From assembly GCA_902612965.1 (NCBI GenBank), contig CACMFN010000003.1, forward strand, positions 1-64,000: a DNA stretch of 64,000 bases, in the 5' to 3' direction. This DNA is from an uncultured SAR116 cluster alpha proteobacterium (GTDB lineage: Bacteria; Pseudomonadota; Alphaproteobacteria; Puniceispirillales; GCA-002684695). Made by a program: the position numbers and the translations under genes. The notes under the pieces were generated by a model. That model was given only the letters and a program-made list of their open reading frames with translations. It made no database searches and was not told the origin of the DNA. Below, in pieces: positions 1-64,000 of this stretch. The stretch's first letter is position 1, and each line of letters opens with the position of its first letter.

Positions 1-48
1 TTATTAATAATAACAGTCAAACTTAATATTATTCAAGGTTAAAATATC

Positions 49-1158
49 ATGCATCAACCTACTATTTCTGGCTCTTCTAGAATAAGGAGAACTCCATACT
101 CTAAAAGAGTAGAAGAAGCAGGTGTTAAGTCATACAGTGTATACAATCATATGTTGTTACCCACGGTATTCGATACTTTGGAAAATGACTATCATCATTT
201 AAAAACAGCTGTTCAAGTTTGGGATGTATCAGTTGAGAGACAAATAGAAATAATAGGCCCAGATGCAACAAAAATACTACAAATGGTGACACCAAGAGAC
301 ATCAGTAAAATGAAAGATGATCAGTGTTACTATATTCCAATGGTTGATAAGCATGGTTTAATGATAAATGATCCAGTTGCAGTAAAATTAGACAAAAATA
401 GATACTGGATTTCAATAGCAGACTCGGATGTAATTTATTATTTTAAAGGCTTAGCTGAAGGAATGGGATTAAATGTAAATATCTTTGAATCTGATGTGAA
501 TATAATCTCTATACAAGGCCCAAAATCAAAAATTTTGATCGAAAGAATGTTTGGAAAAGAAATTTCAGAATTAAAATTTTTTAGGCATGGAAAAGTTTTC
601 TTCAATGGCAAGAAAATGATTGTTGCTAGGTCAGGCTGGTCTCATCAAATGTGTTTTGAAGTATATGTAGATGGATCTATGAATGGCCAAGATATGTGGG
701 ACAAATTTTTTAGTTTAGGTAATGATCTAGACGTAAGGGCAGGGTGTCCAAATTTGATAGAACGTATTGAAAGTGGATTATTATCATATGGAAATGACGT
801 AAATCAAACAAATACACCATATGAGGCTGGTTTAGGAAAATTTTTATCTTCTGGTGTGAGCGAAGGTTGCTTAGCTTATGATATTTTGCGAACAAAAACT
901 GAGCCTCAAAGACTTATAAAGCCCATTGAGATTACAGGTGAGCCTATTAAACCGATAACCTATAGCCTACAAGTTTTAAATTCTAACGGTGAAGTGGTTG
1001 GACAGATTACATCTGCAGCATGGTCACCTGATTTTAAAGTAAATGTTGCAATTGGTATGATTGATAGGGAATACTGGAATGAAAAAAATAGTTTATTTCT
1101 GAACTTAACTAAAAATGATAAGAGACAAATTATTATTAATGATAAATTCTGGAGTTGA
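49..1158 (+). CDS. dmdA: Dimethylsulfoniopropionate demethylase DmdA
   Basis: GcvT-fold enzyme that moves one S-methyl group of DMSP to tetrahydrofolate, leaving methylmercaptopropionate. At 369 aa it has the usual length of the SAR11 enzyme. As I remember the SAR11 protein, long blocks match it: YNHMLLPT at residues 32-39, DYHHLKT at 47-53, the TPRDxSKM block at 81-88, and GCPNLIERIESGLLSYGND at 232-250. These go well beyond generic glycine-cleavage T-protein similarity. It lies 27 bases before a CitE-family lyase and is probably the first gene of an operon. The segment around residues 195-205 (SGWSHQMCFE) is less conserved than the rest. The alternative is a DmdA-like aminomethyltransferase of other specificity, which I consider less likely. 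Confidence 0.83.
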   Translation: MHQPTISGSSRIRRTPYSKRVEEAGVKSYSVYNHMLLPTVFDTLENDYHHLKTAVQVWDVSVERQIEIIGPDATKILQMVTPRDISKMKDDQCYYIPMVDKHGLMINDPVAVKLDKNRYWISIADSDVIYYFKGLAEGMGLNVNIFESDVNIISIQGPKSKILIERMFGKEISELKFFRHGKVFFNGKKMIVARSGWSHQMCFEVYVDGSMNGQDMWDKFFSLGNDLDVRAGCPNLIERIESGLLSYGNDVNQTNTPYEAGLGKFLSSGVSEGCLAYDILRTKTEPQRLIKPIEITGEPIKPITYSLQVLNSNGEVVGQITSAAWSPDFKVNVAIGMIDREYWNEKNSLFLNLTKNDKRQIIINDKFWS

Positions 1159-1185
1159 AATAAATAAATTATATTTGGAGGTTCT

Positions 1186-2040
1186 ATGGATTATTCAAAA
1201 ATAAGACCTAGACGGAGTTTTATCTTCACACCTGGTTTGAAACCTGAAATGTTTCCAAAAGCGGTTGCTTCTGGAGCTGATATAGTTTGTATTGAGCTCG
1301 AAGATGGAATTGCTATGCATGATAAAGATGAAGCAAGGGCCACAACAATAAAAGCATTAAAGACATTAGACACAAATGTAAGTACTGAAATAGTTGTTAG
1401 AATAAACTGCCAAAGAACAAAACACGGATTATTAGATTTAGAGGCATTTGTTTCGAGTGGCATAGATTTAAAAGCTATTATGCTTCCAAAAGTTCAGTCC
1501 CCAGACGAAATAAAATTAATTGATGACCTTCTTACAGATGCACAATTAAAAACAGAATTACATGTTATAATGGAAACTAATCAGGCACTTGAAAGTATTT
1601 ATGATATTGCACTATCAAGTAAAAGAATAGCTGCATTATTTTTTGGTGGTGTTGATATGGCAGCTGATTTAAGGTGTGAGAATACCTGGGAAAATTTATT
1701 ATTTGCAAGATCTAAAATAGTTCATGCGGCAGCGAGTGCAGGCATAGATGTTTTAGATGTGCCGTATCTAGATTTAGAAAATATGGATGGTATGAAGAAA
1801 GAAGCCATACTAGCTAAAAATCTGGGCTTTAGTGGCAAAGGTTCAATACACCCCAAACAAATCAAAATACTTAACGATGTATTTACTCCATCAGAAACTG
1901 AAATTAAACAAGCAGAAAAAATCGTAGATGAGTTTGAAAAATCTGGAAAGGGACTTCTTGTAATTGACGGGAAGTTAATTGAAAAACCAGTTTTGCGTGA
2001 AATGCAAAGAAAACTTTCCATCGCTAAAAGACTAAAATAA
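1186..2040 (+). CDS. HpcH/HpaI/CitE-family acyl-CoA lyase
   Basis: Member of the CitE-like TIM-barrel lyase family (malyl-CoA, beta-methylmalyl-CoA and citramalyl-CoA lyases), 284 aa. Family marks are the start RRSFIFTPGLKPEMFPKA, the acidic ELEDG segment near residue 37, the substrate-binding arginine in VVRIN, a glutamate in IMETNQAL, the metal-ligand aspartate in FFGGVDMAADL, and the C-terminal GKGSIHPKQI block. A strong Shine-Dalgarno sequence, GGAGG at 1177-1181, fixes the start. It sits between dmdA and a malonyl-CoA synthetase, so an acyl-CoA made by its neighbours may be its substrate. The exact substrate cannot be read from the sequence. Confidence 0.78.
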   Translation: MDYSKIRPRRSFIFTPGLKPEMFPKAVASGADIVCIELEDGIAMHDKDEARATTIKALKTLDTNVSTEIVVRINCQRTKHGLLDLEAFVSSGIDLKAIMLPKVQSPDEIKLIDDLLTDAQLKTELHVIMETNQALESIYDIALSSKRIAALFFGGVDMAADLRCENTWENLLFARSKIVHAAASAGIDVLDVPYLDLENMDGMKKEAILAKNLGFSGKGSIHPKQIKILNDVFTPSETEIKQAEKIVDEFEKSGKGLLVIDGKLIEKPVLREMQRKLSIAKRLK

Positions 2041-2067
2041 ATTTCATAATTTTTATGTTTTAATATT

Positions 2068-3564
2068 ATGTCAGAAAATTTTTTGAATGATCAACTTTTT
2101 TCGAATTTTGAGAAATCAGAAAAAATTTTTATACAAACAGAGAACAGTCAATATTCATTTAAAGAGTTTAATCAACTCTGTAATAAAATTGCTAATTTTT
2201 TATTAGTTTCAAAAATTAAAGCAAATGATAGGGTCTTAGTAAAATTAGAGAAGTCTGTAATTTGTTTAGCTATTTACATAGCTACTATTAGAGCTGGATG
2301 TATTTATATTCCTGTAAATACAAGTTATACACCTCCTGAAATTGATTACTTTATTGAAAATTCAAAACCTTCATTATTTATAGCAAATTATGAGAGTATT
2401 AAAAAAATCTCAAATAAAAATATTAAGACTGCTCAATTAGAAAATGATTTATCCGGACCATTCTTAGAAAAAGTAGAGTCTCAAAAAAATATATTTGAGC
2501 CAATTAAAAGAGATAAAGATGACATTGCGTCTATTTTATATACTTCGGGTACAACCGGAAGATCAAAAGGGGCTATGCTTACTCATAATAATTTAGTTTC
2601 AAATACTAAATCACTTTTTAAAATATGGAAATTTTCTGATAATGATATTTTGCTTCATGCATTACCAATATATCACATTCACGGGCTGTTTGTTGCTTTT
2701 AATATCTGTTTATTTAGTGGTGCTAAAATCAATTTTCTTGAAAAATTTGAATTAGAAACAGTTATAGAGAAATTGCCAAAATCAACAGTTATGATGGGTG
2801 TACCCACATACTATACGCGGATGCTTCAAAGCCAAAATTTAAATCATTCATTAACCAAAAATATAAGGTTATTTATTTCCGGTTCAGCGCCTCTTCTTTC
2901 TGAGACACATAAAGAATTTGAAAGCAAGACAGGTCATAAAATTCTTGAAAGGTATGGTATGACAGAAACAAATATGAATACCTCAAATCCATATGATGGA
3001 GAAAGAAAAGCTGGAACGGTTGGCTTTCCTTTGCCAGGAATTAATGTCCGGATAACTAACCCTAAGAATGGTGAAAAGTTAGGTGTTGATAAAATTGGGA
3101 TGATAGAAATAAAAGGGAGTAATGTCTTTTCTGGATATTGGAAAATGAAAAAACAAACTAATAGCAGCTTTACAAAAGACGGTTTCTTTGTAACAGGTGA
3201 TTTAGGAAAATTTTCTTCTGATGGATATCTGTCAATTATAGGACGAGATAAAGATTTAATTATTTCTGGTGGCTTAAATGTTTACCCCAAAGAAGTAGAG
3301 CTATTATTAGATCAAAATCCTAATGTAAAGGAATCTGCAGTTATTGGTGTTCCTCATAGAGATTTTGGGGAAGCGGTTGTTGCAATAATAGTAGCTGATA
3401 ATAAAAAAAATCTGGAAATTGAAATAACCAGTTCAATAAAAAACAAATTGGCAAATTTCAAAAAACCAAAAAAAATTATATTTATTTCGGAACTACCTAG
3501 AAATGCTATGGGAAAAGTGCAAAAGCAGAAACTAAGAAATATTTACAATAATCTTTTTGATTAA
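2068..3564 (+). CDS. matB: Malonyl-CoA synthetase (MatB-type AMP-forming ligase)
   Basis: AMP-forming acyl-CoA synthetase, 498 aa, the normal MatB length. The P-loop-like motif is YTSGTTGRSKGAMLTHNN near residues 160-180. The block ERYGMTETNMNTSNPYDGER is diagnostic of malonyl/methylmalonyl-CoA synthetases, where the arginine binds the second carboxylate. GYWKM, TGDLGKF and the C-terminal catalytic lysine in PRNAMGKVQK follow the same pattern. It should activate malonate or methylmalonate to the CoA ester. A malonyl-CoA decarboxylase lies at 16078-17400, giving a possible malonate-to-acetyl-CoA route split over two loci. It overlaps the next gene by one base (TAATG). Confidence 0.85.
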   Translation: MSENFLNDQLFSNFEKSEKIFIQTENSQYSFKEFNQLCNKIANFLLVSKIKANDRVLVKLEKSVICLAIYIATIRAGCIYIPVNTSYTPPEIDYFIENSKPSLFIANYESIKKISNKNIKTAQLENDLSGPFLEKVESQKNIFEPIKRDKDDIASILYTSGTTGRSKGAMLTHNNLVSNTKSLFKIWKFSDNDILLHALPIYHIHGLFVAFNICLFSGAKINFLEKFELETVIEKLPKSTVMMGVPTYYTRMLQSQNLNHSLTKNIRLFISGSAPLLSETHKEFESKTGHKILERYGMTETNMNTSNPYDGERKAGTVGFPLPGINVRITNPKNGEKLGVDKIGMIEIKGSNVFSGYWKMKKQTNSSFTKDGFFVTGDLGKFSSDGYLSIIGRDKDLIISGGLNVYPKEVELLLDQNPNVKESAVIGVPHRDFGEAVVAIIVADNKKNLEIEITSSIKNKLANFKKPKKIIFISELPRNAMGKVQKQKLRNIYNNLFD

Positions 3565-4505
3565 TGAAAAAAATATTTAAAAATTTAACACCTGAATTAC
3601 AAGGTGGTTTATTAATCATTTTAGCTTTTGTTGTAATTGGTCCTAATGATGTTCTTATACCATTCATTTCTAAAGAAAGTAGTCTTTGGCAGTTTCATTT
3701 TTCAAGAAGTATAATTGTAATTAGCTTATTACTAATCTGGATATATTTAAGTTCTAAAAAGATATTTATATATAGTTTACGTAATGTTTTTTTAAGAAGT
3801 GTCTTGTATACTAGTTCAATGCTAATTTATTTTGGCTGTCTATCATTTTTGCCAATAGCTATAGTTGGAGCAGGTATGTTTACTTCTCCTATTTTTGTTT
3901 TGTTGATTTCCTATTTTTTTTATAATGAAGAAATTGGAGTTAGAAGAATTTCAGCTGTACTAATAGGAAGTATCGGCGTTTGGGTTATATTAGATCCTCT
4001 TAGTGAACAATTTTCATACTTTAATTTTCTTCCAATTATTGGTGGAATTTTTTTAGCCATGGGTAACGTTACGACATGGCGATTATGTTCAAAGGAAAGC
4101 CCCTTAACTTTGACAGTATTCTTTTTTTCTATAATTGGATTTTTTGGTTTGTTAGGAATTATCTATTTTAGTTTTTTTAATGTAAATCCTGAAGATTTTA
4201 ATGTGCCACCTTTCTTTATAGGTGGTTGGTCAAATGGATCGATTGTTTTATGGATATTAATCTTTATTCAATCGATTGGAAGTATGATTGGTATATGGTT
4301 GTTAACTAAAGCCTATCAAATGGCCGATACAAGTTATTTAAATGTTTTTGAGTATTCTTTTTTTATCTTTGCTGGTTTAGCAGGATGGATAATTTTAGGA
4401 CAATCAATTACAAATTTTGAGCTATTAGGAATTTTTTTAATAATTATTGCTGGAATTATTGTTTCATTGGCTGGTAAAAAAAAACCAACTAGTCTCAAGA
4501 ATTAA
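3564..4505 (+). CDS. EamA-family (DMT superfamily) membrane transporter
   Basis: Inner-membrane protein of 313 aa with about ten hydrophobic segments arranged as two repeated halves, typical of EamA drug/metabolite transporters. The start codon shares its A with the matB stop codon, so the two are probably translationally coupled. The substrate is unknown; position suggests an organic acid or a sulfur/C1 metabolite of the dmdA-citE-matB group, but that is inference. It is one of five EamA genes in this window. Confidence 0.8.
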   Translation: MKKIFKNLTPELQGGLLIILAFVVIGPNDVLIPFISKESSLWQFHFSRSIIVISLLLIWIYLSSKKIFIYSLRNVFLRSVLYTSSMLIYFGCLSFLPIAIVGAGMFTSPIFVLLISYFFYNEEIGVRRISAVLIGSIGVWVILDPLSEQFSYFNFLPIIGGIFLAMGNVTTWRLCSKESPLTLTVFFFSIIGFFGLLGIIYFSFFNVNPEDFNVPPFFIGGWSNGSIVLWILIFIQSIGSMIGIWLLTKAYQMADTSYLNVFEYSFFIFAGLAGWIILGQSITNFELLGIFLIIIAGIIVSLAGKKKPTSLKN

Positions 4506-4589
4506 CTATTATTTAAATATTGGTATAATTGCTTTGCTCTTTATGCTAATCAAACTAAAATTATTGTTTGTATAATTGGAGACAAATAA

Positions 4590-5486
4590 ATGTGTGGAAT
4601 TGTTGGAATTTTTCTTAAAAATAAAGAGTTACATTCTCAGCTTGGCAGTCTCTTTAGTCCTATGTTAACTGAAATGGGTGATAGAGGTCCTGACAGTTCT
4701 GGATTTGCAATTTATAGAGATAAAATTGAGGATGAATTTAAGGTTACTTTACATTCTTCATCTAAAAACCTCAATTGGAAAGAAGTTGAAAAGTTGATTA
4801 ATAGCAAATTGAAGCTTTCAATCAAAATCTCAAAGATTTCATCACATGCTATTTTTAAAACAAAGCTTGAGCCTGAAGAAATAAGGAAATTTATCAACTC
4901 AAATTTTAAAGATATAAACATAACCAGTGTAGGGAAAAGTCTTGAAATTTATAAAGAGGTTGGCATGCCCTTAGATGTTTTAGAACAGTTTAATGTTATA
5001 AATATGATTGGAAGTCACATGATAGGACATACAAGGATGGCAACTGAAAGTGCAGTAACTACTGAAGGTGCACATCCATTTAACACAGGTTCTGATTTAT
5101 GTTTGGTTCATAATGGTTCTTTATCAAATCATAATGATTTAAGAAAATGGCTATTCAAAGAAAAAGGAATTGTTTTTCAGACTGAGAATGATAGTGAGGT
5201 AGCAGCTGGTTATATTTCATTTAAAATGGAAGAGGGATTAAGCTTAAAAGAGGCCCTCGAGAATGCCTTAGATGACTTAGATGGTTTTTACACTTTTGCC
5301 GTTGGTACTAAAAATGGGTTTGCAATCTTAAGAGATAGAATTGCATGTAAACCTGCAGTTATTGCAGAAACAGATGACTGGGTTGGAATGGCTTCTGAAT
5401 TTAGAGCACTGTCAAGGTTGCCGAATATCTCTAACGCTAATGTTTGGGAACCAAGTCCTGGAAAGGTTTACAGTTGGGGTGCGTAA
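4590..5486 (+). CDS. mgsA: Class II glutamine amidotransferase subunit of N-methylglutamate synthase (MgsA/GlxB type)
   Basis: N-terminal-nucleophile glutaminase domain like the first domain of glutamate synthase. The protein starts MCGIVGIF, so Cys2 is the expected nucleophile; RGPDSSGF, GHTRMAT and the VHNGSLSNHNDLR segment are PurF/GltB-class signatures. At 298 aa it is only the amidotransferase domain. The other glutamate synthase domains are encoded by the next two genes, the split arrangement of mgsABC (also called glxBCD). With the GMAS-type gene at 7528, a role in N-methylglutamate synthesis from monomethylamine is the best reading. TTGGAG lies at 4576-4581 ahead of the ATG. A role in ordinary glutamate metabolism remains possible. 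Confidence 0.78.
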   Translation: MCGIVGIFLKNKELHSQLGSLFSPMLTEMGDRGPDSSGFAIYRDKIEDEFKVTLHSSSKNLNWKEVEKLINSKLKLSIKISKISSHAIFKTKLEPEEIRKFINSNFKDINITSVGKSLEIYKEVGMPLDVLEQFNVINMIGSHMIGHTRMATESAVTTEGAHPFNTGSDLCLVHNGSLSNHNDLRKWLFKEKGIVFQTENDSEVAAGYISFKMEEGLSLKEALENALDDLDGFYTFAVGTKNGFAILRDRIACKPAVIAETDDWVGMASEFRALSRLPNISNANVWEPSPGKVYSWGA

Positions 5487-6175
5487 TGGATGAAACAAAA
5501 AAAATTGATTTAAAAAATACAGAAGTTAGAGAATTGAATAGGATGCTCCAGAAAAGAGATGGAAATAACTTTAATTATTTCAACATAATCAATCCAATGG
5601 GCGCCCACGCAATTGCTACGGGTTTAGATAATGAAATTGATGTGCTAATTGATGGCCATGTTGGTTACTACTGCGCAGGAATGAACCAACAGTCAATCGT
5701 TACAATAAATGGAAATGCAGGTGTTGGTGTAGCAGAAAATATGATGAGCGGTAAGGTTGTAGTTAAAGGTGACGCTAGCCAGTCTGCGGGTGCAACAGGG
5801 CATGGAGGATTGTTAGTGATTAATGGGAATGCATCAGCCCGATGTGGAATTTCCATGAAAGGAATAGACATTGTAGTTGGTGGATCAGTTGGACATAATT
5901 CTGCTTTTATGGCTCAAGCTGGTAATTTAGTAATTTGTGGAGATGCTGAAGATGGTCTTGGTGACTCTATTTATGAGACTGTTATTTATATAAAAGGAAA
6001 TTACGGAAAACTTGGTGCAGATTGTATTGAAAAAGAAATGAACGAGAAGCATTTTTTAAGACTTGAGAAATTACTAGATAAGGCAAATATAAAAGATGAT
6101 CCAAAAAAATTTAAAAGACTAGGGTCGGCCAGAAAACTGTATAATTTTGATGTGAAAAATATAGATGGTTATTAA
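5486..6175 (+). CDS. mgsB: GXGXG-domain subunit of N-methylglutamate synthase (MgsB/GlxC type)
   Basis: Protein of 229 aa matching the C-terminal GXGXG beta-helix domain of glutamate synthase. Repeated glycine turns are visible: GHVGYYCAGMNQQ, NGNAGVGVAENMMSG, GDASQSAGATGHGGLL, GSVGHNSAFMAQAGN and GDAEDGLGDSIYE. The start at 5486 (MDETKKID) is preferred because its ATG overlaps the mgsA stop as TAATG; the same frame also opens at 5444 inside mgsA. Sixteen bases separate it from mgsC. It presumably forms the structural middle of the three-subunit complex. Confidence 0.78.
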   Translation: MDETKKIDLKNTEVRELNRMLQKRDGNNFNYFNIINPMGAHAIATGLDNEIDVLIDGHVGYYCAGMNQQSIVTINGNAGVGVAENMMSGKVVVKGDASQSAGATGHGGLLVINGNASARCGISMKGIDIVVGGSVGHNSAFMAQAGNLVICGDAEDGLGDSIYETVIYIKGNYGKLGADCIEKEMNEKHFLRLEKLLDKANIKDDPKKFKRLGSARKLYNFDVKNIDGY

Positions 6176-6191
6176 AATAAGGATTTATTAA

Positions 6192-7505
6192 ATGAGAAAA
6201 AACTCTAATGGACGAGAATCGTACTTATTTGATCGAGCGACAATCGCAGACATTCAAAAAGCTGCTAGTGATGGAATTTACAAAATCAGAGGTTTTGGTG
6301 CCAAAAGAAAGGTACCTCATTTTGATGATTTAGTTTTTTTAGGTGCAAGTGTTTCACGCTACCCTCTTGAGGGATATAGAGAGACGTGTGGTGCTAATGT
6401 TGATTTAGGTACAAGGTTTGCTGAAAAACCTCTAAGTATTGATATTCCAATTACGATTGCAGGAATGAGTTTTGGATCACTTTCTGCAAATGCAAAAGAA
6501 GCGCTTGGTCGTGGAGCATCATCAGTTGGTACAAGTACAACAACAGGTGATGGAGGGATGACTAAAGAAGAGAGAGGTCATTCTACTAAGTTAGTTTATC
6601 AATACCTGCCTTCAAGATATGGAATGAACCCAGATGATCTGCGAAAAGCTGATGCTATTGAAGTAGTCATAGGCCAGGGCGCAAAGCCTGGTGGAGGCGG
6701 TATGCTTCTTGGGCAAAAAATATCTGACAGAGTTGCTGATATGAGGACGCTACCAAAAGATATTGATCAAAGAAGTGCATGTAGACACCCTGATTGGACA
6801 GGGCCAGATGATCTTGAAATTAAAATTAGAGAGCTAAGAGAGATCACAGGTTGGAAAGTGCCAATTTATGTTAAAGTTGGCGCAACTAGAACTTATTATG
6901 ATACGCTCTTAGCTGTTAAATCGGGTGCTGATGTAATTGTTGTCGATGGCATGCAAGGTGGAACAGGTGCTACACAGGAATGCTTTATTGAACATGTCGG
7001 AATACCAACTCTTCCAGCAGTTAGAATGGCCGCTGAAGCACTAAAAGAATTAGGCATGCATAGAGAAGGCGTACAACTAATTGTCTCTGGTGGCATAAGA
7101 TCTGGGGCTGATGTAGCTAAAGCAATTGCTCTTGGAGCAGATGCTGTTTCAATAGGAACTGCAGCTTTAATTGCTTTGGGAGACAATAACCCAGATCTTG
7201 AAGAAGAGTATAATAAATTGGGAACTACTGCAGGTTTTTATGACGAATGGCAAGCAGGTGATGACCCAGCAGGCATAACAACTCAAGATGAAAAACTTGC
7301 TGCAAGATTAGACCCAAAAAAAGGTGGTGAAAAACTAGCTAATTATTTAAAAGTTTTAACTTTGGAAGCACAAACACTTGCAAGAGCTTGCGGTAAAAGT
7401 CATATTAGAAACTTAGAGCCTGAAGATTTGAATGCTTTGACACTCGAAGCTTCTGCTATGGCTAAAGTTCCTTTAGCAGGAACAGATTGGATACCGGGTA
7501 AATAA
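6192..7505 (+). CDS. mgsC: Glutamate-synthase-like FMN subunit of N-methylglutamate synthase (MgsC/GlxD type)
   Basis: Flavoprotein of 437 aa corresponding to the FMN-binding synthase domain of GltB. Family marks are GMSFGSLSANAKEALGRGA near residues 95-113, QGAKPGGGGMLLGQK, VKVGATRTYYDTLLAVKSGA, DGMQGGTGATQECFIEHVG, and SGGIRSGADVAKAIALGAD. Only one cysteine (LARACGKSH) remains where GltB has its iron-sulfur cysteine cluster, so it probably lacks that 3Fe-4S centre; I believe this is normal for the split MgsC/GlxD family. It is followed closely by the GMAS-type ligase. Confidence 0.8.
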   Translation: MRKNSNGRESYLFDRATIADIQKAASDGIYKIRGFGAKRKVPHFDDLVFLGASVSRYPLEGYRETCGANVDLGTRFAEKPLSIDIPITIAGMSFGSLSANAKEALGRGASSVGTSTTTGDGGMTKEERGHSTKLVYQYLPSRYGMNPDDLRKADAIEVVIGQGAKPGGGGMLLGQKISDRVADMRTLPKDIDQRSACRHPDWTGPDDLEIKIRELREITGWKVPIYVKVGATRTYYDTLLAVKSGADVIVVDGMQGGTGATQECFIEHVGIPTLPAVRMAAEALKELGMHREGVQLIVSGGIRSGADVAKAIALGADAVSIGTAALIALGDNNPDLEEEYNKLGTTAGFYDEWQAGDDPAGITTQDEKLAARLDPKKGGEKLANYLKVLTLEAQTLARACGKSHIRNLEPEDLNALTLEASAMAKVPLAGTDWIPGK

Positions 7506-7527
7506 AGTTAAACTATGGGAGAAAACG

Positions 7528-8835
7528 ATGGGAAGCAAATTAGAAGTTTTTGCAAAAAAAAATGGAATAAAATATTTTCTTATTAATTTTTCAGATCTTA
7601 ATGGTGTTCAAAGATCGAAATTAGTGCCTACACCGGCTATTGCTGAAATGGAAGATGAGGGTGCGGGTTTTGCAGGTTTTGCTACATTTTTAGATATGAC
7701 GCCATCTTATCCGGATATGTTTTGTTTACCGGATCCAAACTCAGTTATTCAACTCCCATGGAAAAAAGAAGTTGCTTGGGTGCCAGGAAATTTATCAATG
7801 AATGACAAATTTGTTGACCAAGCTCCAAGGGTTATACTGAGTAAGATGATACAAAAGGCTAAAGAGGCTGGATATGTGATGATGGGGGGTGTTGAACCCG
7901 AATTTATGCTGATTTCCAATGATGGAGAGAGCATATCAGATGCAAAAGATATTGCAGGAAAACCATGCTATGATCAACAAGCTCTCATGCGACGTTACGA
8001 TGTAATTTCTGAGATATGCGATAACATGATTAGTTTAGGATGGGGTACATATCAAAATGATCATGAAGACGCTAATGGTCAATTTGAAATGAATTGGGAT
8101 TATTCTGATCTAATGACTACTGCTGACAGACATTCTTTTTTCAAGTTCATGGTAAAATCAATTGCTGAAAAACATGATTTGCGCGCTACTTTTATGCCAA
8201 AACCATTTGGTCATTTAACTGGAAATGGCTGTCACATGCATATTTCTTTATGGAATAGTAAGGTTTCAAAAAATTTATTTCATGACGATAAAGGAGAATT
8301 AGGTTTGTCCTCCCTAGGTTATAACTTTTTGGGAGGTTTGATTAAAAATGCTATTGGAATGTGTGCAATTACTAATCCGACAGTAAATAGTTATAAGAGA
8401 CTTAATGCTCCTGTAACTAATTCAGGTGCGACATGGTCGCCAAATACTGTAACTTATGGTGGTAACAATAGAACCCATATGGTTCGAATTCCAGGGCCAG
8501 GAAGAATTGAGTTTAGGCTAGCTGATGGAGCCGCTAATCCATATTTGATGGCAGCTGCTATTTTAGCTTCTGGCATGGATGGAATTGAAAATAGAGTTGA
8601 TCCAGGAAAAAGATTAGATATTGATATGTATAATGAGAGTGAAAAAGCAAAAAATGCAAAAAAACTTCCATTATATCTTATTGATGCAATAAGAGAATTT
8701 CAAAGAAATAAACCTCTTAGATCTTATCTAGGCGATGAATTCTATCATGCTTATTTGAAAATTAAAAATATTGAATGGAATGATTATTCAAGAAGCCTAA
8801 CTCAATGGGAAAAAGATTTTACTTTAGATTGTTAG
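7528..8835 (+). CDS. gmaS: Gamma-glutamylmethylamide synthetase / type III glutamine-synthetase-like ligase
   Basis: Glutamine-synthetase-fold ligase, 435 aa, the length of known GMAS proteins. Metal- and ATP-site motifs are visible: EPEF at residues 123-126, NDHEDANGQFEMNW at 177-190, GNGCHMHISLW, RLNAPVTNSGATWSPN, and RIEFRLADGAANPYLM. GMAS joins methylamine to glutamate using ATP, and N-methylglutamate synthase (the three genes upstream) uses the product. GGGAGA at 7516-7521 is a good ribosome binding site. The Mgd dehydrogenase that completes methylamine oxidation is not in this window, so the pathway here may serve nitrogen assimilation, or mgd lies elsewhere. The alternative annotation is GlnT. 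Confidence 0.77.
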   Translation: MGSKLEVFAKKNGIKYFLINFSDLNGVQRSKLVPTPAIAEMEDEGAGFAGFATFLDMTPSYPDMFCLPDPNSVIQLPWKKEVAWVPGNLSMNDKFVDQAPRVILSKMIQKAKEAGYVMMGGVEPEFMLISNDGESISDAKDIAGKPCYDQQALMRRYDVISEICDNMISLGWGTYQNDHEDANGQFEMNWDYSDLMTTADRHSFFKFMVKSIAEKHDLRATFMPKPFGHLTGNGCHMHISLWNSKVSKNLFHDDKGELGLSSLGYNFLGGLIKNAIGMCAITNPTVNSYKRLNAPVTNSGATWSPNTVTYGGNNRTHMVRIPGPGRIEFRLADGAANPYLMAAAILASGMDGIENRVDPGKRLDIDMYNESEKAKNAKKLPLYLIDAIREFQRNKPLRSYLGDEFYHAYLKIKNIEWNDYSRSLTQWEKDFTLDC

Positions 8836-8899
8836 TATAAAATTTTTTAAAACTTAATTTTTAAAACTTCAATAATATTGAAAGCTTATTTGTTCGAAT

Positions 8900-8936
8900 T
8901 GCATAGCTAAATAATTTTTCTTATTAGCGTTATGCA
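8900..8936 (+). terminator. Long inverted repeat after gmaS, possible terminator
   Basis: TGCATA at 8900-8905 pairs with TATGCA at 8931-8936, and GCTAA with TTAGC inside it, with a small bulge and an AT-rich top. The next four bases are T. It could end the mgs-gmaS transcript, or be part of the 5' leader of the YccU-metY pair. It does not match a SAM riboswitch consensus I know. Confidence 0.4.
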
Positions 8937-9044
8937 TTTTCAAATAAAACATTCTGTGAATTAATTAATTTTTCAAATCAAAGTTTACATTTAAGACTTT
9001 TTTATTATAGGTTAATTTAACAAAAATTTTACCAAGGAAACAAA

Positions 9045-9599
9045 ATGCTCGAAAGAAACCATATAACTAAGGACAAAGACAGTCTTCGTTTTTTGGAACA
9101 TCATAATCACTATACTGACCAAAAATTGAGACGAATTTTAAGAGACGTAAAAACCTTCGCATTAGTAGGTGCTAGTACTGTTTGGAGAAGACCGAGCTAT
9201 TACGCAATGACCTACTTACAGCATAAGGGCTTTAAAATTATTCCAATTAATCCTGCAAGGGCTGGTGAAACGGTATTGGGAGAAAAGGTTTATGGCTCAC
9301 TTGCAGATGTGCCTCATAAATTGGATATGGTCGATATATTTCGAACTTCAGAAGAGGCATTAGATATCACAAAAGATGTGATCAAAAATAAAGACGCAAG
9401 AGGTATTAAATATCTTTGGATGCAATTAACGGTAAGAAACGATTATGCTGCTGAATTAGCTGAAGAGGCAGGGTTAGAAGTGATTATGGATAGGTGCCCA
9501 AAAATTGAGTTTGGTAGACTATCAGGTGAATTATCTTGGTTAGGGGTTAATTCAGGAATAATAACTTCAAAAACTTTGAAGTCGCCTAAACATGACTAA
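9045..9599 (+). CDS. YccU-type CoA-binding domain protein
   Basis: Rossmann-like CoA-binding protein of 184 aa. The signature runs from FALVGASTVWRRPSYYAM (residues ~38-55) through GFKIIPINPARAGE and VDIFRTSEEA to IKYLWMQLTVRN, and ends with the family cysteine in DRCPKIE. AAGGA at about 9035 precedes the ATG. It overlaps metY by eight bases, so both are made together. The biochemical function of this family is not firmly known; proximity to metY suggests a link to sulfur-amino-acid or acyl-CoA metabolism (inference). Confidence 0.78.
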   Translation: MLERNHITKDKDSLRFLEHHNHYTDQKLRRILRDVKTFALVGASTVWRRPSYYAMTYLQHKGFKIIPINPARAGETVLGEKVYGSLADVPHKLDMVDIFRTSEEALDITKDVIKNKDARGIKYLWMQLTVRNDYAAELAEEAGLEVIMDRCPKIEFGRLSGELSWLGVNSGIITSKTLKSPKHD

Positions 9600-10929
9600 A
9601 AGAAAAAATGTAGATGATGTAACCTCAAATATTCCTGGTAGTGAGGGGCAATCAAGGAAATACGGCATGTCAACATTAGCTGTTCATGCTGGAGCAAGGC
9701 CTGACCCTGTTACTGGTGCTCGAGGCACCCCAATATATCAAACAACTTCATTTGTTTTTGATGATGCAGAGCATGGAGCAGAATTATTCAACCTTCAAAC
9801 ATTTGGCTATGTATATTCAAGGATGACCAATCCGACGGTTTCAGTTTTTGAAGAAAGAGTTGCACAACTTGAGGGTGGTAGAGGTGCAGTTGCAACATCC
9901 TCAGGGCATGCGGCACAATTTATAGCTGCTGCAACTCTAATGGAAGCAGGGGATGAATTTATTGCTTCAAGAAATCTTTATGGAGGTTCAGTTACTCAGT
10001 TTGGAGTCAGCTTTCCAAAGCTTGGCTGGAAATGTAATTTTGTAGATCCAACTGATCCTGCAAATTTTGAAAAAGCAATGAATGATAAAGTCAAGTTTAT
10101 CTTCTGTGAAGGCGTTGCAAATCCAGGTGGAATTATTCTTGATTTAGAGAAAATTGCTGATATTGCCCATAAAAATGGTGTTTTACTAATTGTAGATAAT
10201 ACCCTTGCATCTCCATATTTATTGAGGCCTTTTGAATGGGGGGCTGATTTAGTTGTACACTCAACAACTAAATTTATAGGTGGACACGGTAACACCATGG
10301 GCGGTATTTTAATTGAATCTGGTAAAATTGATTGGCATAAAAATGATAAATACCCAGGAATGTCTAAACCAGATCAAGCCTACCATGGTTTAACTTTTGC
10401 AGAAACTTTTGGCGATTTTGGTTTTACTATGAAGGCGAGAATGGTTGGCTTACGAGATTATGGATCTACGCTAAGTCCGCAATCTGCTTGGAATTTGCTA
10501 CAAGGAGTTGAAACTCTTCCTTTAAGAATGGAAAGACACTGCTCAAATGCACAAACTGTTGCTGAGTGGTTAGAGGGTCATTCCAAGGTATCTTGGGTTT
10601 CTTATCCTGGGCTTAAATCAAATAAATTTTATGATCTTGCTAATAAATATCTTCCAAGAGGTAAAGGTGCAGTTTTCACTTTTGGTGTAAAGGGAGGATA
10701 TGACGCTGGAGTTAAACTAATTGATTCTGTTGATCTGCATTCAAATTTAGCAAACATAGGTGATACTAGAAGTCTAATTTTGCATCCTGCATCTACCACT
10801 CACCGCCAACTTACAGAGGAGCAAAGAGATGGTGCAGGGGCATCTTCAGATGCAATTAGGTTGTCGGTCGGAATTGAGGATGTGAACGATATAATAGCAG
10901 ACCTCGATCAGGCTTTAAATCAGGTATAA
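9592..10929 (+). CDS. metY: O-acetylhomoserine aminocarboxypropyltransferase (sulfhydrylase) MetY
   Basis: PLP enzyme of the Cys/Met gamma family, 445 aa, longer than cystathionine synthases (~390) as expected for MetY. The PLP lysine lies in HSTTKFIGGHG; GYVYSRMTNPTVSVFEERVA, the ATSSGHAAQF segment and VDNTLASPYLLRPFEWGAD are family blocks. The C-terminal half has LHPASTTHRQL and SVGIEDVNDI. It makes homocysteine from O-acetylhomoserine and sulfide, or methionine directly from methanethiol, which is notable next to a DMSP demethylase. The start overlaps the upstream gene by eight bases. Confidence 0.88.
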   Translation: MTKRKNVDDVTSNIPGSEGQSRKYGMSTLAVHAGARPDPVTGARGTPIYQTTSFVFDDAEHGAELFNLQTFGYVYSRMTNPTVSVFEERVAQLEGGRGAVATSSGHAAQFIAAATLMEAGDEFIASRNLYGGSVTQFGVSFPKLGWKCNFVDPTDPANFEKAMNDKVKFIFCEGVANPGGIILDLEKIADIAHKNGVLLIVDNTLASPYLLRPFEWGADLVVHSTTKFIGGHGNTMGGILIESGKIDWHKNDKYPGMSKPDQAYHGLTFAETFGDFGFTMKARMVGLRDYGSTLSPQSAWNLLQGVETLPLRMERHCSNAQTVAEWLEGHSKVSWVSYPGLKSNKFYDLANKYLPRGKGAVFTFGVKGGYDAGVKLIDSVDLHSNLANIGDTRSLILHPASTTHRQLTEEQRDGAGASSDAIRLSVGIEDVNDIIADLDQALNQV

Positions 10930-10941
10930 TAAATACCGGTT

Positions 10942-10968
10942 AGACGGAAAATTTATAACTTTCCGTCT
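10942..10968. terminator. Hairpin between convergent metY and ytoQ
   Basis: Nine-base stem AGACGGAAA (10942-10950) with TTTCCGTCT (10960-10968). It overlaps the last codons of the minus-strand ytoQ gene and could stop transcription from metY. There is no clear T-run on either side, so efficiency is doubtful. Confidence 0.45.
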
Positions 10969-11402
10969 ATCACGTATTCTAGAATAGGTACAATCTGAGA
11001 AGGACTGCTAACTACCGCTAATGAAGCTGCGTCTATTTCTTTTAGCGCATGCTGATTTGAAGCATCGTGTATGGTTATGATTGGTATTCCAAGAGCTGCA
11101 GCGTACCCAGCATCAAAAGCTGCGTTCCATTGCTTATATTTGTCGCCAAATCGAACTATAACTATGTCTGCATTTTCAATATGATTACGAGTTCTTATGG
11201 CATTAATTTTTGCACCCTTATGGTCATGCCAGAACTTATTATCTTCTGGGCCGGTCAAAACTACCCCACAATCATCTGAAAATTCATGATTAGTAACCGG
11301 TTCTGTAAAATTAATATTCATTTTTTCTTTTGATGCCTCTTTTTTGATTTCATCTCTCCATTCAGTATGGATTTCACCTGATAAATATATATTCCAAGTC
11401 AT
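10953..11402 (-). CDS. YtoQ family protein
   Basis: Protein of 149 aa recognised as YtoQ: it begins MTWNIYLSGEIHTEWRDEI and carries LTGPEDNKFWHDHKGAKIN, ADIVIVRFGDKYKQWNAAFD and a GIPIITIHD strand. The fold resembles nucleoside 2-deoxyribosyltransferases and related nucleotide-binding proteins, but no activity is established for the family. It is convergent with metY. An EamA transporter gene starts upstream on the same strand with a short gap, so they may be cotranscribed. Confidence 0.75.
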   Translation of the reverse strand: MTWNIYLSGEIHTEWRDEIKKEASKEKMNINFTEPVTNHEFSDDCGVVLTGPEDNKFWHDHKGAKINAIRTRNHIENADIVIVRFGDKYKQWNAAFDAGYAAALGIPIITIHDASNQHALKEIDAASLAVVSSPSQIVPILEYVIDGKL

Positions 11403-11423
11403 ACAGTATCCTTTTATTTAAAA

Positions 11424-12293
11424 TTATCTATTTTGTCGCAATGCAATTATATTTGAAATAATTAAAACTGAAAGAACAATTAATCCACCATAAATAGTGC
11501 TGCTATGAGGTATTTCAAATAATATTAGCCAAGCAAGAATTGGAGCTAATACAGCCTCCAACAACAAAAGCAATGAAACTTCAGCTGAAGTTATATATCT
11601 TGGACCAGTGGCAATTAAACAAGTAGCTATTGGAGCAAAGACAACCCCTAGAAGTAAAATATAGATCCAATCTAGATATAATAAATTAAATGGGTTTATA
11701 AAATAAACTATGCATAATGGGGTCAATATAGATGATACACCAACTGCTGGGATCATTGAGAAATTACTTGCACTTCTTGCAGCTGTTAAACTTATTGCCA
11801 AACAAATAGCTACCCCTAAAGCAGCAACATCACCTACTGCAAAAAATTCTTCTTCGTTAAATGACCCAAATGTAATAAATCCAATGCCAATAAGTGCTCC
11901 AACAATAGTAAAAATCATTCTTAAAGAAATTTTTTCTTTTAAGAAAATTCTACTTATTATTACAGCAAAAACTGGGGATGTACTTATTATAAATAATGCA
12001 CTTGCAATAGATGTTAATTCGATTGCTACAACAAATAATAAAGTACCTATTGAATGTGTAACAATAAATATAATTCCACTTGCTCCAGGGGACTTAATAA
12101 AAGATAAAGTAGGTTTTCTATAGAATAATAGAACTGCAGTTGAAATAATTACTCCAGGAATTAATGCTCTCCAAAAAGTAATTGTAAGAATATCAGCCTG
12201 AATTAATCTGATTAAAATACTATCCGGAACAATTGCAAGAACCCCAATAGCGGTTAATAGTAAACCTTTTGCTTGGTCGTTTTGTGAAATCAT
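11424..12293 (-). CDS. EamA-family (DMT superfamily) membrane transporter
   Basis: About ten transmembrane segments in 289 aa, two EamA halves (residues ~8-140 and ~150-285). It lies downstream of an acyl-CoA ligase on the same strand (37-base gap) and ahead of ytoQ. Conserved features are small-residue helix packing motifs such as GALIGIGFITFG and the LLEAVLAPILAWLILFE segment near the C-terminus, typical of this family. The substrate is unknown. Confidence 0.8.
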   Translation of the reverse strand: MISQNDQAKGLLLTAIGVLAIVPDSILIRLIQADILTITFWRALIPGVIISTAVLLFYRKPTLSFIKSPGASGIIFIVTHSIGTLLFVVAIELTSIASALFIISTSPVFAVIISRIFLKEKISLRMIFTIVGALIGIGFITFGSFNEEEFFAVGDVAALGVAICLAISLTAARSASNFSMIPAVGVSSILTPLCIVYFINPFNLLYLDWIYILLLGVVFAPIATCLIATGPRYITSAEVSLLLLLEAVLAPILAWLILFEIPHSSTIYGGLIVLSVLIISNIIALRQNR

Positions 12294-12330
12294 TTTTCTT
12301 TATATTATTTGAATAAGTGATTTTAATTTA

Positions 12331-13968
12331 TTATTCATTAGTTTTGATGAACTTATACTTCTCTCTGAGGAGCTTCTTATTAACTTTTCCAACACTAGTT
12401 TTTTCAATTTCTTTTACGTATTCAATTTTATCTGGCATTGCCCATTTGGATAGAAGCCCTTTTTCTATTTCATTTGAAATTCTTTCTTTAATTCTTGTAG
12501 TTATATCTTCTGCGTTTTCTGTAACAATTTTAGCAACTATTATTATTGGTCTTTCGCCCCATTTGACATCTTTAATACCAATAGCAGCAACTTCTTTAAC
12601 ACCTTTACACTTAGAAACAATGTCTTCAATTTGCAAAGATGAAATCCATTCACCACCAGATTTTATAATGTCTTTAATTCGATCTGTAATAATTAAAGAT
12701 CCAGTATCATCTATATACCCGACATCTCCAGTATGTAAATAACCACCTTTCCATAATTCTTTAGATGCCTTTTCATCCTTTATATATCCATTTGTTAACC
12801 ATGGAGCTCTAACCACTATTTCACCAGTTGATTTGTTGTCTCTAATTACATCTTTAAAGTTTTCATCAACAATACGTAAATCAACTAAAGGCCCTGGTTT
12901 ACCTGTTTTGGTTCTCATTTTAATCAGTTCTTTTTGACTAGATATTCTGGCCTCTGATGGCATTTGAGCTATTGTAAGAAACGGGCATGTTTCTGACATA
13001 CCATAAGCACTCACGACATTGATACCCTGACTTTGAGCCTCTTCAGCTAGGCTTTTTGACATTGCAGAGCCCCCAATTATTAGTTTTAATTTAGATAAAT
13101 CATAATTTAATTTTTTATTCTCATTCAATAGCATTTGTAAAATAGTAGGAACGCAATGCGAAAATGTTACCTTTTCTTGTTTTATTAGATCTAATAGCCT
13201 TTTAGGCTCATATCTACCTGGATAGACTTGTTTAATACCTAATAGTGTTGCCATATATGGAAATCCCCAACCATGAACATGAAACATTGGTGTAAGAGGC
13301 ATGTAAACATCTTCATTATGTAATCTATGGCTATAATTTGATACTGATGAACCTGCAATAAATCCTAATGTATGGATAACAAGTTGACGATGTGAGTAGG
13401 ATACTCCTTTTGGATCACCTGTAGTGCCTGTAGTATAAAATTTTGTTGCTGTTGTATTTTCATCAAAATCTTCAAATTTGAATTTCAACTTTTTATTTTT
13501 AATTAAGTCTTCATAAAGATAAGTATTGTTATCACTGAGATTATATTTCTTACTATTAAGAAGGATGATCTTAATTGGTCTTGAAATTTTTTTTCTGATT
13601 TTATCTATAACCTGAATAAAATCATTATGAACTATAAGTATATCATCATCTGCATGATTTATAGTATAAAGAATTTGCTGTTCTGAGAGTCTAATATTTA
13701 TAGTATGTAATATTGCTCCCATCATAGGAATTGTGAAAAAAAACTCTAGATACCTGATTGTGTCCCAGGCCATAACGCCAATAGTGTCTCCTTTTTTAAT
13801 TCCTAATTCTCTCAAAGCATTGGCTAAGGTATGAATATTGGTATTGAGTCTTTTGTAGTCATATCTTTGATTTTCATTATCAACTATTTCTTGTTCAGGG
13901 TTTGATGATAAGGGAGAGATTAATAACTGTTTTATTAAAAGTGGGTAGTTATAAAATGAGTTTTCCAT
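12331..13968 (-). CDS. Acyl-CoA ligase (AMP-forming, medium-chain/DmdB-like)
   Basis: AMP-forming acyl-CoA synthetase of 545 aa. Visible motifs are FYTTGTTGDPKGVSYSHRQ, the substrate-site MPLTPMFHVHGWGFPY, SAYGMSETCPF, GYLHTGDVGYID and the catalytic lysine in KTSVGKVNKK. The overall pattern (early ILHTINIRLSEQQI block and HVHGWG) is that of the FadD/alkK-like group that includes methylmercaptopropionate-CoA ligase DmdB. It is divergent from the acyl-CoA dehydrogenase at 14112, so the two probably share a control region and a pathway. With DmdA in the window a DmdB role is possible but unproven; carnitine, fatty or aromatic acids are alternatives. Confidence 0.75.
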   Translation of the reverse strand: MENSFYNYPLLIKQLLISPLSSNPEQEIVDNENQRYDYKRLNTNIHTLANALRELGIKKGDTIGVMAWDTIRYLEFFFTIPMMGAILHTINIRLSEQQILYTINHADDDILIVHNDFIQVIDKIRKKISRPIKIILLNSKKYNLSDNNTYLYEDLIKNKKLKFKFEDFDENTTATKFYTTGTTGDPKGVSYSHRQLVIHTLGFIAGSSVSNYSHRLHNEDVYMPLTPMFHVHGWGFPYMATLLGIKQVYPGRYEPKRLLDLIKQEKVTFSHCVPTILQMLLNENKKLNYDLSKLKLIIGGSAMSKSLAEEAQSQGINVVSAYGMSETCPFLTIAQMPSEARISSQKELIKMRTKTGKPGPLVDLRIVDENFKDVIRDNKSTGEIVVRAPWLTNGYIKDEKASKELWKGGYLHTGDVGYIDDTGSLIITDRIKDIIKSGGEWISSLQIEDIVSKCKGVKEVAAIGIKDVKWGERPIIIVAKIVTENAEDITTRIKERISNEIEKGLLSKWAMPDKIEYVKEIEKTSVGKVNKKLLREKYKFIKTNE

Positions 13969-14111
13969 AATTTATTAAATTAATTAATTAATCATATGAG
14001 ATTGAAACTAAAAAAAATTTACGTCAACCTAATAAATTAATGTGTTAATTAAATTCATAATTATGATATTAAATATAATAAAAAACATACAAATAACGCA
14101 TAGGATATTTA

Positions 14112-15272
14112 ATGAATTTTGGCTTAACTGACGAACAGGAAATGGTTGTAAATACAGTGAGGACATTTGTTGAAAATGAAATATATCCTCTTGAAAAAGA
14201 AGTTGAAAAAACTGGTTTAGTACCGGATGAAATAGGTCAAGAAATCAAAAACAAAGTTTTGAAATTAGGTTTTTTTGCGCCCAATATGCCAGAAGATGTA
14301 GGTGGTGGTGGATTAGACAATTTATCATTTGCACTTTTAGAAAGAGAACTTGGTAGGGGAAGCCAAGGTTTAACTATTTTTTGGGGTAGACCGTCCAATA
14401 TATTATTAGCTTGTAATCAGGAACAAAAAGAAGAGTATTTATTTCCAGCAATAAAAGGTGAAAAATTTGATGCTTTGGCTATGACAGAGCCAGGTGCTGG
14501 ATCAGATGTTAGAGGCATGAAATGCTTTGCCAAAAAAGATGGGGAAGATTTCATAATTAATGGTACAAAACATTTTATCTCTCATGCAAATATTGCTGAT
14601 TTTGTAATTGTTTTTATTGCTACTGGAGAAGAAGAAACACCTAAAGGGAAGAAGAAACTAATTACATGTTTTCTTGTGGATAGAGGTACTCCTGGATTTC
14701 AAATAAAAGACGGTTACAATTCAGTTTCTCACCGAGGGTATCAAAATTGCATACTAACATTTGATAATTGCCGTTTGCCAAGCTCAAAAATCCTTGGAGA
14801 ACTGCACAAAGGGTTTGATGTAGCCAATGAGTGGCTATATGCAACAAGAATTACAGTTGCAGCGATGTGTGTCGGAAGAGCTAGGAGAGTATTTAATTAC
14901 GCTCTTGAATGGTCTTCAGAAAGAGAACAATTTGGGCAAAAGATTGGAAAATTTCAAGGTGTGTCATTTAAATTAGCGGACATGATCACCAAAATTGATG
15001 CTGCTGATTTTTTAACTTTAAATTCAGCTTGGAGATTAGATAATAATTTGTCAGCTAATAGAGAAGTTGCTCAAGCAAAATTATATGCTTCAGAAATGCT
15101 TGCAGAAGTGACGGATCAAACTATTCAAATTTATGGCGGTATGGGTTTAATGGATGATCTCCCCTTGGAGAGATTTTGGAGGGACGCAAGAGTCGAAAGA
15201 ATTTATGATGGGACCAGTGAAATACAAAGGCACATTATTTCAAGAGATTTACTTAGGCCATTGGGCGCTTAG
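14112..15272 (+). CDS. Acyl-CoA dehydrogenase family flavoprotein
   Basis: FAD-dependent acyl-CoA dehydrogenase fold, 386 aa. TEPGAGSDV and the NGTKHFISHA segment are the flavin/substrate strands of the middle domain; the C-terminal domain has SEREQFGQKIGKFQ and QIYGGMGLMDDLPLERFWRD. At the usual catalytic-base position the protein reads IYDGTSEIQ, so Asp366 replaces the common Glu of IYEGT. That may mean a different substrate or base position. It starts an operon with a CaiD-like hydratase and malonyl-CoA decarboxylase. It is too short to be DmdC (~590 aa). Confidence 0.82.
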   Translation: MNFGLTDEQEMVVNTVRTFVENEIYPLEKEVEKTGLVPDEIGQEIKNKVLKLGFFAPNMPEDVGGGGLDNLSFALLERELGRGSQGLTIFWGRPSNILLACNQEQKEEYLFPAIKGEKFDALAMTEPGAGSDVRGMKCFAKKDGEDFIINGTKHFISHANIADFVIVFIATGEEETPKGKKKLITCFLVDRGTPGFQIKDGYNSVSHRGYQNCILTFDNCRLPSSKILGELHKGFDVANEWLYATRITVAAMCVGRARRVFNYALEWSSEREQFGQKIGKFQGVSFKLADMITKIDAADFLTLNSAWRLDNNLSANREVAQAKLYASEMLAEVTDQTIQIYGGMGLMDDLPLERFWRDARVERIYDGTSEIQRHIISRDLLRPLGA

Positions 15273-15287
15273 AAAAGGAGATAGTCA

Positions 15288-16073
15288 ATGACAGATAATC
15301 CAGTTAAAATTAATAGAAGAGGTTCAGTGTTTGAACTTGTTTTGGATCGACCAAAAGCAAATGCAATAGATGGAGCGACGAGTAGAAAAATGGGTGAGGC
15401 TTTTGTCGAGTTTCGAGATAACCCTTCTTACAAGGTTGCAATTGTTACGGCAGCAGGTGAAAAGTTTTTTTGTGCTGGCTGGGATTTAAAAGCAGCTGCT
15501 GAAGGGGAAGAGCCAACGACTGATTATGGTGAAGGTGGTTGGGCTGGCATTCAAGAATTACCCAATTTAAACAAACCAGTTATAGCAGCAATCAATGGTA
15601 TATGCTGTGGTGGAGGTTTAGAGTGGGCTCTATCATGTGATATTATTATTGCTGCTGAACATGCTTCATTCGCTTTGCCTGAAATAAAATCAGGTATAAT
15701 AGCAGATGCCGCAACAATTAAGTTACCCAAAAGAATCCCCTATCATATTGCAATGGAACTCCTATTTACCGGAAGATGGATTGATGCAAAAGAGGCTAAT
15801 AGATGGGGGCTTGTAAATGAGATCGTGGATAAAGACACTTTGATGGATCGTGCAAGAGAAATAGCTGATCACTTAGCATCTGGGCCGCCACTTGTATTTG
15901 CTGCTATTAAAGAAATTGCTAGGTATTCTGAAAATCACTCTTTTCAAGAGACTTTAAATAAGATGAATAGAAAAGAATTTTCCACTATACAAACTTTATA
16001 TGGGAGTGAAGATCAAATTGAAGGTGCCAAAGCATTTGCAGAGAAAAGAGATCCAGTTTGGAAAGGTAAATAA
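15288..16073 (+). CDS. Enoyl-CoA hydratase, CaiD-like (carnitinyl-CoA dehydratase type)
   Basis: Crotonase of 261 aa, the same length as E. coli CaiD. Oxyanion-hole segments AGWDLKAAAEG and GICCGGGLEWAL are present. The two glutamates that match enoyl-CoA hydratase Glu144 and Glu164 are kept (GGGLEW and ALPEIKSG). The C-terminus ends FAEKRDPVWKGK, nearly identical to CaiD as I recall it. GGAG at 15276-15279 lies ahead of the ATG. It probably hydrates the product of the dehydrogenase just upstream; true carnitine activity is uncertain because no CaiB-type CoA transferase is nearby. Confidence 0.78.
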   Translation: MTDNPVKINRRGSVFELVLDRPKANAIDGATSRKMGEAFVEFRDNPSYKVAIVTAAGEKFFCAGWDLKAAAEGEEPTTDYGEGGWAGIQELPNLNKPVIAAINGICCGGGLEWALSCDIIIAAEHASFALPEIKSGIIADAATIKLPKRIPYHIAMELLFTGRWIDAKEANRWGLVNEIVDKDTLMDRAREIADHLASGPPLVFAAIKEIARYSENHSFQETLNKMNRKEFSTIQTLYGSEDQIEGAKAFAEKRDPVWKGK

Positions 16074-16077
16074 ATAA

Positions 16078-17400
16078 ATGTCAAAAGCATCATTTTTAAA
16101 TGAAATGCTTAATAACTTACTCAAAAAAAAGACACTTTTTAAAAGTTTCAAAAATAGTGTTGATATAAATGATAATTTTTCTTTAGAAGCTCTTCTTCAA
16201 AAGGTTTTGAAAGCTAGAGGCGAAGCAAGTTCAAATATAGTTTCTGAACAACTTTTTGGAAAAATTGAAAATCTTGATGATAAGGGACTCTTAGGATTTT
16301 TTAGAGATATTTCAAAAAAATTTGATATAGATGGCTCAAAGCTTTTAGAAGAGGCAAAAAAATATAATCAAAATAACTCACCTCAAAATTTAGAAGCTGT
16401 TTTAGAAACCTCTCAGCCAAAAAGAATCGAAATTTTAAGTAAACTTAATTCATCTAACAAAGGAACTATTAGATTAGTTAAATTACGAGAAAAATTATTT
16501 TCATTTTTAAAAAAATATCCAGACTTAAAACGTGTGGACAATGACTTTCTCAAACTTTTCAAAAATTGGTTTAATAGCGGATTTCTAATATTAAAAAAAA
16601 TTGATTGGTCAACACCAGCATTAATTTTAGAAAAAGTTATAGAATATGAGGCAGTACATGAAATTAACTCATGGAAGGATTTGAGAGAGAGATTGGAACC
16701 TCATGATAGACTATGTTTTTCTTTTTTTCATCCATCCATGCAAGACGAGCCACTAATATTTGTTGTCGTTGCTTTAATGGATAAAGTGCCAGAAAAAATT
16801 GATGATGTTCTTTCTAAGGATAGAAAAATTTTAACAAGAGGAGGTGAAACAACAGCAGTATTTTATTCCATTTCTAATTGTCAAATTGGTTTGAAAGGAA
16901 TTTCATTTGGTGATTTTTTAATTAAGCAAGTCGCTAATGCTATAAGAAAAGATTATCCAAATATAAAAGAATTTGTAACTTTGTCACCAGTCCCAGGATT
17001 TATGAAATGGTTAAAAATTAAAAACCCCTCTCTTTTTAATAAAATAAATGGAACAAATTCAACAAAAATACTCAATTCACATAAAGATGAGATTTTAAAA
17101 AATACCTTAGATTATTTCTTTGTTTCTAATAGAAGTGACGGATTTCCAAATGATAGTGTTACTCGGTTTCATTTAGGAAATGGTGCCATTTTAGATAGAA
17201 TAAATTTTTGTGCTGATACATCAGCCAAAGCTCTAAACAGTTCAGCTGGAATTATGGTTAACTATAGATATGATTTATTGAACATTGATGAAAATCACCA
17301 AATGTATTTTGATGAAAAAATATTAAATTGTTCAAAATCAATTTTGTTAATGAAAAAACAATTTCAAGATAAAAAAAAATTATTTAATCTTTCCAAATAG
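16078..17400 (+). CDS. Malonyl-CoA decarboxylase
   Basis: Protein of 440 aa with the MCD architecture: an N-terminal helical domain (~1-150) and a catalytic acetyltransferase-like domain. Catalytic-domain marks are EAVHEINSWKDLRERL, CFSFFHPSMQDEPLIFV, the ISNCQIGLKGISFGDFLIK strand, TLSPVPGFMKWL, and VTRFHLGNGA, whose histidine corresponds to the catalytic His of the human enzyme. It converts malonyl-CoA to acetyl-CoA and CO2, and pairs functionally with the MatB-type ligase at 2068. Its 3' end overlaps the convergent ECHDC3-like gene by 17 bases. Confidence 0.85.
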   Translation: MSKASFLNEMLNNLLKKKTLFKSFKNSVDINDNFSLEALLQKVLKARGEASSNIVSEQLFGKIENLDDKGLLGFFRDISKKFDIDGSKLLEEAKKYNQNNSPQNLEAVLETSQPKRIEILSKLNSSNKGTIRLVKLREKLFSFLKKYPDLKRVDNDFLKLFKNWFNSGFLILKKIDWSTPALILEKVIEYEAVHEINSWKDLRERLEPHDRLCFSFFHPSMQDEPLIFVVVALMDKVPEKIDDVLSKDRKILTRGGETTAVFYSISNCQIGLKGISFGDFLIKQVANAIRKDYPNIKEFVTLSPVPGFMKWLKIKNPSLFNKINGTNSTKILNSHKDEILKNTLDYFFVSNRSDGFPNDSVTRFHLGNGAILDRINFCADTSAKALNSSAGIMVNYRYDLLNIDENHQMYFDEKILNCSKSILLMKKQFQDKKKLFNLSK

Positions 17401-18166
17401 GACTTCTTTTTTGCAAAAAAGCTTCAACACCTTCTTGAGCGTTATATTCTATCATATTTTCTGCCATAACTTCACTTGTGAAATCATATGCTTTAGAAAT
17501 ACCTAACTCTAACTGGTGGTAAAATGCTTGTTTGCCAGTAGCGATCGTGGTGTATGATTTTTTTAGAATTTTATTAGCTATTTCCATTACGGCTTTGTTC
17601 AGTTTTTCTGGGGAAACAACTTTATTAATTAATCCAAAATTTTGAGCTGTCTTTGCATCAATTAAATCTCCAGTTATAAGCATTTCCATAGAATGTTTAT
17701 TTGAGATGTTCCTTGAAAGTGCAACCATTGGAGTTGAACAAAACAAACCAATATTTACACCTGGAGTTGCAAACTTTGCATTAGTTGATGCAATTGCCAA
17801 GTCGCAAGTTGCTACTAACTGACAACCGGCAGCAGTTGCTGTTGAATGTATTTTTGCTATAACTGGGATATTTAATTTTAATAATGAAAGCATTACTTCA
17901 CTGCAAAGATTAAAAAGTTTGTCATAATCATTTTTATTCTTATTAGAATTTATCTCTTTCAAATCATGTCCTGAACAAAATGAGGGACCATTTGCACTTA
18001 TAATTAATACACGTATTCTTTTGTCTTCTTTAATTAAATTTATTTCATCTTTAATAGAGGATAACAATTTAAATGAAAGTGCATTATGGGCACTTGGCCT
18101 ATTCAAAATTAAATTGCAAATACCATTATTATCTTCACGAATTAAAATTTTCTCTTTGAAAACCAT
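17384..18166 (-). CDS. ECHDC3-like crotonase-family protein
   Basis: Crotonase fold, 260 aa, closest in pattern to the ECHDC3 family: GHDLKEI, TAAGCQLVATCDLAIAS, ATPGVNIGLFCSTPMVAL and a C-terminal AFLQKRSPIW. At the two glutamate positions of enoyl-CoA hydratase it has Gln (GCQLV) and Gly (TPGVN), so normal hydratase chemistry is unlikely. The role of this family is unclear. The gene is convergent with, and overlaps, malonyl-CoA decarboxylase. Confidence 0.75.
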   Translation of the reverse strand: MVFKEKILIREDNNGICNLILNRPSAHNALSFKLLSSIKDEINLIKEDKRIRVLIISANGPSFCSGHDLKEINSNKNKNDYDKLFNLCSEVMLSLLKLNIPVIAKIHSTATAAGCQLVATCDLAIASTNAKFATPGVNIGLFCSTPMVALSRNISNKHSMEMLITGDLIDAKTAQNFGLINKVVSPEKLNKAVMEIANKILKKSYTTIATGKQAFYHQLELGISKAYDFTSEVMAENMIEYNAQEGVEAFLQKRSPIWKD

Positions 18167-18273
18167 ACTAATTTTTCAGTCTATTAAAATTTACTTAAAT
18201 AAATTTAGAAAATATCAATATTATTATGATTGTGGCATGCGAAATGCAAATGATATTGTAATTTCCTCCCCAA

Positions 18274-18303
18274 AAAATGTCGTCTTATATAAGACGACAT
18301 TTT
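18274..18303. terminator. Perfect palindromic terminator, probably bidirectional
   Basis: A perfect 30-base palindrome centred on CTTATATAAG with arms rich in GTCGTC, flanked by an A-run on one side and a T-run on the other. It lies directly after the stop of the minus-strand EamA gene (18307) and can work as an intrinsic terminator on either strand. Confidence 0.75.
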
Positions 18304-18306
18304 ATT

Positions 18307-19167
18307 TTAAACTGAACGTGTTTTATATACCATTAATATAACAGCTGATATTACAGTAAATCCACCAATCAATTCAGCAAATGAAATTATCTCACCTAAG
18401 AACAACCAAACCCATACAGGACCCAATATACTCTCCAGCATAACAAGTATACTCACTTCAGCAGCTGGTAAAAATGGAGTAGCCCAAGTGACCAAAGCAA
18501 TACCAAGGCCTATTGTGAATACTCCCATTATCAATGAAATATAAAAATCATATTTACCTATAATAATACTATTCTTAAGTAATACTGTTATTAAAAGCCC
18601 TAAAAAACATGAAAATAGCGCCCCTAAAAATGTTCCTCCTAAGACATCCGTCTTCTTACTTTTTCTTGCTTGAACCAAACCCAATGCAAAAAATATTGCT
18701 GAAAAAATAGCAAGGATATTTCCAAATGATTTGCTATCAGCAAGTCCATCCTTGATCATAATTGCAACTCCAATTAAAGCTATTAGCATGGATATCCAAA
18801 CTACTTTGTGGGGTTTTTCATTAATCCAAAACCAACCTATACAACCTGCAAAAATTGGAGACATAGAGAGCAGAAATAATGTTGATGCTATTGATGTATT
18901 AAGCATTGAGAAAACATATGTCAAAAATGCTAAAGAAAAACAAATGCCCATAAAGAAATCATTTCTATCTAAACTTTTTAGTACTCTAAAAGGGGATTTA
19001 TTTCTTCTTACGCATACTAAGGTGAGTATGACTAAACTCATTCCTATTGAACGATAAAATAAAATCTGAAATCCATCAGCGCTCTCAATAAGCCGTATCA
19101 GCAAACCAACAAAACTCATGCATATTGCACCTGCAAGAGTGAAGTTAACAGCTGAGAATTTTGTCAT
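18307..19167 (-). CDS. EamA-family (DMT superfamily) membrane transporter
   Basis: Inner-membrane protein of 286 aa with about ten hydrophobic helices in two EamA repeats; the C-terminal half carries AAEVSILVMLESILGPVWVWLFLGE, the usual family pattern (shown in part). Its start lies only three bases after the stop of the small membrane protein upstream, so they form a two-gene unit divergent from proteorhodopsin. The substrate is unknown. Confidence 0.8.
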   Translation of the reverse strand: MTKFSAVNFTLAGAICMSFVGLLIRLIESADGFQILFYRSIGMSLVILTLVCVRRNKSPFRVLKSLDRNDFFMGICFSLAFLTYVFSMLNTSIASTLFLLSMSPIFAGCIGWFWINEKPHKVVWISMLIALIGVAIMIKDGLADSKSFGNILAIFSAIFFALGLVQARKSKKTDVLGGTFLGALFSCFLGLLITVLLKNSIIIGKYDFYISLIMGVFTIGLGIALVTWATPFLPAAEVSILVMLESILGPVWVWLFLGEIISFAELIGGFTVISAVILMVYKTRSV

Positions 19168-19170
19168 TAA

Positions 19171-19377
19171 TTAAGTATTTAGGGCTAAGTAATTTTCTGA
19201 ATGATGATTAAAAATAAATACTACTAAGGCAAAAATAACAGCAAAACAACCGTATGATAAAACTCTTTTGATTCTTGGTGAAAGATTTGATTTTTCTATA
19301 CGTGATATAATTAACCACACTACACCGCATGTTATAAAAAAAATAAAAGAACTAATTAATACATTATCTGAAAGCAT
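19171..19377 (-). CDS. Small two-helix membrane protein, unknown function
   Basis: Open frame of 68 aa from ATG at 19377 (the frame also opens at a TTG at 19383). AGGGG at 19384-19388 sits six bases before this ATG, an unusually good ribosome binding site for this genome. The product has two hydrophobic segments (about residues 7-24 and 42-58) separated by a basic loop SPRIKR, which predicts both ends on the same side of the membrane. It is coupled to the EamA gene downstream and divergent from proteorhodopsin. I do not recognise a family. Confidence 0.6.
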   Translation of the reverse strand: MLSDNVLISSFIFFITCGVVWLIISRIEKSNLSPRIKRVLSYGCFAVIFALVVFIFNHHSENYLALNT

Positions 19378-19532
19378 ATCCAACCCCTGAGATGAAATAA
19401 CTGCATATCTAATCTAATATTTTAAATAAGTTATGCAATTTTTATAATTGTTACTAAGAAATATTTAAAATCTATTGATAATTATACTTTTTTTGTTATA
19501 AAAAGCATTAGATTTATAAAATTAATTTTGTA

Positions 19533-19560
19533 TTGAATTTTTAATCAGGAATAATATAGT
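19533..19560 (+). promoter_or_regulatory. Candidate promoter of proteorhodopsin
   Basis: TTGAAT at 19533-19538 and TATAGT at 19555-19560 with a 16-base spacer, a fair sigma-70-type match. Transcription would start near 19567, about 25 bases before the ATG. GGGAG at 19579-19583 is the ribosome binding site. Confidence 0.5.
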
Positions 19561-19590
19561 ACTGATTAGACAAATCGGGAGTTTTAAATA

Positions 19591-20364
19591 ATGATTAATG
19601 TTATTTCTAAATTAGCAAAATTTCTTATTCCTGCTGGTATTGTTAGTTTAATTCCTTTTGCAGCTTTTGCATCAGGTAATCTTGAGGCTAATGATTTTGT
19701 TGGAATGAGTTTTTGGATTATTTCAATTGGAATGGTAGCTGCTACTGTTTTCTTCTTTATGGAATCAATGAAAGTTGATGCAAAATGGAGAACATCCTTA
19801 GTTGTTGCTGGTCTTGTTACAATGATTGCTGCTGTTCACTATTTTTATATGAGAGCAGTATGGATTGAAACAGCTGATACACCAACAGTGTACAGATATA
19901 TTGACTGGATTTTAACTGTTCCACTTCAAATTGTAGAATTCTATTTGATACTTGCAGCTGTTGGAGCTGTTGCTGGTAGAGTATTCTGGAATCTATTAGT
20001 TGCTTCACTGGTAATGCTTATTGCAGGTTACGTAGGTGAAGTTGGATATGTGAATGTATGGCTTGCCTTCATCGTTGGTATGCTAGGATGGATTTATATT
20101 CTCTATGCAATTTTTGCTGGGGACGCTCAGGAAAATCTATCAAGTGCACCTGAAGGAGTACAATCAGCTTTTAGAACAATGAGACTTATTGTTTTAGTTG
20201 GTTGGGCAATTTACCCATTAGGTTACGTTTTTGGTTATGCAGGAAACCAAGTTGATGCTGCATCACTTAACGCGATTTACAATATTGCTGATTTTGTAAA
20301 TAAGATAGCTTTTGGTTTAATGATTTGGGCAGCTGCTACATCATCATCTGAAAAGACTGCTTAA
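19591..20364 (+). CDS. Proteorhodopsin, blue-tuned light-driven proton pump
   Basis: Seven-helix retinal protein of 257 aa with an N-terminal signal peptide (about 1-28, ending AAFASG). The schiff-base lysine is Lys238 in ADFVNKIAFG. The proton acceptor and donor are Asp105 and Glu116 in DWILTVPLQIVEF, with Thr109 giving the DTE proton-pump motif, and His83 matches the conserved His75. Gln113 sits at the spectral-tuning site (position 105 in the reference protein), which predicts blue absorption. It is a single-gene unit with its own promoter and a strong terminator. No retinal or carotenoid genes are in the window, so retinal must come from elsewhere in the genome or the environment. Confidence 0.96.
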   Translation: MINVISKLAKFLIPAGIVSLIPFAAFASGNLEANDFVGMSFWIISIGMVAATVFFFMESMKVDAKWRTSLVVAGLVTMIAAVHYFYMRAVWIETADTPTVYRYIDWILTVPLQIVEFYLILAAVGAVAGRVFWNLLVASLVMLIAGYVGEVGYVNVWLAFIVGMLGWIYILYAIFAGDAQENLSSAPEGVQSAFRTMRLIVLVGWAIYPLGYVFGYAGNQVDAASLNAIYNIADFVNKIAFGLMIWAAATSSSEKTA

Positions 20365-20390
20365 TTATTTAGTCAAAACATAAATTAATA

Positions 20391-20417
20391 ACGCCCGCTT
20401 TTGCGGGCGTTTTTTTT
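20391..20417 (+). terminator. Rho-independent terminator of proteorhodopsin
   Basis: ACGCCCGC, loop TTTT, GCGGGCGT followed by a run of T, 27 bases after the proteorhodopsin stop. It abuts the convergent YgjP-like gene, whose stop lies at its edge. Confidence 0.92.
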
Positions 20418-21120
20418 ATAAATCTAACTTATAACCATTTTCTTTAAGCCATTTTCTATTTTCTTTATAATTATATTGAAACTCTTCAACTTTACTCCAA
20501 AATAATTTTGAATGGTTAAAATGAATTAAATGGCTTAATTCATGAACCACTAAGTATTCAATAATGTTTTCTGATGCAAAAATAATTTTCCAATTAAAGG
20601 ATATATCCCCCTTGGATGAGCAACTGCCCCAACGAGATTTATAATTCTTAATTTTTACTGAATTATATCTGACATTCATAATTTGAGAAATTTCGAATGT
20701 TTTTTTTTGCAAAATTCTGAAAGAAAAATCTCTTAACAGCTTTAGAATTTGGCTTTCAATACTACCAAATGTTTTTATTGTTTTAAAATTGTTGCTAATA
20801 ATTATAGTTTCACTTCTTATTTCAGGTTCTTTAATTGGTTCTGAATTAACTTTCAATGTATAACTCTTTCCACATAAAGTTAATTTCTCATTATTCACTA
20901 AATTAGTAATTGGCTTAACTCTTAACTTTTGATCAGCTAATTTTTTCCTAATCCAGCTTTCATTTTTTAGAATAAATTCCCTTACTGAATTTTTTGAAAT
21001 CCAGTAAGTTGATAAAACTCTTATACTGTCTGGTTTTATTTGTATTGAAATAGTTTTTCTTTTTTTTGAAAAAACTATCTCTATTGGTGTTTCAAAATAC
21101 TCTTGTAAATTATCCAACAT
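20416..21120 (-). CDS. YgjP/DUF45-family metallopeptidase
   Basis: Zinc peptidase-like protein of about 234 aa. The zinc motif is HELSHLIHFNHSKLFW (HExxH plus a third ligand), preceded by the diagnostic KSRWGSCSSKGDISFNW block. The start at 21120 (MLDNLQEY) is chosen because it overlaps the upstream EamA gene by 11 bases; a start at 21150 in the same frame is possible. These proteins are conserved but their substrates are unknown. It is convergent with proteorhodopsin. Confidence 0.78.
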   Translation of the reverse strand: MLDNLQEYFETPIEIVFSKKRKTISIQIKPDSIRVLSTYWISKNSVREFILKNESWIRKKLADQKLRVKPITNLVNNEKLTLCGKSYTLKVNSEPIKEPEIRSETIIISNNFKTIKTFGSIESQILKLLRDFSFRILQKKTFEISQIMNVRYNSVKIKNYKSRWGSCSSKGDISFNWKIIFASENIIEYLVVHELSHLIHFNHSKLFWSKVEEFQYNYKENRKWLKENGYKLDL

Positions 21121-21985
21121 TATTTTTTTTGGAAAAATGTTTTGGTTCAATTATAATTAAACCTATCCCTAAAATTATAATAAATCCACCAAACATAACT
21201 TCTAAGGATGGGACTTCTCCAAAAAAAATCATTGCACCAAAAATTGCACTTACAGGTATGAGTAATAAAAAAGGCATGGCAACTGGCATTGCGTGTTTTG
21301 AAATAATGTAAAACCATGCTCCATAGCCTAAAATTGTCATTACTATTCCCAAATATAAAATTGTAAGCCAATTAATGACACTAGCCGAAATAATAATAGG
21401 TATTGGGTTGCCATCAATTAGTAGTGACATAATAAACATTTGAGGACTAGAAAAAATTCCAATCCAACAAATTAAAGTAAATCCGTCAACTTTGCCATTA
21501 AGTCCTCTAACCATAACCTGGCCTAATGACCAGCAGAATGCTCCTGATAAGACTAATGAAGCTCCTAAAGCTTTTCCTTCAACTGAAGGAGTTCCAAGTA
21601 GTATAATAGTTCCACTACAAGCGATCACTATACCTAATAATTGCTTCTTTGTAGGTATTTCTTTTAAAAAAATTGCAGCTGTTATTATACCAAAAACAAC
21701 TTCGGTTTGAACCAAAAGTGCCGCAGTTGAGGTGTCTAAAATTTTCAAACCTGAAAATGTTAATCCATATTGAAGTGTTGCAGATACTAAGGAAATATAA
21801 AAAATTTTTAATAAATACTCTTTAGGGATGGGCAAAAACCATACAATTAAAATTGACGAAATGAAAAATCTTAAACTCATAAGTAGAAGTGGAGGAAAGT
21901 GGCCCAAGCCTGCTTTAGCCGCAACAAAACCCAGTCCCCATGATAAAGGAACAAACAACGCAATGGATAAGTCTTTTGCATTCAT
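21110..21985 (-). CDS. EamA-family (DMT superfamily) membrane transporter
   Basis: Membrane protein of 291 aa with about ten helices. It begins with the family pattern VPLSWGLGFVAAKAGLGHFPPLL-like (first residues MNAKDLSIALFVPLSWGLGF) and keeps an EVVFGIITAAIFLKE segment. It is upstream of, and overlaps, the YgjP-like gene. It may belong to the YedA/RhaT-like exporters of amino-acid type, but the substrate cannot be told. Confidence 0.78.
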   Translation of the reverse strand: MNAKDLSIALFVPLSWGLGFVAAKAGLGHFPPLLLMSLRFFISSILIVWFLPIPKEYLLKIFYISLVSATLQYGLTFSGLKILDTSTAALLVQTEVVFGIITAAIFLKEIPTKKQLLGIVIACSGTIILLGTPSVEGKALGASLVLSGAFCWSLGQVMVRGLNGKVDGFTLICWIGIFSSPQMFIMSLLIDGNPIPIIISASVINWLTILYLGIVMTILGYGAWFYIISKHAMPVAMPFLLLIPVSAIFGAMIFFGEVPSLEVMFGGFIIILGIGLIIIEPKHFSKKNNVG

Positions 21986-22038
21986 ACAATTAAGCTTTTA
22001 TGGTTTGTTTATATTTATATAATTTTTGAATTTGAGTA

Positions 22039-22494
22039 ATGTTTAAAATATTAATTGATGCCGATGCCTGTCCTGTCAAGGATGAAGTATACAAAGTTGC
22101 AATAAGAAATAATTTGAATGTAGTTGTTGTTTCTAACGGAGGGGTTAGACCCTACAAGCACACTTTAATCAAGAATGTATATGTTGGTCAGGGATTTAAT
22201 GAAGCGGATGAATATATTTTAGATTTATTATCTGAAAAAGATATTGTAGTTACAAATGACATACTTTTAGCACATGAATGCATTAAAAAATTTGCCTCAG
22301 TATTAAAGTACAGTGGTGAAATACTTAATAAAACGAATATTGCAAATGAAGTTTCAAAAAGAAACTTGATGACTGAAATTAGATCAGCTGACCCCTTCCA
22401 TTTGTCTAAAAGCAAGCCCTTTTTAAAAAAATATAAATCTAATTTTTTAAACAATCTAGAGATCCTTATAAGAGGGCACCATAAAAATGAATAA
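22039..22494 (+). CDS. YaiI/YqxD (DUF188) family protein
   Basis: Protein of 151 aa that opens with ILIDADACPVKDEVYKVA, the DUF188 signature, and keeps VVTNDILLA and the RSADPFHLSKSKPF segment. The family has a PIN-like nuclease fold with acidic residues; its function is not established. It overlaps the next gene by eight bases, indicating cotranslation with the methyltransferase. Confidence 0.8.
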   Translation: MFKILIDADACPVKDEVYKVAIRNNLNVVVVSNGGVRPYKHTLIKNVYVGQGFNEADEYILDLLSEKDIVVTNDILLAHECIKKFASVLKYSGEILNKTNIANEVSKRNLMTEIRSADPFHLSKSKPFLKKYKSNFLNNLEILIRGHHKNE

Positions 22495-23011
22495 TATTAT
22501 AAGCCCTCCATCAAAATGGGTGATTGAAATGATAGCTAGGATTGAGCCAGGAGGAACACTAATTGATATAGCTTGTGGTAGAGGTAGACATTCAATAGAG
22601 TTTTCTAAAAATTTTTTTATATATTCAGTTGATAAAAACAATGAGTTTTTAAACAATTTAAAAAACAATATGAATATAAAAACAATATGCCAAGATTTGG
22701 AAAATCAACATAAATGGTCTTTTTCAGATAAAAAATTCAACGTAGTATTAGTAACTAATTATCTTTTCAGAGAAAAGTTAAATGCTATCTTCAGTCTAGT
22801 TGATCTCAATGGATATATAATCTATGAAACATTTGCTATAGGAAATGAAAAGTATGGCAGACCTTCAAATCCAAATTATTTATTAAAGAAAAATGAATTA
22901 CTATTATTTAAACCAGATAATTTTGATACAATAGAATTTTTTGAAGGATTAAAAATAGAAAATTCAAAAAAATCAATTGTTCAAAGGTTGTTTGCTAAAA
23001 GGATTAGCTAG
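22487..23011 (+). CDS. Class I SAM-dependent methyltransferase
   Basis: Small Rossmann methyltransferase of 174 aa. The SAM motif I is [16 protein letters not shown] near residues 25-40, followed by an acidic residue at the end of strand 2 (SVDKNNEF) and motif IV-like [10 protein letters not shown]. This pattern resembles TehB-like methyltransferases, but the acceptor is unknown. Its 3' end overlaps the convergent queF gene by four bases. Confidence 0.7.
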
Positions 23012-23469
23012 CCTCTTCCATTGTACAGTGGAAAGTTTTGTTCAGGTAAAAATAACCCTTTGGGAGGATTTCCTGTTTGCCAAAAAACGTCAATTGGAAT
23101 GCCACCTCTAGGGTACCAATATGCTCCAATTCTTAACCAAGTAGGTTTGATAGTTTGAATAATATCTTGTGCTATAGATATTGAACAGTCTTCATGAAAA
23201 GCACCATGATTTCTATATCCCAGTAGGTATAACTTCAATGATTTTGACTCAACAAGGAAATCTTTAGGCACATAGTCAATTATTAAATATCCAAAATCAG
23301 GTTGGCTTGTAACTGGGCATATAGAAGTAAACTCCGGACATGTAAATCTAACAGAGTAAGTAACATTGGGTTTTGGGTTATTTACTTTTTCCAGAAAACT
23401 AATGTCTGGCTTTTGAGGTATTTTGCTTTCCTTGCCAAGGTTTTTTAAATCATTTAAATTTTCTGGCAT
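23008..23469 (-). CDS. queF: NADPH-dependent 7-cyano-7-deazaguanine reductase QueF
   Basis: Unimodular QueF of 153 aa; it reduces preQ0 to preQ1 in queuosine synthesis. The catalytic cysteine is in [14 protein letters not shown], and the NADPH-binding segment [21 protein letters not shown] includes the conserved ESKSLK motif and the glutamate that binds preQ0. No other queuosine gene is nearby. A single-gene minus-strand unit convergent with the methyltransferase. Confidence 0.92.
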
Positions 23470-23560
23470 AATTAAACTTTCAAGTTTTGTTTATATAAAA
23501 TAAATTATATATAGTTTATTTTTGTTTATATATACTTTATGCAAAAAACTTTACTTTTTT

Positions 23561-24919
23561 ATGAATAACTCAAATAAATTATATGACCTTGTTGTAATTG
23601 GTGCTGGATCTGGTGGAGTAAGAGCAGCTAGAATTTCTGCCTCTTACGGAGCAAAAGTTGCTGTAATTGAAGAAGATAGGCCCGGAGGGACTTGTGTTCT
23701 GAGAGGTTGTATACCAAAAAAACTCATGGTTTATGCATCTGAATTTAACAAACAAATATCTGATGCAAAAAAATATGGTTGGAAAATAGATGAATGTTCT
23801 CATGACTGGGACTTACTTAATAAATCTCTAAAAGAGGAACTAGATAGGCTTGCTGGAATATATGACAATATTCTTAAAAACTCAGGCTGTACAATTATTA
23901 AAGGAGTTGCAAATTTTATTAGCCCAACAAGGGTTAAAGTTAATGACAATGTTATTGAAGGAAAAAAAATATTGATAGCAACGGGGGGACACCCTTGGAC
24001 CCCTGATATAAGTGGTGTTAAAGAGCATGCTATTACTTCAAATGAGGCTCTGAAGTTACCTAAATTACCAAAAAATATTTCAATACTTGGAAGTGGTTAT
24101 ATAGCTATTGAGTTTGCATTTATTTTCAGGGGATTTGGATCAAATGTTAACCTTATATACAGATCTGATTTGCCTCTTAGGGGGTTTGATAATGAAATAA
24201 GAGGATGTCTTGAAAAAGAATTATTGAATAAGGGAATTAAAATTTATCCAAAAACAAAAATAAAAAAAGTTTCTAAAAATTCAAAATTAGATATTGAATT
24301 AGATGATGGAAGAATTTTATTCTCGGACGAGCTTTTAGTTGCTACTGGAAGAAAAGCAAATACTGATAATTTAAAACTAGAAAATATTGGTGTAGAAATT
24401 TCTCATGATAGATCAATTTTAGTAAATGAAAATTCAAGAACAAATATTGAAACTGTTTTTGCCATTGGTGATGTTACAGATAGGATAAATTTGACACCAG
24501 TTGCTTTAGGTGAGGGCCATGCATTTGCTGATAGAGAATTTGGAAATAAAAAAAGATTTTTTGAGTATGATAATGTTCCTTGTGCAGTATTCTCACAGCC
24601 ACCAATTTCGTTTGTGGGCTTAACAGAAGAAGAAGCTGTTAATCAAGGAATAAATTGTGAAATATATACAAGTAATTTTAAACCTCTTAAAAATACTATT
24701 TCAGGCAATACAGAGAGATCTTTCATGAAACTGATTGTTCGTAAAGAGGATAATGTAGTAATTGGAGCTCATATGATAGGATCTGATGCACCTGAAATTA
24801 TGCAAAGTATTGCAATTGCAGTTAAAGCAAAATTAAAGAAAAGTGATTTTGACTTAACAGTTGGAATTCATCCTTCCGCAGCGGAAGAGTTTGTAACTAT
24901 GCGGTCAAAAAGAGATTAA
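23561..24919 (+). CDS. gor: Glutathione-disulfide reductase
   Basis: FAD/NADPH disulfide reductase of 452 aa. The FAD motif is VVIGAGSGGVRAAR near the N-terminus and the redox pair is CVLRGC in GGTCVLRGCIPKK. The NADPH motif GSGYIAIEFA, the ATGRKANT segment and the C-terminal active-site histidine in VGIHPSAAEEF are present; this last sequence is typical of glutathione reductase rather than dihydrolipoamide dehydrogenase. The start at 23561 is preferred; the frame opens 13 codons earlier but with no homology-like sequence. Confidence 0.88.
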   Translation: MNNSNKLYDLVVIGAGSGGVRAARISASYGAKVAVIEEDRPGGTCVLRGCIPKKLMVYASEFNKQISDAKKYGWKIDECSHDWDLLNKSLKEELDRLAGIYDNILKNSGCTIIKGVANFISPTRVKVNDNVIEGKKILIATGGHPWTPDISGVKEHAITSNEALKLPKLPKNISILGSGYIAIEFAFIFRGFGSNVNLIYRSDLPLRGFDNEIRGCLEKELLNKGIKIYPKTKIKKVSKNSKLDIELDDGRILFSDELLVATGRKANTDNLKLENIGVEISHDRSILVNENSRTNIETVFAIGDVTDRINLTPVALGEGHAFADREFGNKKRFFEYDNVPCAVFSQPPISFVGLTEEEAVNQGINCEIYTSNFKPLKNTISGNTERSFMKLIVRKEDNVVIGAHMIGSDAPEIMQSIAIAVKAKLKKSDFDLTVGIHPSAAEEFVTMRSKRD

Positions 24920-24991
24920 TCAAACCGAAGCTTTTTTATTTCACTTATTTATGATAAGACCCTATTTAAAAAATTGATTTAAATAATTGCT

Positions 24992-26356
24992 ATGACATGG
25001 AAACCAAATAGCTGGAGAAATTACCCAGTAGTTCAAATGCCAACATACCCTGATGAGAGTAAGGTTAATTCAGTTGAGGCAAAATTATCTTTTAAACCGC
25101 CACTGGTTTTTGCTGGAGAGGTTCAGGCTTTGAAGAAGTCTCTAGCTCTCGCGGAAAAGGGTAATGCATTTATTTTGCAGGGTGGTGATTGTGCTGAAAG
25201 TTTTAGTCAATTTTCAGCCAATGGTATTAGAGATACTTTTAAAGTTTTATTACAAATGGCTGTAATATTAACCTATGGATCATCTATTCCAATTATTAAA
25301 ATCGGAAGAATTGCTGGACAATTTGCAAAACCCAGATCATCTGATGTTGAAATTATTGATGGCATTGAATTACCCAGTTACAGAGGTGATATGATTAATG
25401 ACATGGAATTCAACAAAACTGCAAGGCAACCAGATCCACAGAGATTAATTGATGGTTACGAACAATCTGCGGCAACTTTAAATTTAATCAGAGCGTTTGC
25501 TCAAGGTGGTATGGCAAATTTAGAAAAAGTACATGAATGGACTTTGGGTTTCTTAAATGACACTCCGGAAACTGACAAATATAGAGAAATTGCAAATAGG
25601 ATTTCTGAAAGCTTAAATTTTATGAAAGCCTGTGGCCTAACTTCCAGTTCTGTGCCTCAATTGAGGGAAACTGATTTTTTTACTAGTCATGAGGCACTTC
25701 TATTGAATTATGAAGAAGCTCTTACTAGAGAAGATACAATTACGGCTGAAAAAGGGTGGTATGCAACATCAGCACATTTGCTGTGGGTTGGTGATAGAAC
25801 CCGTCAGTTTGATCATGGTCATATTGAATATTTATCTGGTATACAAAATCCTGTTGGAATTAAATGTGGACCATCACTTGAAAAAGATGACCTTATAAGA
25901 CTTTTGGATAAAGTTAACCCTAACAATGAGTCCGGAAAAGTAGTTTTAATTTGTAGAATGGGCTCTGAAAAAGTAAATGAACATTTACCAAAACTAATTA
26001 AAAATATTAAGGCTAATGGTAAAAACGTAACTTGGTGTTGTGATCCAATGCATGGGAACACAATAAAAGCGTCAAATGGATATAAAACAAGACGTGTTGC
26101 AGAAATTTTAAATGAAGTTAATAACTTTTTTCTTGTTCATAAGTCTGAGGGCACTCTCCCAGGCGGAGTTCATTTTGAGATGACAGGATCAAACGTTACA
26201 GAGTGCCTTGGTGGTGCTAATGAAGTTAAAGAGAGTGACTTAGGCTCTCGCTACCATACTCACTGTGACCCAAGATTAAATGGTTCTCAATCTCTAGAAT
26301 TAGCTTTTCTTGTGTCCGATTTGATAAAATCATTTCGTAATGGAAAAGGCAGTTAA
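24992..26356 (+). CDS. Class II 3-deoxy-7-phosphoheptulonate (DAHP) synthase
   Basis: Plant-type (type II) DAHP synthase, 454 aa, first step of the shikimate pathway. Family blocks are the start TWKPNSWRNYPVVQMPTYP, FILQGGDCAESF (with the metal-binding Cys), KIGRIAGQFAKPRS, ELPSYRGDMIN, the WVGDRTRQ segment, GIKCGP, and the metal-binding CCDPMHGNT. The C-terminal GVHFEMTGSNVTECLGG includes the Glu ligand. It stands alone between gor and pncB. Confidence 0.92.
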   Translation: MTWKPNSWRNYPVVQMPTYPDESKVNSVEAKLSFKPPLVFAGEVQALKKSLALAEKGNAFILQGGDCAESFSQFSANGIRDTFKVLLQMAVILTYGSSIPIIKIGRIAGQFAKPRSSDVEIIDGIELPSYRGDMINDMEFNKTARQPDPQRLIDGYEQSAATLNLIRAFAQGGMANLEKVHEWTLGFLNDTPETDKYREIANRISESLNFMKACGLTSSSVPQLRETDFFTSHEALLLNYEEALTREDTITAEKGWYATSAHLLWVGDRTRQFDHGHIEYLSGIQNPVGIKCGPSLEKDDLIRLLDKVNPNNESGKVVLICRMGSEKVNEHLPKLIKNIKANGKNVTWCCDPMHGNTIKASNGYKTRRVAEILNEVNNFFLVHKSEGTLPGGVHFEMTGSNVTECLGGANEVKESDLGSRYHTHCDPRLNGSQSLELAFLVSDLIKSFRNGKGS

Positions 26357-26387
26357 AAATCAATTTTAAGAATTACAGGAATTGATT

Positions 26388-27518
26388 ATGGAAAAACATA
26401 CCCCATATACTGATAGTTATTTTATAAGAACTCGAAAAATAGTTCAGGAAAAAGGTGACGCAAAAGTTACCTATGCAATATTTATGCGTAGGCCTGTAAC
26501 ATATGCTCCAAAATTAGCATTAAACTGGTTGCAAAAAGTAATCTCTGACAGAAATGAGACAATTGAAATAAGAGAAAATTTTCGTGAAGGCTCTTGGGTT
26601 GGAGCTGGTGAACCTATGTTATATGTAACAGGTAAAATGTCGTGTATTGTTGACTTAGAAACAATTTTCCTTCAGAAGCTTGGTCCGCCATGTGTAGCAG
26701 CATACAATGCTTATAATATGTGTATTGAAATGAAACAAACAGAATTTATAGCAATGGATGCGCGGCACTGCGCTGGATCAGAAATGTCAGATCTTATGTC
26801 CTATGGCGCATCTGTTGGATCTGAAAAGGCTATTAGAAAGTTAGGCGCAAAGGGGTTTATTGGATGTGCAGCAGATGCCACTTCTCATTATTTTGGTAAA
26901 AAAAAGGGTATTGGCTCTATGCCACATGCACTGATAGGTTACGCTGGTTCAACTATTGAAGCAGCAAAAATGTTTCATGAAATTTATCCTGATGAACCAC
27001 TTACTGTTTTGATTGATTACTTTGGTAAAGAGATTACTGATGGTTTGGAAGTATGTAATTTTTTCGAGAAATTGGCGAAATTGGGTAAATTATCACTGAG
27101 GTTAGACACACACGGAGGTAGGTACGTTGAAGGTCTTGATGTTCCTGAGTCATACGCTGTTCTTGATAGAAGAGCGCCTGAAGCTTTGAGAGGCTACAGA
27201 ACAGATAACGAGTTAAAATATTTAATAGGAAGTGGAGTTTCAGCAGCATCAGTTTGGCACTTAAGAGAGAAACTTGACCAAGAAGGTTTCAAGAAAGTAG
27301 GTATCACTTGCTCAAGTGGATTTGACCCTGAAAAATGTAGAGTTTTTGCCCTTGCATCAACACCTGTAAATGTGGTTGGAACAGGATCCTTTTTACCAGA
27401 TAGCTGGTCTGAAACATACGCAACTGCAGATATAATAGAATATGATGGGAAACCTCTTGTTAAAGTTGGGCGTGAATTCCTTCAAAAAACAAAAAAAAGT
27501 TCAAATCAAAATAAATGA
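26388..27518 (+). CDS. pncB: Nicotinate phosphoribosyltransferase
   Basis: Protein of 376 aa of the NAPRTase family. Recognised by the type II PRTase barrel blocks: DARHCAGSEMSDLMSYGAS, GAKGFIGCAADATSHYFG, IGSMPHALIGYAG (with the active-site histidine) and LDTHGGRYVEG. It salvages nicotinate to nicotinate mononucleotide. The ATG at 26388 with AGGA at 26377-26380 is preferred over a TTG at 26382. Its stop overlaps the nadE start by four bases (ATGA), which strongly supports a NAD-synthesis operon. Confidence 0.85.
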   Translation: MEKHTPYTDSYFIRTRKIVQEKGDAKVTYAIFMRRPVTYAPKLALNWLQKVISDRNETIEIRENFREGSWVGAGEPMLYVTGKMSCIVDLETIFLQKLGPPCVAAYNAYNMCIEMKQTEFIAMDARHCAGSEMSDLMSYGASVGSEKAIRKLGAKGFIGCAADATSHYFGKKKGIGSMPHALIGYAGSTIEAAKMFHEIYPDEPLTVLIDYFGKEITDGLEVCNFFEKLAKLGKLSLRLDTHGGRYVEGLDVPESYAVLDRRAPEALRGYRTDNELKYLIGSGVSAASVWHLREKLDQEGFKKVGITCSSGFDPEKCRVFALASTPVNVVGTGSFLPDSWSETYATADIIEYDGKPLVKVGREFLQKTKKSSNQNK

Positions 27519-29161
27519 AAAAAAAATTAAAAATTCTTTTAGCTCAATTAAATCCAATTGGTGGAGACGTAAAAGGTAACTATAAAAAATTAGAAGACGC
27601 TTGGAAAAGAGCGTGTGCATCTAAAATAGATATAATTGCTTTACCCGAGATGTTTTTATCTGGTTATCCAATTGATGATCTAGTGCTTCGGGATGATTTT
27701 ATTTCTTCTATAGAAAAGCATATTAGCAAATTAGCTAAACTAACTTTAAATGGTCCAGCAATTATTGTCGGATGCCCTAGAAATGATGATGGGATAATAA
27801 GAAACTCTGTTTTCATTTTGGACAATGGTGAAATTTTGGGTTTCAGAGACAAAGCTAAACTTCCTAATGAACATGAATTTTATGACAATCGTCAATTTGT
27901 CCCTGGTGATTTACCAGGTCCAATTTTAATCAGAGGAATTAGATTTGGTGTGCCAATTTGTGAAGATATTTGGGATCCTGAAGTTTGTGAATGTTTAAAA
28001 GAGTCAGGCGCTGAAATTATCTTATCTATTAATGGCTCAACTTATAATATCGATAAAATGGAGAAAAGGGTTAATAATGTTGTTTCAAGAGCAGTAGAAA
28101 ACGACATACCTTTAATTTACCTCAATTTAGTTGGTGGTCAGGACGAATTAATTTTTGATGGAGGAAGTTTTGCAGTTAATAGTGATGGACAATTAGCTTG
28201 CAAATTGCCAATGTTTGAAACTTTTGATGGAGTAATAGAGATTGAAAACAATTCAAGTTCCTTAAAAATTTCATCTAAGCATATATTTAAAGATCAAACA
28301 GGCTATGAATCACTATATTCTGCAATCATGCTGTCACTCAGAGATTACGTTACCAAAAATAGTTTTAAAAATGTTATTTTAGGCTTGTCTGGGGGAATAG
28401 ATTCCGCTTTGGTATCCGCTGTTGCAGTTGACGCACTAGGACCAGAGAACGTAAGATGCTTTATGTTGCCCTCAAAATTTACATCGCAAGATTCAACAAA
28501 TGATGCAAAGGATATTTCTGATAGACTTGATATAAAACTAGAAGCTTTAAGCATTGAAGAACTTTATAATTCTGTAGAGAACACTCTTAAAAAAACTTTT
28601 AATTCTTTAGAAAAAGACATTACTGAGGAAAATATTCAATCTAGATTGAGGGCATTACTCTTAATGGCTGTATCTAATAAATTTGGAAATATGTTAATTT
28701 CAACTAGCAATAAATCTGAATCTGCAGTTGGCTATTCTACATTATATGGCGATATGTCAGGGGGTTTTGCACCTCTGAAAGATGTTTGGAAAACAGACGT
28801 TGTTGGGCTTTGTAATTGGAGAAATAAGAATAAACCTCAGTCCTCTAAGTACCCAAAGCTTGATATAATACCATCAAATATTATCGTTAAGCCACCTACA
28901 GCCGAATTAAGGGAAAATCAAAAAGACAGTGACAGTTTACCTGATTATAAAATACTTGATGAAATATTAGCTCTAAATATAGAGGAAATGAAAAGCGAAG
29001 AGGAAATAATACAAAAAGGTTTTGAAAGGGAAGTTGTCAGAAAAGTATTAAAGTTGCTAAGAATTTCTGAGTATAAAAGATTTCAAGCGCCACCTGGACC
29101 AAAACTTGGAAAAAAAGCATTTGGAAGAGACAGAATGTACCCTCTTACAAATAAATTTTAG
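27515..29161 (+). CDS. nadE: Glutamine-dependent NAD+ synthetase
   Basis: Two-domain enzyme of 548 aa. Residues 1-~250 are a nitrilase-type glutaminase with the Glu-Lys-Cys set in ALPEMFLSGYP, RDKAKLPNEHEFYD and GVPICEDIWDPE. Residues ~270-548 are the ATP-pyrophosphatase synthetase domain with LGLSGGIDSALVSAVA, LISTSNKSE and GGFAPLKDV. It amidates nicotinate adenine dinucleotide to NAD and is coupled to pncB. Confidence 0.94.
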   Translation: MKKKLKILLAQLNPIGGDVKGNYKKLEDAWKRACASKIDIIALPEMFLSGYPIDDLVLRDDFISSIEKHISKLAKLTLNGPAIIVGCPRNDDGIIRNSVFILDNGEILGFRDKAKLPNEHEFYDNRQFVPGDLPGPILIRGIRFGVPICEDIWDPEVCECLKESGAEIILSINGSTYNIDKMEKRVNNVVSRAVENDIPLIYLNLVGGQDELIFDGGSFAVNSDGQLACKLPMFETFDGVIEIENNSSSLKISSKHIFKDQTGYESLYSAIMLSLRDYVTKNSFKNVILGLSGGIDSALVSAVAVDALGPENVRCFMLPSKFTSQDSTNDAKDISDRLDIKLEALSIEELYNSVENTLKKTFNSLEKDITEENIQSRLRALLLMAVSNKFGNMLISTSNKSESAVGYSTLYGDMSGGFAPLKDVWKTDVVGLCNWRNKNKPQSSKYPKLDIIPSNIIVKPPTAELRENQKDSDSLPDYKILDEILALNIEEMKSEEEIIQKGFEREVVRKVLKLLRISEYKRFQAPPGPKLGKKAFGRDRMYPLTNKF

Positions 29162-29170
29162 GAAAAATTT

Positions 29171-30508
29171 ATGACAGTTAAATTAAGATTTGCTCCTAGT
29201 CCCACCGGAAAATTACATGTTGGTAATGCAAGAACTGCTCTCGTAAATTATTTATTTTGCAAATCCAAAAATGGTGAAATGCTTTTAAGAATTGATGACA
29301 CAGATCAAGAAAGGTCAAAACCAGAATACGAGAAAAGTATAAAAGAGGATTTGAACTGGCTAGGTATATTCTGGGAAAAGACAGACAGACAATCTTCTAG
29401 ATTAAAAAACTATAATGATGCACTGCAACATCTCTTTGATATCGGTCGAGCATATAGATGTTATGAAACTCAAGAAGAACTATCTTTAAAAAGAAAAGCA
29501 CAATTAATGTCAGGAAATCCTCCAGTATATGATCGACAAGGATTAAGTTTAGTAGACAATGATCACCAAAAATTCCAAAAAGAAGGTAGGCTTCCTCACT
29601 GGCGATTTAAGCTAATTCATGAAGAAGTATCATGGATTGACATGGTGAGAGGTAATTGCACTTATGATATGAAGTCATTATCTGATCCAGTTATTATGCG
29701 TGAGGATGGAAGACCGATATACACTCTAGCTTCTGTGGTTGACGATATTGATCATAATATCTCACACATTATAAGAGGTGAGGATCATGTTACAAACTCA
29801 GCTGCTCAAATACAGTTGTTTAAAGCATTAGGTGGAAAAGTTCCGGAACTAGGTCATTTATCTTTACTTGCTGGCTCTGAGGGTGAGGGACTGTCAAAAA
29901 GACTTGGTAGCTTAAATTTAGGTGAATTAAAACAAGAAGGCTTTGAGAGTATCACTCTGTCTTCTCTGCTAGCTAAGATAGGAACTTCTGATCCAATGAA
30001 AGTTTTTATTAATACTGATGAATTAATTAAAGACTTTAACTTGTCTAAGTTTAGTAGGAACACAGCCAAATTTGATTCCAATGATTTGTATATTATGAAC
30101 AAAAAATCTATTCAATTCATGGAATTTAAAGAGGCTAAAAGTAGACTAACTGAAATAGGATTAGATATAAATGAGGAATTTTGGCGGACAATTTCGGGCA
30201 ATTTAAATAAATTAAATGAAGCGAGAATTTGGTGGGATGTTGTTTACGGTGAAATTGACCCAATTATTGATAATTCAAATTTAATTGAAAAAGCCATAGA
30301 ATTTTTCCCTGAAAAAAATCTAGATAACACTAGTTGGGGATCATGGTGTAAAAGTATTTCTGGCAACACTGACTACAAAGGTAGAGATCTTTTTATTTCG
30401 CTTAGAAAAGCTATTACTGGTTTTGAGTACGGCCCGGAGTTATCTAATTTACTCCCATTAATAGGAAAGGATAAAATTCTTTCACGGATGTCTGGAAAAA
30501 AATCGTAA
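29171..30508 (+). CDS. gltX: Glutamyl-tRNA synthetase
   Basis: Class I aminoacyl-tRNA synthetase, 445 aa. The N-terminal FAPSPTGKLHVGNARTAL contains the HIGH-type motif (HVGN), and the KMSKS counterpart is LSKRLGS. Alphaproteobacteria often carry two GltX copies, one of which charges tRNA-Gln for the amidotransferase route; which this one is cannot be told. Its stop overlaps the cysS start (TAATG). Confidence 0.92.
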   Translation: MTVKLRFAPSPTGKLHVGNARTALVNYLFCKSKNGEMLLRIDDTDQERSKPEYEKSIKEDLNWLGIFWEKTDRQSSRLKNYNDALQHLFDIGRAYRCYETQEELSLKRKAQLMSGNPPVYDRQGLSLVDNDHQKFQKEGRLPHWRFKLIHEEVSWIDMVRGNCTYDMKSLSDPVIMREDGRPIYTLASVVDDIDHNISHIIRGEDHVTNSAAQIQLFKALGGKVPELGHLSLLAGSEGEGLSKRLGSLNLGELKQEGFESITLSSLLAKIGTSDPMKVFINTDELIKDFNLSKFSRNTAKFDSNDLYIMNKKSIQFMEFKEAKSRLTEIGLDINEEFWRTISGNLNKLNEARIWWDVVYGEIDPIIDNSNLIEKAIEFFPEKNLDNTSWGSWCKSISGNTDYKGRDLFISLRKAITGFEYGPELSNLLPLIGKDKILSRMSGKKS

Positions 30509-31848
30509 TGGATTTTGAATTATTTAATACTTATTCAAATAAAACGGAATTATTCATACCATTAGATGATAATGACATTCGCATATACGCATGTGGGCCC
30601 ACGGTTTATGATTATATTCATGTTGGCAACGCAAGGCCGTTAATTATCTTTGACGTTCTAGTGAGGTTTCTAAAATTAATTTACCCAAAGGTTACGTATG
30701 TTAGAAATATCACAGACGTTGATGACAAAATTATTGTTCATGCAAATCAAAATAAAGAGAGCATTAATAACTTGACCGAAAGAACTATAAAGGCTTTTTC
30801 AGATGATGCCGATGCATTATTTGTCAAAAAACCAGATTTTGAACCTCGCGCTACTGAACATATTCAAGAAATGCTGAAAATGATCAAAGTTTTATTAGAG
30901 AGCGGAAATGCTTATTTATCAGATGGCCATGTTCTCTTTTCTGTTTCTTCTATGCCAAATTACGGCAAACTCTCAGGTATGAATTTAAGTGAAATGATTG
31001 ATGGAGCAAGAGTTGAAGTAAGTGACTATAAAAAGGAGCCAGCTGATTTCGTGTTGTGGAAACCGTCAAAAACAGGAGAACTAGGTTGGCATTCAGATTT
31101 TGGATTTGGTAGGCCAGGATGGCATATCGAGTGCAGTGCAATGAGTGAAAAATACTTAGGAAAACAATTTGATATTCATGCTGGTGGTTTAGATTTGATT
31201 TTTCCTCATCATGAAAATGAAATTGCTCAATCCTGTTGCGCTTTTAATACAGAGTTTATGGCGAAGTATTGGATGCATAATGGTTATATAACAGTGAATA
31301 ATGAGAAGATGTCAAAGTCTGAGGGAAATTTTATAACTGTCAGAGATGCTTTAAAGAAACAAGATGGTGAAACCATTCGTTATTCAATACTTTCTGGTCA
31401 CTACAGGTCACCGATTGACTTTAGTTTCAAAGCATTAAAAGAAGCCAAGTCTGCTTTGGATAGACTGTATCGTGCATCAGAAAATTTTGAGTATGACAAC
31501 GTAATTGATGAGGAATTTTTATCGTGTCTGTCTAATGATTTAAATTCACCTCAAGCAATTTCTAGGCTTCATGAATTAGCAAGTGAATACAATAAAGGTA
31601 ATAAGAATGCAGGACAATTACTCAAATCAAGTGCAAAAATTCTAGGTTTACTTAATTACGACACTTCGAAATGGTTTACAAAGGATGTCAGGGATGACGA
31701 AAATGAAATTAATAATTTAATTGCGGAAAGAGATAAAGCAAGAAGCGATAAAAATTTTAAGTTAGCTGATGAAATAAGAGATAAACTAAAAGAAATGGGT
31801 GTTTCGATTGAAGACAGTAATTCAGGAACGAAATGGCGAGTTGATTAA
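30508..31848 (+). CDS. cysS: Cysteinyl-tRNA synthetase
   Basis: Class I synthetase of 446 aa. The Zn ligand is in IYACGPTVYDYIHVGNARP (which also carries the HIGH-type motif), further zinc-binding residues are in HIECSAM and HHENEIAQ, and the KMSKS loop is EKMSKSEGNF. The C-terminal domain contains the usual ERDKARSDKNFKLADEIRD segment. It is coupled to gltX by one-base overlap. Confidence 0.95.
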   Translation: MDFELFNTYSNKTELFIPLDDNDIRIYACGPTVYDYIHVGNARPLIIFDVLVRFLKLIYPKVTYVRNITDVDDKIIVHANQNKESINNLTERTIKAFSDDADALFVKKPDFEPRATEHIQEMLKMIKVLLESGNAYLSDGHVLFSVSSMPNYGKLSGMNLSEMIDGARVEVSDYKKEPADFVLWKPSKTGELGWHSDFGFGRPGWHIECSAMSEKYLGKQFDIHAGGLDLIFPHHENEIAQSCCAFNTEFMAKYWMHNGYITVNNEKMSKSEGNFITVRDALKKQDGETIRYSILSGHYRSPIDFSFKALKEAKSALDRLYRASENFEYDNVIDEEFLSCLSNDLNSPQAISRLHELASEYNKGNKNAGQLLKSSAKILGLLNYDTSKWFTKDVRDDENEINNLIAERDKARSDKNFKLADEIRDKLKEMGVSIEDSNSGTKWRVD

Positions 31849-31918
31849 AAAGTTAAGGTACAATTATTATAAATAATATAGTATTACATTGTTGATTTAT
31901 ATATATAGAGATTTCTAA

Positions 31919-33520
31919 ATGGAACGCGTTTACATATTTGATACAACACTTAGGGATGGCGGGCAAACTAAAGGAGTTGATTTTTCTTTTGCTGATAAAA
32001 TTGCTATTAGTGAAGCTTTAGATGATTTAGGAATTGATTACATAGAGGGTGGTTGGCCAGGTGCAAATCCAACTGATGATAAATTATTTGGCTCTCCACC
32101 AAAATTAAAAGTTTCGAATTTTGTCGCGTTTGGAATGACTAGAAGGCCAAACACAAGTGCTGCCAATGATCCAGGTTTAAATGCGGTTCTAAGTGGGAAA
32201 TCTGATTCTGTATGCCTGGTGGGAAAAACATGGGACTTTCATGTAAGTAAAGCACTAAATATTACCCTCGAAGAAAATATTGACATGATAAGTGAGTCTA
32301 TCAATGAGATTAATAAAAGAGGCAAGCAGGCACTATTTGATTGCGAGCACTTTTTTGATGGCTTTAAAAATAATAAAAAATTTGCGTTAGAATGTGTTCG
32401 TTCTGCTTTTGAAGCTGGGGCAAAATGGGTTGTTCTTTGTGATACCAATGGAGGCACTCTTCCACATGAGATTACTAGAATAATAAATGAAGTTAATGAA
32501 AGCATTCCTGGTGTGCCATTGGGGATCCACTGTCACAATGATTCAGGAACTGCTGTTGCTTGCAGTTTAGCCGCAATTGAAGCTGGAGTTCGTCACGTGC
32601 AGGGTACAATAAACGGTCTTGGTGAGAGATGTGGGAATGCTGACTTAATAGCTTTAATTCCTAATTTAATGCTCAAATTAAATTATGAAACTGGAATTAA
32701 AAAAGAAAATTTATATAAGCTTAAGCACTTGTCTAGGCTCATTGATGACAGATTAAACAGGTCACCAAATTTAACACAGCCATATGTTGGAGAAGCGGCT
32801 TTCGCTCATAAAGGAGGATTGCATGCGTCAGGTGTTCAGAAAGACAGTAGGTCTTATGAACATGTAGAACCAGAAATAGTTGGCAATCAAAGAAGTTTCG
32901 TAGTTTCAGATCAAACTGGAAAATCAAACATTATCGCAAGATTAAAAGAGTTAGGCTTAAAATTTGATGTGAAAGACAGCCGATTAGACAAACTCATTGA
33001 GAATATAAAAGAAAATGAATTTAAAGGATTTTCTTACGATACTGCTGAAGCTAGTTTCGAATTAATGGCAAGGAGAACTCTTGAAAAAGTTCCCGATTAT
33101 TTTGTAATTGGCAGGTTTCGTGTCATGGATGAAAGAAGATTTAACGCGAAAGGGGATTTAGTAGTTGAGTCTGAGGCATCTGTTACGCTCAATGTGGGAG
33201 GACAGTCATTCCATGAAGTTGCAATAGGGAATGGACCGGTTAATGCAGTTGACACAGCTCTAAGAAAAGCACTCACTAAAATTTATCCAAGTTTAAATTC
33301 AGTCAGCCTAGTAGACTATAAAGTGAGAATTATTGATAGTGGTTCAGGTACTGAGGCTACAACAAGGGTGTTAATTGAGTGTGAAGATGATAACGGTGAT
33401 CGGTGGAGATCAGTTGGATTGTCAACGAACATTATTGATGCCTCAGTCATGGCACTTTATGACTCTCTCACCTGGAGATTATTATCCTTAGGTATAACAC
33501 CAGAAGCACCAGCAAATTAA
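31919..33520 (+). CDS. cimA: Citramalate synthase CimA
   Basis: Member of the isopropylmalate/homocitrate synthase family, 533 aa. The N-terminal catalytic barrel has FDTTLRDGGQTKGVDFS, the EGGWPGANPTD block, CDTNGGTLP and the metal-binding GIHCHNDSGTAVA; the AFAHKGGLHASGV block is typical of CimA. The C-terminal regulatory domain (about 395-533) is present. It makes citramalate from pyruvate and acetyl-CoA, opening the threonine-independent route to isoleucine. A 70-base gap follows cysS. Confidence 0.9.
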   Translation: MERVYIFDTTLRDGGQTKGVDFSFADKIAISEALDDLGIDYIEGGWPGANPTDDKLFGSPPKLKVSNFVAFGMTRRPNTSAANDPGLNAVLSGKSDSVCLVGKTWDFHVSKALNITLEENIDMISESINEINKRGKQALFDCEHFFDGFKNNKKFALECVRSAFEAGAKWVVLCDTNGGTLPHEITRIINEVNESIPGVPLGIHCHNDSGTAVACSLAAIEAGVRHVQGTINGLGERCGNADLIALIPNLMLKLNYETGIKKENLYKLKHLSRLIDDRLNRSPNLTQPYVGEAAFAHKGGLHASGVQKDSRSYEHVEPEIVGNQRSFVVSDQTGKSNIIARLKELGLKFDVKDSRLDKLIENIKENEFKGFSYDTAEASFELMARRTLEKVPDYFVIGRFRVMDERRFNAKGDLVVESEASVTLNVGGQSFHEVAIGNGPVNAVDTALRKALTKIYPSLNSVSLVDYKVRIIDSGSGTEATTRVLIECEDDNGDRWRSVGLSTNIIDASVMALYDSLTWRLLSLGITPEAPAN

Positions 33521-33529
33521 AACACTGTT

Positions 33530-34309
33530 TTGAAATCAAATATACCATATCCAGTAATTGTACTTGTTAGAACGCAAATACCTGAGAACATTGGGTCAAC
33601 TGCGCGAGCTATGAAAAATTTCGGTTTATCTGATCTCAGGCTCGTTAGCCCTCGAGAAAGTTGGCCAAATAAAGGTGCTAAGTCTATGGCTGCAGGTGCA
33701 GACAGTATTCTTGAAAATATTCAGGTGTTTGAAAGTATTGCTGAAGCATTACATGATGTATCATACACTGTTTCTTTGACTGCTAGAAATAGAGACATTA
33801 CGAAAATTGAATTTGGTCCTGAGCATGCTGTAAAAAAAATACTTTATTACAGTGAAAAAAATGAGAAATCAGCCATTATCTTTGGGCCTGAGCAGTCAGG
33901 TCTAACCAACGACGAAATATCTGTTTCAAATGCTTTAGTAAAGGTACCTACTGAAATAAATTTTTCTTCATTGAACCTTGCACAAGCTGTCCTCTTAATG
34001 TCATGGGAATGGAAAAAAATTCACTTAAAAAGTTCATTATCAGAAGAAGAGTATAAAGATATATCTGATCCTAAACTGTATCATAAAACACCTATTTCAT
34101 CTGTAAGTGAAAGAGATTACTTTTTTTCAAGATTAGAAAAATTCCTAGAAATGAATAACTTCTTTGCTACAAAAGAGATGCAGCCTTCTGTTATGAATAA
34201 TTTAAAATCTATGTTCGTAAGGTCAAATTTAAGCCAGCAAGAACTGGGAACCCTTAATGGGATCATTTCTGCTATTGAGAAAAAACTTTTAACTAACGGT
34301 AAAAATTAA
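33530..34309 (+). CDS. trmJ: TrmJ-type tRNA (cytidine/uridine-2'-O-)methyltransferase
   Basis: SpoU-family knotted methyltransferase of 259 aa. Motif 1 is IPENIGSTARAMKNFG, motif 2 is IIFGPEQSGLTNDEI, and motif 3 is FSSLNLAQAVLLMSWEW. A C-terminal helical extension (~180-259) matches TrmJ, which 2'-O-methylates position 32 of tRNA. The start is a TTG at 33530 because no ATG lies between the cimA stop and the conserved PYPVIVLVRTQ segment. Confidence 0.85.
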   Translation: MKSNIPYPVIVLVRTQIPENIGSTARAMKNFGLSDLRLVSPRESWPNKGAKSMAAGADSILENIQVFESIAEALHDVSYTVSLTARNRDITKIEFGPEHAVKKILYYSEKNEKSAIIFGPEQSGLTNDEISVSNALVKVPTEINFSSLNLAQAVLLMSWEWKKIHLKSSLSEEEYKDISDPKLYHKTPISSVSERDYFFSRLEKFLEMNNFFATKEMQPSVMNNLKSMFVRSNLSQQELGTLNGIISAIEKKLLTNGKN

Positions 34310-34316
34310 TATATTA

Positions 34317-34344
34317 TTGACAAATTGGCCTTTTAATATATAAA
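34317..34344 (+). promoter_or_regulatory. Strong sigma-70-type promoter of rpsD
   Basis: TTGACA at 34317-34322 and TATAAA at 34339-34344 with a 16-base spacer, almost consensus. It leaves a leader of roughly 90 bases before rpsD. S4 represses its own translation in some bacteria; I do not recognise a defined S4 site here. Confidence 0.72.
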
Positions 34345-34442
34345 GCAAACACTTCTGGGAATGTGGTGCTATATAGGACCCTTCATTAATTTGAAATACC
34401 GGAACAAAAATAAAAACCACTTAAACTGGATTGGAGAATAGT

Positions 34443-35072
34443 ATGGCGCCTAAGTCAGAACATAAACGTAAGTCGGCAAAATATAAAATTGATCGACGCC
34501 TTGGTGTTAACCTCTGGGGTAGACCAAAATCACCTGTAAATTTGAGAAGTTATGCTCCTGGTCAACATGGGCAAAGAAGAAAAAAGCCTACAGACTTTGG
34601 TGTGCAATTAATGGCTAAACAAAAACTCAAAGGCTATTACGGCAATATTGGTGAAAAGCAATTTAGAAAATATTTTGCTGAGGCTGAGAGAAGAAGAGGT
34701 GACACAGGTCAGAATTTGATTGGTATTCTCGAATGCAGGCTAGACGCAATAGTTTACAGATTGAAGTTAGCACCTACAGTATTTGCAGCTAGACAGTTAG
34801 TTAATCACTGTCACATTTTACTAAATGGCAAAAAATGCAATATCCCTTCAGCCATGGTTAAAGTTGGAGATGTTGTTAGTTTAAAAGAAAAATCTCACCA
34901 AATACCAATGGTGATTGAAGCTATTGGTTCACCAGAGAGAGACGTTCCAGATTATTGTGATGTTGATCACAAAAAAATGTCTGGCTCCATTACGCGTGTA
35001 CCATTATTAGAAGACGTGCCTTACGCGACGCAAATGGAACCGAATTTAGTTGTGGAATATTATTCTAGATAG
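34443..35072 (+). CDS. rpsD: 30S ribosomal protein S4
   Basis: Primary 16S rRNA-binding protein, 209 aa. It begins [21 protein letters not shown] and has [11 protein letters not shown] plus the S4 RNA-binding domain (about 95-160: [25 protein letters not shown] in part). GGAG at 34433-34436 lies seven bases before the ATG at 34443, so this start is chosen over an upstream TTG at 34431. It has its own promoter and is convergent with grxD. Confidence 0.97.
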
Positions 35073-35078
35073 TGAGAA

Positions 35079-35408
35079 TTAGTTAGTTTCTATTCCTTTT
35101 GCGGATATTAACTCATTTAATTCGCCACTCTCGTACATTTCTCTGATTATATCACAGCCACCGACAAACTCACCTTTGACGTATAGTTGTGGTATTGTAG
35201 GCCAATTAGCGTATTCTTTGATACCTTGCCTGATATTTTCATTTTCAAGTACGTTAACTGTACTAAACTTAATTCCTAAATGATTTAAAACGCCTACAGT
35301 TGAAGCTGAAAAACCACATTGAGGAAAAACTGGGGTTCCTTTCATATATAACACAACGTCATTAGATTGAATTTCATTTTCAATTTCATTTTTTGTATTT
35401 TCATCCAT
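35079..35408 (-). CDS. grxD: Monothiol glutaredoxin, Grx4/GrxD type
   Basis: Single-domain CGFS glutaredoxin of 109 aa. The active site is PQCGFSASTV, with KGTP ahead of it and WPTIPQLYVKGEFVGGCDI as the glutathione-binding part. These proteins carry a glutathione-ligated 2Fe-2S cluster and work with BolA proteins; the bolA-type gene lies just upstream. It appears to be the last gene of the pur-bolA-grxD string. Confidence 0.95.
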   Translation of the reverse strand: MDENTKNEIENEIQSNDVVLYMKGTPVFPQCGFSASTVGVLNHLGIKFSTVNVLENENIRQGIKEYANWPTIPQLYVKGEFVGGCDIIREMYESGELNELISAKGIETN

Positions 35409-35419
35409 AATAACTTTCC

Positions 35420-35653
35420 TTACTTTGGTACAGAGGTCTGTAGGGCCATTGCATGAAGTTCATTGCCCATTCTTCCTTGCAATGATTCATAAACCATTTG
35501 ATGTTGCTTTACTCTTGTTTTGCCTTCAAATTCTTTAGAAATAACATGACAAGAATAATGGTCGCCGTCTCCACGCAGGTCTTCGATAGTTACAATAGCA
35601 TCAGGCAAACTATCTTTAATTAATTTTTCAATTTCAGATGCTTCCATTGCCAT
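35420..35653 (-). CDS. BolA-family protein
   Basis: Protein of 77 aa with the BolA fold: an N-terminal helix with IEKLIKDSLPDA, VTIEDLRGDGDHYSCHVIS, and RVKQHQMVYESLQGRMG with its conserved histidine. AGGGG lies eight bases before the first ATG. It is a likely partner of the adjacent CGFS glutaredoxin in iron-sulfur trafficking. It is of the YrbA/IbaG-like short type. Confidence 0.92.
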   Translation of the reverse strand: MAMEASEIEKLIKDSLPDAIVTIEDLRGDGDHYSCHVISKEFEGKTRVKQHQMVYESLQGRMGNELHAMALQTSVPK

Positions 35654-35677
35654 TTAAACAACCCCTTTTAAATTTCT

Positions 35678-37897
35678 TTATGACATGAAGTTTTTAAACC
35701 AATTCTTATGCTTCACATCTAATTCACTTATACATATGTAATCTTCATTTGAAAAGGTCAATCTGTCGCTCAAGTTTATTGTAGCAATATTCGTAATTTT
35801 AATTTTTTTACTTTCGGCAAGCTCTTCTATTTCTTTATTTTTAGAAGTGCATACTAAATACCTACCTTGATCCTCTCCAAACCAAAAACTTTCTGAATTA
35901 TGATTATAATTTTTATTTATTACTGCGCCAATTCCTTTAGTTTTTGATGAAAGCAGAATTTCTGAAATCGCTATTGCCAGTCCCCCGTCTGAAATATCAT
36001 GAACGCAGTTAGTGAGTTTCTGTGCAATAGCTTTTAAAATAAAATTACCATTTACTAATTCGGCTTCAATATTTACAGGTGGCGGCGCGTAGTCTTTATC
36101 TATATTTAAAATTTCCTGAGCGTAAATACTTTGCCCAACCCAACCGTCAGTATGACTGTTATCTTGGCCAATAACAAAAATACTGTTACCGTCAAATGCA
36201 TTTGATAAAGATGCAGAATGTTTATTTTCATCAATTGCGCCAACTGCGCCTATAACTGGTGTAGGTAAAATAGCTTTACCATTAGTTTCGTTATATAATG
36301 ATACATTTCCAGAAATTACAGGTATATTAAGCTTTAAAGATGCTTCGCTTATACCTTTAATAGAATGAATAATTTGCCCCATAATTTCTTTTTTCTCTGG
36401 ATTTCCAAAGTTTAAATTATTTGTAATTGCGAGTGGTTTACCGCCAACCGAGATAATATTTCTATATGCTTCACAAACTGCCTGCATTGAACCTAAAAAT
36501 GGATCAGCACTCACATATCTCGGTGTACAGTCAACACTTGCACACAATTTTTTATTCGTGCCGTGTACTCTGATTACACCAGAGTTTTGACCTGGAGGTA
36601 TTACTGTATCACCCATAACTGATGTATCATATTGTTCCCATATCCAATTCCTACTGCAAAGATTGTGAGAATTGAAAAGTTTTTCAATAACCTTGGATAC
36701 AGATTTAATAGGAGCATTTTTTATTTGGAGTTTAGGAGCTTTTTCTGGTGTCGTCCAGTCTCTATCGTATTCAGGTGCTTGATCGACTAGATAAGTTATA
36801 GGGATTTGTGCATCTAAAATATTATTTTTATATATTTCAAGATTTTGAGAGTTGGTAATTTCACCTATTTTAGCAATGTCTAAATTCCATTTTTTGAAAA
36901 TGCTATTCGCCTTATCCATTTTATCTGGCTTTATAATCATGAGCATTCTCTCTTGAGATTCAGACAGCATAATTTCCGCCGTGCTCATGTTTTCCTCTCT
37001 AAGAGGGACAAGATCTAAATCAAGTTTTACTCCTAATTTTCCTTTAGACCCCATTTCTACAGCACTTGATGTAAGCCCGGCAGCTCCCATATCTTGAATA
37101 GCTACTACGCTATCAGTTGTCATTAACTCAAGGCATGCCTCCATTAATAATTTACCAGTGAAAGGGTCACCCACTTGAACTGTTGGTCTTTTTTCTTCAG
37201 TTTTATCGTCAAATTCGGTTGATGACATAGACGCGCCATGAATTCCGTCTCTTCCCGTTTTTGCTCCTACATAAATTAATGGATATCCTACTCCCCTAGC
37301 AGCTGATAAAAATATTTTATCTTTTTCAGTAATTCCTATAGCCATTGCATTTACAAGGATGTTGCCGTCATAACTTTTATCAAAATTAGTTTCTCCACCG
37401 ATAGTTGGTATGCCAATACAATTACTGTATCCTCCGATGCCTGAAACAACCCCCTCTAGTAAATACTTTGTTTTATTATTTTCAATAGATCCAAATCTTA
37501 ATGCATTTAGAAGTGCTACAGGTCTTGCGCCCATTGTAAAAATATCCCTGAGTATTCCACCAACACCAGTAGCTGCTCCCTGATAGGGCTCTATAAATGA
37601 CGGGTGATTGTGAGATTCTATTTTAAATATAGCTGCCTTGCCATCGCCAATGTCTATTGCGCCTGCATTTTCACCCGGGCCATGGATCACAACTTCACCT
37701 TTAGTTGGTAAAGTCTTCAACCATTTCTTTGATGATTTGTAAGAACAATGCTCAGACCACATTGCAGAAAATATTGAGATTTCGTGAATGTTAGGAATTC
37801 TACCCATGAGTGAGCAAATTTGCTCGTACTCGTCCTTTTTAAGGCCGAGGTCTTCTGCGATTTCAAAAGTTGAAAGATCTTCGCGCAAATTGCTCAT
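35678..37897 (-). CDS. purL: Phosphoribosylformylglycinamidine synthase subunit PurL
   Basis: Small-type PurL of 739 aa that needs PurS and PurQ. Family blocks are [49 protein letters not shown], the TIGGETNFD segment, [19 protein letters not shown] and the C-terminal [17 protein letters not shown]. It makes FGAM from FGAR with ATP and ammonia from PurQ. Its start overlaps purQ by four bases. Confidence 0.96.
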
Positions 37898-38580
37898 GAT
37901 AACTGTTCTAAAGTACTTTTTAAAAATTCAAATCCATCAAGGCCGCCTAGTTCATTGTCGACGTACCTTTCTGGGTGAGGCATCATTCCTAAGACTTTCC
38001 CATTATCTGATAGTATTGCAGCAATATTATTAATTGAACCATTTGGGTTAAATGAATTACCATCTGAAGAAATATGATACCTTAAGGCTACAAGGCCCTT
38101 ATCCTCTATTTGCTTGAGTGTTTCACTGTCAGCAAAGTAATTTCCTTCATTATGCGCTATTGGCAAATGGATTATGTCATTTTGTTTGAAGTGATGTAGA
38201 AATGGAGAATGAATTTGTTTGTTAATTTTAAGGGCAACTTGTTTGCAAACAAATTTTAATCCTGAATTTCTGATGAGAGCCCCTTCAAGTAACTTTGCTT
38301 CAAGAAGTATTTGAAACCCATTACAAATTCCTAGAACGGCTCCTCCTCTTGCAGCATGATTTTTTACTTCTTTCATAACAGGTGAGTGTGCAGCAACGGC
38401 TCCGCAACGCAGGTAATCTCCATAAGAAAAACCTCCTGGAAGTATTATTAAGTCGCAATTAGGAACTTCATTCTCTTGATGCCAAATATTGGATGGATTT
38501 TTCCCAGTTATTTTTTTTATTGCAACTGAAACATCACGATCACAATTTGAACCTGGAAAAGTTATTATAGTTACTCTCAT
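37894..38580 (-). CDS. purQ: Phosphoribosylformylglycinamidine synthase subunit PurQ
   Basis: Class I glutaminase subunit, 228 aa. FPGSNCDRD and [14 protein letters not shown] at the N-terminus, nucleophile cysteine in [10 protein letters not shown], and the His/Glu pair in [10 protein letters not shown]. It feeds ammonia to PurL. Four-base overlaps with purS upstream and purL downstream show tight coupling. Confidence 0.96.
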
Positions 38581-38828
38581 TTGTCCTCTTCGGAGGGTAC
38601 TATTTCAAAGTCTTCTATAACATTGTTGACGAGCATTTCTTTGCACATAAGTGTCACTTGTTCAAGTGCATCTGATTTGATATCACTTTTTATATCTAGT
38701 GATATTGTTTTGCCTACACGTACATTATTAACTTTATTATATCCATTATTTAAAAGCGCATTTTCTATGGCTTTACCTTCTGGATCGAGGACACCTTTTT
38801 TAAGAAAAATATTAATTTTGAATTTCAT
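38577..38828 (-). CDS. purS: Phosphoribosylformylglycinamidine synthase subunit PurS
   Basis: Small subunit of 83 aa that bridges PurL and PurQ. It begins MKFKINIFLKKGVLDPEGKA, the PurS signature, and ends with the short [10 protein letters not shown] tail. It overlaps purQ by four bases. Seventeen bases follow the purC stop. Confidence 0.95.
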   Translation of the reverse strand: MKFKINIFLKKGVLDPEGKAIENALLNNGYNKVNNVRVGKTISLDIKSDIKSDALEQVTLMCKEMLVNNVIEDFEIVPSEEDK

Positions 38829-38845
38829 ATGACAATTCTTTAATC

Positions 38846-39619
38846 CTAGTGTGATAATTTATTTTCTGATATTTTTGATGAAACTTTTTGTGTCAAAACA
38901 CCTAATCTATTTGCAACTTCAATATACGCTTCCTTTATATCACCCTTACTTTGCCTGAAAAGATCTTTATCAAGCGATGCATTGTCTTGCTCATTCCAGA
39001 GTCTGCAATTGTCAGGGCTAATCTCATCAGCTAAAACAATTTCTTTTTTTTCTTGAGAGTTTAGTCTTCCGAATTCTAATTTAAAATCAACTAATTTGAT
39101 ACCAATTTTCAGAAATAAATCTTTGAGATATTTATTAATTTGCAATGAATAATTTGTAATAATTTTTAATTCTTCTTCTGTAGTATAACCAAATTCGATT
39201 AAATGATTTTCTGACATCATTGGGTCGCCGAGATCATCATTTTTGAAATAGTATTCAACAATTGGTTTTTTGAATTCTTTGCCTACAGGCAATCCAAACT
39301 TCTTTGATATGCTTCCAGCAGCAATGTTTCTGATAACAAATTCAACAGGTATTATCTCAACCTTTTTTACAAGTTGCTCTCTCAAATTTAGCCTTTTTAT
39401 GAAATGTGTCGGAATTCCAATATTTTGAAGGCTTATCATTAGTTTTTCACTGATAACGTTATTAATTTCACCTTTACCTAAAATAATTGAATGCTTTTGA
39501 GCATTGTTGGCAGTTGTATCATCTTTGAAATATTGTATGACTAAGTTTTCATCTTCACATGAGAAAATGTCTTTAGCCTTACCTTTGTAAATCAAATCCT
39601 TTCTTTCAATATTATTCAT
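38846..39619 (-). CDS. purC: SAICAR synthetase
   Basis: Phosphoribosylaminoimidazole-succinocarboxamide synthase, 257 aa. Marks are LIYKGKAKDIF, VIQYFKDDTTAN, PVEFVIRNIAAGSISKKFG, KLVDFKLEFGR and the LADEISPDNCRLW block. The start at 39619 (MNNIERKDL) is chosen because it overlaps the purB stop by eight bases; the frame continues upstream inside purB without homology. Confidence 0.95.
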   Translation of the reverse strand: MNNIERKDLIYKGKAKDIFSCEDENLVIQYFKDDTTANNAQKHSIILGKGEINNVISEKLMISLQNIGIPTHFIKRLNLREQLVKKVEIIPVEFVIRNIAAGSISKKFGLPVGKEFKKPIVEYYFKNDDLGDPMMSENHLIEFGYTTEEELKIITNYSLQINKYLKDLFLKIGIKLVDFKLEFGRLNSQEKKEIVLADEISPDNCRLWNEQDNASLDKDLFRQSKGDIKEAYIEVANRLGVLTQKVSSKISENKLSH

Positions 39620-40910
39620 CTTTGAAAACACGATTAAAAATAAAATCTGTATTTTTTGTGTGATAGTTCTCGTCAAAAAGCTCTACTAACTCTTCTTCAC
39701 TGATTTTATCTTTGATTGTTTTATTTTCTTTTAAAAGTGATAAAAATGAACCCTTTCCATCCCAAACTTGCATGGCTATCTCTTGTACAATTGAGTAAGC
39801 ATCTTCTCTGCTAATATTAGATTGTGTCAGTTTAAGTAAGACTTGCTGAGAATTAACCAAGCCCTTTAATTGATCCATATTTTCTTTCATTCTTTCTGGA
39901 TAAATTAGCAAATTTTCTATAACATTATTCATTCTAGCTACGGCAAAATCCAAAGCAATTGAGGCATCTGGTGCAAAAACTCTTTCGACAGATGAATGAG
40001 AGATATCTCTTTCATGCCACAAAGCAACATTCTCCATAGCTGGGATCACGCTTGCCCGAACAATGCGTGCAATGCCAGTTAAATTTTCAGTCAGAACGGG
40101 GTTCCTCTTATGAGGCATGGCGGATGAGCCTTTTTGCCCAGATGAAAAATACTCTTCAACTTCTCTAATTTCTGTCCTTTGTAGACTTCGTATTTCGACA
40201 GCAAGTCGTTCAATTGAGGAGGCGATTATTGACAGACATGAAAACCATGAGGCATGCCTGTCACGGGGAATTACTTGTGTTGAGATCGTCTCTGGCTTCA
40301 ATCCCATTTTTGAGGCAACATATGTTTCTACTGAAGGATCAATATTCGCAAACGTGCCAACAGCACCTGAAATAGCACAAACAGAAATTTCATCTCTTGC
40401 CCTCGATAATCTTTCATAGGAGCGATCAAATTCCGCATAGAAACTGGCTAGTTTTAAACCAAACGTCGTGGGTTCTGCATGTATGCCATGGCTTCTTCCA
40501 ATACAAATTGAGTTTTTATGTTCAACTGCTCGTTTTTTTATTGAGCTTAGTAGTTTTTTTAATCCTTCTAGTAATATATCTGTAGCTTGCACCATTTGAA
40601 CTGAAAGAGTTGTATCCAGCACATCAGATGAAGTCATGCCCTGATGAAGAAAGCGTGCTTCTGGTCCTATGTTTTCGCTCAAATTTGTTAAAAACGCTAT
40701 AACATCGTGCTTTGTTTCCTTTTCAATTTCATTAATTCTATCAATTTCAAATTTTCCTAATTCCCATATTTTTTTAGCTGCCTCTTTTGGAATGGTTCCA
40801 TTACTTGCCATCCCATCAGCAGCGTGAGCCTCTATTTCAAACCAAATTTTAAACTTATTTTCTTCATCCCAGATTTTTTTCATTACGGGACGTGAGTATC
40901 TAGGTATCAT
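39612..40910 (-). CDS. purB: Adenylosuccinate lyase
   Basis: Fumarase/aspartase-superfamily lyase, 432 aa, acting twice in purine synthesis. GMTSSDVLDT, GRSHGIHAEPTTFG and the signature loop SSAMPHKRNPVLTENL are visible. It is the first gene of the purB-purC-purS-purQ-purL-bolA-grxD string and is divergent from a small unknown gene at 41006, so its promoter must lie within the 95-base gap. Confidence 0.96.
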   Translation of the reverse strand: MIPRYSRPVMKKIWDEENKFKIWFEIEAHAADGMASNGTIPKEAAKKIWELGKFEIDRINEIEKETKHDVIAFLTNLSENIGPEARFLHQGMTSSDVLDTTLSVQMVQATDILLEGLKKLLSSIKKRAVEHKNSICIGRSHGIHAEPTTFGLKLASFYAEFDRSYERLSRARDEISVCAISGAVGTFANIDPSVETYVASKMGLKPETISTQVIPRDRHASWFSCLSIIASSIERLAVEIRSLQRTEIREVEEYFSSGQKGSSAMPHKRNPVLTENLTGIARIVRASVIPAMENVALWHERDISHSSVERVFAPDASIALDFAVARMNNVIENLLIYPERMKENMDQLKGLVNSQQVLLKLTQSNISREDAYSIVQEIAMQVWDGKGSFLSLLKENKTIKDKISEEELVELFDENYHTKNTDFIFNRVFKDE

Positions 40911-41005
40911 TATTTTCCTTTAAGGATTGCTTTGAAGATTATTTTAATATTGAAGTTTTTTTATGCAAGAGTTAGATTGAATTTGCAAATTTTTTATATT
41001 TAGAT

Positions 41006-41254
41006 ATGGCTCTATCAAGACTATTATTTATGGCAGCTCGAATAGTTGCTTCTAATCCAAGACTTCGTAAAGAGGTTCAAAAAGCTGCTGAGGCTTCGTA
41101 TACTAAAGCTAAACCATATATTAATAAAGCAAATGAAAATATTAAAGAAGCAGCAGATGAAGCAGCCAAAAAGTCTCCACCCAATGAAAATATGTATAAA
41201 TTTATGGGGACATTTGTTGGATCTATAAAGAAAAAAATAAACCCTAAGCAATAG
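41006..41254 (+). CDS. Small helical protein of unknown function
   Basis: Open frame of 82 aa. It begins MALSRLLFMAARIVASNP, a short hydrophobic or amphipathic helix, then a long Lys/Glu/Ala-rich helical region (KAAEASYTKAKPYINKANEN and on) and a final FMGTFVGSIKKK segment. Codon use is like its neighbours and it fills a gap between divergent purB and convergent map. I do not recognise a family; the ends suggest peripheral membrane contact (inference). Confidence 0.6.
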   Translation: MALSRLLFMAARIVASNPRLRKEVQKAAEASYTKAKPYINKANENIKEAADEAAKKSPPNENMYKFMGTFVGSIKKKINPKQ

Positions 41255-41283
41255 AAAATTTAAAAACAATTGTATTGAAGTAT

Positions 41284-42072
41284 TTACTTGTATGGTGGAA
41301 AGTCGTAACTCTTTTTTGACAAAGTAAAAATTTCTGCTCCATTTTCAGTTATTCCAATAGAATGTTCAAATTGAGCAGAAAGTGATCTGTCCCTTGTAAC
41401 GGCGGTCCATCCGTCAGATAAAATTTTAGTCGCGTACCCTCCAGCATTTATCATTGGCTCTATTGTAAATATCATTCCGGGCTCTAACCTTATCCCTTCT
41501 CCAGGATTTCCAAAGTGTAATACGGATGGTGGACAATGAAACACCCGGCCTAGACCATGACCTGTAAAATCTCTAACAACTGAAAATCTCTCTTTTTCTG
41601 CCAAGGTTTGAATAGCGTACCCAATATCACCAAGTGTCGCTCCTGGCTTAGAAACTTCTATTCCTGCCATTAGACATTTGTATGTTACATCGCAAAGTCT
41701 CTTTGCTTTTACAGAAGGTTCTCCTGCAAAAAACATTCTGCTTGTATCACCATACCACCCATCAAGTATAACAGTCACATCAATATTTAATATGTCGCCT
41801 GATTGCAATTTCTTATCTCCTGGAATTCCATGGCAAACAACATGGTTAACTGAAATACAGGTCGATTTTGGAAATCCCTTATAATTTAGAGGGGCAGGGA
41901 TAGCGTTATTGCTTAAAATGTAATCATGCGCAAGGTCATTTAAATAGCCTGTTGTTACTTCTGGCTTAACATATGGAGTAATGTAATCGAGAACTTCTGA
42001 AGCTAACTGCCCTGCTTTCCTCATGCTCTCAAAATTGTCAGGTCCATGAATTTTTATTGAATGATTATTCAT
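41284..42072 (-). CDS. map: Methionine aminopeptidase, type I
   Basis: Pita-bread metallopeptidase of 262 aa that removes N-terminal methionine. All five metal ligands are visible: the two Asp in NIDVTVILDGWYGDTSRMF, His in FTGHGLGRVFH, Glu in FTIEPMI, and Glu in QFEHSIGIT. It is followed after nine bases in the upstream direction by sfsA, so sfsA and map are probably cotranscribed, an order seen in alphaproteobacteria. Confidence 0.95.
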   Translation of the reverse strand: MNNHSIKIHGPDNFESMRKAGQLASEVLDYITPYVKPEVTTGYLNDLAHDYILSNNAIPAPLNYKGFPKSTCISVNHVVCHGIPGDKKLQSGDILNIDVTVILDGWYGDTSRMFFAGEPSVKAKRLCDVTYKCLMAGIEVSKPGATLGDIGYAIQTLAEKERFSVVRDFTGHGLGRVFHCPPSVLHFGNPGEGIRLEPGMIFTIEPMINAGGYATKILSDGWTAVTRDRSLSAQFEHSIGITENGAEIFTLSKKSYDFPPYK

Positions 42073-42081
42073 ATGATTTAT

Positions 42082-42789
42082 TTAAATTACTTTAATGGAA
42101 TGTGACAGTTTTATTTCCTTATAAGATATATCACAAGCCCATACTTCAATTTTCACACCATTTTTTTTTGCAAAATCAAAATTTTTTGCGTATTCAGGGT
42201 CAACATCATTTGCTATTGCAAAACTTTGGCAGTCCATTCGTTGGACAACGTAAAGCATGACACAGTCATAACCATCAGAAATTGCACTGACTAAATTCTT
42301 AAGATGCTTTGACCCTCTTTCGGTAACTGAGTCAGGAAACTCAGCGACCCCGACTTCACTAGTTAAGTCTCTTCTTAGTTGAACATTCTTAACTTCTATG
42401 ATGCAAGGTTTTAAGTTTTCACCTTTCAAGAGAAAATCAAATCTCACTCCTTCGCGGAATTTAAATTCATTTTGAATTGATGTATATTTTTTTAATCTTG
42501 GAATGATTTTATTTTCTAAAGCCTCCGCCACAATTTTGTTTGGGTACTGTGTATTTACGCCAACCCAATGACTATTAGATTTTACAAACTCAAGTGTGAA
42601 AGGTAATTTCCTTTTTTTATTATCTGATAATGAGAACAAGACATCCTGGCCAGGGGTGCAAAGTCCAGTCATTGAACCTGGGTTGGGGCAGTGGGCAGTT
42701 ATACTATTATTTTCATATTCTATATCAGCGAAAAATCTTTTGTAACGTCTAATTAGCTTTCCTGATCTTAAAGTATTTGGTAGTTTCAT
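42082..42789 (-). CDS. sfsA: SfsA family DNA/RNA nuclease-like protein
   Basis: Protein of 235 aa with the SfsA signature: RSGKLIRRYKRFFADIE at the N-terminus, HCPNPGSMTGLC, a PD-(D/E)XK-like centre in RFDFLLK...IIEVKNVQL, and FPDSVTERGSKHLKNL. SfsA was named for sugar fermentation stimulation in E. coli; its real role is uncertain, with an OB-fold and a nuclease-like domain. It is upstream of map. Confidence 0.92.
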   Translation of the reverse strand: MKLPNTLRSGKLIRRYKRFFADIEYENNSITAHCPNPGSMTGLCTPGQDVLFSLSDNKKRKLPFTLEFVKSNSHWVGVNTQYPNKIVAEALENKIIPRLKKYTSIQNEFKFREGVRFDFLLKGENLKPCIIEVKNVQLRRDLTSEVGVAEFPDSVTERGSKHLKNLVSAISDGYDCVMLYVVQRMDCQSFAIANDVDPEYAKNFDFAKKNGVKIEVWACDISYKEIKLSHSIKVI

Positions 42790-42834
42790 TAAAATTTAAA
42801 TCCCAATTTAATTGTGAACTTAAAGGAGAATTTA

Positions 42835-43593
42835 GTGACAAGCAATAAGCAACCAACAGCTACCATGATTGTAATTGGGAATGAAGTATTATCTGGTAGA
42901 ACAAAAGACAAGAATATTGCATGGGTGGCCGAACAACTCGAGCAAAACGGAATTAAACTGGTTGAAGCAAGAATTATCCGAGATGATCAAGAGACTATTA
43001 TTTCTACAATTAAAGAGATTTATAAATTGGTTGACTATGTGTTTACGTCTGGTGGTATTGGCCCAACACATGATGACATAACAACGCCATCAATCGCGAA
43101 AGCTTTTGAGGTTTCAGTAGAACGTAATAAAGAGGCTTTAAGGCGATTACAAGAACACTACAAGGGTACCAATATAGAATTAAATTCAGCTAGACTGAAA
43201 ATGGCTGATATACCAAAGGGAGCAACCCTCATTGACAACCCAGTGAGTGCGGCACCAGGGTTCAATATTCAAAACGTTTACGTTATGGCAGGGGTGCCAA
43301 AAATCATGCAGGCAATGCTCGACGGTATATTAAAAAATATCAAGTTTGGCAAAAAAACTTTTTCTGTTTCAATTGCATGTGAAATTGGGGAGGGGAACCT
43401 CGCAAAGGGTATTGGTGAAATTGAGGAAACTGAAAGTGATCTGGAAATAGGCTGTTACCCTTGGTTTAAATCAGGTGTAATAGGTACCAATATTGTTGTG
43501 CGGTCTATAAATGAAGATATGTGTAACAGGGCAGCAGAAAAAGTTAAAAAATTAATTAAAGACTTTGGTGAAACATTCACAATTATCAAGTGA
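42835..43593 (+). CDS. Molybdopterin-binding/CinA N-terminal domain protein
   Basis: Stand-alone MoaB/CinA-type domain of 252 aa. ATMIVIGNEVLSGRTKDKN, TSGGIGPTHDDITTPSIAKAF and the MAGVPKIMQAML segment are diagnostic. It lacks the CinA C-terminal NMN-deamidase domain. The GTG at 42835 is chosen because AGGAGA at 42822-42827 lies just upstream; an in-frame GTG at 42814 has no such site. The stand-alone domain is often annotated competence/damage-inducible, but its activity is uncertain. Confidence 0.82.
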   Translation: MTSNKQPTATMIVIGNEVLSGRTKDKNIAWVAEQLEQNGIKLVEARIIRDDQETIISTIKEIYKLVDYVFTSGGIGPTHDDITTPSIAKAFEVSVERNKEALRRLQEHYKGTNIELNSARLKMADIPKGATLIDNPVSAAPGFNIQNVYVMAGVPKIMQAMLDGILKNIKFGKKTFSVSIACEIGEGNLAKGIGEIEETESDLEIGCYPWFKSGVIGTNIVVRSINEDMCNRAAEKVKKLIKDFGETFTIIK

Positions 43594-43598
43594 GGGTA

Positions 43599-44420
43599 TT
43601 ATTTCCTGAATTTAGGCAGAGAACTTCGTGTCCTTTTAAATGAGGGTAGTGAAGAACTTCTGTTATGAGTAAATGTTCTTTTAATATCTGATTTATTAGC
43701 TTTGGATATTTCCCATGGTGAGGTTAACTGCTCATTAAATAATGGTGTACCCTTTTTCCTCATAAGGGGGGTTAATGCCATACCAGTGATAAACCCTCCA
43801 ATATGTGCAAAATAAGCTACACCTCCTCCATCGGAAGAACTACCAGCTGAAATAGAGAAAAATTGCCCTAAAATCCAAATGCTTAAGACTATCCAAGCAG
43901 GAACATTTACAGTTCTAATTATAATTATTACCCACATAAAAACTTTTATATTTGCTTTAGGATAAAGTATTAAATAACTTCCAAGGACACCTGCAATTGC
44001 TCCTGAGGCTCCAACAATTGGAATATCAGATGTTGGATTTGAAAAGTATTGAAGAAGAGAACCACCAATTGCGCATAAAAGATAAAATACAAAAAATTTA
44101 ACACTTCCCATACTGTCTTCGACATTATCTCCAAAAATCCATAAGTAGAGCATATTGCCTAAAATATGCATCCAACCAGCATGTAAAAATGCGGATGTTA
44201 CAAGAGTTAAATAAGGATTTAAGAAGCTGACTGGGTTTTGGTTGTTAAAGTCATTAAAAAAAAATGGAATAAAAGAATACTTGTAAATAAATTTTAACTC
44301 TAAGTAATCAGTTAAATTAAACTGGTAGAAAAAAATTATAAAACACAAGCCAATAAAAAACCATGTGACTAAGGGCACATTCTTTGAGGGATTTTCATCA
44401 AAAAGTGGAAGAAAAAACAT
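43599..44420 (-). CDS. Rhomboid-family intramembrane serine protease
   Basis: Membrane protease of 273 aa with six or seven helices. The catalytic serine is in VGASGAIAGVLGSYL and the histidine in YFAHIGGFITGMAL; the helix-2 motif HAGWMHILGNMLYLWIFGD is also present. The soluble basic C-terminal tail (about 225-273, rich in Ser/Arg) is not part of the core fold. Convergent with the CinA-type gene; its promoter faces the coiled-coil/ParA pair. Confidence 0.88.
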   Translation of the reverse strand: MFFLPLFDENPSKNVPLVTWFFIGLCFIIFFYQFNLTDYLELKFIYKYSFIPFFFNDFNNQNPVSFLNPYLTLVTSAFLHAGWMHILGNMLYLWIFGDNVEDSMGSVKFFVFYLLCAIGGSLLQYFSNPTSDIPIVGASGAIAGVLGSYLILYPKANIKVFMWVIIIIRTVNVPAWIVLSIWILGQFFSISAGSSSDGGGVAYFAHIGGFITGMALTPLMRKKGTPLFNEQLTSPWEISKANKSDIKRTFTHNRSSSLPSFKRTRSSLPKFRK

Positions 44421-44574
44421 ATTATTTATCTTTATAATTCAAAAAAAACTAAAAATCTTAAAATTCGTAAAACACAATATATATGATTACATAGGGTTCA
44501 CTTTTCAACATGTAGGTGATGTAAGTTTGTTAATTATCTGTTATTATTATATTTTTATTTGAAAGAAAATCATT

Positions 44575-45240
44575 ATGTCAAATTTTTATGTGAATTCTGT
44601 AAAACGGAAAATGAAATTTCAAAAACTTGATCTTCAATCAATGCAAAATAATGATGAAGATAGTTTATCAAATGTTGAAAATTTATCTCCTAAGGATGAA
44701 ATTAGGCAAGAAGAAAGTAACTTAAGAGAAGAAGCAATTTCAGATCTTAAATTCAAACTTCATGATAATTTCTCTCATATTCTAACAGATACAAATCTAC
44801 CAAATGAAAATAATGAAAATTTAAATTCTAAGGAAAAAATAAATCCATCTGAAGATAATATAGATGTTAGAGATATTAGTATTGATGAAGGACCAGAGTT
44901 TTTAAATGAAGCTAAAATTAATTTGAAGCAGATTGAAAACTTAGCTGGATTAAGTACAAGAAATGACGACCATAAAGCTTTATTAGAGGAACCTACAAAA
45001 GACAATCTTTCAATTTTTATAGGCGAGTTGAGAAAATTAACTGAAAAAAGATCTCAGATTAAGGATAGTTTGCATAAAGTTGACGATGAACTGATCAAGC
45101 TTCAGGAAAAAATTTATAAAAATAAAAAAATATACGAAGATAAAATAGCTCAACTTGAGTCCATAAATGAAATTTACAGTCAATCTGCAAATATTGTTTC
45201 AAAAATTATTAGTGAGGATACAAAGTATGAACAGTTATAA
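44575..45240 (+). CDS. Unrecognised acidic protein with C-terminal coiled coil, ParA partner candidate
   Basis: Protein of 221 aa that I do not recognise. The first 20 residues are basic (VKRKMKFQKLD), residues ~25-150 are acidic, Asn/Ser/Glu-rich and look disordered, and residues ~150-215 form a clear coiled coil (heptad-like LRKLTEKRSQIKDSLHKVD and on). The stop overlaps the start of the ParA-like ATPase by 14 bases, so the two are coupled. Short basic N-terminal peptides followed by disorder and a coiled coil are common among ParA/MinD-type ATPase partners. The role as an ATPase-stimulating adaptor is inference. Confidence 0.7.
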   Translation: MSNFYVNSVKRKMKFQKLDLQSMQNNDEDSLSNVENLSPKDEIRQEESNLREEAISDLKFKLHDNFSHILTDTNLPNENNENLNSKEKINPSEDNIDVRDISIDEGPEFLNEAKINLKQIENLAGLSTRNDDHKALLEEPTKDNLSIFIGELRKLTEKRSQIKDSLHKVDDELIKLQEKIYKNKKIYEDKIAQLESINEIYSQSANIVSKIISEDTKYEQL

Positions 45241-45985
45241 AATTGCATTCCTGAATTCCAAAGGTGGAGTTGGGAAGTCCACACTTTGTATTTTGTCTGC
45301 ATTAGGTCTATCTCAAACTAGATTTGATGGAAAAATTAAATTAATTGATACAGATAGTCAAAAGAGTTCATTAAGTATACTCAATCAGGTGTCATCAAAA
45401 ATTGAATTGGATTTTATTCCATTTAACCATGCATCACCAAATTTAGGTGTAAGCCTCTTAGATCAGAAATTAAAGACATATTCAGTTAAAGAGGAAATAA
45501 TTTTAATTGATACTATGGCACATCCCCCAAGGCAGCTCGTAAATTGTATTATGCAATGTGATTCAATCTTAATACCGTGTAACTTAAGTGAAATTGAAAT
45601 CTTAGCAACAATTGAATTTGTTAAAATGCTAGACAGTCTTAAAAAACTTCAAGGATCCGGTTCGCCGCATCTAATCATTATACCAAATAAGGTTCCACCA
45701 AAGCAGGTTCATATAAATCAGCTTGTTGACGCACTATCAGAAGTGGACGTTGTTATAGGTCCCACAATCTCTGATCTAGCTGTTTTTAAAAATGATTTGA
45801 AGGGTTTATCTAAAAAGATTTCAAATTTACCTCAAAATTACAAGTCACAATATATTGGTTTTAGAGATTTTATTTATAAAGTATTAGTAAAGCGACAAAT
45901 CGACAAATTAATTTCTGGTGATAATGAAACTCATAATGTATCAGCTGAAACAGAAAACGTTATACCTATCTCTAAAAATAATTAA
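45227..45985 (+). CDS. ParA/MinD-family ATPase (orphan)
   Basis: Deviant Walker-A ATPase of 252 aa. SKGGVGKST at residues 11-19 has the signature lysine (Lys12) plus Lys17; LIDTDSQKSS is the A' segment and EIILIDTMAHPPR the Walker B region. It lacks the N-terminal helix-turn-helix extension of plasmid ParA and has no ParB next to it. The ATG at 45227 gives a normal ParA start; the frame opens earlier inside the upstream gene. Such orphans position chemoreceptors, carboxysomes, flagella or other cargo; the cargo here is unknown. Confidence 0.85.
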   Translation: MNSYKIAFLNSKGGVGKSTLCILSALGLSQTRFDGKIKLIDTDSQKSSLSILNQVSSKIELDFIPFNHASPNLGVSLLDQKLKTYSVKEEIILIDTMAHPPRQLVNCIMQCDSILIPCNLSEIEILATIEFVKMLDSLKKLQGSGSPHLIIIPNKVPPKQVHINQLVDALSEVDVVIGPTISDLAVFKNDLKGLSKKISNLPQNYKSQYIGFRDFIYKVLVKRQIDKLISGDNETHNVSAETENVIPISKNN

Positions 45986-46223
45986 AAGCTTAAATCTATT
46001 TATCAGACTGCTTGCAAGCCAGAAAAAATATTCATGAAGATGAGCAAATTGTAAATTGATTTTTTTAATATTAAAATTTGCTTAATCATAGTGAAATTTA
46101 AAAATTACTTAAAGTTTTACATCAAAGTTATGTGAGCGGCTAATCGAATTTTGATTATAAATTTTCCAAATTTGAATAATAATCATTATTATCTTTAATG
46201 AATAATCCTTAAAGTAAGTATTT

Positions 46224-47123
46224 ATGAAAAATAATTGGCAAAATGAAATATTTAGAGATAAAAATGAATTAGGTTGGTTGAAGCACTCTTTAAAGAAAAG
46301 AGAAACTGAATATTCCCCCAGTTCTATGATTGGAGGTAATTACAAACCATTAATTGATGAATATAAAAACAAAAGTCATATTGCAAGATCAAAAGTCAAA
46401 TCTGAAATTTATCAATATGGTAAAAGTTCTGGTCATAAAATAGAGATTACTGTATCCGACACATCTCCTAATAATGAACTTAAGCCTCTTCTTATATTTA
46501 TTCATGGAGGGTATTGGCAAGAGTTATCTTTGGAGGAATCTTTTTTCCCTGCAATTCATGCTAATAAAAATAAAATAGGATTTGCTGCAATAAATTATAC
46601 TTTGGCTCCAAAGGCAACAATTGATCAAATTGTTTACGAGTGCCAATCTGCAATTGAGTGGATATTTTCGCATTGCAATGAATTAGGATTTGATAGTAAA
46701 AAAATTGTTATATCTGGCAGTTCAGCAGGCGCGCATCTTGCAGCAATGTATTCATTGAAAAGAAAACCTCTATACAATCACGTTGGAAATATTTTAGTTT
46801 CAGGAATATACGACATTCAACCATTAATTAAGACATCAGTTGATGAGGCCCTTTGTTTAGATCCAGATGAAGCTTTGAGAAATAGTCCATTATTCTATGA
46901 ATTAAAAGAATTCCCTCCAACAATTGTTGCATGGGGTGAAATAGAAACTGATCAATTCAAAAAACAAAGTAAAATTTTTGCAAATAAATTGATTGAACAT
47001 AAAATTCCTGTAAGAACTTTAGAAGTGAAAAATAAAAATCATTTTGATGTGATACTAGATTTAGCTGATTATGATACTCCATTAGGTATGGAATTAAAAA
47101 TGTTACTCGATTTTCAAGACTAA
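46224..47123 (+). CDS. Alpha/beta hydrolase, probable kynurenine formamidase
   Basis: Serine hydrolase of 299 aa. The oxyanion motif is IHGGYWQEL, the nucleophile elbow ISGSSAGAHLA, and a late Asp/His pair fits EIETDQF and KNHFDVI. HGGYW with GSSAGAHL is the pattern of arylformamidases of the alpha/beta-hydrolase type. It is three bases ahead of tryptophan 2,3-dioxygenase and followed by kynureninase, which completes the tryptophan-to-anthranilate route. Context carries much of this call. Confidence 0.75.
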   Translation: MKNNWQNEIFRDKNELGWLKHSLKKRETEYSPSSMIGGNYKPLIDEYKNKSHIARSKVKSEIYQYGKSSGHKIEITVSDTSPNNELKPLLIFIHGGYWQELSLEESFFPAIHANKNKIGFAAINYTLAPKATIDQIVYECQSAIEWIFSHCNELGFDSKKIVISGSSAGAHLAAMYSLKRKPLYNHVGNILVSGIYDIQPLIKTSVDEALCLDPDEALRNSPLFYELKEFPPTIVAWGEIETDQFKKQSKIFANKLIEHKIPVRTLEVKNKNHFDVILDLADYDTPLGMELKMLLDFQD

Positions 47124-47126
47124 ATT

Positions 47127-48068
47127 ATGCCTGAATATAAACCCAAAACACCAGCAGTTGTAGATATTTCAAAAGTAGACGGATCTCCTCATCCTAGAAA
47201 AATTGGTTTTTCAACGGATAAGAGCAGATATAAAACATCTAAGCAGACTATGGGTGATCCTTTGATAAATTATGAAGGAAAATCAAATCCATATATTGAT
47301 TATCAAAGTATAGACCTTCTCTTATCGCTACAACATCCAAGATCTGAAGGTTATGATGAAATGTGCTTTTATATTATGGGTCAGGTAAAGGAGATTTTAT
47401 TTAAAGGACTTCACTTTGAACTTTTTAATGCTCGAGAGCAAATAAAACTCGATGAAATTAATAATGCAATAACTATACTTGAACGATCAATAGAGTACGT
47501 AAAATTCATAGCAGACGCATGGAATATTTTATCTACAATTAAACCTGAAGGCTTTAACCAATTTAGAGATTACTTAGGCACTGCATCAGGTCAACTTTCA
47601 TTTATGTATCGTCATGTTGAATTTATATTAGGTAATAAAAGTGAAAAAATGGCTTCAGCCCATAAAAATGTTCCTCATGTTTGGCCAGAAATTAAAAAAA
47701 ACTTAGAAACACCTAGTCTGTATGATGAAGTTATTTTTTATCTAAATAGAAAAGGTTTAAGTATTTCTGAGGCAGTTTTAGATAGAGATTGGAAGGAAAC
47801 ATACAAGTTTAACCAATCAGTCAAGGATGCTTGGTTGTCTGTGTATCGAGAACCTAGCAATGCCAATTTAAAATATAAACTTGGTGAAAGCTTAATATCT
47901 TTTGATGAGCAATTTTCAATATATAGATGGAGGCATTACACTCTTGTGAAAAAAATTATTGGCTTCAAGTCTGGGACAGGTGGATCATCTGGGGTTGAAT
48001 GGTTAGAAAAAGTAACATCTCATCAATTTTTTCCTGAATTATGGGAAATTAGAAATGAACTATCGTAA
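47127..48068 (+). CDS. kynA: Tryptophan 2,3-dioxygenase
   Basis: Heme dioxygenase of 313 aa. The distal region has LLSLQHPRSEGYDEMCFYI (conserved His) and KGLHFELFNAR; RDYLGTASGQLSFMYRHVEF follows; the proximal heme histidine is in YRWRHYTLVKKIIG and the C-terminal loop is GTGGSSGVEWL. It opens the indole ring to N-formylkynurenine. Five bases separate it from kynU. Confidence 0.93.
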   Translation: MPEYKPKTPAVVDISKVDGSPHPRKIGFSTDKSRYKTSKQTMGDPLINYEGKSNPYIDYQSIDLLLSLQHPRSEGYDEMCFYIMGQVKEILFKGLHFELFNAREQIKLDEINNAITILERSIEYVKFIADAWNILSTIKPEGFNQFRDYLGTASGQLSFMYRHVEFILGNKSEKMASAHKNVPHVWPEIKKNLETPSLYDEVIFYLNRKGLSISEAVLDRDWKETYKFNQSVKDAWLSVYREPSNANLKYKLGESLISFDEQFSIYRWRHYTLVKKIIGFKSGTGGSSGVEWLEKVTSHQFFPELWEIRNELS

Positions 48069-48073
48069 CTAAG

Positions 48074-49270
48074 ATGAAGTCTAATTTTTTGAACCTAAAG
48101 AAAAACTTTTCTATTCCTAAGGGTACTATTTATTTATGTGGTAATTCACTTGGACCACCTCTGAAATCCATGGGCAATGAAGTAAAAAAATTTGTTGATG
48201 AGGAATGGGCAAAAGAACTTGTTAAGGGATGGAACTCGAAAGGTTGGTTCGAACAATCAAAAAAAATAGGAAATCAAATAGCTAAAATAGTAGGCGCAGA
48301 TAAAGACACTATTATTGTAGGAGACACACTCTCCACTCAGGTCTTTCAAGCTTTAACTTGTGCACTGAAACTAAATCAAAATAGAAGATATGTACTAACA
48401 GACAATGGTAACTTTCCTGCCGATATTTATATTGCCGAAGGATTATTAAAACTTTTAGGTGATAAGCATGAACTTAAAATAGTAAAGCCCGAAGATATTA
48501 TTGAGCATATTAATGATGAAGTTGCCGTAATTATGCTTACAGAAGCTGATTACAGAACAGGTAGAATTTACGACATGAAAAATATTACTCATCTTGCTCA
48601 TAGCTCTGGTGCTTTGGTCATTTGGGATCTTGCACATACTGCTGGGGTTTTACCAATTAAACTCAGTGAAACAAAGGCAGATTTTGCAGTTGGGTGTACT
48701 TATAAGTATTTAAATGGTGGCCCAGGCTCACCTGCATTTATTTACATTGCTCCAAATCATATAAACAAAGTAGAGCCAGCTTTATTTGGTTGGCATGGAC
48801 ACAAAAATCCATTCGAATTTAATTTAAACTATCTCCCATCAAGTGGTATAGAAAAAATGAAGATAGGCTCTCCCTCAATTATATCATTTGCCTCTCTAAA
48901 GCATGCCTTGGATATTTGGGACAATATTGATATGAACGAATTACGATTAAAATCAATTGAATTATCAGAGTTGTTTATTTCTGAAATAGATAAGTTATCA
49001 ATAGATTTAAATTTAGTCAGTCCAAGAGATCCTTATTTTCGAGGAAATCAAGTTTCATATAGCCTTGAAAATGGATATGCATTTATGCAGGCACTTATTC
49101 AAGAAAATTTAATTGGCGACTTTAGATCTCCAAATTTAATTAGGTTTGGTTTTTCTCCAATATACTTAGATGAGCAAGATATTATTAATGCTGTTGCTAT
49201 AATTGGAAAAGTTTCAAGGAACAGCCTTTGGAGGAAATTTTCAAATCAAAGTCGAAAAATTGTTACTTAA
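48074..49270 (+). CDS. kynU: Kynureninase
   Basis: PLP fold-type I enzyme, 398 aa. It starts FSIPKGTIYLCGNSLGPPLK; the PLP aspartate region is VIWDLAHTAGVLPI, and the PLP lysine is in GCTYKYLNGGPGSPAF. Substrate-binding motifs WHGHKNPFEF and RFGFSPIYL are present. It cleaves kynurenine to anthranilate and alanine, the last step of this operon branch. Its 3' end is followed by the IYD-like gene after seven bases. Confidence 0.93.
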   Translation: MKSNFLNLKKNFSIPKGTIYLCGNSLGPPLKSMGNEVKKFVDEEWAKELVKGWNSKGWFEQSKKIGNQIAKIVGADKDTIIVGDTLSTQVFQALTCALKLNQNRRYVLTDNGNFPADIYIAEGLLKLLGDKHELKIVKPEDIIEHINDEVAVIMLTEADYRTGRIYDMKNITHLAHSSGALVIWDLAHTAGVLPIKLSETKADFAVGCTYKYLNGGPGSPAFIYIAPNHINKVEPALFGWHGHKNPFEFNLNYLPSSGIEKMKIGSPSIISFASLKHALDIWDNIDMNELRLKSIELSELFISEIDKLSIDLNLVSPRDPYFRGNQVSYSLENGYAFMQALIQENLIGDFRSPNLIRFGFSPIYLDEQDIINAVAIIGKVSRNSLWRKFSNQSRKIVT

Positions 49271-49277
49271 AATTATT

Positions 49278-49970
49278 ATGTTTATTAAAAAAAATCTTGA
49301 ATATCAAAAATTACCTCTCCCTCATAAAGTTTCAATGTCCGATTTTGAAATGATGTCTTCAATAGAAAGTTTCAGAGAGTATATGCTCAAAAGGCACACT
49401 GTTCGTGACTTTTCGAAAAGAAGTGTTGATTTTGCAATTATTCAAAAAGCAATTCAGATTGCTGGTTCTGCTCCAAGCGGAGCTAATCACCAGCCATGGC
49501 ACTTTGTTGCTATATCGAACAAGGACATTAAGAAAACAATAAGAGAGGCAGCAGAAATTGAAGAAAATAAATTTTACTCAGGCGGTGCAAGTGATGAGTG
49601 GATTAAAGCACTTGAGCCAATTGGTACAAATGCAAATAAGCCGCATTTAGAAATTGCTCCATGGCTAATTATCATTTTTGCAGAAAGATTTGGAACTTTT
49701 GATGATGGATCTAAATATAAAAATTATTACGTGCCTGAAAGTGTAGGCATTGCGACTGGATTTTTGATTGCTGCACTCCATAAAGCTGGTTTGTCAGTAT
49801 TAACACATACTCCTAATCCAATGAGTTTTTTAAATGGCCTTTGCAAGAGACCTAAAAGTAATAAGCCTGTCATGATACTTACAGTAGGTCATGCTTCAGA
49901 AGATGCTACAGTACCTAAGGTTGCAAAAATCAAAAAAGATATTAAAGAAATTTTAACTGTTTTAGATTAG
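49278..49970 (+). CDS. Nitroreductase-fold flavoprotein, iodotyrosine-deiodinase-like
   Basis: FMN flavoprotein of 230 aa. RHTVRDFSKRSVDF and GSAPSGANHQPWHFVA are FMN-site blocks. The lid region EIEENKFYSGGASDEWIKAL followed by HLEIAPWLIIIF and the late VGHASEDATVPKV match iodotyrosine deiodinase homologues rather than classic nitroreductases. The start at 49278 follows the kynU stop by seven bases. Bacterial members have unknown natural substrates; the place at the end of a tryptophan-degradation operon hints at an aromatic or halogenated aromatic substrate (inference). Confidence 0.78.
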   Translation: MFIKKNLEYQKLPLPHKVSMSDFEMMSSIESFREYMLKRHTVRDFSKRSVDFAIIQKAIQIAGSAPSGANHQPWHFVAISNKDIKKTIREAAEIEENKFYSGGASDEWIKALEPIGTNANKPHLEIAPWLIIIFAERFGTFDDGSKYKNYYVPESVGIATGFLIAALHKAGLSVLTHTPNPMSFLNGLCKRPKSNKPVMILTVGHASEDATVPKVAKIKKDIKEILTVLD

Positions 49971-49975
49971 TAAAA

Positions 49976-51226
49976 TCAAGTTGTTGCAACTGAAGTTCTT
50001 TCAGAGAGAGGCTTTTCATTTACAGGTAAATGAATGATTGCGGAAAAAGCTCCAACTCCAATACCAACCCACCATACTAGATTATAATTTCCAAACATAT
50101 CGTAAAGTGAACCACCTAGCCAAATACCTACAAAAGATCCAATTTGGTGAGACAAGAAAACTATTCCATACAAAGTGCCCATGTACTGCATCCCGTAAAT
50201 ATATCCAATCACCCCAGATGTAAGTGGTACAGTTGCAAGCCACAGACCGCCCATAACAATAGAAAATAGTATCACTGTTTCAACTGTCATTGGTGTCATA
50301 ATAAAGAAAATAGAGGCTAATGTTCTGCCTGTATAAATTAAAGAAAGTAAATATTTTTTTGTAAAGTTTTTACCAAGATAACCAGCAGTTATTGCGCCAA
50401 TAATATTAAATAGACCAATTACTGCAATTGAAAAGGCTCCTAGAGAAGAGGTTGTATTGATGCCCAAAGATCTTATCAGACTGTTTGGCGGTATGGTAGC
50501 GCATGCTTCTGTTATAAAAGCAGGAAAATGCGCAGTTATGAAGCCAAGTTGAAAGCCACAAGAAAAAAACCCTAAGAAGAGCATCGAAAATGTAGGGTCC
50601 TTCGCAGCATTTACTAAAGCGTCTCCCAGTTTCTCTTTTGATCCAGTATCGATGTTTGTTTTACTTGGATTAATTGCTAATAGGCATAAAAGTGTTGCGA
50701 AAACAATTATAGCAAGAACCATCATAACAGTTGACCATGACATACTATTTAAAAGTGCGCTTGTAAAAGGAGGGCCAATAACCTGTCCCGCAGAGCCAGC
50801 TGCAGTTGTAATACCAAGAACCAATGATCTTCTTTCTGGTGAAGTTGACCTGCCAACGACTGCCAGTATTGGTCCAAACCCAGTGCCAGCAATGCCGCAC
50901 CCAATTATTAAATTCAAGAATTGATGAGCTTCTGGAGTTACAGCATTACTGCTAATTAATAATCCAACTGTGTATAAAACTATGCCAAAAGAAATTGCCT
51001 TTCTGTCTCCAAACTTTTCTGCCAAAGCACCAAAAAAAGGTGTTGCTACGCCCCAAGCTAAGTTTTGGATTGCAATAGCCATAGAAAATTCTGCTCTAGG
51101 CCATAAGAATTCATCAGCTATTGGTATCTGAAATAATCCAAAAGATGATCGGATAGCAAAGCTTATCATTAAAATGATGCTTCCACCAATCAGTATTGGA
51201 GTAAAAACAGGACTTTTAGTTTCCAT
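49976..51226 (-). CDS. MFS transporter (monocarboxylate/oxalate-formate-like)
   Basis: Twelve-helix major facilitator of 416 aa. The first loop carries GALAEKFGDRKAI, the MFS cytoplasmic motif, and the seven-helix break falls near residue 205. ATG at 51226 is chosen over a TTG at 51238. Convergent with the IYD-like gene with a six-base gap. The pattern with IRSSFGLFQIPIADEF near the start resembles the MCT/OFA-type subfamily of organic-anion carriers, but the substrate is unknown. Confidence 0.82.
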   Translation of the reverse strand: METKSPVFTPILIGGSIILMISFAIRSSFGLFQIPIADEFLWPRAEFSMAIAIQNLAWGVATPFFGALAEKFGDRKAISFGIVLYTVGLLISSNAVTPEAHQFLNLIIGCGIAGTGFGPILAVVGRSTSPERRSLVLGITTAAGSAGQVIGPPFTSALLNSMSWSTVMMVLAIIVFATLLCLLAINPSKTNIDTGSKEKLGDALVNAAKDPTFSMLFLGFFSCGFQLGFITAHFPAFITEACATIPPNSLIRSLGINTTSSLGAFSIAVIGLFNIIGAITAGYLGKNFTKKYLLSLIYTGRTLASIFFIMTPMTVETVILFSIVMGGLWLATVPLTSGVIGYIYGMQYMGTLYGIVFLSHQIGSFVGIWLGGSLYDMFGNYNLVWWVGIGVGAFSAIIHLPVNEKPLSERTSVATT

Positions 51227-51416
51227 ACAAAAATTCAAATCTGTAAGTTATTTGATTATCCAGTAATCGAATAAGTTTTATGAATAGTTAATACTATTTA
51301 GTAAGAAAATCAAAATTTATATTGTTATGTTGTAAATTTAATTTTTCTCTTTATTACTGTTGAATAAAATACAAAATTCAAATAATTAAATCATAAAAAA
51401 AAATTGGATTAAAATT

Positions 51417-52427
51417 ATGACGTTAAGAGTAGGTATAAATGGCTTTGGTCGCATCGGCAGGAATGTTCTCAGGGCTATAATTGAATCTCAAAGAGAAGAT
51501 ATCAAGGTTGTTGCAATAAACAACAGATCATCAATTCAGGTTTGCGCTCATCTTTTGAAGTATGACTCAATTCATGGAAGATTTCCATTTGATGTGAGTT
51601 CAAATAAAAATATTATAACAGTAGACAATAATAATATTCATGTTTCAAATGAACTAACTATTGATGAAATTCGATGGGATAAAAATGATGTTGATCTAGT
51701 CATGGAGTGTACAGGAAAGTTTAACTCTGCAAAAGAATGCCAAAAACATATTTCTGCTGGTGCAAAAAAAGTTTTAATTTCTGCACCTGCAAAAGATGCA
51801 GACTTAACAGTAGTATATGGTGTCAATGAGCAAGATATTAATTCTAGTCACAGCATAATTTCAAATGCATCTTGTACAACAAACTGCCTAGCCCCTATAG
51901 CCAAAGTTTTAAATGATAATTTTGGAATTGAAGAAGGCTTTATGACAACAGTACATAGTTACACAGGTGATCAGCCAACGATTGATAGAGACCATAAAGA
52001 TGTATACCGTGCGAGGGCAGCCGCAGTTAATATGATACCAACTTCTACAGGCGCAGCTCAAGCCGTTGGTCAGGTATTGCCTGAGCTAAATGGTAAATTA
52101 AGTGGAGTTGCAGTAAGAGTTCCAACTGCAAATGTATCAATGGTTGATTTAACTTTTTCATCTAAGACAAAAACTAATGCTGAAGATATAAATAATGTAG
52201 TACGCAATGCCACAAAAGATAAACAGTTGGGAAAAGTTTTAAGTTACACTGACGAGAAACTAGTTTCGTCTGACTTTTATCATAACCCTTATTCCTCTAT
52301 ATTCCATACAGATCAAACATTTGTTACAGGTAGTAATTTGGTTAGAGTTCTATCTTGGTATGATAATGAGTGGGGATTTTCTAATAGGATGTCTGATACT
52401 GCAGTAGAAATTGGTAAATATATTTAG
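51417..52427 (+). CDS. gap: Glyceraldehyde-3-phosphate dehydrogenase, type I
   Basis: NAD-dependent GAPDH of 336 aa. NAD motif GINGFGRIGRNVLRA, catalytic Cys in SNASCTTNCLAP, catalytic His in TVHSYTGDQ, and PTGAAQAV-type STGAAQAVGQVLP. The C-terminus is WYDNEWGFSNRM. It stands alone; the 178-base gap upstream must hold its promoter, where I see no clear motif. Confidence 0.97.
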   Translation: MTLRVGINGFGRIGRNVLRAIIESQREDIKVVAINNRSSIQVCAHLLKYDSIHGRFPFDVSSNKNIITVDNNNIHVSNELTIDEIRWDKNDVDLVMECTGKFNSAKECQKHISAGAKKVLISAPAKDADLTVVYGVNEQDINSSHSIISNASCTTNCLAPIAKVLNDNFGIEEGFMTTVHSYTGDQPTIDRDHKDVYRARAAAVNMIPTSTGAAQAVGQVLPELNGKLSGVAVRVPTANVSMVDLTFSSKTKTNAEDINNVVRNATKDKQLGKVLSYTDEKLVSSDFYHNPYSSIFHTDQTFVTGSNLVRVLSWYDNEWGFSNRMSDTAVEIGKYI

Positions 52428-52430
52428 AAA

Positions 52431-53102
52431 TTATTCACCGATTAAAGAATTATAAAGATTCAAAAAATATTTGCTTGGTATAATTGTTACATATCTTGAG
52501 GAGTAATTTTCAGATGGATGTAACGAAAATTTTCTTTCTATAGTTTCATTTGATGTCCCAATTAAATCTAAAGGATGCAAAGTTAAATCTTTAAGCGAAT
52601 ACTTCAATCCTGTTGAACTGTGGAAAAATTGTTCTCCTAGTGGCCAAAGGGATAACCTTGTTCCTACTGGAATTTCACAGGACCATTTACCCTTAACCCA
52701 AACAACTGTGTCAATTTCACCAACCAGAATAATTACTCTTGCAGAATGCTTTCTATTTATCGCTGTAAGTGACGCTAGAGTATGGTCTAGTCTTAAATCA
52801 ATAAAACCAAAACCAATAAAAATATTTGAATTTATTTTTGAAAGACATTTTTGTAGGTCGGTAGTATTTTGATCTGAAATCAAAATTTTTTTTTCATTTT
52901 TTACATATGACAATTTTTGACTGTCAATCGAGTCCATGTCTCCAATAACAGCCTCAAAATCCATTTCGTTACTTAATAAAAAATTAGCTCCACTATCAGC
53001 AGCATAAATTTTGTATTTCTTATAAATTTTTTTTAATAGGTGGGAATTTATTTTACTTCCGCCAACTAAAATAATTGGTTCATCATGCATAAATATTTTC
53101 AT
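52431..53102 (-). CDS. thiN: Thiamine pyrophosphokinase
   Basis: Protein of 223 aa that converts thiamine to thiamine diphosphate. YAADSGANFLL, VIGDMDSID, the DQNTTDLQKCL segment and GFGFIDLRLDHTLASL are TPK motifs (nucleotide and metal-binding Asp residues). It is divergent from the thiamine transporter operon, so the two fit a salvage pathway: uptake by ThiBPQ, then phosphorylation. The C-terminal domain (about 145-223) is the short beta domain of the family. Confidence 0.88.
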   Translation of the reverse strand: MKIFMHDEPIILVGGSKINSHLLKKIYKKYKIYAADSGANFLLSNEMDFEAVIGDMDSIDSQKLSYVKNEKKILISDQNTTDLQKCLSKINSNIFIGFGFIDLRLDHTLASLTAINRKHSARVIILVGEIDTVVWVKGKWSCEIPVGTRLSLWPLGEQFFHSSTGLKYSLKDLTLHPLDLIGTSNETIERKFSLHPSENYSSRYVTIIPSKYFLNLYNSLIGE

Positions 53103-53151
53103 AATTATTTATACTTGTCATGAAAGAATATTTATAGTTAAATTTAAATAA

Positions 53152-53223
53152 CTCTTGGGGTGCTTTTTAAGCTGAGAAAAAACCCATTGAACCTGAACTA
53201 GTTAGTGCTAGCGTAGGAAAGAG
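53152..53223 (+). promoter_or_regulatory. TPP (THI-box) riboswitch upstream of thiBPQ
   Basis: Classic thi-box elements in order: P1 strand CTCTT (53152-53156), GGGGTGC, GCTGAGA (53171-53177), AACCC, TGAACCTGA (53188-53196), a CTAG/CTAG stem (53198-53211), GCGTAGG and the closing AAGAG (53219-53223). Downstream, CCAAT-ATA-ATTGG at 53265-53277 can fold over the start of the GGAG ribosome binding site (53276-53279), so control is likely at translation. I see no intrinsic terminator in between. Confidence 0.93.
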
Positions 53224-53285
53224 GAATTCAGAATTTATTCCAATAAATCCTTTCTAGTTGCTAACCAATATAATTGGAGCACCAA

Positions 53286-54284
53286 ATGAAAAAAATATAC
53301 TTCATTTTAACTGTTATAATTGCAATATTCTCTATCAATAAATTGTATGGGAATGAGAATACACTAGTTGTACATACCTACGAAAGTTTTATATCTGATT
53401 GGGGTCCTGGTCCACAAATAGAAGAAGAGTTTGAAAAAGTTTGTAACTGCGACTTGCAATTTATTGGAATAGATTCATCAATAGGTATACTAGGTCGTTT
53501 AAAACTGGAAGCTGATGAAACGAATGCTGATATAATATTAGGGCTAGACACTAATCTTTTAACAGCTGCTAAAAATACAAAACTTCTTGCAAAACACAAT
53601 ATTGATACATCAAAAATTGATTTGCCAATAAAATGGAATGATCAAATTTTTCTTCCCTTTGATTGGGGACATTTTGCTTTTATCTATAACTCAGATAAAT
53701 TAAAATCACCTCCAACTAGTTTTGAGGAATTATCAGATGATAAAAATTCTTTGAGCTTGATAATTCAAGACCCAAGGACATCAACACCTGGTTTAGGTTT
53801 GCTTTTATGGGTTAAATCAATTTTTAAAGAAAACTCAGATAAAATATGGGAAAGACTTAGTCCAAAAATTGTAACTGTAACAAAAGGTTGGTCAGAAGCG
53901 TATGGATTGTTTCTAGAGGGTGAGGCTGACTTGGTATTATCTTACACTACGTCTCCTGCTTACCATATTATGGCTGAAGAAGAGAAAAAATATAAAGCGG
54001 CAATTTTTAATGAGGGTCATTATCTTCAGGTTGAAGTTGCGGCAATTACTACAAAAGGTGAAAAAAATAAACTTTCAAGAGACTTTATGAACTTCATTCT
54101 TAGTGAAAATTTTCAATCTGTAATTCCTACAACTAATTGGATGTTTCCTGTGACTGATATTAAAGTGCCAGAAACTTTTGAAAACATTCCAAAACCAGAA
54201 AAGGTTTTACTAATGGATTCTAGTGTCATCGAGAAAAATAGAAAAAAATGGATTAGCGAGTGGCGAAGAGCTTCAATGAAATAA
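53286..54284 (+). CDS. thiB: Thiamine ABC transporter substrate-binding protein
   Basis: Periplasmic binding protein of 332 aa with a signal peptide (residues 1-~22, MKKIYFILTVIIAIFSINKL). LVVHTYESFISDWGPG, LGLDTNLL and PFDWGHFAFIYNSDKL resemble ThiB/TbpA, where an Asp-Trp-Gly strand lines the ligand site. The ATG at 53286 is chosen because GGAG lies seven bases upstream; a TTG at 53274 would put the ribosome site inside the gene. First gene of the riboswitch-controlled thiBPQ operon. Confidence 0.9.
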   Translation: MKKIYFILTVIIAIFSINKLYGNENTLVVHTYESFISDWGPGPQIEEEFEKVCNCDLQFIGIDSSIGILGRLKLEADETNADIILGLDTNLLTAAKNTKLLAKHNIDTSKIDLPIKWNDQIFLPFDWGHFAFIYNSDKLKSPPTSFEELSDDKNSLSLIIQDPRTSTPGLGLLLWVKSIFKENSDKIWERLSPKIVTVTKGWSEAYGLFLEGEADLVLSYTTSPAYHIMAEEEKKYKAAIFNEGHYLQVEVAAITTKGEKNKLSRDFMNFILSENFQSVIPTTNWMFPVTDIKVPETFENIPKPEKVLLMDSSVIEKNRKKWISEWRRASMK

Positions 54285-55915
54285 CCTTCAAATATAAAAC
54301 AAATTTTATAGATAGAGTAAGTTTTTTTGTTTCTATATTTTTAATTTCAACTATTGGGCTATCAATTTTTTCCCTTTTGAATTCTGGTTTTAGAAGTGAG
54401 GATGCTTTTTTAACAAATGAGGATATTTTTGAAATTATAAAGTTTACTTTTGTTCAATCATTCTTTTCTGTTTTTTTATCTCTATTATTAGGATTTTTAG
54501 GTGCAAAAATTCTTTTTGATATAAAATCAGTATTATTTAAAAAAATTGTTATTTCTCTAACTTCTATAGCTTTTGTTCTTCCTACAGTTGTAGCTTGCAT
54601 AGGATTAATAAAAGTATGGGGTGGGGATGGTATATTACATCTAATTAGACTTACACTTAATTTAAATAAAAACGAACTAACGCTTTACGGACTATTTGGT
54701 ATTTTACTAGCGCATGTATTTTTTAATGCTCCATTGTTTTTGAGAGTCTTCTACAATTGTTTTCAAATAATTCCCGTAAATTATTTAAAAAATGCAAAGC
54801 AGTTTAATATTACTGGAATAAGATTTTTTAAGCTAATAGAATGGCCATTTATAAAAGAAACACTTCCTTTGCTATGTGGTGTTGTCTTTTTACAATGCTT
54901 TACTTCATTTTCACTAATTTTAATGTTAGGAGGCGGTCCATCTGCTACTACACTTGAAGTAGCCATTTACACAGCTGTGAGGTATGACTTTGATCTTAAG
55001 TCAGCTGCTGTTCTAGCTTCATTTCAACTATTTATTTGTTTAATAGTAATTTTATTTTTAGATCTTTTTAGCAGTAATAAAATTTCAAATTTACAAATTA
55101 AAACAAATCATTTGAATTATAATTTATACAAAAAAAACACTTTTAAAAATAATATTCAAAAATTTATAATACTTTTAGCTTATTTTTTAATAATTATACT
55201 ACCTTTAATTGCATTGGTGGTTTCTGGTTTAAGTTTAAAAATTTTTGAAATATTGAAAAATCAAAATACCTATATTGTTTTTTTAAACAGTATTTTAATA
55301 GCTATAATTTCGTCCTTTATTACTGTTTCTATTTCTTGGTTTATATCCGAAACAAGGGCAAACATTGTTATGAAATACGACAATACATTTAAAGATATTT
55401 TAATAAAAAAGTTTATAAATCTGAGCATTATGCTTTACCTTGCAGTTCCTGCAATAGTTTTAGGTACTGGATTATTTATATTGTTAAAAGGTTTTGTGAG
55501 TTACAATTATTTTCCTATTTTGATATTGATTTTTTCAAATGTAATGCTTTGTTTGCCTTTTAGTGTAAATATAATTCAATCTCACTCCATTTATCTGAGA
55601 AGAAAGCACGATAAATTATGTTCTTCACTAGGTTTAAGAGGGTGGAATAGATTTATTATTATCGATTTCCCTGCTATGAAAAATGTTTTTGGGTTATCTC
55701 TCGGCCTATGTGCATGTTTGTCTCTGGGAGATTTGAGCGTTATTGCGTTATTCGGAAGTCAAAATTTTCAAACTATCCCGTGGCTAATTTTTCAATATAT
55801 GTCGACATACAGAATTAATGAGGCAGCTTCTGTTTCGTGCTTACTAGTTATTACTTGTTATTTGTTTTTTATATTTTTTTCAAAAATGCTAGGTAGCAAA
55901 CATGTTAATAATTGA
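54260..55915 (+). CDS. thiP: Thiamine ABC transporter permease
   Basis: Permease of 551 aa with about twelve helices, two fused BPD-type halves as in ThiP. Each half has an EAA-type loop: KNAKQFNITGIRFFKLIEWP in the first and CSSLGLRGWNRFIIIDFP in the second. The GTG start at 54260 lies inside the end of thiB (25-base overlap), so the exact N-terminus is uncertain. It overlaps thiQ by 14 bases. Confidence 0.88.
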   Translation: MAKSFNEITFKYKTNFIDRVSFFVSIFLISTIGLSIFSLLNSGFRSEDAFLTNEDIFEIIKFTFVQSFFSVFLSLLLGFLGAKILFDIKSVLFKKIVISLTSIAFVLPTVVACIGLIKVWGGDGILHLIRLTLNLNKNELTLYGLFGILLAHVFFNAPLFLRVFYNCFQIIPVNYLKNAKQFNITGIRFFKLIEWPFIKETLPLLCGVVFLQCFTSFSLILMLGGGPSATTLEVAIYTAVRYDFDLKSAAVLASFQLFICLIVILFLDLFSSNKISNLQIKTNHLNYNLYKKNTFKNNIQKFIILLAYFLIIILPLIALVVSGLSLKIFEILKNQNTYIVFLNSILIAIISSFITVSISWFISETRANIVMKYDNTFKDILIKKFINLSIMLYLAVPAIVLGTGLFILLKGFVSYNYFPILILIFSNVMLCLPFSVNIIQSHSIYLRRKHDKLCSSLGLRGWNRFIIIDFPAMKNVFGLSLGLCACLSLGDLSVIALFGSQNFQTIPWLIFQYMSTYRINEAASVSCLLVITCYLFFIFFSKMLGSKHVNN

Positions 55916-56519
55916 AAATCTTGAATTCAGTTGGCCAACAAAAGAAAAATTTCAATTTAATTTTTCCGTAAAAGAGGGTGAAATAGTAACTTTAGAAGGT
56001 CCAAGTGGCATTGGCAAAACAACACTTGTCAATTTGATTGCTGGATTTTTGCAACCTGAAAAAGGAGAAATCTATTGGCATAAAGAAAGAATTGACTTTC
56101 TTGATCCTGTTGAAAGACCAGTTTCAACAATATTTCAAACTGATAATCTTTTTGAGCACTTATCATGCTTTCAAAATGTATCTTTAGCTTCTTCATCTGA
56201 TGGGAAAATTTCTAATAGCAGAGTTGAACAAATCAATAATTATTTTCTTGAAATGGGCATACGTAATTTACAAAGTAGGTTCCCAGGTGAAATATCCGGT
56301 GGCCAGCAGGCAAGAGTTTCAATTGTAAGGGCTCTTTTGGCAAACAAACCTATCCTCTTGCTAGATGAGCCTGTAAGCTCTTTAGATGAAAGAACACGTT
56401 TTGAAACACTTGAAGTTATAAAAAAAACTGCCTTAAAATATAACCTAACATTAATAATTGTTAGCCATCAAAAAGAAGACAGAAAATTTTTGAATGCCAG
56501 ACAAATTAGACTTTATTAA
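55902..56519 (+). CDS. thiQ: Thiamine ABC transporter ATP-binding protein
   Basis: ABC ATPase of 205 aa. Walker A GPSGIGKTT, Q-loop IFQTDNLFEHL, signature SGGQQARVS, Walker B ILLLDEPVSSLD and the H-loop histidine in VSHQKED are all present. It is a little shorter than typical ThiQ. The start overlaps thiP by 14 bases; it ends the operon. Confidence 0.92.
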   Translation: MLIIENLEFSWPTKEKFQFNFSVKEGEIVTLEGPSGIGKTTLVNLIAGFLQPEKGEIYWHKERIDFLDPVERPVSTIFQTDNLFEHLSCFQNVSLASSSDGKISNSRVEQINNYFLEMGIRNLQSRFPGEISGGQQARVSIVRALLANKPILLLDEPVSSLDERTRFETLEVIKKTALKYNLTLIIVSHQKEDRKFLNARQIRLY

Positions 56520-56603
56520 TACCAAAATTTTATATTATAGTTTTTATTGCTATAATTAAATAATTTTAAGATTATAAATTCTTTATGTTCAAAAGAGCAA
56601 TGA

Positions 56604-57395
56604 ATGAAAAATGAAAAGCTAGATATATTTGATTTACTGAAAGATGTTTTGTCTGCTGTAATGGTGTTATCAAAAATACCAGTGCCTTGGGAAAAAATAA
56701 GTGATGATCCCCCCGAATTTAATCGTTCATTTTGGGCGTTCCCAATAGCTGGCTGTATTTTAGGACTGATATCTGGAATAGTTTTTTTGTTTTTTTATTT
56801 ATTAAGTCTACCAATAATTGTTTCAGTTTCTTTAGCTGTTTTTGCTGGTATTTTTATTACAGGTGGACTTCATGAAGAAGGACTTGCAAATACATTTCGA
56901 GCTTTTTTTGAAGGAAAAGATAAAGACGAAATAATTGAATTGATGAAAAGCTCAAATATAGGAACATACAGTTCTTTGTCTTTAATTATTCTAATCACAA
57001 TTAAAATTACAGCTTTAACATCATTGGGCATTGAAAACTTCTGGTATGTTTTTGCAGCTTTAATTGTATCTGGAACGATTGGCAGGTCGATGATTGTTTT
57101 TCTAAGATCAATTTCAAACTCTATCTTGAGAGCAGATGAAGATGATGGGGCTAATGAAACAGAAGGTAATATACTATGGTCATCTCTTGGGCTGTCATTC
57201 TTGATTGCAATAATTTTTTCTCCCTTTTGGGTCGCTATCTCAGGATATACTTTATGTGTAATTCAAACTTATTGTTTTATGGCCTATTGCAATAAAAAAA
57301 TTGGTGGTGTATCAGGAAATATCTTGGGTGCTAATGAACAGATATCAGAAATTATGTTTTTATTAGTTTTCAGTGCTGTTTATGGTGCATTATAG
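56604..57395 (+). CDS. CobS-family protein (adenosylcobinamide-GDP ribazoletransferase-like)
   Basis: Membrane protein of 263 aa with about six helices and the CobS layout: RSFWAFPIAG near residue 41, then GGLHEEGLANTFRAFFEG (88-104) and LMKSSNIGTYSSLSL. Typical CobS has HEDGLADTADG; here residues 92, 96, 99 and 100 read Glu, Asn, Arg and Ala in place of Asp, Asp, Asp and Gly. The family fold seems intact but the acidic active-site motif is altered, so normal last-step cobalamin synthesis is doubtful. No other cob gene lies nearby. It could be a decayed or repurposed CobS. Confidence 0.72.
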   Translation: MKNEKLDIFDLLKDVLSAVMVLSKIPVPWEKISDDPPEFNRSFWAFPIAGCILGLISGIVFLFFYLLSLPIIVSVSLAVFAGIFITGGLHEEGLANTFRAFFEGKDKDEIIELMKSSNIGTYSSLSLIILITIKITALTSLGIENFWYVFAALIVSGTIGRSMIVFLRSISNSILRADEDDGANETEGNILWSSLGLSFLIAIIFSPFWVAISGYTLCVIQTYCFMAYCNKKIGGVSGNILGANEQISEIMFLLVFSAVYGAL

Positions 57396-57443
57396 ATTAA
57401 AAAGGTTAAAAATATTAATATTATTTAATATTTAATTATCATT

Positions 57444-58379
57444 ATGAGTACAAATATTGAAAATATTCTAATTGTTGGTTCAGGATCTGCTGGGCTAACT
57501 GCAGCAATTTATGCAGCGAGAGCAGGATTTAGCCCTTTGGTTTTAACAGGCATTCAACCTGGCGGCCAATTAACTATAACTACTGATGTAGAAAATTACC
57601 CTGGTTTTCAAGATGTTGTTCAAGGCCCGTGGTTAATGGAGCAAATGCAGAAACAAGCAGAAAACGTAGGCGCTAGAATTGAATATGATCTAATCGTTGA
57701 TCTTGATAAAGACGTGTGGCCCTTCAAAGTAAAAACAGATTCAGGAAAAGAAATACGAGCTGAAACAATAATCATTGCAACTGGCGCACAAGCAAGATGG
57801 TTAGGAATTGAAAGTGAAGAAAAATATAATGGAAAAGGTGTTTCAGCATGCGCAACTTGTGATGGGTTTTTTTTCAAAAACAAAAATGTTGCAGTAATCG
57901 GTGGAGGGAATACTGCTGTAGAGGAAGCTTTGTATTTATCAAACTTATGTCAAAATGTTACCTTGATACACAGAAGAGATGAGTTAAGAGCTGAAAAAAT
58001 TCTTCAGAATAGACTGTTTGATAAAAAAAATATTAATATTTTATGGAATAACAAAGTTGATGAAATTTTAGGTGATGATTTTGGTGTTAATTCTCTTAAA
58101 CTAATTTCAACTAAAGATGGATCAGAAACAATAATAAAGATTGATGGGATATTTATAGCTATTGGGCATGATCCATCAACATTAGTTTTCAAAAACAAAA
58201 TAGATTTAGATCAAGACAATTACATTATTACAAAGTCAGGTGAGACTGCTACTTCAGTTCCAGGCATATTCGCTGCAGGTGATTGTGTAGATAAAATTTA
58301 CAGACAAGCTGTGACCGCGGCTGGTATGGGCTGTATGGCGGCGTTGGATGCCGAAAAATGGTTAGCTAATCATAAATAA
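57444..58379 (+). CDS. trxB: Thioredoxin-disulfide reductase
   Basis: Low-molecular-weight flavoprotein reductase, 311 aa. FAD motif IVGSGSAGLTAAIYAARAG, redox pair CATC in GVSACATCDGFF, NADPH motif GGGNTAVEEAL and the C-terminal FAD block GIFAAGDCVDKIYRQAVTA (partial). It passes NADPH electrons to thioredoxin, which also serves the MsrA encoded two genes downstream. Confidence 0.95.
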   Translation: MSTNIENILIVGSGSAGLTAAIYAARAGFSPLVLTGIQPGGQLTITTDVENYPGFQDVVQGPWLMEQMQKQAENVGARIEYDLIVDLDKDVWPFKVKTDSGKEIRAETIIIATGAQARWLGIESEEKYNGKGVSACATCDGFFFKNKNVAVIGGGNTAVEEALYLSNLCQNVTLIHRRDELRAEKILQNRLFDKKNINILWNNKVDEILGDDFGVNSLKLISTKDGSETIIKIDGIFIAIGHDPSTLVFKNKIDLDQDNYIITKSGETATSVPGIFAAGDCVDKIYRQAVTAAGMGCMAALDAEKWLANHK

Positions 58380-58383
58380 TTAA

Positions 58384-59250
58384 ATGAAAATTAGTTTATC
58401 GACTTTACTACTGTTGATGGTAGCTTTTATATGGGGTACTGCTTTTGTCGCTCAAACTACAGGCATGAAGTCTATGGGCCCGGTAACATTTACAGGATTT
58501 AGACTGCTATTGGGCGGGCTTGTTTTATTACCATTTACATATTTTTATTTTAATAATAAAAGTCTAAATTTTAGAAAAATAAGAATATTATTTTTAATGA
58601 GTTTTGCACTTTTAATAGGTGCATTGTTTCAACAAATAGCATTGATTTATACAAATGTCGCCAATGTAGCATTTTTAACTGCACTTTATGTTCCTATCGT
58701 ACCATTTATTTATTTTGTAATTTTAAAGAAGCCAGTATCAAAGTATATAATTTTTGCCTCTGTTTTATGTATAACTGGTGTATGGTTTCTATCAAAAAAT
58801 GAATTAGAGTTTGGTAGTTACGGGGATTTGCTTTCAATAATTGGAGCCTTTTTTTGGTCTTTCCATATAATTTTAATATTTAAAGCATCTGAATTAAATA
58901 TAGATCCTGTAATTACAGCTGCTTTTCATATTTTTTTTGCTGGACTGATAGGTGTGATGCTTGCTTTTTTAATAGAAAATCCTAATTTTATAGATGTAAA
59001 GAATGGTGCTTTCGAATTAATCTATACTGGTATATTATCCATTGGTTTAGGTTTTACTTTGCAAACAATTGCGCAAAAGCATTTACCGCCAACAAATGTT
59101 GCTATTCTTTTATCAATGGAAAGTGTATTTGCTTCAATTGCGGCATTTATTATACTTGGGCAAATACTTAAAACAAATTTATTGATTGGATGTACATTGA
59201 TACTTTTAGGTGTAATTATTTCAGAGTATTTTAATAATAATAAAGTTTAA
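58384..59250 (+). CDS. EamA-family (DMT superfamily) membrane transporter
   Basis: Membrane protein of 288 aa with about ten helices; it opens with LLLMVAFIWGTAFVAQTTGM, the EamA start, and GPVTFTGFRLLLGG follows. The C-terminal half has GLGFTLQTIAQKHLPPTNVA, typical of YcxC/YdcZ-type members. It lies four bases after trxB and 12 bases before msrA, so it is probably in the same transcript. The substrate is unknown. Confidence 0.8.
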   Translation: MKISLSTLLLLMVAFIWGTAFVAQTTGMKSMGPVTFTGFRLLLGGLVLLPFTYFYFNNKSLNFRKIRILFLMSFALLIGALFQQIALIYTNVANVAFLTALYVPIVPFIYFVILKKPVSKYIIFASVLCITGVWFLSKNELEFGSYGDLLSIIGAFFWSFHIILIFKASELNIDPVITAAFHIFFAGLIGVMLAFLIENPNFIDVKNGAFELIYTGILSIGLGFTLQTIAQKHLPPTNVAILLSMESVFASIAAFIILGQILKTNLLIGCTLILLGVIISEYFNNNKV

Positions 59251-59262
59251 TGAGGCTCACAT

Positions 59263-59895
59263 ATGTTTAACTTTTTTGAAGAATCTACTTTAATTAATTC
59301 TACTGATGCTCTCAAAGGGAGGCAAGAACCAATATCTTTAAATCAGAAACATTATATAAGTGGACGATCCTTGAATGGTCCTTGGGAGGATTATGATTTT
59401 TGTATTCTTGGTATGGGTTGCTTTTGGGGCGCTGAAAGAATTTTTTGGAATTTAAAAGGTGTATACGTAACATCAGTAGGGTATGCTGGTGGATTTACTC
59501 CTAATCCAACTTATGAGGAAGTTTGTTCTGGCAAAACGGGTCACGCAGAAGTCGTACAAGTTGTTTTTGATAAGCAAGATTGTAATTACAGAGATTTACT
59601 TAAGTTGTTTTTTGAGTCTCATAACCCAACACAAGGAATGAGACAGGGCAACGATAGAGGCACTCAATATAGATCAATAATTCTTTATAAAAATGAGCAG
59701 CAAAAGGTTGAAGCAAATCAAATTAAAGATAATTACAACCAAAGTTTAACTAAAAATGGCTTTAATTGTATAACTACAGAGATAAATGAGTATAAAGATT
59801 ATTTTTTAGCTGAAGAATATCATCAGCAGTATCTTGCAAAAAATCCAAATGGATACTGTGGCCTTCAAGGCACTGGTATTGAATGTCAAAAATAA
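59263..59895 (+). CDS. msrA: Peptide-methionine (S)-S-oxide reductase MsrA
   Basis: Protein of 210 aa that repairs oxidised methionine. The active-site Cys is in LGMGCFWGAERIFW, with GYAGGFTPNPTYEEVCSGKTGH and the SHNPTQGMRQGNDRGTQYRS block. Recycling cysteines lie near the C-terminus (GYCGLQGTGIEC). The longer N-terminus (about 45 residues ahead of the fold) is common in proteobacterial MsrA. It fits with trxB upstream as its electron source. Confidence 0.94.
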   Translation: MFNFFEESTLINSTDALKGRQEPISLNQKHYISGRSLNGPWEDYDFCILGMGCFWGAERIFWNLKGVYVTSVGYAGGFTPNPTYEEVCSGKTGHAEVVQVVFDKQDCNYRDLLKLFFESHNPTQGMRQGNDRGTQYRSIILYKNEQQKVEANQIKDNYNQSLTKNGFNCITTEINEYKDYFLAEEYHQQYLAKNPNGYCGLQGTGIECQK

Positions 59896-59952
59896 ATTTT
59901 ACCTTGACCAATTATCTATAAGAAACTATTATTTCGAAAAAGAGATTGAATT

Positions 59953-60078
59953 ATGAAAGTCGCAAATTCTTTAAAAACACTTAAATCTCGAGAGAGAAAT
60001 TGCCAGCTCGTTAGAAGACGTGGTCGTGTTTACGTCATCAATAAAAGAAACCCTCGTTTTAAAGCAAGACAAGGTTAA
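59953..60078 (+). CDS. rpmJ: 50S ribosomal protein L36
   Basis: A 41-aa frame starting ATG at 59953 and ending TAA at 60078. It begins [20 protein letters not shown] and continues with [21 protein letters not shown], the L36 pattern. Only one cysteine remains of the usual zinc set, so this is the zinc-free (C-minus) type common in alphaproteobacteria. It stands alone between msrA and pyrC. Confidence 0.93.
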
Positions 60079-60137
60079 TAAATTATATTATTTTTCTTTC
60101 AAAACTCGTTGAAATTCATTAAATAAAATTTACTCCT

Positions 60138-61466
60138 ATGAAATTCGACCTTATACTTCATGATGGCAAAATTATGAATGGGGTTGATGAGTTTCCTCAT
60201 AATTTTGATATCGGAATTAAAAATGACAAAATAATTTCGGTTGGAGATTTGAAAAATGAATCTTCCACAAAAAAAATTAATTGTAAAAATCTGATTGTTT
60301 TACCAGGTGTTATTGATACTCAAGTTCATTTTAGAGAGCCTGGGTTAACACACAAAGAAGATATAGAATGCGCAAGCAAGGCAGCTGTCATGGGTGGGGT
60401 AACTGCATTTTGCGAAATGCCAAATACCAATCCTCTAACAACGTCAAAAAAAGAGCTTAATTGGAAGCTTTTAAAAGCAAAAAATGTGTCATGGTGTGAC
60501 TACTCTTTTTTTATTGGAGCTACCCCAAATAATATTTTGAAATTGAGTGAATATGAAAAATTACCAGGATGTGTAGGAATCAAAATTTTTATGGGTTCAA
60601 GCACAGGTGAATTATTAGTACAAGATACAAATAACCTTTTTGAAATCTTAAGCAATGGTCAAAAAAGAATTGCAGTTCATGCCGAAGATGAAGTCAGGCT
60701 AAAGGAAAGATATAATCTTTTCAAGAATTCAAATGAGCCTGTTGATCATCCAAAGATAAGAGACCCTAAGTCTGCACTCCTAGCAACTAAATGCATTATG
60801 GAAATAGCCAACAAAGTCAAAAGGCCACTCCACCTACTACATATTTCTACAGCTTCAGAGATGAAACTTCTCAAAAGTAAAAGTCAATTAATTACAGTAG
60901 AAGTCACACCACAGCATTTGACTTTATCAAGTCCATATTGCTATAAAGAAAATGGTACTTTAGTTCAAATGAACCCGCCAATTAGATCAAAATATCATCA
61001 AAAAGAATTATGGAATGGCATTTATAACGGCACAGTAGATGTTATAGGTTCAGATCATGCGCCTCATACGCTTGAGGAAAAAAATAGCGATTATCCAAAT
61101 AGTCCAAGTGGTATGCCTGGTATACAAACTATGCTCCCATTAATGTTAAACGAAGTATCAAAGAAAAAACTAAAGTTAAGTAAACTGGTTGATTTGCTTT
61201 GCAGAAGACCAGCAGAAATTTATAAAATGAAAAGTAGAGGCTTAATTCAGGAAGGATACAAAGCTTCACTGACTGTTGTAGATTTAAATCTTACTCAATC
61301 ATTAGATCCAAAAGATATTATGAGCCTTTGCGGATGGTCTCCCTTTACAGGGAAAAAATTAACAGGATGGCCAGTGGTTACTATTATAAATGGTGATGTT
61401 GCAATGTATAAAAACAAGTTAGTTAAAAGGCCAAATGTCTATCCAGTTGAATTCGATGAATATTAA
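60138..61466 (+). CDS. pyrC: Dihydroorotase, class I
   Basis: Amidohydrolase of 442 aa in pyrimidine synthesis. The metal-binding HxR motif is in DTQVHFREPGLTHKED, substrate contact in CEMPNTNP, the bridging/third-strand region IKIFMGSSTGELLVQD, metal His residues in VHAEDE and LLHISTASEM, and catalytic Asp in DVIGSDHAPHT. Its substrate loop GMPGIQTMLP is class I-like. Convergent with the fumarase gene. Confidence 0.92.
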   Translation: MKFDLILHDGKIMNGVDEFPHNFDIGIKNDKIISVGDLKNESSTKKINCKNLIVLPGVIDTQVHFREPGLTHKEDIECASKAAVMGGVTAFCEMPNTNPLTTSKKELNWKLLKAKNVSWCDYSFFIGATPNNILKLSEYEKLPGCVGIKIFMGSSTGELLVQDTNNLFEILSNGQKRIAVHAEDEVRLKERYNLFKNSNEPVDHPKIRDPKSALLATKCIMEIANKVKRPLHLLHISTASEMKLLKSKSQLITVEVTPQHLTLSSPYCYKENGTLVQMNPPIRSKYHQKELWNGIYNGTVDVIGSDHAPHTLEEKNSDYPNSPSGMPGIQTMLPLMLNEVSKKKLKLSKLVDLLCRRPAEIYKMKSRGLIQEGYKASLTVVDLNLTQSLDPKDIMSLCGWSPFTGKKLTGWPVVTIINGDVAMYKNKLVKRPNVYPVEFDEY

Positions 61467-61471
61467 GTATT

Positions 61472-63076
61472 TTATATATTATAAAAATCATTTCCCTTAT
61501 CATCAATGATTATAAAAGCTGGAAATTTTTCTACTTCAATTTCCCATACTGCTTCCATGCCTAACTCAGGAAATTCTAAAACTTTTATTTTTTTAATAGA
61601 ATCTAAAGCAAGTTTTGCTGCAGCTCCACCAATGCTTCCAAGATAAAAACCTCCATATTTTTTACACGACTCTCTAACCTGTTTCGATCTGTTCCCTTTA
61701 GCAAGCATTACCATTGACCCGCCCTCTCTTTGAAATTGCTCAACGTAATTATCCATCCGTCCAGCAGTTGTAGGGCCAAAGGATCCAGAAGCATATCCTT
61801 CTGGAGTTTTTGCGGGGCCTGCATAGTATACTGCATTTTCTTTAAAATAATCAGGTAACCCACCTCCTGAATTTAATCGTTCCAGAAGTTTGGCATGAGC
61901 AGTGTCTCTGGCAACAATTAATTTACCTGAAAGAGAGACTTTTGTTTTAACTGGATGTTTAGACAGGGAATTCAGGATCTCTTTCATTGGTTTGTTAAGG
62001 TTTATACTTATATTATTTTTCAGATTTGAAGTTTTTACATTAGGTAAAAATTTTGCTGGGTTCTTTTCTAATCTTTCAATAAAAGCGCCATCCTTATTGA
62101 TTTTACCTAAAATTTGCCTGTCAGCTGAGCATGAAACTCCAACACTTATAGGGCAAGAAGCCCCATGACGAGGTAGGCGAATAACTCTTACATCATGGCA
62201 GAAGTACTTGCCACCGAATTGAGCACCAATTCCCATTTTTTGAGTCATTTCTAACACTAATTTTTCCCATTCAATGTCTCTCCAGGCACGACCTGTTTTA
62301 TCACCCTTTTTTGGTAATTTATCTAGATATCTTATTGAAGCTAACTTTAGAGTTTTCATATTAAATTCAGCTGACATGCCTCCAATAACAATAGCTAAAT
62401 GATATGGTGGGCATGCTGATGTTCCAATATTAATAATTGCCTCATATAGAAAAGATCTTAAAGATTCTGGATTAAGAACAGACTTCGTTTTTTGGTATAG
62501 AAAGGATTTATTTGCAGATCCACCACCTTTTTGAATAAAGGCAAACTTGTATTCATTTCCAGTGGCGGAATAAATTTCAATTTGTGCTGGAAGATTATTA
62601 TTTGTGTTAACTTCATCGAACATACTCAAAGGCGCAACTTGGCTATACCTTAAATTTTTTGTTTGATAGGTGTCGTAAATGCCTTGAGAAATTAATTTTG
62701 AGTCATCCACACCAGTAAAAATATTTTCTCCTTTGTAACCTAAAACAATTGCTGTACCTGTATCTTGGCACATTGGCAAAACTCCAGCAGAAGATATATT
62801 TGCATTTTTGATCATCTCTAAAGCAACAAATTTGTCATTTTCAGAGGCTTCATTATCATTTAAAATCAAACTAAGTTGTTTCAGATGAGATGACCTTAAT
62901 AAATGTGAAACATCAGCAAATGCTCTTTCGGTTAATTGACTAATGACTTGAGGTTCAATAAAAAGTAATTTTTTATCATCAAAGTTTTTTTCCGAAACGC
63001 CTTCTCTTGATACTAAGTCATATTTAGTGTCATCTTTTCCAAATTGAAAAAGTGAATTATAAACAAACTTGGGCAT
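61472..63076 (-). CDS. Fumarate hydratase, class I (iron-sulfur)
   Basis: Single-chain class I fumarase of 534 aa. The alpha part has [17 protein letters not shown] and the cluster cysteines in [18 protein letters not shown] and [11 protein letters not shown]; the beta part (about 345-534) has [35 protein letters not shown] and GRMDNYVEQ. It hydrates fumarate to malate and is oxygen-sensitive because of its 4Fe-4S cluster. Downstream of sspB with a two-base gap. Confidence 0.93.
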
Positions 63077-63078
63077 AT

Positions 63079-63603
63079 TTATTTTTTCTTTTTAAATTTA
63101 TCAAAAGAAATAACTTCACCAGTGCTTTCGCTCTCAGTCTTAGTTTTATTTCTAGTCTGATCTTCAGTAGTTTCTGATAAATTTGATTTATCCTTTGTTG
63201 TTTCATCTTTTGAAGCTTTTTCATTTGCAGGAGCAATCTCATTGGAAGCAAATTGCAAAGCAAAATCTATTGAAGGATCAGTGAACTGGGTTATTGCATT
63301 GTATCCAATTGAAAGTTTTTCCTGTTTTCCATTAAAAGATAAAGTGACAGAAAAACTATCATCCTCAACTTTAAGATCCCAGAATTGGTGCTGTAATACA
63401 ATTGTCATTGTATTAGGATGATTTTCATGGAAAGTTTTTGGTATATCAACATTTTTGTGGTTAGTAATGAAAGTTATAAAGAAATGATGATCGCCAATAT
63501 TTTCTTTGCTTTCTAGTGATTTAAGAACTGTTTTAACCACTCCTCTAAGTGCATTGTCTACCAGGGTATCATAATCTATAAGTTTAATATTATCTTTTGA
63601 CAC
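63079..63603 (-). CDS. sspB: SspB-alpha, ClpXP adaptor for ssrA-tagged proteins
   Basis: Protein of 174 aa. The N-terminal domain (about 1-110) carries [18 protein letters not shown], the [11 protein letters not shown] strand and [19 protein letters not shown], the SspB-alpha signature. Then comes an acidic, disordered linker and a C-terminal ClpX-binding tail [11 protein letters not shown]. It delivers ssrA-tagged proteins to ClpXP. It is placed between ssrA and fumarase on the same strand, so adaptor and tag RNA are neighbours. Confidence 0.92.
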
Positions 63604-63689
63604 GGATTATAAAAACTCCATTTAATTTATTTTAAAAACTAATGCTTCTATTAAATCAATATTTTTTGACATAATAGAAGAATGCTTCT

Positions 63690-63965
63690 GTTGCCAGGTG
63701 CATTCCAAACCCCGCCAAATTGAGCTCAATCAATTTGGACTTTAAAAGTGGTCAAGTAACTGCTTAGGCAGCAACTGCGACCGGAGCATAGTTGTCATTT
63801 GCAACTATTAATTTAGCCCGATAACGGTGGTACAATGCCGAGAGAAAGTTAAGTCTTTATTACACACGTCGATCCTATTTCGCCCCCATAAAGTTTGGTG
63901 GAGGCGCCGGGTACCGCCCCCGGGTCCGTAATGCCTATTTCACAAAACGTTTATCGCTATAGTTG
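63690..63965 (-). ncRNA. ssrA: Two-piece (permuted) tmRNA, ssrA
   Basis: Read on the minus strand. The acceptor piece comes first and ends CGCCTCC-ACCA, with ACCA at 63899-63896. After an 8-base spacer (63895-63888) the coding piece starts GGGGGCGAAATAGGATCGACG at 63887 (first 20 bases given in part). The 7-bp acceptor stem forms between 63887-63881 and 63906-63900 and contains a G3-U70 pair, the alanine identity mark. The tag frame is 63802-63764: resume codon GCA, then ANDNYAPVAVAA and TAA. This is the alphaproteobacterial split tmRNA class. The outer ends are approximate; the promoter is near or past the window edge. Confidence 0.93.
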
Positions 63966-64000
63966 TAAAACAACACCTTTAATATAGTTCACTTTATTGG

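Follow-up and report, generated by a model that had tools for sequence, protein, structure and literature searches.

The known activators of ParA/MinD ATPases have a common layout, in which a short basic peptide is followed by an acidic disordered linker and a coiled coil (PMC7993993). In PomX, the basic N-terminal peptide, which is 22 amino acids long and contains two essential basic residues, suffices to activate PomZ, and the coiled coil self-assembles (PMC7993993). A basic start is also found in ParG, ParB, MinE, TlpT and McdB (PMC7993993, PMC10241942), and basic disordered N-termini are general among the partners of ParA/MinD ATPases (PMC10241942). The partners of orphan ParA proteins share almost no sequence, which makes them hard to find (PMC10241942).

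Here we analyze a pair of overlapping genes in a 64,000-nucleotide stretch of contig CACMFN010000003.1 (assembly GCA_902612965.1) from an uncultured alphaproteobacterium of the SAR116 cluster, which we call the window. A first-pass annotation, made from the letters of the window, had proposed that one gene encodes an orphan ParA-like ATPase and the other a protein laid out like known ParA adaptors; that the adaptors have this layout in common agrees with the literature (PMC7993993). We found no description of the module itself in the literature.

Results

Two overlapping genes in the SAR116 window

The two genes are intact, overlap and are conserved together (Table 1). The 14-base overlap claimed in the first-pass annotation is present, and the pair, including the overlap, occurs in four of the five genomes of the window's genus (the fifth is only 65% complete), which argues against a chance arrangement. 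The mechanically called open reading frame of the ATPase starts at ATG 45167. We prefer the start at 45227, because homologues align from there and because of the GAGG motif at a suitable position upstream. The pair is flanked by a divergent rhomboid gene and a kynurenine-pathway operon. This downstream operon (46224-49270) resembles the kynurenine pathway in comprising genes for an alpha/beta hydrolase (possibly a formamidase), a tryptophan 2,3-dioxygenase and a kynureninase. These identities, and that of a proteorhodopsin-like membrane protein elsewhere in the window (19591-20364), were read from the sequence; the profile scan covered the hydrolase only.

Table 1. Features of the gene pair, with positions in the window
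Feature	Position	Strand	Basis and remarks
Partner gene	44575..45240	+	221 aa, open reading frame; conserved in the genus; proposed ParA-activating adaptor
Basic N-terminal peptide MSNFYVNSVKRKMKFQKLDLQ (residues 1-21)	44575..44637	+	net charge +4; proposed ATPase-activating peptide
Acidic, mostly disordered linker (residues 22-140)	44638..44994	+	net charge -17; low pLDDT except for helix 39-71
C-terminal coiled coil (residues 142-220)	44998..45234	+	heptad periodicity, p = 5e-5; single helix
GAGG motif, probably the ribosome-binding site for the ATPase gene	45214..45217	+	inside the partner gene, 9 nt 5' of ATG 45227
Gene overlap, 14 nt	45227..45240	+	sequence; retained in the other pair-bearing genomes of the genus
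ParA-type ATPase gene	45227..45985	+	252 aa; Pfam match, order and class searches, model
Deviant Walker A motif KGGVGKST (Lys12, Lys17)	45260..45283	+	invariant in the alignment of 20 relatives

The ATPase is a member of the ParA/MinD superfamily

The deviant Walker A motif that had been noticed at first reading, with Lys12 and Lys17, was confirmed. It reads NSKGGVGKST in full (N10 to T19 with K12 and K17), and K12, K17, D41 and D95 are invariant in the 20 relatives. The signature lysine, the second Walker A aspartate, the Walker B aspartate, the Pfam matches (CbiA and AAA_31, both above cut-off) and the fold all place the protein in the ParA/MinD superfamily. Among the NCBIfam subfamilies, a partition ATPase matches best, but far below its cut-off. 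In the structural model (pLDDT 82.8, pTM 0.86), the best fold matches are ParF/TP228 ParA, followed by MipZ, Soj and McdA. In the model, the protein begins at the P-loop strand and therefore lacks a helix-turn-helix domain, and its disordered C-terminus shows no sign of a MinD-type membrane helix. With neither of these, DNA binding by the ATPase is something that we infer from its class.

Several more specific identities were considered and rejected. MipZ belongs to the same superfamily and is among the fold matches, but the ATPase stays below its cut-off (PF09140, 17.2 bits against 20.7) and matches over residues 6-50 only. MinD is disfavored by the disordered C-terminus of the model and by a partner that has no MinE-like match in Pfam or NCBIfam. 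A ParABS partition system is disfavored by the lack of a ParB in the window, which agrees with the first reading; the genome's own ParA-ParB is located on contig C2. FlhG/FleN is also a member of the superfamily, and an equivalent pair in family f4, described below, lies in an FlhF-FlhG cluster, but the genome has a separate FlhG gene, which adjoins FlhF and FliA on contig C4.

The partner protein has three parts

Charge, heptad statistics and the AlphaFold model all bear out the basic N-terminus, the acidic disordered middle and the C-terminal coiled coil that were originally ascribed to the partner. AlphaFold predicts one helix for residues 142-220, with pLDDT values mostly between 92 and 96, and gives low confidence to most of the remainder. 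Within the genus, residues 1-24 are about 80% identical to those of the diverged species, and the coiled coil is 72-74% identical, as against only 24-33% for residues 72-141.

The partner has no curated family in Pfam or NCBIfam and no sequence relative in the PDB, where sequence and fold matches amount to chance coiled-coil similarities. No viral relative was found, and sequence searches detect the window-type partner in its own genus only. As the layout matches that of PomX and a basic start is common to other adaptors, we have filed the pair as a module of a ParA and an activator.

An equivalent pair in family f4

In family f4, the gene immediately 5' of ParA encodes a protein of 115-140 amino acids that starts with MDNYEINILRRNGNWKK. 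This protein adjoins ParA in 37 of the 38 genomes that have it, with a spacing of a few to about 20 nucleotides, and the question whether the pair travels together in relatives, raised at first reading, can be answered positively for the window's genus, with a corresponding pair in f4. Three f4 ParA genes are without the protein, two of them (in G007 and G034) within 100 nucleotides of a contig end.

The f4 partners share the three-part layout, with a positive start, a C-terminal heptad repeat and, in most, an acidic middle. Heptad periodicity was detected in the C-terminal 65 residues of all 12 proteins tested (p 0.0005-0.02). Compared with the f4 start peptides, the start peptide of the window partner scores 25.8 (shuffle p 1e-5). 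Among 1683 other N-termini, a single one scores higher, itself from an f4 partner; the next, at 20.7, is a threonine-synthase-like N-terminus, which makes the similarity between f1 and f4 start peptides suggestive, not decisive. When compared as whole-length profiles, the f1 and f4 partners do not connect; what links them is position, layout and start peptide. On these grounds, their homology is probable but unproven.

In every f4 locus read with enough flanking sequence, the pair lies in a flagellar cluster, between FlhA-FlhF-FlhG-FliA...FlgF and cNMP-FliL. FliL and the cNMP gene were scanned against Pfam; the other genes of the cluster were recognized by eye from their sequences.

A membrane-anchored protein in families f2 and f3

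Many f2 and f3 loci encode a membrane-anchored protein, with its gene either adjoining ParA on the upstream side or separated from it by one gene. Its features are a linker of acidic character, the motif GF.[FIV].[KR]R and, at the C-terminus, a helical block. The protein occurs in 54 genomes, nearly all from f2 and f3, and is sometimes encoded at a distance from ParA; G011 has it but no ParA. The f2/f3 ATPase thus appears to tend to accompany this protein, a co-occurrence that does not prove a partnership. ATPases without the partner would, according to the first-pass annotation, speak against a dedicated pair. Such relatives do exist in f2 and f3, but they mostly co-occur with the membrane-anchored protein.

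The motif looked like a possible contact site for ParA, and the genomes give mixed signs on this. It is degraded in the ParA-less G027, yet it is also absent in g5, an f2 genus that has ParA. In G027 (L235), it reads GINFIQQG, compared with GFQFF[KR]R in L194 and L203, as if it had decayed together with the ATPase. In the same genus g5, a 167-amino-acid protein encoded near ParA (L199/L237:3297-3800) looks by eye like the C-terminus of PopZ, without a Pfam match.

Elsewhere, the gene for the membrane protein is next to genes for a secretin and a PilM-PilN fusion (L226:678-5493, L227, L231 and L232). Shortened PilMN-like open reading frames adjoin it in L058, L189, L194 and L203, as if a pilus system had decayed there.

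Distribution of the ATPase in the order

The ATPase profile matches 98 of the 136 genomes of the order, including 37 of the 43 with a completeness of 90% or more, and nearly always a single copy per genome. Outside the order, among about 380 other alphaproteobacteria, there was one weak match, in one genome, at 4e-21. The ATPase is an order-specific family. In four near-complete genomes (G011, G015, G024 and G027) it is missing or shortened, which indicates that the system is dispensable and not essential everywhere. The first-pass annotation had argued that a retained pair probably positions something real. Conservation of the pair and the order-wide presence of the ATPase are in line with this argument, but the dispensability in several near-complete relatives detracts from it.

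The ATPase tree largely follows the families. An unrooted ingroup tree separates f1 and f4 from f2 and f3 (support 99/97), a split that matches the type of adaptor and should be read with caution on account of long branches. In the tree that included outgroups, branches were very long and f1 was not placed.

Discussion

The pair resembles several described systems. Like PomX/PomZ of Myxococcus xanthus, it combines a ParA/MinD ATPase with a partner that has a basic N-terminus of about 22 amino acids and a C-terminal coiled coil, a likeness of layout only; unlike that system, the SAR116 pair has no PomY that we could see and no link to division. With McdA/McdB of carboxysomes it shares the small ParA fold (6non and 6nop are among the structure matches) and, in McdB, a basic N-terminal extension, but other proteins match the fold better than McdA does, and carboxysome genes were not recognized in the window. 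ParF/ParG of plasmid TP228, a type Ib ParA system, provides the best fold matches and, in ParG, a basic N-terminus, whereas the SAR116 partner ends in a coiled coil and the SAR116 system is chromosomal and order-wide. PpfA/TlpT and ParC, which act on chemoreceptor clusters, are similar in that the ParA is an orphan and the N-terminus of the partner is rich in basic residues, but chemoreceptors are scarce in the order (see below). The best reading of the pair is that it would work like PomZ-PomX or McdA-McdB; the likeness lies in the layout, and membership in either system is not implied.

Together, our data speak for a model in which the pair is one unit of a nucleoid-type ParA ATPase and a dedicated activator or adaptor, to which we assign a probability of about three in four. 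The likely function of such a pair is to position a cellular structure. ATP-bound dimers of the ATPase would bind DNA without sequence preference. The start peptide of the partner would contact these dimers and trigger hydrolysis, and the coiled coil would let the partner self-assemble, bind cargo, or both. Repeated release and rebinding could then move, space or anchor the cargo along the nucleoid. In f2 and f3, the same ATPase probably uses the membrane-anchored adaptor instead, which would mean that the type of adaptor changed at the split between f1 and f4 on the one side and f2 and f3 on the other.

None of the common cargo candidates tracks the ATPase across the 61 genomes of the order that were searched. 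PHA synthase, a marker for PHA granules, is present in 7 of them and a secretin, for secretin-type pili, in 8. The chemoreceptor (MCP) signal domain is above cut-off in a single genome, which is that of the window itself (G000:C3:150423-150923). Flagellin is found in 44, and some non-flagellate relatives keep the ATPase.

The flagellar context in f4 nevertheless deserves consideration. According to the first-pass annotation, its proposal would be contradicted if the partner belonged to the known factors of flagella, cell division or ribosomes. No family of this kind matched, but the equivalent f4 pair does sit inside a flagellar cluster. The pair could therefore be a module for placing flagella or for a flagellar pole, which in the window's genus would have been relocated away from the flagellar genes. 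The window's genome has flagellins and a syntenic flagellar locus without the pair. We regard this reading as rather unlikely, since the established flagellar system, FlhF/FlhG, exists alongside the pair, the f1 pair is far from flagellar genes, and the ATPase has been kept in near-complete f2/f3 genomes in which neither flagellin nor an FlhG-like match was found (G014, G023 and G030). A type IV pilus-like machine, served by the ATPase throughout the order with the f2/f3 membrane-anchored protein as adaptor, seems highly improbable. In G009, the gene for that protein is flanked by fused PilM-PilN and a secretin, and secretins are also nearby in other loci; we read the shortened PilMN-like frames beside it in several ParA loci in the same sense. 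However, both the ATPase and the membrane-anchored protein have been kept in an order where secretins are rare, and the surroundings of the pair in f1 and f4 showed no pilus-type genes.

Control of division-site placement, in the manner of PomX/PomZ, would fill a gap: none of the 61 genomes has a match of true MipZ strength (the best matches are ParA, Mrp and FlhG), and no MinD is among the CbiA matches of the window's genome. These absences leave room for a role in division or pole placement, as does the PomX-like layout of the partner. Yet the window's genome is only 83% complete, nothing links the pair to ftsZ or other division genes, and the ATPase is missing or shortened in several near-complete relatives, so that we consider a division role quite unlikely. 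It is very unlikely, finally, that the ATPase is a leftover from plasmid or phage partition next to an unrelated neighbor with which it has no partnership. The plasmid proteins ParF and TP228 ParA as closest folds, and the partition ATPase as best NCBIfam match, though far under its cut-off, point in that direction. Against it stand single-copy conservation throughout the order, a tree that largely follows the families, identities below 60% to all plasmid or phage relatives that were found for the ATPase, and the conservation of the partner together with the ATPase.

The reading as an ATPase with a dedicated activator has implications beyond the window. Within one order, a single ATPase family stays constant and its neighbor shifts from a soluble coiled-coil protein to a membrane protein, so that the rules by which ParA proteins and adaptors are matched could be studied on pairs that occur in nature. 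The reading further suggests an uncharacterized cell-organizing system in abundant ocean bacteria that have no detected MipZ or MinD. A bolder version, which we put forward as speculation with the odds well against it, is that the SAR116 order uses the ATPase with lineage-specific adaptors, soluble coiled-coil proteins in one half of the order and membrane-anchored ones in the other, as a cell-organizing system of its own, for example for placing the division site or the pole, with the adaptor exchanged and the ATPase kept.

A minor observation concerns the syntenic flagellar site in the window's genome (L062:4746-5149, on contig C4 of G000). It carries two small open reading frames on the opposite strand, one for a coiled-coil-like product of 62 amino acids and one for a product of 64 amino acids, the latter resembling the 58-amino-acid product of the open reading frame that follows ParA in f4.
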